A stretch of DNA of 38,578 bases, taken from assembly GCA_021200895.1 (NCBI GenBank), contig JAJQFX010000294.1, forward strand, positions 1 to 38,578. The letters are read 5' to 3'. The position numbers and the translations under genes were made by a program. Below the pieces are notes generated by a model. That model was not told the DNA's origin. It made no database searches and saw only the letters and a list, made by a program, of their open reading frames with translations. This DNA comes from Clostridiales bacterium. Its GTDB lineage: Bacteria > Bacillota > Clostridia > Oscillospirales > Oscillospiraceae. Below are positions 1-38,578 of the stretch, in pieces. How positions within the stretch are numbered: position 1 is the first letter of the stretch; each line of letters opens with the position of its first letter.

Positions 1-359
1 GGCACCGCCCCCGCGGCGGAGGCTCCCAACAGCGGCAGCGCCTGTTTCAGTGTGGTCATGGCGTACAGAGCGCTGCCCACGGTGAGCCACGCCGCGAAGA
101 ACACTCCGCTGACCGCCAGTGCTACCACCAGCGCCTGCCGCCCCTCCCGGAAGGCGGCGTAGCAGCCGCCTGCGAAGCAGCCCAGCCCCGCGCCCAGGCA
201 GCAGAAAAGCTGCATCTGTCCTTCCTCTGCCCGGCCGGTGGAGATGAGCCACGCCGCCCCCAGCAGGAGGAGCGTACACACGGCGAAGGCCAGCGCCGCC
301 CCGGCCAGAATACTCGTGCATCGGTTGAACAGCGTCTCCCGGCGTTCCGTCTGCACCAA
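1..359 (-). CDS. TIGR04086-like small membrane protein, truncated at window edge
   Basis: Minus-strand translation from a TTG/GTG start near 356-359 reads VQTERRETLFNRCTSILAGAALAFAVCTLLLLGAAWLIS...; hydrophobic, open to position 1, directly downstream of yajC. Family call from recall. Confidence 0.55.
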   Translation of the reverse strand, partial: MVQTERRETLFNRCTSILAGAALAFAVCTLLLLGAAWLISTGRAEEGQMQLFCCLGAGLGCFAGGCYAAFREGRQALVVALAVSGVFFAAWLTVGSALYAMTTLKQALPLLGASAAGAV

Positions 360-414
360 AAAAATTCCCCCTTCTCACGTCCTGCTACAGGGTATGAGAG
401 AGGGGGAATTTTTA
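358..414 (-). terminator. Hairpin with T-run between yajC and the TIGR04086-like gene
   Basis: AAAATTCCCCCTTCTCA...TGAGAGAGGGGGAATTTT arms; minus-strand copy ends in a T7 run at 358-364. Confidence 0.65.
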
Positions 415-425
415 TGAGCATCGGC

Positions 426-731
426 TTACTTCTTCTCGGCAGGCTCCGCTTTGCCGTCTTCCGTGGTCTGGACGCCCTTGGAGGACACCGCCCACTTCAT
501 CAGCTCAATGCGCACCCGGTCAGCGCCGGTCTCGATGACGATGCTATTCTGCTTCACGGCGCAGACCGTACCGACTACGCCGCTGATGGTGGTGACCTCA
601 TCGCCCACCGCCAAGCTGTTGCGCAGCTCGGTGGCCTGCTTTTTCCGCTTGTTCTCAGGGCGGATCAGCAGGAAGTAGAAGATGGCGACCATCACGACCA
701 GCATGACAATCGTATATCCCCAATCACTCAT
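426..731 (-). CDS. yajC: Preprotein translocase subunit YajC
   Basis: 101 aa; N-terminal TM then FYFLLIRPENKRKKQ...L.VGDEVTTISGVVGTV, typical YajC. Confidence 0.93.
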   Translation of the reverse strand: MSDWGYTIVMLVVMVAIFYFLLIRPENKRKKQATELRNSLAVGDEVTTISGVVGTVCAVKQNSIVIETGADRVRIELMKWAVSSKGVQTTEDGKAEPAEKK

Positions 732-824
732 GTTATTACCTCCGTTTCTTGCGTAAAAACGCGCACTATAGGTAGTATAACTGAAACCGCCCCTGTTTGC
801 AAGGGATTTTTCAGAATTTTATAC

Positions 825-876
825 CCGCTTTTCTGCGTTGTCAAATGATGTGGCCCCCGGCAGGAGGAGTACAAAA
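825..876. repeat. Dispersed ~50-bp repeat, copy 1
   Basis: ccgcttttctgcgttgtcaaatgatgtggcccccggcaggaggagtacaaaa closely matches 17816-17870. Confidence 0.6.
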
Positions 877-960
877 CATAAGAAATCCACAGGGAAGAGG
901 AGCAGCCTCGCCGGACAGCTGAAAAACGGGCCAGGGCGCCGCTGTGGGGGAGTCCCAATC

Positions 961-1122
961 TAAGGAACCTCTGAACAAATGCACTTCGGCGCCTTGCGGT
1001 AAATTTCCGCCATAAATGCGTTGCAAAATCTTGAAATCCGTCAGGATTCCTGCGCTTTTGCGCCTTTTTCTGACGCAAATTTCCTCGCAATCCGCTCTCG
1101 TCCATTTATTCAGAGGTTCCCT
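961..1122. mobile_element. MITE-like element with ~22-bp terminal inverted repeats
   Basis: Left end ctaaggaacctctgaacaaatg; reverse complement of right end ttagggaacctctgaataaatg (19/22 identical); ~160 bp, no transposase. Confidence 0.6.
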
Positions 1123-1160
1123 AACGTGCGTATAGGCCGATTGTTGCGCCAGACCAGGGG

Positions 1161-1200
1161 TGCAGCCAGCAGCACTCCAAGCAAAGTGCTGCTGGCTGCA
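1161..1200. repeat. Perfect 15-bp inverted repeat (hairpin)
   Basis: TGCAGCCAGCAGCAC-tccaagcaaa-GTGCTGCTGGCTGCA. Confidence 0.8.
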
Positions 1201-1281
1201 AAAATGTTTTATAGTATTGCATTGTCCCCTTAACGGGATGCGGTTCACCTGTTATGGAAGCGGGGAGTTTTGTCGTTTCGG

Positions 1282-2544
1282 TCAGTCCACCCACACCTTG
1301 CCGATGTCGGTGCGGTACTGCATATCCTTCCAGGTGATGGGCTTGGCGGCGGCGTAGGCGTTGGCCACGGCCTCCTGCAAGGTATCGCCCCGGGCGGTGA
1401 CGCCCAGCACACGGCCGCCGCTGGTCAGGTAAGCGCCGTCCGGGCCAAATTTCGTGCCTGCGTGGAACACATACGAGCCCTCCACCTGCTCCAGGCCGGA
1501 GATGACGTTGCCCTTCTCATAGCTCAGGGGATAGCCGCCGGAGGCTAGCACCAGGCAGCAGGCCGCGCCGTCCTTCCAGCGGATGTCGGTTTTGTCCAGC
1601 GTCCCGTCGATGCAGGCGTTGAAGATGTCAAACAGGTCGCTGTCCAGCAGATAGAGCAGGGGCTGGGTCTCCGGGTCGCCGAAGCGGGCGTTGTACTCCA
1701 CCACCTTGGGGCCGTCGGGGGTCAGCATCAGGCCGAAGTACAGCACGCCCTTGAAGGGGCGGCCCTCCGCCTTCATGGCCTGGATGGTGGGCTGGAAAAT
1801 CTCCTCCATGCAGCGCCGGGCGATGCCCGGGGTGTAGTTGGGGGAGGGGGCGAACGCACCCATGCCGCCGGTGTTGGGGCCCCGGTTGCCGTCAAAGGCC
1901 CGCTTGTGATCCTGGGAGGACAGCATGGGGACGACGTGCTCCCCGTCCGCGAAGGCCAGCACCGTCACCTCCGGGCCGGTCATGCACTCCTCGATGACCA
2001 CGGTGGAGCCGGAAGCGCCGAACTTGCCGTCCTCCATCATCTCCCGGACGGCCTGCTTGACCTCGTCCACCGTGGCGGCCACGGTGACGCCTTTGCCCAG
2101 GGCCAGGCCGTCCGCCTTCACCACGATGGGCGCGCCCTGGGCGTCGATATAGTCCAGCGCGGCCTGCTCCTCGGTGAAGGTCTGGTACTTTGCGGTGGGG
2201 ATGTGGTACTTCGCCATCAAGTCCTTGGAGAAGGACTTGGATGCCTCGATGATGGCGGCGTTCTTCCGGGGGCCGAAGGCGCGGATACCTGCCTCCTCCA
2301 TGGCGTCCACCATGCCCAGGGCCAGCGGGTCATCCGGGGCCACCATGACAAAGTCCATGGCGTTCTCCCTGGCCCAAGCCACCATCCCCGCCACGTCCGT
2401 GGCTCCGATGGGGACGCAGGTGGCCAACTGGGCGATGCCCGCGTTGCCCGGAGCGCAGTACAGCTCCGTCACCTTGGGGGACTGGGCCAGCTTCCAGCAG
2501 ATGGCGTGTTCGCGGCCACCGCCGCCGACGACTAATACTTTCAT
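1282..2544 (-). CDS. purD: Phosphoribosylamine--glycine ligase
   Basis: 420 aa MKVLVVGGGGREHAICWKLAQSP..., RGPNTGGMGAF motif. Confidence 0.97.
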   Translation of the reverse strand: MKVLVVGGGGREHAICWKLAQSPKVTELYCAPGNAGIAQLATCVPIGATDVAGMVAWARENAMDFVMVAPDDPLALGMVDAMEEAGIRAFGPRKNAAIIEASKSFSKDLMAKYHIPTAKYQTFTEEQAALDYIDAQGAPIVVKADGLALGKGVTVAATVDEVKQAVREMMEDGKFGASGSTVVIEECMTGPEVTVLAFADGEHVVPMLSSQDHKRAFDGNRGPNTGGMGAFAPSPNYTPGIARRCMEEIFQPTIQAMKAEGRPFKGVLYFGLMLTPDGPKVVEYNARFGDPETQPLLYLLDSDLFDIFNACIDGTLDKTDIRWKDGAACCLVLASGGYPLSYEKGNVISGLEQVEGSYVFHAGTKFGPDGAYLTSGGRVLGVTARGDTLQEAVANAYAAAKPITWKDMQYRTDIGKVWVD

Positions 2545-2587
2545 GTTTTGCAGCTCCTTTTCTGAAAATGTTGAAATGGCCTCCCGG

Positions 2588-2833
2588 TCACGTTACATTG
2601 ATGTCGATAAATTCCTTCTTATAGTGATACAGGCGATAGGCGACCCGCCCCACGCCCCAAGCCAGACCGAGCAAAATGCCATAGGCAAAGCGCTCCGCCT
2701 CGCACAGGTGCAGCAGGACGGCGGCAAACGCCATTGGGCCGAGCATATCGAGTACATACTCGAACAGGTGGTCCTTCAGGTGCTTTTTCAAGCGGAAACG
2801 CCGCTTCTCCTCTGTGGTAAATGTCTGATTCAT
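2588..2833 (-). CDS. Small hypothetical membrane protein
   Basis: 81 aa MNQTFTTEEKRRFRLKKHLKDHLFEYVLDMLGPMAFAAVLL...; within the pur operon, same strand, short gaps. Confidence 0.6.
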   Translation of the reverse strand: MNQTFTTEEKRRFRLKKHLKDHLFEYVLDMLGPMAFAAVLLHLCEAERFAYGILLGLAWGVGRVAYRLYHYKKEFIDINVT

Positions 2834-2865
2834 CAGAAACGCTCCTCCGATTCCAGGCCGCAGCG

Positions 2866-3894
2866 TTACTGCACGCTGACCGTTCCGGCCAGCACCTGCT
2901 TATAATCCTCGTAGTTTTTCTCCAGCAGGGTCGGGGTGTCCAGCCCATAGGGGCATTTGCCCTTGCACCGGCAGCAGTGGAGGCACTGCTCGATGCGCTT
3001 CATCTTCTCCTGCCACTCCGGGGTCAGCCAGGACTGGGCGGGGGCCCGCCGCAGCATCAGGGACATCCGGGCGCAGCTGTTGATTTCAATGCCCACCGGG
3101 CAGGGCATACAGTAGCCGCAGCCCCGGCAGAACTCGCCCCGCAGCTGGGCGCGGTCATGGTCGATGACCGCCTGCAACTCCGGCGTCAGGGCAGGCGGAG
3201 CGTCGATGTAGGAGAGGAACTCGTCCAGCTCCCCCTCCCGCTGCACCCCCCAGATGGGCAGCACATTGTCAAACTGGGCCTCAAAGGCATAAGCGGCAGC
3301 GGAGTTGGTGATGAGGCCGCCGGACAGGGCCTTCATGGAGATGAAGCCCATGTTCTTCTCCCGGCACAGCGCCACCAGCTCCAGTTCCTGCTCTCCGGAG
3401 ATGTAGGAGAAGGGGAATTGCAGCGTCTCGTACAGCCCGGAGGCAATGGCCTCCTGGGCCACCGCCAGGCGGTGGTTGGTGATGCCGATGTGGCGCACCA
3501 TCCCTTTGGCCTTGGCCTCCAGCATGGCCTCATAGACTCCGGTGCCGTCCCCCGGCTTGGGGCACCAGGCCGGGTTGTGGAACTGATAGAGGTCGATATA
3601 ATCGGTGCGCAGGTTGCCCAGGGAGGTGTTCAAATCCTTCCAGAAGTCATCCGCCGTCTCGGCGGCGGTTTTCGTGGCGACATACACCTGCTCCCGGAAG
3701 CCCTCCAGCGCCTCGCCCAGCTTGCACTCGCTGTCGGTATAGAACCGGGCGGTGTCAAAGAAGCGGATGCCGCCGTTGTAAGCCTTGCGAATCAGCCGAA
3801 CCGCGTCCTCCTGGGAGATACGCTGAATGGGCAGCGCGCCGAAGCCGTTCCGGTTGACGGTGATGCCTGTGCCGCCCAGAGTGACCATATCCAT
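2866..3894 (-). CDS. Aldo/keto reductase with C-terminal 4Fe-4S ferredoxin-like domain
   Basis: MDMVTLGGTGITVNRNGFGALPIQR...; C-terminal CRGCGYCMPCPVGIEI and CLHCCRCKGKCPYG Cys clusters. Start placed at 3894 because upstream codons overlap the next gene antisense-like. Confidence 0.88.
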   Translation of the reverse strand: MDMVTLGGTGITVNRNGFGALPIQRISQEDAVRLIRKAYNGGIRFFDTARFYTDSECKLGEALEGFREQVYVATKTAAETADDFWKDLNTSLGNLRTDYIDLYQFHNPAWCPKPGDGTGVYEAMLEAKAKGMVRHIGITNHRLAVAQEAIASGLYETLQFPFSYISGEQELELVALCREKNMGFISMKALSGGLITNSAAAYAFEAQFDNVLPIWGVQREGELDEFLSYIDAPPALTPELQAVIDHDRAQLRGEFCRGCGYCMPCPVGIEINSCARMSLMLRRAPAQSWLTPEWQEKMKRIEQCLHCCRCKGKCPYGLDTPTLLEKNYEDYKQVLAGTVSVQ

Positions 3895-3962
3895 AGCGTT
3901 CCCTCCGTTCAGAATAAAATCAGCGTGCCTGCCGGGGAAATTGCGGCAGGCACGGGTTATCA

Positions 3963-5141
3963 TTAGTGATGGAACAGCCGCATCCCGGTGAAGCACATGG
4001 TAATGCCATGGTTGTTGCAGGCTTCGATGACGTTGTCGTCCCGGATGGAGCCGCCCGGCTCGGCGATGTACTGTACACCGGACTTGAAGGCCCGCTCCAC
4101 ATTGTCGCCAAAGGGGAAGAAGGCGTCGCTGCCGCAGGCCACGCCGGACAGCTTGGAAACCCATTCCTTCTTCTCCGCCTCGGTGAGAGGCTCCGGCTTG
4201 ACCTTGAAGCTCTCCTGCCACACGCCGTCGGCCAGGATGTCCTCATATTCGTTGGAGGTGTAAACGTCGATGGCGTTGTCCCGGTTGGGGCGGCGGATAC
4301 CGTCCACAAATTGCAGGCCCAGGACCTTCGGGTGCTGGCGCATCCACCAGTTGTTGGCCTTGTCACCGGCCAGACGGGTGCAGTGGATGCGGCTCTGCTG
4401 ACCCGCCCCTACGCCGATGGTCTGGCCGTCCTTCACATAGCAGACGGAGTTGGACTGGGTGTATTTCAGGGTGATGAGGGAGAGAATCAGGTCGGTTTTC
4501 GCGCTGTCAGGCAGGTTCTTGTTCTCGGTGACGATATTGGACAGCATTTCCTCGTCGATGGTCAGGAAGCCGTGGCCCTGCTCAAAGACCACGCCGAAAA
4601 TCTCCCGCCGCTCCTGGGCCTTGGGCACATAGTTGGGGTCGATTTGGATGACGTTGTAGTTGCCCTTTTTCTTGGTTTTCAGGATAGCCAGGGCCTCGTC
4701 GGTATAGCCGGGGGCGATGATGCCGTCGGAGACCTCGGCCTTGAGATAGGTGGCGGTGGAGGCGTCGCAGATGTCGGACAGGGCGGCCCAGTCGCCATAG
4801 GAGCAGAGCCGGTCAGCGCCCCTGGCCCGGATGTAGGCGGAGGCGATGGGGGAGACCTCAGCGCCCTCCTCCACAAAGTAGATGTGCCGGTCAATGTCCG
4901 TCAGCGGCTTCGCCACGGCGGCTCCGGCGGGGGAGACGTGCTTAAAGGAGGCGGCGGCGGGCAGACCGGTGGAGGCTTTCAGCTCGCTGACCAGCTGCCA
5001 GGAGTTGAAGGCGTCCATAAAGTTGATGTAGCCCGGACGGCCGTTCAGCACGGTGATGGGCAGGTCGCTGCCGTCCGCCATGTAGATTTTCGAGGGCTTT
5101 TGGTTGGGGTTCAAGCCGTATTTCAGTTCCAGTTCCTTCAT
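3963..5141 (-). CDS. purH: Phosphoribosylaminoimidazolecarboxamide formyltransferase, stand-alone (no MGS/IMP cyclohydrolase domain)
   Basis: 392 aa; LKYGLNPNQKPSKIY...KHVSPAGAAV...KYTQSNSVCY...QQSRIHCTRLA...SDAFFPFGDNVERA. Confidence 0.93.
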   Translation of the reverse strand: MKELELKYGLNPNQKPSKIYMADGSDLPITVLNGRPGYINFMDAFNSWQLVSELKASTGLPAAASFKHVSPAGAAVAKPLTDIDRHIYFVEEGAEVSPIASAYIRARGADRLCSYGDWAALSDICDASTATYLKAEVSDGIIAPGYTDEALAILKTKKKGNYNVIQIDPNYVPKAQERREIFGVVFEQGHGFLTIDEEMLSNIVTENKNLPDSAKTDLILSLITLKYTQSNSVCYVKDGQTIGVGAGQQSRIHCTRLAGDKANNWWMRQHPKVLGLQFVDGIRRPNRDNAIDVYTSNEYEDILADGVWQESFKVKPEPLTEAEKKEWVSKLSGVACGSDAFFPFGDNVERAFKSGVQYIAEPGGSIRDDNVIEACNNHGITMCFTGMRLFHH

Positions 5142-5158
5142 CTTTTACACACGACCTT

Positions 5159-5866
5159 TCAAACGTTCACGTTTTTGATGACATCCTGGGTCTCGCCGGT
5201 GGCCAGGTCGAGATAGCGGACGAACAGGCTGACCTTGTTGTCTCTGTTCAGGCTGCTCCACACCAGCTCGGCGAAAGCCTCCGCAGTGGGGGTGTCGATG
5301 CCCACCAGCTCCGGCTCCCCCTCAAAGGAGGGCAGGGGGTCGCCGTCCCCCATATAGGTGTGGATGAAGTGGCCGTACCCGGCCACGGGGGCGTCATACT
5401 CGTAGAAGTACCGGCAGGTCTGAGCGGGGTCGCCCTCAAAGCTCTTGAGGATGGACAGGTTATAGCTGCCGTCCGGCTTCACCACGCCGGAGATACGGGG
5501 GGTGTAGTTGGGAGCGTCCGGCTCAAAGGTGCGCTGGAGCAGGGCGTGGCGGTAGCACTGGCCCTCCTGGAAGGCGTGCCAGATGGTGTCCGTCTGGTCG
5601 CCGTTGGTGACGATGGTTTTGCCCCCGTAGACCCGGACGGGGTGATAGATGATGAGGCTGGGGTCGGTCATTTTGGAGGGGTCAAAGGCCTCGGTGCGGA
5701 TGCCGTCCTCAGTGACGGTAAAGACCCGGTTGCGGCTGTTGACGCTGCGGCCCATGATGAAGTAGGCGATGACCGCCTTCGTGTTATCGGCGCTGCGGCC
5801 CAGGACGATGCCCCGGCCGGGATAGGAATTTGTTTGCAGAAGCTCCGCCAGATTCAAAACCTTCAT
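5159..5866 (-). CDS. purO: IMP cyclohydrolase, PurO-like (archaeal-type)
   Basis: 235 aa MKVLNLAELLQTNSYPGRGIVLGRSADNTKAVIAYFIMGRSVNSRNRVF..., adjacent to the formyltransferase. Confidence 0.85.
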   Translation of the reverse strand: MKVLNLAELLQTNSYPGRGIVLGRSADNTKAVIAYFIMGRSVNSRNRVFTVTEDGIRTEAFDPSKMTDPSLIIYHPVRVYGGKTIVTNGDQTDTIWHAFQEGQCYRHALLQRTFEPDAPNYTPRISGVVKPDGSYNLSILKSFEGDPAQTCRYFYEYDAPVAGYGHFIHTYMGDGDPLPSFEGEPELVGIDTPTAEAFAELVWSSLNRDNKVSLFVRYLDLATGETQDVIKNVNV

Positions 5867-5881
5867 AAACGCTCACCTTTC

Positions 5882-6508
5882 TTAATCTGCAATGCGGACG
5901 ATGCGGCCCTCTACCGAGAGCTTCCCGTCGCAAAAGAGCTGCACCGCTTTCGGCAGCAGCTTCCACTCGCACTCTTCCATGATGCGCCGCTGCAAGGTCT
6001 CCGGCGTGTCCTCCGGCAGCACATCCACCGCCTTTTGCAGGATGATGGGGCCGCCGTCACAGACAGCGGAGACGAAATGCACCGTGGCCCCGGACACCTT
6101 CACGCCGTAGGCCAGCGCCTTCTCGTGGACGTGGAGGCCGTAGCACCCCTCGCCGCAGAAGGAGGGAATCAGGGCGGGGTGGATGTTGATGATGGCGTTG
6201 GGGTAGGCGTCCACCAGTTCCGGGGTCAGGACGTACATGAACCCGGCCAGGACGATGAGGCCGATGCCCAGGTCTTTCAGCTGGAGGGCCAGGGCGGCGG
6301 TCATCTCCTGATTGGAGGCGTACTCCTTCCGGTTCACCACATAGGTGGGGATACCGGCCTTCTTCGCCCGCTCCAGGGCGTAGGCGGTGGGGGAGGAGGA
6401 CACCACGGCGGTCAGCTTCCCGTTGGGGAACATCCCGGCGGCTTCGGCGTCGATGAGGGCCTGCAAATTGGTGCCGCCGCCGGACACCAGCACGGCGATT
6501 TTTACCAT
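5882..6508 (-). CDS. purN: Phosphoribosylglycinamide formyltransferase
   Basis: MVKIAVLVSGGGTNLQALIDA...IINIHPALIPSFCGEG motif. Confidence 0.96.
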   Translation of the reverse strand: MVKIAVLVSGGGTNLQALIDAEAAGMFPNGKLTAVVSSSPTAYALERAKKAGIPTYVVNRKEYASNQEMTAALALQLKDLGIGLIVLAGFMYVLTPELVDAYPNAIINIHPALIPSFCGEGCYGLHVHEKALAYGVKVSGATVHFVSAVCDGGPIILQKAVDVLPEDTPETLQRRIMEECEWKLLPKAVQLFCDGKLSVEGRIVRIAD

Positions 6509-7551
6509 CAGTACTTCACCTCGACGGCGCTGTCGCCCTGACCGATGTGGCCGATGACGAAGGCGTGCTGGCCGGCCCGCACCACGGTCTCCAGCGCCAG
6601 CCTGGCCTGCTCCCTGGGGACGGCGATGACCATGCCGATGCCCATGTTGAAGGTGTTGTACATATCCCGGGTGGGGATGTCGCCCGTCTTCTGAATCAGG
6701 TCAAAAATCGGGGGGCAGGGGAAGGCGTTGGTGTCAATGACGGCGGTAAGCCCTTCCTTCATCATCCGGGGCACGTTCTCATAGAAGCCGCCGCCGGTGA
6801 TATGGCTGATGCCGTGGATGTCCACCCCGGCAGTCATAAGCTGACGGATGGCGTTGACATAGATGCGGGTGGGCTTCAGCAGTTCCTCGCCGATGGTGCA
6901 GCCCAACTCGTCAGAGTAGTCGGCGTAGTGATGCTCCACATCCAGCACCTTCCGCACCAGGGAGAAGCCGTTGGAGTGGACGCCGCTGGAGGTCAGGCCC
7001 AGGAGGATGTCTCCTGCCGTCATATGGTCATGAGTGATGACCTTCTCCCGGTCCACGATGCCCACGGAGAAGCCGGCCAAATCGTACTCGTCCTCCGGGT
7101 AGAAGCCGGGCATTTCGGCGGTCTCGCCGCCGATCAGGGCGCAGCCCGCCATGCGGCAGCCGTCGGTGATGCCCTTCACAATGGCCTCAATGCGGGTGGG
7201 GACGTTCTTGCCGCAGGCGATATAGTCCAGGAAGAACATGGGCATAGCGCCGCCGCAAATAATATCGTTGACGCACATGGCCACGCAGTCGATGCCCACG
7301 GTGTCGTGCTTGTCCATCAGGAAGGCGATTTTCAGCTTGGTGCCGACCCCGTCGGTGCCGGAGACCAGCATGGGGGTTTTCATCCCCGTCAGGTCGGGCT
7401 GGAACAGGCCGCCGAAGTCCCCAATGCTGCCCACCACACCCTTGATATAGGTGGACTCCACCAGCGGGCGGATGCGGTCTACCGCCTCATAACCGGCTGT
7501 GACGTCTACACCGGCGGCGGCGTAGGAGTCAGATTTACTGTTTGCAATCAT
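6508..7551 (-). CDS. purM: Phosphoribosylformylglycinamidine cyclo-ligase
   Basis: YAAAGVDVTAGYEAVDRI...DGVGTKLKIAF...GGETAEMPG...ITGGGFYEN. Confidence 0.97.
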   Translation of the reverse strand: MIANSKSDSYAAAGVDVTAGYEAVDRIRPLVESTYIKGVVGSIGDFGGLFQPDLTGMKTPMLVSGTDGVGTKLKIAFLMDKHDTVGIDCVAMCVNDIICGGAMPMFFLDYIACGKNVPTRIEAIVKGITDGCRMAGCALIGGETAEMPGFYPEDEYDLAGFSVGIVDREKVITHDHMTAGDILLGLTSSGVHSNGFSLVRKVLDVEHHYADYSDELGCTIGEELLKPTRIYVNAIRQLMTAGVDIHGISHITGGGFYENVPRMMKEGLTAVIDTNAFPCPPIFDLIQKTGDIPTRDMYNTFNMGIGMVIAVPREQARLALETVVRAGQHAFVIGHIGQGDSAVEVKY

Positions 7552-9016
7552 AACTTTTGTCCCTCCTGGAAGTGAAGATGTGGAACCGGCAGAATATAGT
7601 TACCGGTGAAACAGGCGTCGCAGTAATTCAGATTCAGCTTTTCCGACAGGTGCCGCAGCCCCTCCAGGGGCATATATTGCAGGGAGTCCGCCCCAATCAG
7701 GCGGCAGACCTCCTCCTCGGTGCGGTCATAGGCGGCCAGCTGCTCCCCGCTGGGGATGGTCGTGCCGTAGTAGCAGGGGTGGCGGAAGGGGGGCGCGGTG
7801 ACCTTCATATGCACCTCGGTCGCCCCGGCGTCCCGAAGCAGCTGCACGATGCGGGCGCTGGTCTTGCCCCGGACGATGGAATCGTCCACCAGAATGACCC
7901 GCTTCCCCTTCACCACGCTGCTGTTGGCGTTCAGCTTGATGCGCAGGGCGTTGCGGCGCTCCCAGGTGCTGCTCTGGATAAAGGTGCGGGCGATATAGCG
8001 GTTTTTCACCAGCCCGATGCCGTAGGGAATGCCGGACTCCCTGGCGTAGCCCAGGGCGGCGGCCAGCCCGGAGTCAGGTACGCCGATGACCAGGTCGCCG
8101 TCCACGGCGCTGTTCCGGGCCAGGTAGCGCCCGGCTTCCTCCCGCACGTCCCCAATGGTGGTGCCGTCAATGACGGAGTCCTGACGGGCGAAATAAATCA
8201 GCTCAAACATACACAGGGCGCTCTTTGCCGCCTTGACCCGGCAGAACTGGGAGGTCAGCGACCCGTTCCGAATGGAAATCAGCTCACCGGGATGCACGTC
8301 CCGAATCAGCTCGCCCCCCCAATGCGTCAATGGCGGCGGACTCGCTGGCAAAGACATAGCTGTCCCCCACCCTGCCCAGGCAGAGGGGGCGGAAGCCGTT
8401 GGGGTCCCGGAAGGCGACCATCTCGTCCTGGCTCATCACTACCACGGAGTACGCGCCAATCATGTACTCCATGGCGTTAATGACCGCGTCCTCCAGGGTG
8501 TTGGTGCGCAGATGCTCCCGGACGATGAGGTAGGTGATGATTTCCGCGTCATTGGTGGTCTGGAAGATGGCCCCCCCGGCTCTCCATCTCAATTCTCAGC
8601 TGCATACTGTTGACCAGCTTGCCGTTGTAGCACAGGGCCATGGAACCGATGGTGCGGTGAACCACGATGGGCTGGGCGTTTAACGGGTTCACATCGGCAG
8701 TGTTGTTGGCGTGGCGGACATGGCCGATGGCGGCGCTGGCGCCCACCAGCCTGTCCAGCTCCTTCTGGGAAAAGACCTCCGGCACCAGCCCCTGGTCCTT
8801 GTGGAGCCGGATGGAGCCGTCAATGCAGGCGGCGATGCCGCAGGAGTCCTGCCCCCGGTGCTGGAGGGTGTAAAGGGCGTTATAGGTGTCGTAGACCGGT
8901 TCGCGGCTGTCCTGGGCCGCGTCGGCCAGGTTGGAGGGAGCCTTGACAATGCCAAAGATTCCGCATTCCTCGTGCAGCTCCTCAGCTGGGTCAAGGGGCA
9001 GGGATAGTGTTTCCAT
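7548..9016 (-). CDS. purF: Amidophosphoribosyltransferase, interrupted by two apparent +1 frame breaks
   Basis: Three overlapping frames (8549-9016, 8284-8592, 7548-8357) join into one PurF: EECGIFGIVKAP...LQHRGQDSCG / AIFQTTNDAEII...FRDPNGFRPLCLG / GELIRDVHPGE...VILVDDSIVRGKT. Breaks at C7 runs 8571-8577 and 8314-8320. Confidence 0.9.
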
Positions 9017-9050
9017 AGTCACACTCCTGACGGTCAAAACTTGGGGAAGC

Positions 9051-9545
9051 TCATTGCAGCTCCGCCTGAACCTTCGCGTCCTTGGCCCGGACCCCTTCCG
9101 CCATCTCGACCTTGAAGGCGGCCAGCTTGGCGGCCAGCGCCTCATCCTGGATGGCCAGCATCTGGGCGGCCAAAATAGCGGCGTTGGCGGCCCCGTTGAC
9201 GCCTACGGTGGCGACGGGAATGCCGGTGGGCATCTGCACGATAGAGAGCAGGCTGTCCAGCCCGCCCATCATGCTGGTCTTGATGGGTACGCCGATGACG
9301 GGCAGAGTGGTGTAAGCGGCCAGCACGCCGCCCAGGTGGGCGGCCTTACCCGCTCCGGCGATGATTGCGCCGAAGCCGTTTTCCTTGGCGTGGGAGGCGA
9401 ACTGCTCCGCGTCGGAGGGCGTGCGGTGGGCGGAGATGACCCGCACCTCATAGGGGATACCAAATTCCTTCAGTTTGTTGACGGCGTCCAGCATTACGCT
9501 GAGGCCGCTGTCAGAACCCATAACAACGGCTACTTTTAAAGACAT
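9051..9545 (-). CDS. purE: 5-(carboxyamino)imidazole ribonucleotide mutase
   Basis: VAVVMGSDSGLSVM...VISAHRTPSDAEQF...GVPIKTSMMGGLDSLLSIVQMP. Confidence 0.97.
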   Translation of the reverse strand: MSLKVAVVMGSDSGLSVMLDAVNKLKEFGIPYEVRVISAHRTPSDAEQFASHAKENGFGAIIAGAGKAAHLGGVLAAYTTLPVIGVPIKTSMMGGLDSLLSIVQMPTGIPVATVGVNGAANAAILAAQMLAIQDEALAAKLAAFKVEMAEGVRAKDAKVQAELQ

Positions 9546-9673
9546 TCAGCTTTACCTCCCAGTAAAAGAAACAGCAAGCAGAAGAAACAAAGTCTGCCCG
9601 CTGCACAGATTGCGGGGCCGCATCCGGCCCCAAAAGCAAAAGAAAAAGCAGGATGAACGAACTGACTTAACAC
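9536..9673 (-). CDS. Possible 45-aa hydrophobic leader ORF overlapping purE start
   Basis: AAAGGAGGAGGGCGT-GTG start; (M)LSQFVHPAFSFAFGAGCGPAICAAGRLCFFCLLFLLLGGKAECL*, stop overlaps purE ATG (ATGTCTTTAA). Confidence 0.3.
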   Translation of the reverse strand: MLSQFVHPAFSFAFGAGCGPAICAAGRLCFFCLLFLLLGGKAECL

Positions 9674-9697
9674 ACGCCCTCCTCCTTTGATAAGTTC

Positions 9698-9726
9698 ATT
9701 TTAGCGGATTTAAAAGCCGTTTTCAA
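9698..9726 (-). promoter_or_regulatory. Sigma-A-type promoter of the purine operon
   Basis: TTGAAA-17-TAAAAT on the minus strand. Confidence 0.6.
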
Positions 9727-9818
9727 GTGAAAACAAGATGGAAAAGGGAACTTTGGCGGCTTCCACAATGGAGCCGCAGAAAAAGAATTTATCTTTGTGA
9801 ATCCGACCAGAACTTTTG

Positions 9819-10931
9819 TCATAGAAGCGCGGTGCCGTGTAAAATGCGATGGCACTGGGCGATGCGCGCCGACCAGGACGCTTCCTCGGCGTGGGCTTTG
9901 CGGGTGCGGGGCAGCATTTCCCCCGACTCCGCCAAAGCCCGGCGGCAGGCGTCCAGAAATTCAATGTCAAAGTGGGCGGGGTAGACTACGTCCGTATACT
10001 GATCCAGCTCCGGCCCCGCTGTCAGGGTGACGATGGGCTTGCCGGTTTGCAAGCAGGCGTAGAAGGCTTCCGGCAGGACGCTTTCCGACCCATCGGAGCC
10101 GGACAGGGAGAGGCAAACGTCAAAATGCCCCAGATAGTGGGGCTGGGAGACGTAAGACTTCTCCCCCAGCACATGGACGTTGGGCAGCTGCGTCACCGCG
10201 TTGCAGTTCGGATTGTAGCGGGAGACCTCCCCTGCCAGCACAAAGTGCCAGTCCGGCTGGGCTTTGGCGGCGTAAATCAGCGGGGCCAGGTTCGCCTCCC
10301 GCCCGCAGCCGCCCAGCATACCGAAGATGGGGTGGGGGATGTCGGCCAGGTCATGGGGGGTGCGCAGGCCGCCGTCGGTGCTCTGGGCGAAGAGGGCGTC
10401 ATCGAAGCCGTTTGGCACCAGGGCCAGGTTGTGGCAGGCCGGGGAAAGCTGCCCCTCCAGCAGGGGGGAGGCGGCAAAGACGATGTCTGCCCCATCGCAC
10501 AGCGCCGCCTCCCACTCGTCAGGGGCCAGGCCGTCCCAGCTGCGGTCACAGTCGTAAATCAGCCCGCTGTGGGGAATGTCCTGATAAAATCCGGCGCAGA
10601 CCGGGGAGGAACACCACAGCAGCGGCTCCTCCCAGCCGTACTGGGCCATGGCGGAGCGGATGAAGGCGCTGATGCGCTTGCACTCCCCCGGTGCGCGGGT
10701 CTCATAGTCCTCCGTCACGGAAACGGAGCAGGGGAGGGTGAACAGTGTGACCTGCCGGTTCAGCCGGCGGCCCTCCTTCGGGTGCCGCCACTTGCGCTCC
10801 CCCCAGGCGAAGGGGCCGATGGCCGGTTCAAAGACCATCAGTTCCACATCCTCCAGGGCGCCGGGCAGGCGGCGCAGCCGGGACGGAAACTGCCGCCATC
10901 TGTAATTGGGTATGGAAACGATTTGCACCAT
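9819..10931 (-). CDS. Glycosyltransferase (GT-B / TuaH-like)
   Basis: MVQIVSIPNYRWRQFPSRLRRLP...LIYDCDRSWDGL...LVPNGFDDALF...FGMLGGCGREANLAPL... GT-B style motifs. Confidence 0.7.
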   Translation of the reverse strand: MVQIVSIPNYRWRQFPSRLRRLPGALEDVELMVFEPAIGPFAWGERKWRHPKEGRRLNRQVTLFTLPCSVSVTEDYETRAPGECKRISAFIRSAMAQYGWEEPLLWCSSPVCAGFYQDIPHSGLIYDCDRSWDGLAPDEWEAALCDGADIVFAASPLLEGQLSPACHNLALVPNGFDDALFAQSTDGGLRTPHDLADIPHPIFGMLGGCGREANLAPLIYAAKAQPDWHFVLAGEVSRYNPNCNAVTQLPNVHVLGEKSYVSQPHYLGHFDVCLSLSGSDGSESVLPEAFYACLQTGKPIVTLTAGPELDQYTDVVYPAHFDIEFLDACRRALAESGEMLPRTRKAHAEEASWSARIAQCHRILHGTALL

Positions 10932-11139
10932 GGAGACCTCCCTGGCGGCATCTGCCGTCGGCTGTGCAGAAGCATATAGCGTGATTGTTTTTATTGTATC
11001 ACAGAGTTCACTAGTTTGCCACCGTTTTTTCCGGGTTTTGCTGTGATTCCGCCGATTCTGTCCCAATTTGAATGGAAGGGGCTGGCAAGGCCAACCTTTT
11101 GTGGTATACTAAGGGCATGACGATAGGAGGTGTACCGTT

Positions 11140-11382
11140 ATGAAACTGAAAGCGAATATTGACTATGCAAAATTCCTGGCCAGCGTACACAAATGCAAAG
11201 GCGAGGTGTACTATGACACCGTGGAGGGCGACCGGTTGAACCTGAAGTCCACCCTGTCAGAATACCTGTTCGCCACCGCCGCTGTGACTTCGGACTTTAT
11301 TGAAAACGGCGGCGTCTTCTGCCAGCAGGAGGAGGACTATGCCCTTCTGGCGGACTTTGTGGAGGCGGAGCCAGAAGGGTAA
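11140..11382 (+). CDS. Conserved small hypothetical protein
   Basis: 80 aa, SD ataggaggtgtaccgttATG, own promoter-like TATACT. Confidence 0.7.
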   Translation: MKLKANIDYAKFLASVHKCKGEVYYDTVEGDRLNLKSTLSEYLFATAAVTSDFIENGGVFCQQEEDYALLADFVEAEPEG

Positions 11383-11475
11383 AAGAGCGGCAGCCTTCCC
11401 TTATGTTCGGGGCGGGGCTGTGATACTGTTGAGCCTGAGGAACCTATAGTCTAATTCGTAAAGGAGTGTGGCGGC

Positions 11476-12042
11476 GTGCCGCTTTGGTTTGAGCAGCTGG
11501 AAGGGCAGCTTTTGCTCTGGATACAGGACTTGCGCTGTGGGCCGCTGTCCGCCGTGCTGGTGCCGCTGACCCGGCTGGGAAATTACGGGGGGATTTGGAT
11601 TGCCTGCGCTCTGGTGATGCTGCGCTTCCGGCGCACCCGGCGGGCGGGTATCGCGGGGCTGGCGGCGCTGCTGCTGGCCCAGGTAGTCAATGACCAGCTG
11701 CTGAAAAATCTCATCTGCCGCGCCAGGCCCTTCACCCAAATCGAAGGGCTGTGGACGCTGGTGGAAGCGCCCACGGACTATTCCTTCCCGTCAGGGCACA
11801 CCTGCTCTGCCTTTGCCGTCGGGGTGACCTGGTGGCGGACGCTGGATTTCTGCTGGCTGAAACGTTTGCTGATGGCGATGGCGGTGCTGATGGCACTGTC
11901 CCGGCTCTATGTGGGGGTGCATTATCCCACCGATGTTCTGGGCGGTGTGGCAGTGGGGAGCCTGGTCGCCATTCTGGTCTGCCACGGCCTGGCGTGGTTG
12001 GAGGGCGGAGGACGCGGTAAGCTGCCAAAAGACGCAGCGTAA
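11476..12042 (+). CDS. PAP2-family phosphatase
   Basis: KNLICRARPF...SFPSGHTCSAF...SRLYVGVHYPTDVLGG; GTG start. Confidence 0.92.
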   Translation: MPLWFEQLEGQLLLWIQDLRCGPLSAVLVPLTRLGNYGGIWIACALVMLRFRRTRRAGIAGLAALLLAQVVNDQLLKNLICRARPFTQIEGLWTLVEAPTDYSFPSGHTCSAFAVGVTWWRTLDFCWLKRLLMAMAVLMALSRLYVGVHYPTDVLGGVAVGSLVAILVCHGLAWLEGGGRGKLPKDAA

Positions 12043-12045
12043 AAT

Positions 12046-12077
12046 ACGGGCCGGAAGGAGGATTCCTTCCGGCCCGT
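12046..12077. terminator. Bidirectional terminator-like 14-bp perfect hairpin between convergent genes
   Basis: ACGGGCCGGAAGGA-ggat-TCCTTCCGGCCCGT. Confidence 0.6.
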
Positions 12078-12623
12078 TAGCGTGGTGGTCTGGCCCCGCT
12101 GATGCTCTGGTCAAGGGTATTCAGGAAGCGGGATAACGCCCGCCGGTTTTTCAGCACGATGGTTTTGTCCGGATAGGTGCTCTGCACCCAGCGGTAGCGG
12201 TCTCTCCGCTGACGGTTGCGCCCATCCCAGAACACCCACCTGAAAAAGGCCCAGTCCACCTTCTCCGGGCAGCCGGGGGCGGCACTGTCCCGGCTCCGCC
12301 CCCGATAGGTGAAGTACCGTTTGTACACCTGGTACAGGCAGAAGAACCGGTTGTACTGGAAGGAGACAATCAAATCCGCTGCCTCCATTCTTTCGGCGTA
12401 GTCGCACCCAATATAGTTTCCGTCGATGACCCACCCCCTCCGGGTGGGCGGCGCAAAAGGCACGGCAGTCCGCCAGCATATTCGCCCCGGGCCGCTCCAC
12501 CCAGCCGGGGGAGAAGTGAATCGTATCCAGATGCAGCACCGGCAGGCCGTACCGCCTGCCCAGTGCCGCGGCCAGGGTGGATTTCCCGGAGCCGCTGTAT
12601 CCGATGATGGCAATTTTCATCAT
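12077..12623 (-). CDS. P-loop kinase (FlaR/adenylate kinase-like), one apparent +1 frame break
   Basis: MMKIAIIGYSGSGKSTLAAALGRRYGLPVLHLDTIHFSPGW...FCAAHPEG / WVIDGNYIGCDYAERMEAADLIVSF...; break at C5 run 12434-12438. Confidence 0.75.
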
Positions 12624-12740
12624 AAACCTCAGAACCTCCTCAGCAGCAGTTTTGTCTGCTCGACAAAATTGCAAATTATGTCGATTCTAACACAAAACTA
12701 TGTATTATCGTTGCCCACAAAACAATCCGGTTCCAACAGT

Positions 12741-12797
12741 CTGTTGACTTTGACTGCCTTTGCCTACTATAATAAAATAGTAGGAAATTGTCAACAG
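12741..12797 (+). promoter_or_regulatory. Nitroreductase promoter with overlapping palindromes
   Basis: TTGACT-18-TATAAT; CTACTAT-AATAAA-ATAGTAG over the -10 and CTGTTGAC...GTCAACAG flanks. Confidence 0.55.
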
Positions 12798-12852
12798 TTT
12801 GCGCGGCGGGGACACATCAAAAGAAGCCGCCGCACCAGGCAAGGAGGGTACC

Positions 12853-13521
12853 ATGACTTTACAGGAAGCGATGCAGGCGCGGCACAGCGTGCGCAAGTAC
12901 AAAAAGGACCCGCTGCCGGCGGACGTGGTTCGTCAGCTGAACGAGCGGATTCAAACACACAACGAGAAGTACGGCCTGAGCATCCAGCTCGTCACAGAAA
13001 ACACGGACGCGCTGCCGGGCATCATTGGCATGACCATGGCGAAGGGTGTGCGCAATTACATGATCCTCGCCGGGCCGGACACAGCCGACGTGGACGAGAA
13101 GCTGGGCTATAGCAGCGCAGACCTGATGCTCTATGCTCAGACGCTGGGGCTGAATACCTGGTGGGTCGGCGGAATGTACAGCCACAAAGGGGCCAGGAAG
13201 AATTCCACCGCCGGGGACAGCGCCAAAATCATCGGCATTGTTGCGGTAGGCTATGGGGAGAATCAGGGCGTTCCCCACAAGTCCAAGGCGGCGGAGGCGG
13301 TGTCCTCCTACGAGGGCGACGCGCCGGACTGGTTCCAGGCGGGGGTCGCTGCGGCGCTGCTGGCCCCGACCGCCATGAACCGGCAGTCCTTCACCATCCA
13401 GGGCGCGGGCAATCAGGTGTCCATGACCTACGCCAGCGGCTCCTTCTCCGGCGCCGATTTGGGCATCTGCAAGTATCATTTTGCGCTTGGCGCAGGCGAA
13501 GAGAATTTCCAGTGGCGCTGA
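12853..13521 (+). CDS. Nitroreductase family protein
   Basis: LQEAMQARHSVRKYKKDPLP...; C-terminal ADLGICKYHFALGAG; SD aaggagggtaccATG. Confidence 0.85.
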   Translation: MTLQEAMQARHSVRKYKKDPLPADVVRQLNERIQTHNEKYGLSIQLVTENTDALPGIIGMTMAKGVRNYMILAGPDTADVDEKLGYSSADLMLYAQTLGLNTWWVGGMYSHKGARKNSTAGDSAKIIGIVAVGYGENQGVPHKSKAAEAVSSYEGDAPDWFQAGVAAALLAPTAMNRQSFTIQGAGNQVSMTYASGSFSGADLGICKYHFALGAGEENFQWR

Positions 13522-13527
13522 GGCCGC

Positions 13528-13860
13528 ATGGGGGTACAGAAAATGTTGCTTCGTATTTTCAGGGCCTGGCTCAAGTGGCGCAAGGATTGGGATGCCCTGT
13601 GTAACTGCTGCGGGAAGTGTTGCTATATCCGCACTCAGGGGGCGGACGGTCAAGTCGTTATCCACTATGACAAGCCCTGTGAGCATTTGGACACGGAGAC
13701 GCACCTGTGCAGGGTCTTTGACGACCGGTTCCGCAAGTGCGACCACTGCGGCAAGGTGAATCTGTTTACGGCATTATTCAACCCGACGCTGCCCAAGGAC
13801 TGCACCTATGTGCAGACCTTCCGCCTGTGGGACAGGCAGGAGCCTGACCGCGAGCCGTGA
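13528..13860 (+). CDS. YkgJ/UPF0260-like cysteine-cluster protein
   Basis: CNCCGKCC...CEHLDTETHLCRVFDDRFRKCDHCGKV...LPKDCTYV. Confidence 0.75.
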   Translation: MGVQKMLLRIFRAWLKWRKDWDALCNCCGKCCYIRTQGADGQVVIHYDKPCEHLDTETHLCRVFDDRFRKCDHCGKVNLFTALFNPTLPKDCTYVQTFRLWDRQEPDREP

Positions 13861-13902
13861 GCCGACACATGGGGCAGAACTTGACCAGACAACATAAAAA
13901 GA

Positions 13903-13928
13903 GGGCGGCTATCCGAGGATAGCCGCCC
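13903..13928. terminator. Bidirectional Rho-independent terminator downstream of rplL
   Basis: GGGCGGCTATCC-ga-GGATAGCCGCCC flanked by aaaaa and tgttctttt. Confidence 0.85.
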
Positions 13929-13950
13929 TGTTCTTTTCTGTGTAGAAGAA

Positions 13951-14328
13951 TTACTTCAGCTCGACCTTGCCGCCGACAGCCTCGACCTTCTCCTTGATTT
14001 CGTCGGCCTCTGCCTTGGCAGCGGCTTCCTTCAGAGTGGTGGGAGCGTTCTCGACAGCAGCCTTGGCGTCGGCCAGGCCCAGACCGGTGATCTCGCGGAC
14101 GACCTTGATGACCTTGATCTTGCCCTTGGGATCAGCCAGGCCAGCCAGGACCACGTCAAACTCGGTCTTCTCCTCCACCTCGGGAGCGGCAGTGGCAGCG
14201 CCAGCGGCGGGAGCAGCCATGGAAGCGGCGGAAACGCCGAAGGTCTCCTCCAGAGCCTTGACCAGCTCGGACAGCTCGAGGACGGAGAGGGACTTCACTT
14301 CTTCAACAATCGCATTGATATCAGCCAT
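13951..14328 (-). CDS. rplL: 50S ribosomal protein L7/L12
   Basis: [43 protein letters not shown]. Confidence 0.98.
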
Positions 14329-14398
14329 GATAGTTAGCCTCCTAAAAATAGAATTGATTCATGTGTGGACAGTGCCTGTCCAAAAATGGGCCGAATGA

Positions 14399-14992
14399 TT
14401 ATTCGGCAGCGGGTGCTTCCGCCTCGGCGGCGGGCGCCTCCGCTTCAGCGGCAGGTGCCTCTGCTTCCGCAGCGGGCTCGTCAGGCTCGCTCTCCTTCTT
14501 CTCCGCAATGGCGGCGACGACGGCGGCCAGGGAGACGATGGGAGCCTGCATGACGCCCAGCAGCTGAGCAATCAGGTCGTTCTTGGAAGACAGGGTGGAC
14601 ATTTGGGCGATTTCCTCCTGGGAGAGAATCTTACCCTCCAGGAAAGCGGCCTTGATGTGGAACTTGGTGTCGGGGCCCAGTTCCTTGATGGCGTCGGAGA
14701 TGGTGCGGATGGGGACGATAGGATCGTCCGCGCCGATGGCCAGGGCTGTGTTGCCGTGCAGGACGTCATCCAGCTCATTCAGACCGGCGTCATCCAGAGC
14801 GCGGCGCACCATGGTGTTCTTCACCACGTTGTACTGCACGCCAGCTTCCCGCATCTTGTTGCGCAGGGCAGTGTCCTGAGCGACGGTGATGCCGCTGTAG
14901 TCCACCAGAACGCCGGACTGGGCGTTCTTCAGCTGATCCTCCAGTGCGGAAACCACCGCCTTCTTGGACTCCAAAATCTTCGCGTTTGGCAT
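14399..14992 (-). CDS. rplJ: 50S ribosomal protein L10 with Ala/Glu-rich C-terminal extension
   Basis: MPNAKILESKKAVVSALEDQLKNAQSGVLVDYSGITVAQDTALR...; C-terminal AEAEAPAAEAEAPAAEAEAPAAE. Confidence 0.96.
   Translation of the reverse strand: MPNAKILESKKAVVSALEDQLKNAQSGVLVDYSGITVAQDTALRNKMREAGVQYNVVKNTMVRRALDDAGLNELDDVLHGNTALAIGADDPIVPIRTISDAIKELGPDTKFHIKAAFLEGKILSQEEIAQMSTLSSKNDLIAQLLGVMQAPIVSLAAVVAAIAEKKESEPDEPAAEAEAPAAEAEAPAAEAEAPAAE
14406..14468 (-). repeat. About three 21-bp tandem repeats encoding (APAAEAE)n in rplJ
   Basis: gcagcgggtgcttccgcctcg / gcggcgggcgcctccgcttca / gcggcaggtgcctctgcttcc. Confidence 0.8.
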
Positions 14993-15002
14993 AATGTGTT
15001 TC

Positions 15003-15132
15003 ACCTCACAAAAGAAAAATCCTCCGCGTCGCAGGACAGGAGGACAGTACAGTAAAACCTTTGCAGTTTTATCAGCACTCTCGGCAGGCGGCATAAGCCA
15101 TTAAACGGGGTACCTGCTGTCTACGAACGCAA
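15003..15132 (-). ncRNA. Ribosomal protein L10 leader with attenuator
   Basis: Minus strand cgtagacagcaggtacc...ttaatggcttatgccgcctgccgag..., then CCTCC...GGAGGATTTTTCTTTT; immediately upstream of rplJ. Confidence 0.8.
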
Positions 15133-15137
15133 CCATT

Positions 15138-15166
15138 ATTATATGTGAGGGGAGGGGATTTGTCAA
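15138..15166 (-). promoter_or_regulatory. Consensus sigma-A promoter for rplJ-rplL
   Basis: TTGACA-17-TATAAT. Confidence 0.85.
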
Positions 15167-15196
15167 CCCCCTTCCCTCACAAAAACGGAGAAATAA

Positions 15197-15883
15197 TTAC
15201 ACCAGCTTGGCGGGGTTTACACGGACGCCGGGGCCCATGGTGGAAGCCACGGTGCAGGTCTTGATATACTGGCCCTTGGCGGCGGCGGGCTTGGCCTTGA
15301 TGATGGCGCCGATGAGGGCGTTGAAGTTCTGCTCCAGCTTCTCGGTGCCGAAGGAGGCCTTGCCGATGGGGCAGTGGATGATGTTGGACTTGTCCAGACG
15401 GTACTCCGCCTTACCGGCTTTCGCCTCGGTGACAGCCTTGGCGGCGTCGGGGGTGACGGTGCCGGACTTGGGGGAGGGCATCAGGCCCTTGGGGCCCAGC
15501 ACCTTACCGAGACGGCCGACGAAACGCATCATGTCGGGGGTGGCGATGACCACGTCGAAGTCGAACCAGTTCTCCTTCTGAATCTTCTCCACCAGATCCA
15601 TCTCGCCCACATAGTCCGCGCCGGCGGCCTTGGCGGCCTCCGCCTGAGCGCCCTTGGCAAAGACCAGGACGCGGGCGTTCTTGCCGGTGCCGTTGGGCAG
15701 GACGATGGCGCCGCGGACCTGCTGGTCAGCGTGACGGCCGTCTACGCCCAGCTTGACGTGGAGCTCGACGGTCTCGTCAAACTTCGCCTTGGAGGTCTTG
15801 ACCACCAGGTCCAGGGCCTCGTTCGTATCGTACAGATTGCCTTTTTCAATCAGCTTCAGGCTATCTTCATATTTTTTACCCAT
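15197..15883 (-). CDS. rplA: 50S ribosomal protein L1
   Basis: [18 protein letters not shown]...[22 protein letters not shown]...[15 protein letters not shown]. Confidence 0.97.
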
Positions 15884-15896
15884 AGTTACAACCTCC

Positions 15897-16328
15897 TTAG
15901 TCGCCAATCGTCACGCCCATGGAGCGCGCAGTGCCGGCGATCATGGACATAGCGGCCTCCAGGGATGCAGCGTTCAGGTCAGGCATCTTGGTCTCGGCGA
16001 TTTTCTGCAAATCGGCCTTGGACAGGACGGCGACCTTCTTCTTGTTCGGCTCACCGGAAGCGGTTTCGATGTTGCAGGCCTTTTTAATCAGCACAGCAGC
16101 AGGGGGGGTCTTGGTCACGAACGTGAAGGAACGGTCGGCATAGACGGTGATCACCACAGGGATAATCAGGCCCATGTCCTTCTTGGTGCGCTCGTTAAAT
16201 TCCTTTGTAAAGGCGGCAATGTTGACGCCGTGCTGGCCCAGTGCGGGGCCGACAGGGGGCGCGGGAGTTGCCTTGCCTGCGGGGATCTGCAGCTTTACAT
16301 AGCCAGTAATTTTCTTCGCTTTTGCCAC
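15897..16328 (-). CDS. rplK: 50S ribosomal protein L11
   Basis: [27 protein letters not shown]...[13 protein letters not shown]; start 16328 (GTG) or 16337 (ATG). Confidence 0.97.
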
Positions 16329-16375
16329 GAAGAACACCTCCTAAGAATAGTGAAATAAAAATAGTTGTTTGAGCT

Positions 16376-16921
16376 TCAGTCCGGTTCGATAAGCTCAACC
16401 TGATTCAAATCCAGTTCCACCGGGGTCTCCCGGCCGAACATGGAAACGTTCACGCGGACTTTGCCTTTGCTGACGTCAAGTTCGTCAACCACGCCGATGA
16501 AGGTGTTCAGCGGGCCGTCGGTGATGCGAACAGTGCTGCCCACCTCGTAGGCCACGGTGATTTCCTTCTTGTCCACCCCCAGGGCGGCGATCTCATCATC
16601 GGTCAGGGGGATGGCGTTGTTGCCCTCACCCACAAAGCCGGTCACGCCCCGGATGTTGCGGACGATGTGCCAGGTCTCATCGGTCAGCACCATTTTGACC
16701 AGCACATAGCCGGGAAAAACCTTGCGCTCCACCGTTTTCGGGCCGTTGTCCGTGATTTCGGTGACGGTTTCCATGGGGATGGAAACCATTTGAATCACGT
16801 CCTGAAGCCCGCGGTTATCGACGTACTTGGTGATTGTGCTGGCCACCGCATTCTCATAACCGGAATAGGTGTGCACCACATACCACTTCGCTTCAAAACC
16901 CATCTGCGTATTATCAAGCAT
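16376..16921 (-). CDS. nusG: Transcription termination/antitermination protein NusG
   Basis: KWYVVHTYSGYENAVAS...VFPGYVLVKMVLTDETWHIVRNIRGVTGFVG. Confidence 0.97.
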   Translation of the reverse strand: MLDNTQMGFEAKWYVVHTYSGYENAVASTITKYVDNRGLQDVIQMVSIPMETVTEITDNGPKTVERKVFPGYVLVKMVLTDETWHIVRNIRGVTGFVGEGNNAIPLTDDEIAALGVDKKEITVAYEVGSTVRITDGPLNTFIGVVDELDVSKGKVRVNVSMFGRETPVELDLNQVELIEPD

Positions 16922-16932
16922 GACCGGTCACC

Positions 16933-17307
16933 TCAGCCCTGGAACAGGTTGACCAGGGCGCGGATGATGGCGGCTGCCAGCGCGTCAAAGACCCAGATGC
17001 AGACGCCCACTGCCAGGATGCAGACCAGCACCACCAGGCAGTTCTTCAGCAACTCTTTCCGGGTGGGCCAGTGAACCTTTTTCAGCTCCACCCTCATGTC
17101 ATGGCACCAGTCCTTCGCCTTCCGGAAGACGCGGACGAAGAAGTTGGGCTTCTTCTCGCTCTTGGCGTCCTTTTTGCTGCTCTCGGCCTTCTTCTTGGCC
17201 TTGGTGGGCTCTTCCACGGCTTCTGTTTCGTTCACAGTTTTGGTCTCTTCCGCGACCTCAGGGCTGGATGTGCCCTTGGCTTTTTTTGCGTTTTTCGCCA
17301 TATTCAT
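16933..17307 (-). CDS. secE: Preprotein translocase subunit SecE with charged N-terminal extension
   Basis: VELKKVHWPTRKELLKNCLVVLVCILAVG; between nusG and rpmG. Confidence 0.93.
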   Translation of the reverse strand: MNMAKNAKKAKGTSSPEVAEETKTVNETEAVEEPTKAKKKAESSKKDAKSEKKPNFFVRVFRKAKDWCHDMRVELKKVHWPTRKELLKNCLVVLVCILAVGVCIWVFDALAAAIIRALVNLFQG

Positions 17308-17338
17308 ACACCTTTCTTGTGAATTACGCAGTTGCCGC

Positions 17339-17509
17339 TTACTTCGCTTCAACGTGCTCGGTGTGCTTCCGGCAGAAGGGACAGTACTTGTTCATCTTGA
17401 GACGGTCGGGAGTGTTCTTCTTGTTCTTCATGGTGTTGTAGTTTCTCTGCTTGCACTCGGAGCACCGCAAGGTGATCTTTTGCCGTGCACCAGCCTTCGC
17501 TTTTGCCAT
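17339..17509 (-). CDS. rpmG: 50S ribosomal protein L33
   Basis: [45 protein letters not shown]. Confidence 0.96.
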
Positions 17510-17765
17510 TTTCGGCACCTCCTTGGTTTCGTAATCTGTGTGGGTCAAATAGAAAAGCCGGAACTCCGGCAGGTTGACCCGTTACAGGGAATGCCGCCGA
17601 ACTTCCGGCCTGAACGCCACAGAAAACCCCTGCGGCACAAACAGTCAAAGAAAGGTTCGGCAGAAACGCTGCCTCCCTGCTATGGCGCACCGGATGCGCC
17701 CCGCAGGAGCACCTTCATGCGTAAAAATGCGCACAAAAAGAAAACCCCTGCTCACAGGTAGTATT

Positions 17766-17794
17766 ACTATACCACGGAGCAGGAGCGCTGTCAA
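17766..17794 (-). promoter_or_regulatory. Sigma-A promoter of the rpmG-secE-nusG operon
   Basis: TTGACA-17-TATAGT. Confidence 0.8.
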
Positions 17795-17815
17795 GCGTTT
17801 TGCGGCAAAAAAATT

Positions 17816-17870
17816 CCGCTGTCTCTGTGTTGTCAAGTGATGTGACCACTAGCAGGAGGCATACTACAAA
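17816..17870. repeat. Dispersed ~50-bp repeat, copy 2
   Basis: ccgctgtctctgtgttgtcaagtgatgtgaccactagcaggaggcatactacaaa; matches 825-876. Confidence 0.6.
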
Positions 17871-17967
17871 GAGTTTTACAAGGCCGTCTTGCCTACATTC
17901 ACAGGCTCTGCTGCTTTGCTCATGCTGATTTCTTCTGTGCGGATTGTTTTCTGCCTGGACGTAACAA

Positions 17968-18022
17968 TGCTCCCTCCATAAGAAACAGTGTTTTCAGTTC
18001 ACTGTCTCTTGTAGAGGGAGCA
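17968..18022. repeat. Long imperfect inverted repeat (23-nt arms, 9-nt loop)
   Basis: TGCTCCCTCCATAAGAAACAGTG-ttttcagtt-CACTGTCTCTTGTAGAGGGAGCA; 20/23 complementary. Confidence 0.75.
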
Positions 18023-18177
18023 TATTAAGGCCAGGCGGCAATTTTGCTGTTCTTTGAACGATGAAATCCTGCTGTACAGCTGCGTTATGCGCCTCAACCC
18101 AGGATAGATTGTGTTTTAAGCTGACGGCATTAACCGGAAGCGATGGATAGAAAGGCGGCCAAAGGCGGCCCGCACCC

Positions 18178-19318
18178 TTACCGCACCCCCATAGCCCGGG
18201 AAATGACGATTTTCTGGGCCTCCGAGGTGCCCTCGTAAATTTCCGTCACCTTGGCGTCCCGCATCATCCGTTCGATGGGGTAGGCCCGGGTGTAGCCGTA
18301 GCCGCCGAAGAGCTGGAGGCAGGCCCGAGTCACCTCATTGGCGTTCTCTGAGGCGAACAGCTTCGCCATGGCTGCCTCCTTGCCGAAGGGCTTGCCCCCG
18401 TCCCGGAGGGCGGCGGCCCGCCAGGCCATCAGCCGGGCGGCGTCCGTTTTCGTCTGGAGAGAGGCCAGCACGAACTGGGTGTTCTGGAACTGGGAAATGC
18501 GTTTGCCGAACTGCACCCGCTGGCTGACGTACTCCTTCGTCTGGTCAATGGCCCCCTGGGCGATGCCCACGGACTGGGTGGCGATGCCAATACGGCCGCA
18601 GTCCAGCCCGGACAGGGCGATTTTCATGCCCTTGCCCTCCCGGCCCAGCCGGTCACGAACGGGTACCCGGCAGTCCTGCAAAATCACCTCGCAGGTGGCG
18701 CTGGCGTGGAGGCCCATCTTCTCCTCCGGCGGGCCTACGGTGAGGCCGGGATTGTCGGCGCTGACTAAGAAGGCGGTGATGCCCTTCGTTCCCTTTGACC
18801 GGTCAGTGGAGGCCAGGATGATGTAAAAGCCCCGCGTGGCCCGCGTTGGTGATGAAGGTCTTGCTGCCGTTCAGGACATAGTCCTCCCCCTCCCGGACGG
18901 CCATGGTGCTGACGGTGGCGGCGTCGGTTCCCGCATCCGGCTCTGTCAGGGCGAAGGAGCAAAGGGTGTCCCGGTTCATCCGGGGGAGCCACTGGGCCTT
19001 CTGCTCCGCTGAGCCGAACCGGTTCAGCAGGTACATACAAAGCCCCCCGTGGACGGAGGTGATGACCGCCGTGGAGGCGCAGCACTTGGCCAGCTCCTCC
19101 AGCATGAGGACGTAACTCACCGTGTCTCCGCCCGCGCCGCCGTACTCCTTGGGGCAGCAGATGCCGAAGAAGCCGTAGCGGAACAGCTTGTCCACCGTCT
19201 CCTGGGGGAAGCGGCTGTCTTTATCGATTTCCGCGGCGATGGGGGCCACCTCGTTCTGGGCGAAGTCGCGGGCCAGCTTCTGCACCAGCTGCTGTTCGGG
19301 GGTCAGGTCAAACAACAA
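18178..19318 (-). CDS. Acyl-CoA dehydrogenase, one apparent +1 frame break
   Basis: LLFDLTPEQQLVQKLARDFAQNEVAPIAAEID...FALTEPDAGTDAATVSTMA...TFITNAGHAG / FYIILASTDRSKGTKGITAFLV...GFGGYGYTRAYPIERMMRDAKVTEIYEGTSE. Break near GGGGCTTTT, C4 at 18830-18833. Confidence 0.88.
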
Positions 19319-20171
19319 CTTTTTTGCCCCCTTCGTAGCGGTAGAAGCCGCGGCCCACCTTCTTCCCCAGCCAGCCTGCGTCCACATAGTTCTGGAGCAG
19401 GGGGCAGGGGTGGTACTTCTCCTGGCCGTAGCCCTCGTAAATCACCTGCTGGATGGACAGCACCGTATCCAGCCCGATGAGGTCTGCCGTCTCCAGCGGC
19501 CCCATGGGGTGGTTCATGCCGTAGCGCATCACGTTATCAATGCCCTCTACCGTGGCGGTGCCGTCGTACAGGCACCAGATGGCCTCGTTGATGAGAGCCT
19601 GGAGCACCCGGTTGGAGACGAAGCCGGGCACGTCCCGCACCTCCACCGCCACCTTGCCCAGCTCCCGGGCCAGGATGGCGACCTGCTTCATGGTGTCCTT
19701 GCTGGTGGCAAGGCCGGGGATGATCTCCACCAGCTTCATCACGGGGACCGGATTCATAAAGTGCATCCCCACCACCTTCTCCGGTCGGTGGGTATAGGAG
19801 GCCAGCCGGGTGATGGGCAGGGAGGAGGTGTTGCTGGCGAAGATGCAGCTGCCCTGACAGATGTCGTCCAGTTCCTTCAGCACGGAGCCCTTCAGGGCCT
19901 CGTCCTCCGCCAGGGCCTCAAACACCATGTCGCACCGCTCTGCGTCCCGGAGGCTGTGGGAGGCGTGTACGTCCTTCAGCACATGGGCCACGCTCTCCTC
20001 CGTCCGGCGGCCCTTGGCCACCGCCCGTTTCAGCCGCTCGGCAATGTTGCGGATGCCCTGCTCCGGGGCGGTATGATCCAGATTGTTCAGCAGGGTGACG
20101 TGCCCGGCTTCCGCCATCACCTGGGCGATGCCCTGGCCCATCTGTCCTGCGCCGATCACCATGATTCTCAT
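19308..20171 (-). CDS. hbd: 3-hydroxybutyryl-CoA dehydrogenase
   Basis: MRIMVIGAGQMGQGIAQVMAEAGH...IFASNTSSLPITRLAS...VVGMHFMNPVPVMKLVEII...VPGFVSNRVLQALINEA. Confidence 0.94.
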   Translation of the reverse strand: MRIMVIGAGQMGQGIAQVMAEAGHVTLLNNLDHTAPEQGIRNIAERLKRAVAKGRRTEESVAHVLKDVHASHSLRDAERCDMVFEALAEDEALKGSVLKELDDICQGSCIFASNTSSLPITRLASYTHRPEKVVGMHFMNPVPVMKLVEIIPGLATSKDTMKQVAILARELGKVAVEVRDVPGFVSNRVLQALINEAIWCLYDGTATVEGIDNVMRYGMNHPMGPLETADLIGLDTVLSIQQVIYEGYGQEKYHPCPLLQNYVDAGWLGKKVGRGFYRYEGGKKVVV

Positions 20172-20217
20172 AGTCCGTTCTCCTGTTTTATCTGATGTTT
20201 TCTCTGATTTATAATCG

Positions 20218-21411
20218 TTATTCCACCGTAATCCAGACGGCGTCGCCCTGGCCCATGCCGGAGCAGATGGCGCACACACCGCTGTGCTGGCCCCGGCGCT
20301 TCAACTCCCAAATCATGGTCATCAGCACTCTGGCTCCGGTTGCCCCGATGGGGTGGCCCACCGCCACAGCGCCGCCGTTGACGTTCACCTTCTCGTCCAT
20401 CTCGTCCCAGCTCATGCCCAGGATTTTCAGGCCGCTGACCAGGGGAACGGCGGCAAAGGCCTCGTTGATCTCCATCACGTCAAAGTCCTTCAGGGTCAGG
20501 CCGTACTTATCCATCAATGCCTGAATGGACAGGCCCGGCACCGTGGAGATATAGCGGGACTCCCGGGACACCTGGGCATAGCCCCGGATGGTGGCCAGCA
20601 CCGGCAGCCCCAGCTTGTCCGCCTGGCTACGGCTCATCACCACTACGGCGGAAGCGCCGTCATTGGTGCCAGGGGCGTTGCCCGCGGTGATGGCCCCGTC
20701 GGGAACGAACAGGGGTTTCAGCTTCGCCAGGCCCTCCATGGTGGTGCCGGGGCGGGGAGCCTCGTCCTTGGAGACGGTAATGGTGGCCTTCCGCTGCTTG
20801 ACCTCTACGGGGAAGCGCTCATCGTCAAACGCGCCCTTCGCTTCGCCCTCGGCCCACTTCTGCTGGCTGCGGACGGCCCAGCGATCCATCTCCTCCCGGG
20901 TGACGCCGTACTCCGTAGCCACCTGGCCGCCGATGACTGCCACGTGAACGTCGTTTTCCGGGCACCACAGCCCGTCCTTCACCATGGAGTCCACCATCTT
21001 GCCGTCGAACATCCGCTGGCCCCAGCGGGCGTCGGGCAGCAGATAGGGCGCGTTGGACATGGACTCCATGCCCCCCGCCACGATGGTGTTGGCGTCTCCG
21101 GCCTTGATGATTTGGGCAGCCAGTTCCACCGCCTTCAATGCGCTGCCGCACACCTTATTGATGGTGAAGGAGGGGACGTTGTGGGGGATGCCCCCCTTGA
21201 CGGCCGCCTGCCGGGCGGGCACCTGCCCCACCCCGGCGGGCACCACAATGCCCATAATGGCCTCGTCCACCACGTCACCGGTGATGTGCGCCCGGGAAAG
21301 GGCCTCCCTGATGGCCATGCCACCCAGTTCCGGGGCCTGATAGCCTGCCAATACGCCGCCAAACTTACCGAACGGCGTCCGCGCCACGCTTACAATTACG
21401 ATTTCTTCCAT
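20218..21411 (-). CDS. Acetyl-CoA C-acetyltransferase (thiolase)
   Basis: IVSVARTPFGKFGG...NKVCGSALKAVELAAQ...GGMESMSNAPYLLP...NVNGGAVAVGHPIGATGAR...CAICSGMGQGDA. Confidence 0.96.
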   Translation of the reverse strand: MEEIVIVSVARTPFGKFGGVLAGYQAPELGGMAIREALSRAHITGDVVDEAIMGIVVPAGVGQVPARQAAVKGGIPHNVPSFTINKVCGSALKAVELAAQIIKAGDANTIVAGGMESMSNAPYLLPDARWGQRMFDGKMVDSMVKDGLWCPENDVHVAVIGGQVATEYGVTREEMDRWAVRSQQKWAEGEAKGAFDDERFPVEVKQRKATITVSKDEAPRPGTTMEGLAKLKPLFVPDGAITAGNAPGTNDGASAVVVMSRSQADKLGLPVLATIRGYAQVSRESRYISTVPGLSIQALMDKYGLTLKDFDVMEINEAFAAVPLVSGLKILGMSWDEMDEKVNVNGGAVAVGHPIGATGARVLMTMIWELKRRGQHSGVCAICSGMGQGDAVWITVE

Positions 21412-21539
21412 ACTGCCCTCCAGGTCAATGGCGCGCTGCCCTCTGCTATCGCAGGCAGCGGCCTTCTAGTTTTCTTCTCTAGATTACATTGTCTTGCTCC
21501 ATTTGTCAAGGGAGAATTGCCGTTTTTTCCAGCCGCTTT

Positions 21540-24395
21540 TCAGCCCTCCGACGCTGCTTCCTCAGCCGTCTCGTCCGGTTGGGTGCTGCCAGCGTCCGCG
21601 CCGCCGGAATCGCTCTGGTCTGTATCGCCGCCGCTGTCGGACTCAGTGGAGCCGGAGGACTCGGTGGTTCCGGAGGATTCCGTCGTGCCGGAGGATTCTG
21701 TCGTTCCGGAGGATTCTGTCGTTCCGGAGGATTCGGTGGAACCGGAGGATTCCGTTGTGTCGGAGGAGCCGCTGGACGTACCGCTTCCCTCCGTGGTTCC
21801 GGTGGAGCCGGTTCCGCCGGAACTTTCCGCGCCGCTGCTCTGAGTGCTGTCCGACTGTTGGGTGTTGTCGGCGGAATCAGTGCTGTCAGAACTATTGGAA
21901 TTGCTGGAGTTGCCGGAATTTTTGGAGTTGCTGGACTTTTTCTCACTGTCGGAGGACTTCTCCCCGGAGCAGATACCATCCGCCTGGCACTCCTCCACGG
22001 TTTTCAGGCTCTCCTTGATGTTGGCCTGGGCTGCCGCTCCTGTCCGGGTATAGTCCAGCGCCACCACCTTTTTCGTGGACTTGCAGTTGCTGCCTGCGAT
22101 TTTCCCGCTGGACTTGCAGATGGTCAGGTAGGTGTGTACTGTGCAGGCAGTGGAGGGCTCGTCCCCCTTGACGTAGGTGCCGGTGGCCACGCAGCCCGCC
22201 TCCCGGCAGGCATCTGTGGGTATCCCGCCGGAGGCGGTGCAGTACTCCGCCGTCACCGTCTCCACGTCATAAGTTATCTCCTCCGGTGTCTCCTGCTCGC
22301 AAATCAGGGCCATGATTTCCTGCCAGATTTCGGTGGAGGGGTTGCCGGAATAGCTGATTTTCTCCTGGCTGTCATAGCCGCTCCAGACGGCGGCGGTATA
22401 GTCGCTGCTATAGCCGCAGAACCAGCGGTCATAGTCGTTGGTGGTGGTGCCGGTCTTACCGGCCACGTCCACGCCGCTGATGTTGGCGACGCCGTAGGCG
22501 GTGCCGGAGGGGTCTTCAATGACGGCCCGGAGCATCTCGGTGATATAGTAGCAGGTGCTTTCACTGAGGACGGCGCTGGCGGAGGCGGTGCCGCTGACGG
22601 TGACGACGCCCTCCGTATCCGCATCCGCCGTGTAGCCGTCGGTGGCCAGAATGATGTTCCCCTGGGCATCCAGCACTACGGTGTAGAGGTAGGGGGAAGT
22701 GTAGCTGCCGCCTCTGGGGAAGGTGGCGTAGGCCGCCGCCATCTCGTAGGTGGAGACGCCTCTGGTCTGGCCGCCCAGGGCCAGGGGGGCGTAGTCCAAA
22801 TCGGCCTCCTCCAGGCTGGTGATGCCGAAACGCTCCGTCAGGTAGTCATAGGCCATCTGGACGCCCTCTTTGTCCAGCACCTTCACCGCCAGGGTGTTCA
22901 GAGATTCCACCACGCCGACCCATACCGTGGTCAGCCCCCGGTAGTATCCCTCCGAGTTGGAGGGCCAGGGGTCATCGTCTGCGTCCAGCATAAAGGGGGA
23001 GTCGTCCACCACGGAATAGGGGGTGATCAGCCCCTCCTCCAGAGCGGGGGCGTAGACCGACAGGGGCTTGATGGAGGAGCCGCTGGGCCGCTTGGTGTCG
23101 GTGGCGCAGTTCCAGATGCGGTTGCCCTCCTTCTCTCCCACGCCGCCGGCCAGGGCCACCACCGCGCCGGTGTCGTTATCCACGATGGTGACGGCTGACA
23201 GCAGCTCCTGCCCGGTGGCGGAGTCGTAATCCGAAAAATAGCTCTCATCCGTGTAGATGGCGTCTACCGCGCTCTGCACCTCCGGGTCCAGGCAGCTGTA
23301 GATTTGCAGGCCGCCGGAGTACAGCAGGTTGGTGGCGGTCTGGCTGTCATAGCCGTAAGTCTCCTCCAGGTCGGCGATGACCTGCTCCACCACAGCGTCG
23401 GTGTACCAGCTATAGGTGTCGCCGGAAGAGGTGGTGTCGCCGGAGGAAGTGCTGTTCAGTGCCACCTCGATTTGATCCAGCGTCTCGTCATAGACGTAGG
23501 TGACGGTGCCGTCCTCGTCCGTCTCCGTGGGGAACACCAGGTTCCCCTCCTCGTCCGTGTCGGTGACGAAGCCCAGTTCAATGAGGGCCTCGTTGGCCTC
23601 CTCCTGGGAAATCATCTCCTGCTCCAGCATCTGGCTGATGACGATGCGCGCCCGGTCATGGTTTCGTTCCGGCCGGGTGTAGGGGTCGTAGAGGGAGGGG
23701 TTGTTGGTAATGGAGATGAGGGAGGCGCACTCCGCCAGGCTCAGTTCGCTGAGTTCCTTGCCGAAGTAGGTCTCCGCCGCCGTTACTACGCCGTAGCAGC
23801 CGTGGCCCAGGTAGATTTCGTTCAGGTACCACTCCATGGTCTCCTCCTTGGAGTGGGTGCTGTCAAACTCCAGGGCTTCGAAAATTTCCAGCACCTTCCG
23901 CTTCACCGTCACCTCGTCCTGCTGGGTCAGGTTCTTGATGAGCTGCTGGGTGATGGTGCTGCCCCCCTGCACGTCCTGGCCGGTGAACATATAGACCACC
24001 GCCGCCGCCGTGCGCACCCAGTCCACGCCGTGGTGCGTCCAGAAGCGCTTATCCTCGATGGCCACGGTGGCGTTGACCAGCATTTCGGGAATGTCCTCAT
24101 AGTCCACCCACACCCGGTTCTCCGCCGCGTACAGCGTTTGCAGAGTCTGATAACTCCCCGTATCCTCGTCGTAATAGTAAATGCTGGAGGAAAGATCCGT
24201 GTCGCTGGCTACGGTGTTCAGGTTGGAAGTCTCCACCTGGGGCAAAATCACATCCTGCACATAGCTGGCCGCATAGCAGGCTACCATCCCCAGGGTCAGC
24301 AGCCCTACCAGCAGCAGCGTCCCCAGGACGATGAAGAACCATTTGAAAATCGCACCGACCACATGGCCGACGCCCCGTCTGTTCGTGCGCGCCAA
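21540..24395 (-). CDS. Class A penicillin-binding protein (PBP1A-like) with low-complexity C-terminal tail
   Basis: VAIEDKRFWTHHGVDW...QGGSTITQQLIKNLTQ...YLNEIYLGHGCYGV...KRPSGSSIKPL...GKTGTTTNDYDRWFCGYS; TTG start. Confidence 0.94.
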   Translation of the reverse strand: MARTNRRGVGHVVGAIFKWFFIVLGTLLLVGLLTLGMVACYAASYVQDVILPQVETSNLNTVASDTDLSSSIYYYDEDTGSYQTLQTLYAAENRVWVDYEDIPEMLVNATVAIEDKRFWTHHGVDWVRTAAAVVYMFTGQDVQGGSTITQQLIKNLTQQDEVTVKRKVLEIFEALEFDSTHSKEETMEWYLNEIYLGHGCYGVVTAAETYFGKELSELSLAECASLISITNNPSLYDPYTRPERNHDRARIVISQMLEQEMISQEEANEALIELGFVTDTDEEGNLVFPTETDEDGTVTYVYDETLDQIEVALNSTSSGDTTSSGDTYSWYTDAVVEQVIADLEETYGYDSQTATNLLYSGGLQIYSCLDPEVQSAVDAIYTDESYFSDYDSATGQELLSAVTIVDNDTGAVVALAGGVGEKEGNRIWNCATDTKRPSGSSIKPLSVYAPALEEGLITPYSVVDDSPFMLDADDDPWPSNSEGYYRGLTTVWVGVVESLNTLAVKVLDKEGVQMAYDYLTERFGITSLEEADLDYAPLALGGQTRGVSTYEMAAAYATFPRGGSYTSPYLYTVVLDAQGNIILATDGYTADADTEGVVTVSGTASASAVLSESTCYYITEMLRAVIEDPSGTAYGVANISGVDVAGKTGTTTNDYDRWFCGYSSDYTAAVWSGYDSQEKISYSGNPSTEIWQEIMALICEQETPEEITYDVETVTAEYCTASGGIPTDACREAGCVATGTYVKGDEPSTACTVHTYLTICKSSGKIAGSNCKSTKKVVALDYTRTGAAAQANIKESLKTVEECQADGICSGEKSSDSEKKSSNSKNSGNSSNSNSSDSTDSADNTQQSDSTQSSGAESSGGTGSTGTTEGSGTSSGSSDTTESSGSTESSGTTESSGTTESSGTTESSGTTESSGSTESDSGGDTDQSDSGGADAGSTQPDETAEEAASEG
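21650..21762 (-). repeat. 18-bp tandem repeat encoding (TESSGT)n
   Basis: Units such as gaggattctgtcgttccg repeated about 6 times. Confidence 0.85.
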
Positions 24396-24598
24396 TCTGC
24401 TGCACCTCCTGTAAAAACGCTCCCAAAGTTCGCCGGAAGCGCCGCCTGACCGGTGGGCGCGACCGTCTTTCGCCTATTATACCACGGCTGTCAATTCCTT
24501 ACAATGGCGTTCACACGAATTTTTGTTTACTTTTGTGAAACATGGGTATACTGGCTGTATCCCATGCTACATCTTAACTGTACAAAAGGAGTATCCCT

Positions 24599-24934
24599 AT
24601 GAACAAGCGCCGTTTCACCCTTCTCCTGTCCGCCTGCGTCACCGCCCTGAACCTGACCCTGGCCGCCGCCCTGGCTCCCCGGGCGGAGAGCGCCGACCTG
24701 TCCCCTGCCGCCGCCCTGGCCGCCGCCGAGGCGGAGGCAGAGGGGGACGGCGGCGGCTATCTGCTGCTGGCGGTGGATGGCAAGGTCTGCGTCTATCAGG
24801 ACGGAGCGCTGCTGATGCGCACCGAAATCGACGTTGCCCTGCTGCCCGCCGCAGACCGGGCCGACCTGGCTGTCGGCATCCATGCGGAGGACGCCATCGC
24901 CCTGGCCGCCTATCTGGAAGATTTCGGGGCATAG
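24599..24934 (+). CDS. Secreted small protein, possibly BofC C-terminal-domain-like
   Basis: Signal peptide MNKRRFTLLLSACVTALNLTLAAAL; YLLLAVDGKVCVYQDG...TEIDVALLPAADRADLAVGIHAEDAIALAAYLEDFG resembles BofC_C layout. Confidence 0.5.
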   Translation: MNKRRFTLLLSACVTALNLTLAAALAPRAESADLSPAAALAAAEAEAEGDGGGYLLLAVDGKVCVYQDGALLMRTEIDVALLPAADRADLAVGIHAEDAIALAAYLEDFGA

Positions 24935-25113
24935 GGGCGGCCCCTGGCCGCCCGGAGGTACGTCATAGAAATTTTACGCAAAATCCCAGCGTTCCCCTTG
25001 CAATTTTCTCCGTTTCGGGGTATAGTATCAATATCATCAGACGCAGGCAGCGCACCTTCCCCCGGGAGCGGCGGCTGCCCGGCTGATAGACCGCGGAATG
25101 GAGTTCTGTATTT

Positions 25114-25464
25114 ATGAGCGATGAACTGACAATGCAGCCCGAGGAAGAGGGCCTGCCCGAGGATTTGAGCGGCACCTTTATGACCCTGACCGATGAAGAG
25201 GGCAATGACATTGAGTTGGAATACGTCGACACCCTGGAGTATAACGGCAGCGTTTATATGGCTTTCTACCCCACTGTGCCGGAGGGCGTGGACCCCGACA
25301 CCCTGGAGGACGATGAGGATTATGGCCTGATCATCCTGCGGGTGGTGAACCTGGACGGCGAGGATCAGCTGGAGACCATCTCCGACGAGGAGGAATTACA
25401 GGCCGTCTATGACAAGCTGATGGAGGATCTGTTTGAAGAGGATGAGGACGAGGAGGACGAATAA
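25114..25464 (+). CDS. DUF1292 family protein
   Basis: FMTLTDEEGNDIELEYVDTLEYNGSVYMAFYP...YGLIILRVVNLDGEDQLETISDEEELQAVYDKL. Confidence 0.85.
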   Translation: MSDELTMQPEEEGLPEDLSGTFMTLTDEEGNDIELEYVDTLEYNGSVYMAFYPTVPEGVDPDTLEDDEDYGLIILRVVNLDGEDQLETISDEEELQAVYDKLMEDLFEEDEDEEDE

Positions 25465-25482
25465 CGCCCCCTTTTGGCGCAT

Positions 25483-25748
25483 ATCCTAACCCCTGTACCA
25501 GGCTGCAAAAAACCATATCGCCCTGCTTGGTGCGTGATGGCTCCTCATTTAAACCCACATTTCTTAAACGGGACGCTTTCCTCTCGCAGTGGATTGCAGG
25601 CCTCCCGGCCCATTTTGGATGGTCTGGAAGTTGGAAGCAGTAAAAGCTGCGGGGCGGCGACCCACCTGCCCTAATCGTGCAGGTTTAAACTGGAGTCACA
25701 CGGCCAAAGCGGGGTTTCTTGCCATGCGCGCAGCGCATGGCAGGTTTT
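25483..25748 (+). ncRNA. Candidate structured ncRNA, possibly 6S (SsrS)-like
   Basis: ~270-bp non-coding interval with several hairpins, including CCTGC...GCAGG and CCCGGCCCAT...ATGGTCTGG; ggggcggcgacccacctgcc segment; ends in a strong terminator. Family call from recall only. Confidence 0.45.
25720..25748 (+). terminator. Rho-independent terminator
   Basis: TGCCATGCGC-gca-GCGCATGGCA-ggTTTTTT. Confidence 0.9.
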
Positions 25749-25791
25749 TTGCGTTTTTTTGGAAAATCGCCTCGCTTTTTGAGAAATCATC

Positions 25792-25820
25792 TTGAATTTT
25801 TGGGCAGTATCGTTTATAAT
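25792..25820 (+). promoter_or_regulatory. Sigma-A promoter for the foldase gene
   Basis: TTGAAT-17-TATAAT. Confidence 0.75.
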
Positions 25821-25891
25821 GCCTGTGGACTATTTTGCAATTGCGTGCCGCAGTCCGCTGCGACATACGGTTTTGGAGGGAATTAACACAA

Positions 25892-27502
25892 ATGAGCGAA
25901 CAGACGAGCAAAAATGAGAAGGCAAAGAGCAGCCGGAAGCAGAAGCAGCTGGATCAGGCCCTGGCCGGCCTGTCCGGAAAGGAGCGCCGCGCCGCGGAGG
26001 AGAAGCGGAAGGAAGCGCGCAGGATGCACGTTTACATTGCCATCGGCGTCATCGTCGCCGTGCTGGTGGCCGGACTTTTGACCTGGGACTCCGGCGTCAT
26101 CCAGTCCCACGCCCCCGCTCTTACCGTCGGCAGCAAGAGTTACTCCTCCGTAGAGGTGGGGTACTACTTCAACTCTACCTATAACAGCATTTACTCCTAT
26201 GCCAGCTACTACGGCCTGGACACCTCCGTCTCCCTGAAGGAGCAGGAGGCCTATTCCGGCTGCACCTGGTATGACTATCTGCTGGATTCCGCCACCGAGA
26301 GCCTGACCTCCGTCAGCATCCTGGCCCAGGAGGGCGAGGCCGCCGGGTATGAGCTTTCCGAGGACGGGGAAGCCGAGGTGGAGGAAGTCATGGAGGAACT
26401 GGCCGAGGAGGCGTCGGAGAACGGCGTCAGCGAAGCCTACGTCCTGCGGGCCTACTATGGCCGCTTCATGACGAAGAAGATTTACAAGAACCTGGTGCGG
26501 GAGTCCGTCTACGCCTCCGAGTACGCCGAGTATGTGACCGATTCCTTTGACGTCACAGAGGACGACCTGGAAGAGTACTATGAGGAGAACGCTGACACCA
26601 TTGACACCTATGACTATGAGTGCTACCTCATCGACGCCACGGCGGACAGCACCACGGACGACGAGGGCAACACCGTAGACCCCACTGAGGAGGAGACCGC
26701 CCAGGCCCTGGAGGATGCCACCAACCTGGCCGCCGAACTGGAAGCTGCCTTTGCCAGCGGCGATGACGACGCCGTCGCCGCCCTGGTGGAGGAGAACGGC
26801 TTCAGTTCCTACTCCGGCATTTCCCCCTCCTACTTCTCCTCCTATGACTTTGGCGAGTGGCTGACGGACGCTGACCGCGCCGCAGGCGATACCACCACCA
26901 TCACCATTTCCACCACGTCCACCTCCGATGACGATGAGGAGGAAGAGGTGGAGACTGTCACCGGCTACTATGTGCTGAAGTTCAACAGCCGTGTCCGGGA
27001 TGACTATTACGGTGTCAACCTCTATGACCTTGAGTTGGAGGCCGAGGAGTTGGAGTCCGAGGACGAGGACGACGAGGACGCAGAAGCCACTTATGACATG
27101 GATACCGCGCTGGAGAACATCACCGTGGATCGCGACCTGTGGCTCCAGCTGGGCGGCGACGGCGAGGCCTTCGCCAGCATAGCCACCACCAACTCCGCCT
27201 CCTCCTCCGCCTCTAACGGCGGCCTGACCGAGAACGTCTACAAGGGCAGGATGGCGGATGTCATTGACGAGTGGCTGTTCGGCGGCGACGCGCCGGAGGT
27301 CGGCTCCTACGAGATTTTGGAGGACACGGAGAACAACTGCTATTACCTGGTCTATGTGGACAGCTATCAGGAGCTGTACTACTGGCAGACCACCGCAAAG
27401 TCCGCCATCCAGAGCGAGCGCTACAGCGACTGGTACACCGAGGCCGCGGAGAACTATGAGGTCTCCACCACCGCCTTCCTCTCCACGCTGACGGTGATTT
27501 GA
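25892..27502 (+). CDS. Membrane-anchored SurA-N/peptidylprolyl isomerase-like foldase, very acidic
   Basis: Cytoplasmic basic N-terminus, one TM (HVYIAIGVIVAVLVAGLL), SurA-like helical region, degenerate rotamase-like part. Confidence 0.65.
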   Translation: MSEQTSKNEKAKSSRKQKQLDQALAGLSGKERRAAEEKRKEARRMHVYIAIGVIVAVLVAGLLTWDSGVIQSHAPALTVGSKSYSSVEVGYYFNSTYNSIYSYASYYGLDTSVSLKEQEAYSGCTWYDYLLDSATESLTSVSILAQEGEAAGYELSEDGEAEVEEVMEELAEEASENGVSEAYVLRAYYGRFMTKKIYKNLVRESVYASEYAEYVTDSFDVTEDDLEEYYEENADTIDTYDYECYLIDATADSTTDDEGNTVDPTEEETAQALEDATNLAAELEAAFASGDDDAVAALVEENGFSSYSGISPSYFSSYDFGEWLTDADRAAGDTTTITISTTSTSDDDEEEEVETVTGYYVLKFNSRVRDDYYGVNLYDLELEAEELESEDEDDEDAEATYDMDTALENITVDRDLWLQLGGDGEAFASIATTNSASSSASNGGLTENVYKGRMADVIDEWLFGGDAPEVGSYEILEDTENNCYYLVYVDSYQELYYWQTTAKSAIQSERYSDWYTEAAENYEVSTTAFLSTLTVI

Positions 27503-27525
27503 CCCTTCCCAAACCGTAAGGTATA

Positions 27526-27568
27526 AAATCTCCCTCTCCACCCATACTGGGTGGGGAGGGATTTCTTT
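27526..27568 (+). terminator. Terminator hairpin between the foldase and TauE genes
   Basis: AAAATCTCCCTCTCCACCC-atact-GGGTGGGGAGGGATTT-cttt. Confidence 0.65.
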
Positions 27569-27929
27569 GTCACGCAAAACGGTCAACTGGAAGTGCGGGG
27601 TCAGCGGGGCGCTGGCCGGATTCTCCAACGGGTTCTTCGGCGCGGGGGGCGGCATGGTGCTGGTGCCCCTGCTGCTGGGGTGGGTCAGGCTGGAGGAGAA
27701 GAAGGCGTTTGCCACCTCTGTGGCGGTGATTCTGCCCATCTGCGCCGTGTCCTGCGCCGTGTACTGGTGGAAGGGGCTGCTGGATTTGGGCGCGGCGCTG
27801 CCCTTCCTCCTCAGCGGCGCGGTGGGCGGCTGGCTGGGGGGACGCTGGTATGGCCGGGTCAGCGGCAAGCTGCTGCGCCGGGCCTTTGCCCTGCTGACCA
27901 TTTATGGGGGGATCCGATGCCTGTTTTAA
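27567..27929 (+). CDS. TauE/SafE family, half-size unit 1
   Basis: 120 aa; GALAGFSNGFFGAGGGMVLVPLLLGW...KKAFATSVAVILP; TTG start. Confidence 0.8.
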   Translation: MSRKTVNWKCGVSGALAGFSNGFFGAGGGMVLVPLLLGWVRLEEKKAFATSVAVILPICAVSCAVYWWKGLLDLGAALPFLLSGAVGGWLGGRWYGRVSGKLLRRAFALLTIYGGIRCLF

Positions 27930-28279
27930 ATCTGCTGGCGGGGCTGGCCACCGGCGTGCTGTCCGCCTTCGGCATTGGCGGGGGGACGCTGCTGCTGCTC
28001 TACCTGACCTTTCTGGCCGGATTCTCCCAGCAGACCGCCCAGGGGGTCAATTTGCTGTACTTCCTGCCCACCGCCGGGGCCTCGCTGCCGCAGCACCTGA
28101 AGCGGGGAACCATCGACCGGAGCGCCGCCCTGACCGGGGGCCTCTGGGGCTGCGCCGCCGCCGTCGTCGGCGCGCTGCTGGCCTCGGTGATGGAGCCGGG
28201 ATTTTTGCGCCAGTGCTTTGGTGTGTATTTGATTGCCACGGGATGCGTCACCTTGTTTGGGGGGAAGAAGGTGGAGTAG
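27917..28279 (+). CDS. TauE/SafE family, half-size unit 2
   Basis: 120 aa; LAGLATGVLSAFGIGGGTLLLLYLTFLAGFSQQTAQGVNLLYFLP; ATG overlaps the stop of unit 1. Confidence 0.8.
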   Translation: MPVLNLLAGLATGVLSAFGIGGGTLLLLYLTFLAGFSQQTAQGVNLLYFLPTAGASLPQHLKRGTIDRSAALTGGLWGCAAAVVGALLASVMEPGFLRQCFGVYLIATGCVTLFGGKKVE

Positions 28280-28302
28280 AGGGAAGAGATGCGCAAACGA
28301 GC

Positions 28303-28342
28303 ATGGCTGGAACACCCGCAGATGCGCAGGCGTTCCAGCCAT
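28303..28342. terminator. Convergent hairpin between TauE unit 2 and the AT-rich gene
   Basis: ATGGCTGGAAC...GTTCCAGCCAT, 11-bp arms. Confidence 0.5.
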
Positions 28343-28372
28343 TGGTATGAAATCGTATTATATTATACAAAC

Positions 28373-29239
28373 CTAAACATTGAACCTGATATTCCAGAAG
28401 TTGCATGTTGCCAGTGCATACGGATTACCCATTCTAGCCATTTTGTGTACTTTTGCCCACAATGCATAACCTTGATCTTTCGATAGCCCCACAATGAAAT
28501 TATCAGTGATTGGGCGTGATTCATTCCAGACCGATTTATTCGTTGTCTTAAGTATAATCTGCCCTCCCAGCATCCCGATACTAAAAGGATAACCTATACT
28601 TTGATAGTATACCATCGCAAGTGTTGCAGCTAACTTTAAATCCTCAATGTCCCGCTGTGAAAGTGTATTATACAGTTCCCTGACTTCCGGCATACTATGG
28701 TTTTTCAATCTCGTCGGAAATAGATTAAACGCAAGCAACTCGCCCATATCTGACCAGCACTGAGCAGGCATTTCCAGCCTGTTATCTGCCAGAAAATCCC
28801 GCACATTCACGAGTTTGCTTCCCTGTGCCTCTGCAATATTGTACAGTCTTCTGGCCTCGCCCGTGTCTTTCGGCGTTGCGCTGCATACTCCGTGCTCGTA
28901 CATCATACCATGAATAAATGCGGCATTGGGATCCTCTCCACGGGCTTCAAGTTCCTGAAATGCCACAAGTGCATTTGGTTTTGTACTATGCTTGATGTTT
29001 TTAGGTACTTTTTTTGAAAGATACAATACCCCAAACCAGGAATCCTCAATTTTAACTTTGTAATAGTCCTGAGTTCGAAGCTCGTAAACCGGATCCATAT
29101 TCCCATCTTCTATCACACGATCCAACTTACACAACGCTCTTGCATATTTCATCAAAGACTCAGTCGGCTCACTCTGAAGGAACTCCTGTATCGTAGCGTA
29201 ATATGGTTCGTCTTGTTTCTTTCTACCAAATAATCCCAT
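28373..29239 (-). CDS. Hypothetical protein, possible Sel1/TPR-like helical repeats; AT-rich gene
   Basis: 288 aa MGLFGRKKQDEPYYATIQEFL...PNAAFIHGMMYEHGVCSATPKDTGEARRLYNIAEAQGS; SD ggaggagataacaaaATG. Confidence 0.6.
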   Translation of the reverse strand: MGLFGRKKQDEPYYATIQEFLQSEPTESLMKYARALCKLDRVIEDGNMDPVYELRTQDYYKVKIEDSWFGVLYLSKKVPKNIKHSTKPNALVAFQELEARGEDPNAAFIHGMMYEHGVCSATPKDTGEARRLYNIAEAQGSKLVNVRDFLADNRLEMPAQCWSDMGELLAFNLFPTRLKNHSMPEVRELYNTLSQRDIEDLKLAATLAMVYYQSIGYPFSIGMLGGQIILKTTNKSVWNESRPITDNFIVGLSKDQGYALWAKVHKMARMGNPYALATCNFWNIRFNV

Positions 29240-29284
29240 TTTGTTATCTCCTCCGTTTTTTATTTTTAAGGCGTAGTCGCTGTG

Positions 29285-30089
29285 TTAATAATTATCAAGC
29301 ATACTAATCCAACTCCACAGTTCAGCATTTTTAGCCGCATCCCGTGCTTCTTTTGCTGCCTTCAATGCTTCACTCTGCATCTCGGTCTGTTGCCTGAGCA
29401 TATTCATTTGCTGCCATGCCAAGTCGAGTTGCCTCTGTTGAGCCATCTGTGCATCGCGCCTTTGTTGTTCAGCCAGCATATACATTTCCTGCTGATGCTT
29501 TTCCGTGTGATAAACGTTGATAGCCTCCGACAACGTTTGCGCCCGGCCATTAAACAAATAATTCATCAGCAGTTCCGGAATATGACCCCCTCTATAATCA
29601 GGAGCAATCACCTGCATGAGCAAAAGGTCATCCCGTTGCTTGGCCAATTCCTGTCCCTTCCCATTCAGGGACATCAGTTCATTAAACGTCTCTTCACTTT
29701 TGCGATTGACTTCCTCCAGTCTTGCGTCCTCTTCTGCCTTTTTTCTTCTCATCCTCTTCCTCACGCTTTGGCGCATCATCAAGCCATCTTTGATATTCCC
29801 GTTTTCTGCGTGAAGATAAAGCCGCCAGTCCTTTCGGCGGTTCCATTTGAGGCATAGTGAACTCTTTTCTTCTTTTTTGTAATTTCAAGGATTCCATCTG
29901 ATTGGATAAACTTTGGGCTTTTTTGGGAAGTTCTTCAATTTCACGCTGAAGCCTGGTCAGTTCATAAAAATAAGCGATTAGTTCCGCTTTTGTCATTTCT
30001 CTGCCATTATATACAACAGATATTGTCTGAAATCCTACGCCAAATCCTTTCTCCTCTAACTTCTGCGCCTGTAATGTCCGATCCGGCAT
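29285..30089 (-). CDS. Hypothetical coiled-coil protein, one apparent frame break; AT-rich gene
   Basis: Frame 1 MPDRTLQAQKLEEKGFGVGFQTISVVYNGREMTKAELIAYFYELTRLQREIEELP... continues in frame 2 AEEDARLEEVNRKSEETFNELMSLNGKGQELAKQ...; break at T6 run 29739-29744; SD aaagggggatttaccagtATG. Confidence 0.6.
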
Positions 30090-30212
30090 ACTGGTAAATC
30101 CCCCTTTCCCGTATCGCATGCATCCAAAAAGTGTACATTTTGGACAGAGCCGCTTTGCATAGCACGTTCTAAAAAGCGGCAAAAATATATTCGAGAAACG
30201 GTTAATTTGCGG

Positions 30213-30241
30213 TTGACATTTGTAATAATCTACGATATAAT
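30213..30241 (+). promoter_or_regulatory. Perfect consensus sigma-A promoter with no large downstream ORF
   Basis: TTGACA-TTTGTAATAATCTACGA(17)-TATAAT. Confidence 0.75.
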
Positions 30242-30303
30242 TATTTTGTCAGTCAAAGGTAGACGATTCACAAAAATGTACACATTCCTGCAACTTTTCA
30301 CAC

Positions 30304-30558
30304 CTACTGCGCCCCGGTGCGCCCATAAACCGCCGCCCGATACCGGAAGGTAGACAGGGGCATCCCGCACTCCGCAGCCGCCGCCCGCCCGGTAATTTTA
30401 CCAGCCTTCCACCGCTGATAGACGGAGGGGAAGTTCTCCGGCATCGGCCCCAGGCGGCCAATCCCCGCCCCCACTGAGAGGGGGGAAACCGCCGTTATCC
30501 ATCGAAACGGCGGCGGGAACATCCGAAGCAAAGCAAAGTTAGCATATTTATGCCACAA
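30304..30558 (-). CDS. Small HTH protein resembling recombinase/resolvase C-terminal HTH
   Basis: MPENFPSVYQRWKAGKITGRAAAAECGMPLSTFRYRAAVYG; resembles the Hin-type HTH pattern (WKAG-IT...A...G...TFYR). True start uncertain. Confidence 0.4.
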   Translation of the reverse strand: MWHKYANFALLRMFPPPFRWITAVSPLSVGAGIGRLGPMPENFPSVYQRWKAGKITGRAAAAECGMPLSTFRYRAAVYGRTGAQ

Positions 30559-30825
30559 TTCACAAAAAGTTTACGCCGCAACCTGTATGATTTTCACCTC
30601 TGTTTTCGGAACTTTTGCCGGAGAAACGGAGGATTTTCTTTATTTTTCCACTCATTTTTCAATTTTTACAGGAATAATCCCTTCCACCTGCGGCAAGGAT
30701 AAAAAACTTGCAATTTTGCAGAAAATCGTTATACTAAACATAAGTGGCATGATATGGGAGGCTTTCAAATGCTGCACACCACCATCCTTTTTCTGCCGAA
30801 CCTCCGGCGCAGGGGTTGAACCGCC

Positions 30826-31683
30826 ATGTTCGGATACCTGATTGCAGATAAGTCCCGGCTGGACGACGTGCAGACCGCCCGCTACCGGGAGTGCTACTGC
30901 GGCCTGTGCCGGGCGCTGAAACAGCGGCACGGCCAGGTCAGTCGCCTGTGTCTGACCTATGACATGACCTTTCTGGTGATGCTGCTGGACTCCCTTTATG
31001 AGCCGGAAATCGAAGCGGACAAAAACCGCTGCATGGTTCATCCGGCCCACCCTCAGCTTTGGCGAACCAGCCGCTGGACGGAGTACTGCGCCGACCTGAA
31101 CGTGGTGCTGGCCTACTTCAACTGCCTAGACGACTGGGAGGATGACCGGGAGCTGTCCAAACTCACCTACGCCGGGGCGCTGCACAGCGCCTACTGCCGG
31201 GTGAAGGAGCAGCGGCCGGACAGCTGCGCGGCCATCGAGCAGGCGCTGTACCGCCTCTCCGGGCTGGAGGAGATTCACAGCCCAGATTTGGACGGGGCCA
31301 GCCGCTGCTTCGGCAGCCTGATGGGCAGCCTGTTCGCCGTGGGCGACCCCTTCTGGCACGAGACCCTGTACACGGTGGGGGACTATCTGGGCCGTTTCAT
31401 CTATGTGATGGACGCCGTCCTGGACGAGGATGCCGACCGGCGCTTCGGACGCTACAATCCTGTGACGGCCTTCCGGGCCGAGTATGGCCACCTGGACGAC
31501 GGGCAGACGCTGACGCTACTGATTGGCAGCTGCGTCTCCGCCTACGAAACGCTGCCCCTGGTGCAGGACAAGGATTTGCTGGACAATGTCCTCTATCACG
31601 GCGTATGGGCAAAGTGGGCGGCTGCAAAACAGAAAGAAACCAACGGGAAGGCCCGTCAGGAGGAATCACACGATGATCGATGA
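30826..31683 (+). CDS. DUF5685-like protein
   Basis: [61 protein letters not shown]...; overlaps dnaJ-like gene. Confidence 0.75.
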
Positions 31684-32392
31684 TCCTTATAAGGTGCTTG
31701 GCGTCTCGCGGGACGCATCGCAGGAAGAGATCAAAAAGGCATACCGAAAGCTGGCCAAGCAGTATCACCCTGACCTGCATCCCAACGACCCGGAAGCGGC
31801 CAAGAAGATGAATGAGATCAACGCCGCCTATGACCAGATTCAAAACCCGGAGAAGTACCAGCAGGCCAATCCCTATTCCTCTGCCCGGCAGTCAAACCCC
31901 TATGGCAGCGCCTACGGGAACCCCTACGGCAGCTATGGCTACGCCCAGCGGGAGCAGCGCCAGCAGGGTACCTATGACACCAGCCGCGACAGCAGCGAGC
32001 TTCAGGCGGCGGCCCACTTCGTCCAGGCGGGCGAGTATGAGGACGCGGTCAACGTGCTGAACCGGGTGCCTTCGTCGGAGCGGAACGCCCGGTGGTATTA
32101 CCTCAGCGGCCTGGCCCATGCCGGTATGGGCAACAAAATCCTCGGCCTGCAGCATATGCAGACCGCTGTGGAGATGGACCCCGGAAACGCCGAGTATCAG
32201 CAGGCGCTGCAACATATGCAGCGCAGCGGCGCCTTCTATCAGCAGAGCGGCGGCACCAACTTCCATTACTGCGCCAGCGGCGGGCCGTACAGCTTCTGTA
32301 TGTACCTTTGCCTGATTCAGGCGGTTTGCTCCTGCTGCTGCGGCGGCAGTGGGTATGGATACGGCTCCTATGGGGGATTCTATAAGCCCTGA
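31673..32392 (+). CDS. J-domain protein with TPR-like middle and Cys/Gly/Tyr-rich tail
   Basis: [53 protein letters not shown] (HPD motif). Confidence 0.9.
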
Positions 32393-32434
32393 ACCTGCCG
32401 GTCAAAAAAAGTCGAAAAACCTCCCGCCGCCCCC

Positions 32435-32464
32435 TTGACAGGGGGGGCGGCATACTGTTATACT
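32435..32464 (+). promoter_or_regulatory. Promoter of GntR-ABC operon
   Basis: TTGACA-18-TATACT. Confidence 0.7.
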
Positions 32465-32472
32465 AACTGTAT

Positions 32473-32501
32473 GAACTGTTCTAGGAGTGTTAGCACAGTT
32501 C
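32473..32501 (+). promoter_or_regulatory. Candidate GntR/YtrA operator
   Basis: GAACTGTTCTAG-gagtg-TTAGCACAGTTC imperfect inverted repeat, just 3' of the -10. Confidence 0.6.
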
Positions 32502-32538
32502 ACACAAACCAAACATAGGGCAGAAAGGAAGCGATGGC

Positions 32539-32925
32539 GTGTTACCACTGGAGTTAGACTACAAGAGCCGCATCCCGGTCAGTGAGCAGCTGGTGGCGGG
32601 CGTTGTGCGTCTGGTGGCCTGTGGCGTCCTGTCGCCGGGTGAGCAGCTCCCGTCCGTCCGCAACATGGCGCAGCAGCTGGGCATCAACCCCAACACGGTG
32701 CAAAAGGCTTACCGGGCGCTGGAGCAGGTGGGGGCTATCTACAGCCTGCCGGGGAAGGGCTCCTTCGTCAGCGAGGGGGACGAGGCCAGAGAGCTGCAAA
32801 AGCGGCAGGCTCTGGACGCGCTGGACGGCGCGCTGCGTGCCGCGCTGGACGCCGGCGTAACCCTGGAGGATCTGGACGCGCATTGCCGCGGCTGGCTGCA
32901 AAAGATGGGAGGTTTACTGGTATGA
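32539..32925 (+). CDS. GntR family regulator, YtrA subfamily
   Basis: SRIPVSEQLVAGVVRLVACGVLSPGEQLPSVRNMAQQLGINPNTVQKAYRALEQVGAIYSLPGKGSFV; GTG start. Confidence 0.93.
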   Translation: MLPLELDYKSRIPVSEQLVAGVVRLVACGVLSPGEQLPSVRNMAQQLGINPNTVQKAYRALEQVGAIYSLPGKGSFVSEGDEARELQKRQALDALDGALRAALDAGVTLEDLDAHCRGWLQKMGGLLV

Positions 32926-33833
32926 TTATGGTGGAATCCTTCACCAAGAAATTTGGTGCCCTGCACGCGCTGGACCGCATCCACCTTCAGGTGGCGGAAG
33001 GCTCCATCTTTGGGCTCATCGGCTCCAACGGCGCGGGGAAGTCTACCCTGCTGCGGGCCATCAGCGGCGTCTATAAGCCGGATGGCGGCGCTATCCTGGT
33101 GGACGGCGAGAGCCCTTACGAGAACGCGGAGGTGAAGCAGCGCATTTGCTTCGTTTCTGACTACCCCTACTATTCCAGCCAGGACACCCTGGAGCGCCTG
33201 GCCCGGTTTTACCGGCGCTTTTACCGGAACTGGAATGAGGCGGAGTTTCAGCGTCTGACCGAGCTGTTCCCCCTGGAGCGGAAGCAGCGTATTCAGAGTA
33301 TGTCCAAGGGGATGCAGCGGCAGGCGGCGCTGATTTGCGCCCTGTCCACCTGCCCGGACTACCTGCTGCTGGACGAGGTGTTCGACGGGCTGGACCCGGT
33401 GATGCGCCAGCTGCTGAAGCGGGTCATCTCCGACCATGTGGCGGAGCGGAACATGACGGTGCTGATTGCCTCCCACAACCTGCGGGAGTTGGAGGACTTC
33501 TGCGACCATGTGGGCCTGCTGCACAAGGGCGGCGTCCTCATCGAGGAGGAACTGGAATCCCTGCGTCTGGGCATCCAGAAGGTGCAGGCGGTGTTCCAGC
33601 CGCCCCTGGAAGACGAGGCGCTGAACGACCTGCGGCAGACGCTGGACATCGTCAAGCTAGAGCGTCATGGCTCCCTGATTTCCTTCGTGGCCCGCAGCAG
33701 CGAGCAGCGGGTGACGGAGCGTCTGGAGCAGCTGCACCCCGTGTTCTGCGAGAGCCTGCCCCTGTCCCTTGAGGAAGTATTTATCAGTGAAATGGAGGCC
33801 GCCGGTTATGATATTGACAAAATCTTATCCTAA
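32922..33833 (+). CDS. ABC transporter ATP-binding protein
   Basis: IGSNGAGKSTLLRAISG (Walker A), SMSKGMQRQAAL, YLLLDEVFDGLD (Walker B). Confidence 0.95.
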   Translation: MIMVESFTKKFGALHALDRIHLQVAEGSIFGLIGSNGAGKSTLLRAISGVYKPDGGAILVDGESPYENAEVKQRICFVSDYPYYSSQDTLERLARFYRRFYRNWNEAEFQRLTELFPLERKQRIQSMSKGMQRQAALICALSTCPDYLLLDEVFDGLDPVMRQLLKRVISDHVAERNMTVLIASHNLRELEDFCDHVGLLHKGGVLIEEELESLRLGIQKVQAVFQPPLEDEALNDLRQTLDIVKLERHGSLISFVARSSEQRVTERLEQLHPVFCESLPLSLEEVFISEMEAAGYDIDKILS

Positions 33834-35890
33834 GCAGCGCAGCGCCATCGGTACAGCCTTTTGCTGGCACTGGAGGAAGAATCGCCTGCTCCTGGTCCTG
33901 TACACGCTGCTGCTGATGATGGCGCTGCCCGGGTGCTTTCTCCTGAACCTGCTGTACAATATGGACTTCTATCTCCAGTCCAACGCTGACACGGAGACGA
34001 TTTTCGCGGTGAAGGAGGTCTATCTGGCCCAGGACATGACGGAGTGCCTGAACAGCAGCTTCGTCTGGCTGGTCATTCCTATTGCGGCGGTCTTTGCCTT
34101 CCTGCTGGCCCATTCCAGCTTCTCCTACCTGCACTCCCGCCGGGCCACCGACCTGTACGCCGCCCTGCCCATCCGCAGGATGCCTATGCTGCTGGGGGGG
34201 GGGCATCCTGGCCAACCTGCTCCAGCTGTTCCTGCCGCTGGCGGCGGCTATGGCGCTGGTGGAGGCCATCGGCCGGGGCTATGGCGACCTGGTGTACCCC
34301 TTCTCCGGCGTTGTGGTGTGGGAGGCTTTTGGGCTGATGGCGCTGGGGCTGACCGCCTCCTACCTGCTGTTCCTGTTCGTCATTGTTATCAGCGGCACAC
34401 TGCTGGACGCGGTGTTCTCCTTCGCGGTGCTGTCCGTCAGCTGGCCGCTGCTGTGGCTGTTTACCGACATCATCTGTGAACAGACGCTGCCCGGCTACGT
34501 CACCGATTTGAACACGCTGCTCTGCTTCGCCCTGGTGCCGGTCATCGGCACGATGCTGCCATTCTTTGACTTTACCAGCGCCTACTGCTTCCCCAACGGC
34601 TTCACCGCTACCGCCGCCCCTGCGGTGGACACCTCCGCCCTGCCCTATACTCCCGGCCTGTGCTGGCTGGCGTGGTGGCTGTTCTTTGTCGTGGTGCTGC
34701 TGGCGGCGCTGGCGGTGGTGTTCCGGGTCAGGAAGAGCGAGTGCGCCGAGAGCACCCATACCTTCCCCCTTCCCAGAGGGTTCTTCCGCATGATTTGCTC
34801 CGCCGTAGGCGGGCTGGCCCTGGCGTATCTGTGCAGCGCCATCCTGCCCAGCAACGAGGTGTTCCTGGTGGCAGGTCTGCTGGGCACCTTCCTGGCCCAC
34901 CTGTTCTCCCAGGCCATCTGGGGCAGAGGGCTGCGGGGCTTTGTAAAAACCCTGCCCGCCTACCTGCTGCTGGTGGTCATCATGGGCACCGCAGGCTGGA
35001 TGGTGGTGAACGACGTACCCGGCTATGTCACCTATCTGCCCGATGCGGACGAGGTGGCATCGGTGGAGATCAGCGGTGACGCCCTCTCCTCCGGGCAGAA
35101 CTCCCTGGCCTACTACCTCAGCGACTGCGACAACTATATCTCGGCCGTTGTAAACGATGGGGAGTCGGAGTCCTACTGCTATATTTCCCCCACCCTCCGG
35201 TCTGCGGAGAGCATCGCCGCAGCCCAGGCGGTTCACAGCGCCATCCTGGAGGGGCTGAGCGGGCCATACCTGCCCTTCTCCGAGGAGGAGAGCGACAACC
35301 TGTATCTGGTCATCTCCTACACGCTGAAGGATGGCTCTGTTGTGGAGCGGGACTATTGGGATGTCTCCGCGTCGGATATGCTGACCGCGCTGGCGGGCAA
35401 TTTGCTGAATCTGGAGGAGTATCAGCAGGCCTCCCTGCTGAACGAGTATGAGGCCAGCGACATCACCAGCATCGACTATTGCAGATATATGGTCGATTAC
35501 GATTTCGACGAGGAGGCCGACTGGACCTCGGAGGATGAGTATCACTACGATGTGGCTCTGACCGCGGAGCAGCAGGAGCTGCTGTGGAGCACCTTCCTGG
35601 CGGAACTGAACAGCGAGGACTTCAGCTACAGCCCCCTGGACGAATCCAGTGACCTGGACGGGGACGGCTACGAGGAGGAGTGCTATATCAACATGGCCGA
35701 CATCCAGCGGGAGGACTTCGCCCCGGAACTGCTGAACCTGCTGGAGCAGGAGATGGGCGAGGCCGCCGATTTGGTGACCTCCGTCAACGGCAGAAGCTAC
35801 TGGGTGCCGACCTGCTGCACGAAGACCCGCCAGCTGCTGCAGGAGTACGCCAGCAGCGCTGACGCGGAAGCGGAAACGGAAACCGACTGA
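33808..35890 (+). CDS. ABC transporter permease, multi-TM, one apparent +1 frame break
   Basis: MILTKSYPKQRSAIGTAFCWHWRKNRLLLVLYTLLLMM...ATDLYAALPIRRMPMLLGG / ILANLLQLFLPLAAAM...; break at G10 run 34194-34203. Confidence 0.8.
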
Positions 35891-35902
35891 CCAAGTTCAG
35901 AA

Positions 35903-35936
35903 CACGCCTCGGCCGCAGGGCCGGGGCGTGTTTTTT
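35903..35936 (+). terminator. Rho-independent terminator
   Basis: CACGCCTCGGCC-gcag-GGCCGGGGCGTG-TTTTTT. Confidence 0.9.
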
Positions 35937-36022
35937 GGGCGGGTTTGCCCGGTTCCCTTGCGCTGCCGCCGATTTTGGGGTATCCTATAGGGGAAGTGAC
36001 CATACAACAAGGAGGCTATCCC

Positions 36023-36793
36023 ATGAACATTGGCATTGTCACCGGCGCGTCCAGCGGCCTGGGGCGGACATTCGTCCGCCAACTCAGCGGGCAGGAGGCG
36101 CTGGATGAGATTTGGGTCATCGCCCGCCGGGAGGAACGGCTGCACGCGCTGGAGGCCCAGGTGGAGACGCCGCTGCGCTGCATCCCCCTGGATTTGACGG
36201 AGCGGACGTCCTTCCAGGCGCTGGAGACGCTACTGAAGGCGGAGCAGCCCGATGTGCGCGTCCTTATCAACGCGGCGGGCTTCGGCAAAATCGGGGCCTG
36301 GAAGGATATTTCCATGGCCGACTGCGACGGCATGATCGACCTGAATTGCCGGGCCGCCGTGGACATGACCCAGCTCGTCCTGCCCTATATGGGCAAGGGG
36401 AGCCGGGTGCTGGAAATTTGCTCCACCGCAGCCTTCCAGCCCTTCCCCTACCTGGGGGTGTACGCCGCCTCCAAAGCCTTCCTTTACCGCTACAGCCGGG
36501 CCCTGCGGGCGGAGCTGCGGGGGACGGGGGTCAGCGTGACGGCGGTGTGCCCCTACTGGGTGAAGGATACGGAGTTCATCTCCAAGGCGCAAAAGACCCA
36601 AAACAGCGGCTATATCCGCCACTTCCCCCTGGCCTCCAGCGAGGAGAACGTGGTGCGCCACGCGCTGGCCGACGCAAAGCTGGGGCTTGCGGTGTCCACG
36701 CCGGGGCCGGTCTGCACCGTTCACCGGGTAGCGGCGAAGTTCCTGCCCAGTGAGCTGATGATGGGCGTCTGGGCGTTGCTCAGAAGAATATAA
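36023..36793 (+). CDS. Short-chain dehydrogenase/reductase
   Basis: IGIVTGASSGLGRTFVRQL...LINAAGFGKIG...YAASKAFLYRYSRAL. Confidence 0.92.
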   Translation: MNIGIVTGASSGLGRTFVRQLSGQEALDEIWVIARREERLHALEAQVETPLRCIPLDLTERTSFQALETLLKAEQPDVRVLINAAGFGKIGAWKDISMADCDGMIDLNCRAAVDMTQLVLPYMGKGSRVLEICSTAAFQPFPYLGVYAASKAFLYRYSRALRAELRGTGVSVTAVCPYWVKDTEFISKAQKTQNSGYIRHFPLASSEENVVRHALADAKLGLAVSTPGPVCTVHRVAAKFLPSELMMGVWALLRRI

Positions 36794-36794
36794 A

Positions 36795-36826
36795 ACAAGG
36801 CCGACGGTGCAAGCCGTCGGCCTTGT
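36795..36826. terminator. Terminator-like 13-bp hairpin
   Basis: ACAAGGCCGACGG-tgcaag-CCGTCGGCCTTGT. Confidence 0.7.
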
Positions 36827-37024
36827 CCTGCATGATAGCAATCATCAAAATAACCAGGGAACCTCTTTTTATCCGGGAGAGAGGAGGCGTATCATTTTAA
36901 CACATACATCTGCGGCAAGAATCCCGCCATCCACAAAACCAGGCAGGCCAGAAAACGAGCCGGAAAAGGGGTGGACAAACAGGCGGGAAAGATGGTACAA
37001 TGCAAAGCGATAGGATGTGAGACT

Positions 37025-37447
37025 ATGCGCGTTATGGCAATCGACTATGGGGACGCCCATACCGGCGTGGCCATCTCTGACCCCTTTGGTATGCTGGCGG
37101 GCTGGACGACTACCATTGACTCCTGGCGGCAGGAGGTGGTGCTGGCCCGGCTCCTGGACATCATCCGGGAGCATGAGGTGGACGAGTTGGTGCTTGGCCT
37201 GCCCAAAAATATGAACGACACCAGCGGCCCCCGGGTGGAAAAGAGCCGTCAGCTGGCCGTCCTGCTGGAGGAGGCCACCGGCATGGAGGTACATCTGTGG
37301 GATGAGCGGCTGACCACGGTGGACGCCCACCGTATCCTGTCCGAAAACGGGCGGCGGGGCAGGCAGCGGAAGGAGAAGGTGGACGCGGTGGCCGCCTCCC
37401 TGATTCTGGAAGGGTACCTGGGCTATCGCCGCACGCAAAACAGTTAA
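37025..37447 (+). CDS. ruvX: Putative pre-16S rRNA nuclease / Holliday junction resolvase-like RuvX (YqgF)
   Basis: MRVMAIDYGDAHTGVAISDPFGMLAG...VLGLPKNMNDTSGPRVEKSR...WDERLTTVDAHRIL. Confidence 0.93.
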   Translation: MRVMAIDYGDAHTGVAISDPFGMLAGWTTTIDSWRQEVVLARLLDIIREHEVDELVLGLPKNMNDTSGPRVEKSRQLAVLLEEATGMEVHLWDERLTTVDAHRILSENGRRGRQRKEKVDAVAASLILEGYLGYRRTQNS

Positions 37448-37464
37448 AAGGAGAGGGAAACGCA

Positions 37465-37779
37465 ATGCTGTTTGATACAGATGACAACTATGTGGTGCTG
37501 GAGCTGGAGGATGAGGCCGGGAACCGCGTCCGCTATGAGATGCTGGATTTGGTGGAGTATAATGGGGAGGCTTTTGGCATCTTCCTCCCGGCGGAGGATC
37601 ACGGGGGCGAGGTGGCCATCCTGCGGCTGGCCGGCGAGGACGCCCAGAAGGCAGAGGGCTACGTTCCGGTGAACGATGAGGAGCTGGAGCAAGCCGTCTT
37701 TGACATCTTCCAAATCAAGAACATGGACGCCTTTGACTTTGGCGGCAACACCTTTGCGCAGAACGATTTGTTTGAATGA
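37465..37779 (+). CDS. DUF1292 family protein (YrzB-like)
   Basis: DDNYVVLELEDEAGNRVRYEMLDLVEYNGEAFGIFLP...EVAILRL; directly after ruvX, as in the yrrK-yrzB order of Bacillus. Confidence 0.85.
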   Translation: MLFDTDDNYVVLELEDEAGNRVRYEMLDLVEYNGEAFGIFLPAEDHGGEVAILRLAGEDAQKAEGYVPVNDEELEQAVFDIFQIKNMDAFDFGGNTFAQNDLFE

Positions 37780-37809
37780 GTTCTCATTCAAACGACTGCC
37801 CCAGGAACA

Positions 37810-37843
37810 GGAAAACGGCCCGCTGCACAGCGGGCCGTTTTCC
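37810..37843. terminator. Bidirectional terminator, 16-bp perfect hairpin
   Basis: GGAAAACGGCCCGCTG-ca-CAGCGGGCCGTTTTCC. Confidence 0.9.
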
Positions 37844-37862
37844 ATGAGCGAATGCTCACACT

Positions 37863-38048
37863 TTACGCACGGGTGACTTTCCCGGAACGGAGGCATCTGG
37901 AGCAGACATATACGTGAGTGGGAGTGCCCCCCACGATAGCCTTGACGCGCTTCACGTTGGGCTTCCAGGTGCGGTTGGAGCGACGATGGGAGTGAGAAAC
38001 CTGAATCCCAAAGGTGACGCCTTTCCCACAAAAATCGCACTTTGCCAT
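37863..38048 (-). CDS. rpmB: 50S ribosomal protein L28
   Basis: MAKCDFCGKGVTFGIQVSHSHRRSNRTWKPNVKRVKAIVGGTPTHVYVCSRCLRSGKV. Confidence 0.97.
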   Translation of the reverse strand: MAKCDFCGKGVTFGIQVSHSHRRSNRTWKPNVKRVKAIVGGTPTHVYVCSRCLRSGKVTRA

Positions 38049-38212
38049 TTTGCTGACCTCCTTCACATGTATGATCACTGCTTACGCAAGCGATAAATCT
38101 TATGAAACAGCATTGATTATAATACCAGATGGAACGCATAAAATCAACCCCTTTCCCGGAATTTTTTCAAAATTTTTGAGACCGGCCCCGGGTGAATCCC
38201 CCGTTCTGGTGG

Positions 38213-38241
38213 TTGCAAAACGCGGGGAAAGGCGTTATACT
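38213..38241 (+). promoter_or_regulatory. Promoter of hprK
   Basis: TTGCAA-17-TATACT. Confidence 0.7.
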
Positions 38242-38326
38242 ATATGCAATAAGAAATACGCTGTCATATGTAGGAGGCCGCGTCCAAAGGGACGCAAAGC
38301 ATCGGCCGCTGCATGGAGGGTAGATT

Positions 38327-38578
38327 ATGACCAAGCAATACACATACCCGCTATACCGCCTGGCGGATGAGTTCCAGCTGGAGGTGCTGCACCGCGGGTC
38401 GGGCTACGAGAAGCAGAAGGTGCGCTCCGTCAGCGTCAACCGCCCCGGCCTCTCCCTGGTCGGGTTCTATGATTACTTTGACGATAACCGCATCCAGCTG
38501 ATGGGGAACATGGAGTACACCTACCTGGCGCTGATGTCCCGCAAGGAGCGGCTGAAATGCTTTGAAGATTTGCTGTCC
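38327..38578 (+). CDS. hprK: HPr kinase/phosphorylase, N-terminal fragment cut by window end
   Basis: YPLYRLADEFQLEVLHRGSGYEKQKVRSVSVNRPGLSLVGFYDYFDDNRIQLMGNMEYTYL. Confidence 0.85.
   Translation, partial: MTKQYTYPLYRLADEFQLEVLHRGSGYEKQKVRSVSVNRPGLSLVGFYDYFDDNRIQLMGNMEYTYLALMSRKERLKCFEDLLS

Follow-up and report, generated by a model that had tools for sequence, protein, structure and literature searches.

Invertible promoters that lie beside an invertase gene and serve exchangeable cargo have mostly been described in Bacteroidales (PMC8748976). Invertible loci are less frequent in Firmicutes than they are in that order (PMC8748976, PMC11892184), and Clostridia-type Firmicutes reportedly have lower inverton counts (PMC11892184). 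In Clostridioides difficile the switches Cdi1-Cdi7 are intergenic invertible segments of 154-230 bp that control downstream genes, and recombinases encoded at other loci may act on them (PMC5903667). Here we analysed a stretch of 38,578 nucleotides from a Clostridiales bacterium (hereafter the window), in which a sequence-only reading had pointed to an AT-rich island of two genes. Our results indicate that the island is very probably the cargo operon of a phase-variable invertible-promoter cassette. The kind of switch is already known, and the cargo pair is uncharacterised.

The locus shares with the described invertons (PMC8748976, PMC11892184) short inverted repeats, an internal promoter and accessory cargo directly downstream that is swapped between otherwise similar switches; the invertase gene that lies immediately upstream in such systems is present here as a stub. 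It differs from them in its host, which belongs to Clostridia and not to Bacteroidales, in the GTGTACA core of the repeats and in the truncation of the invertase in cis. Moreover, the invertase is of the serine type with a Resolvase domain, whereas the invertase tree in PMC8748976 was rooted with tyrosine integrases. The Cdi1-Cdi7 segments resemble the putative segment of the window in location and in the control that it would exert on downstream genes, but the recombinase tested there was RecV (PMC5903667), while the switch described here adjoins a serine invertase and has repeats of another family. The Mpi master DNA invertases (NF009949) resemble the intact homologues of our invertase, which are likewise serine recombinases of small size that end in an HTH-like tail. 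These homologues align to NF009949 over residues ~3-155 (E 6e-12 to 1e-11), but with scores of 44.7 and 45.7 bits they stay far below the cut-off of 272 and do not belong to this equivalog.

The difference in composition that first drew attention to the island was evident in both profiles calculated. In 500-base windows the GC content of the block at 28.36-30.30 kb is 0.42-0.45, and most of the contig is at 0.58-0.66. Over both profiles, GC in the island is 0.42-0.47 as compared to 0.60-0.67 around it, and GC3 of the island genes is 0.37-0.50 as compared to mostly 0.78-0.88 in the neighbour genes. The two genes lie on the minus strand and are separated by 45 nt, as had been described, and the downstream one is preceded by a good Shine-Dalgarno sequence (ribosome site ACGGAGGAGATAACAAA-ATG). 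The bounds given earlier, 28373-30300, are too narrow: the relevant feature reaches ~30459 on the right and a hairpin at 28305-28341 on the left. Integration of the island at a tRNA gene was considered and rejected, as there is no tRNA anywhere in the window.

The ORF next to the island, previously called recombinase-HTH-like, is indeed the remnant of a recombinase: of a small serine DNA invertase it retains the C-terminal ~51 codons (30304-30459, minus strand; GRLGPMPENFPSVYQRWKAGKITGRAAAAECGMPLSTFRYRAAVYGRTGAQ*), and the catalytic N-terminal part is missing. The 46-aa tail of this stub is 44-47% identical to 'recombinase family protein' genes of Enterococcus plasmids, and at the DNA level the stub is 80-93% identical to invertases of the same genus. 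Only the C-terminal stub is linked to the switch in cis, and an intact homologue is found on another contig of the same genome (G000:C154; L136 3267-3872), with 92-93% DNA identity over the stub stretch. This intact copy scores above the cut-off for the Pfam Resolvase domain (PF00239, E=3e-28), which is absent from the stub in the window, and it is accompanied by a near-identical half-site, GGTTGCAGGAATGTGTACATT. Relatives also have complete copies that carry this domain. The invertase family is widespread in Clostridia, with at least 572 confirmed stretches.

What the sequence-only reading missed is the putative invertible promoter, which would explain the neighbourhood of the island. Downstream of the stub there are two inverted repeats. 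The first (30273-30286; minus strand AATGTGTACATTTT) has the core GTGTACA at 30277-30283, which begins 20 nt after the invertase stop codon, and the second (30128-30141; minus strand AAAATGTACACTTT) has the core TGTACAC at 30131-30137. The two are complementary at 13 of 14 positions and enclose a putative invertible segment of 139 bp (30138-30276). Inside the segment lies a sigma-70 promoter, TTGACA-17-TATAAT, on the plus strand (30213-30241), which matches the consensus at 12 of 12 positions. Flanking inverted repeats and an internal promoter, two of the features of an inverton, are both found in the window. As assembled, this promoter is directed away from the two cargo genes, i.e. the switch is in the OFF orientation. 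One further exact match to TTGACA-16..18-TATAAT, and no more, occurs in the window, at 15166 on the minus strand. The pair GTGTACA...TGTACAC at a spacing of 80-250 bp occurs once in the window, and 4 of 300 shuffled sequences hold one. Taken alone the repeats are modest, with an 18-mer score of 14 against a shuffle maximum of 13; their support comes from the invertase context.

This context was examined in close relatives of the invertase, which gave 72 usable intact loci. A strict layout, with GTGTAC at most 60 nt past the invertase stop codon and GTACAC at +100 to +300, is present in 38 of the 72 (0.00 in shuffled sequences), and about half of the surveyed loci fail this strict repeat test. 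The offsets in the window are +20 and +167. More direct are two pairs of loci in which the segment itself has opposite orientations. In the orthologous cassettes L138 (G018) and L139 (G001), 138 of 140 positions are identical when the segment is aligned inverted, as compared to 72 of 157 in direct alignment, while the flanks of the inverted 140 bp are identical at 106 of 107 and 107 of 107 positions and the cargo (an Eco57I-type methylase and a helicase) is shared. The second pair, L173 and L180, shows 95/113 identity inverted versus 59/128 direct. Because of these opposite orientations there is strong comparative evidence that the switch family is an invertible promoter. As to their own content, L138 and L139 represent a phase-variable restriction-type locus with an Eco57I-type methylase and a ResIII helicase in two species of one genus.

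The first cargo gene had been described as a coiled-coil gene at about 29285-30089. No single open frame spans this stretch; we found two overlapping frames instead, an N-terminal one of 131 aa (29694-30089, minus strand; MPDRTLQ..., coiled coil, GC3 0.37) and a C-terminal one of 165 aa (29285-29782, minus strand; GC3 0.50), which part at an A6/T6 run (29739-29744). An indel of one base could have arisen as an assembly error. The frame was left unmended and the halves were searched separately. No convincing relatives of the N-terminal half were found in 391 class-level genomes, viral contigs, phages and plasmids. The C-terminal half carries a domain of a loose Clostridia family with the motif YR...L.nGRADT.KEAINLYE..lH...M. 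The first matches had E values of ~1e-3 and the motif was spotted by eye; a profile then gave members in 13 of 201 genomes at family level, one of them in the same genome on contig C293 (reciprocal match E 0.012). In many members the N-terminus holds a zinc ribbon, and there are apparent membrane segments; the conserved C-terminal domain is covered by no Pfam model. Several are lone AT-rich genes (GC 0.36 in surroundings of 0.58, 0.38 in 0.60 and 0.40 in 0.59); such single insertions with GC 0.36-0.40 are seen in L031 (7419-8123, reverse complement; G000:C293), L033 and L040. The C-terminal half is predicted to form a hairpin of long helices (pLDDT 84), and a Foldseek search with this model returned nothing. 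The PADLOC anti-phage defence families gave no convincing match to the cargo; the one match, of the helical half to Cmr5 (E=0.0084), was taken as due to chance. Together with DUF489, HflD, thiamine kinase and phage neck/portal proteins, it belongs to the low-scoring coiled-coil or helical matches that we do not believe.

The second cargo gene (28373-29239, minus strand; GC3 0.44) has an intact frame of 288 aa. Its earlier reading as possibly Sel1/TPR-like is weak: there is one Sel1 repeat, at residues 105-141 (Pfam E=0.0022), which stays below the curated cut-off. Specifically, the protein shares one stretch with the Sel1-repeat proteins (PF08238) and scores 19 bits against the gathering threshold of 30.7. 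No homologue was found at E<=0.001 in 735 genomes, viral contigs, phages, plasmids and genome_contigs; a weak match at E=0.008 lies inside an open frame of 3174 residues and is not credible. The structure prediction was poor (pLDDT 46.5) and of too low quality for a structure search. The proposal that the two genes form an undescribed two-gene system finds no support, since the Sel1-like protein is without homologues in these collections and the relatives of the C-terminal half of gene 1 have no partner that phmmer links to the Sel1-like gene of the window. The pair was not met together in the other genomes searched.

The left end of the cassette is a conserved 3' end at 28302-28363 that contains a hairpin, GGCTGGAAC-N18-GTTCCAGCC at 28305-28341, with a 17-bp stem (z=-4.9). 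It is 84% identical to positions 855-916 of L105, a 3.1-kb contig of the same genus (G021:C121), where it follows unrelated cargo. Both island ends match this contig, over 206 bp at 79% and over 62 bp at 84%, and between the shared ends L105 encodes an unrelated membrane-type protein of 189 aa. The segment of the window has 111 of 142 positions identical to its L105 equivalent in direct alignment, i.e. the orientation is the same. The two cassettes thus have conserved ends around exchanged cargo. The horizontal origin proposed earlier is in accordance with these data, as the AT-rich composition and the cassette ends common to unrelated cargo in G021 both support a horizontal or accessory origin and a link to the adjacent recombinase remnant. 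In a scan of nine genomes full matches to the hairpin were found in this genome and in G021 only. The same pattern in the viral contigs L112 and L113 was rejected, since these two assemblies overlap and the match, which falls in coding sequence, is due to chance.

Among five close relatives, homology to the right flank begins only at ~30508-30543, upstream of DUF5685, and homology to the left flank stops at ~28251-28267, the end of a TauE pair. In all five (G017, G021, G002, G1046 and G018) the two flanks are on separate contigs with other neighbours. The alignments therefore place the island at a probable rearrangement point; a join made in assembly is the less likely reading. The TauE/SafE exporter on the left (27567-28279, plus strand) is encoded by two adjoining half-size genes, and the same split occurs in relatives (L100 and L104). 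Further to the left, at 25517-25719 on the plus strand, there is a 6S RNA above the Rfam gathering score, just upstream of a PrsA-like gene.

According to the mechanism we propose, a small serine invertase gene is followed by a ~140-bp segment that is bounded by GTGTACA/TGTACAC and carries a strong promoter, and recombination at the repeats would flip the promoter, so that the cargo would be transcribed in only one of the two orientations. By coordinate arithmetic, inversion in the window would put the promoter at ~30201-30173 on the minus strand, leaving a leader of ~75 nt to the ATG at 30089. As the local invertase is a C-terminal stub, any flipping would need a copy that acts in trans, and the intact homologue on C154 may be this copy; otherwise the cassette would be locked or decaying. 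We infer that the segment could flip in this organism by such action in trans and that transcription of the cargo would be controlled in this way. Both the truncated invertase and the frame-split gene 1 are the reason to consider that the cassette may be decaying or trans-driven.

A dead relic from which nothing is expressed, with the invertase deleted, the promoter locked OFF and gene 1 frame-shifted, is a serious possibility to which we give somewhat less than even weight. The invertase stub, the frame split at the A6 run and the OFF orientation all point this way. However, the intact invertase on C154 with its near-identical half-site could work in trans, the Sel1-like frame is intact, and the frame shift is of the kind that an assembly error could produce. 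It is important to note that this rival concerns present activity and is compatible with our explanation of the nature of the locus. A simple operon of two genes that was acquired horizontally and has a fixed internal promoter, next to which the stub and the repeats would be unrelated neighbours, would account for the AT-rich composition, and there are weak promoter-like matches on the minus strand (9/12). We regard it as highly improbable, because the stub, the repeat offsets of +20 and +167 and the promoter match the layout of intact switch cassettes and because the same switch and terminal hairpin surround other cargo in G021.

The conserved ends, the exchanged cargo, the different chromosomal sites in G000 and G021 and the strong hairpin could also be features of an integron- or IS-like mobile element in its own right, in which the hairpin would be a recombination end and the serine recombinase would act as transposase. 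Among the relatives, however, the recombination seen is inversion of the ~140-bp promoter segment and not transposition, neither target duplication nor an empty site was found, full hairpin matches are confined to two of the nine genomes scanned, and a terminator accounts for the hairpin equally well. We consider such an element unlikely. The separation of the flanks in the five close relatives would be expected if the contig (C106) were chimeric, through binning or assembly, with the join at a repeat near 30460-30508. There is no invertase-sized repeat across the right junction, and to assume a real rearrangement is equally simple, so that we find a chimera rather doubtful; it would leave the switch-plus-cargo unit untouched, since the unit lies to the left of the junction. 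Our preferred explanation remains the cargo operon of an invertible-promoter cassette.

Regarding the possible role of the cargo, the first ORFs behind 48 switches were surveyed. SLH proteins were found five times, zinc ribbons four times and Sel1 proteins three times (L175, L200 and L171, the last below cut-off), along with DNA methylases, Eco57I and BrxA; the surface proteins are of SLH/LRR/VWA types, and other first cargo includes helicase/ResIII restriction genes, TadZ-like and SPFH proteins. The Sel1 rate of 3/48 looks high at face value. The cargo of the switch family in L152 and L209 consists of zinc-ribbon coiled-coil proteins and of SPFH/Band-7-like proteins that have zinc ribbons. 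In L162 the same type of switch precedes a 200-aa ORF (5056-5658, plus strand) and then a 1197-aa ORF. This is possibly a phase-variable BREX locus, although gene sizes were the only ground for placing the survey's single BrxA match here. The cargo pair of the window is most likely accessory and envelope- or defence-related, a guess that is drawn solely from the other cargo of these switches.

More broadly, we tentatively suggest that a module widespread in Clostridia, consisting of a serine invertase and the GTGTACA switch, to which a terminal hairpin is added in at least one genus, may serve as an exchangeable phase-variation socket for unrelated accessory operons, including a new defence- or envelope-related pair of a helical-hairpin coiled-coil protein and a Sel1-like protein. 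Orphan switches would be flipped in trans by the invertase of a sister cassette. This wider proposal is considerably less certain than the identity of the locus itself. For the locus, two AT-rich genes of unassigned role have become part of a testable switch. Surface proteins as well as restriction-modification and BREX genes are among the cargo of the family, and genes of unassigned function behind such switches are reasonable candidates for costly functions that are used selectively, such as surface display or phage defence.
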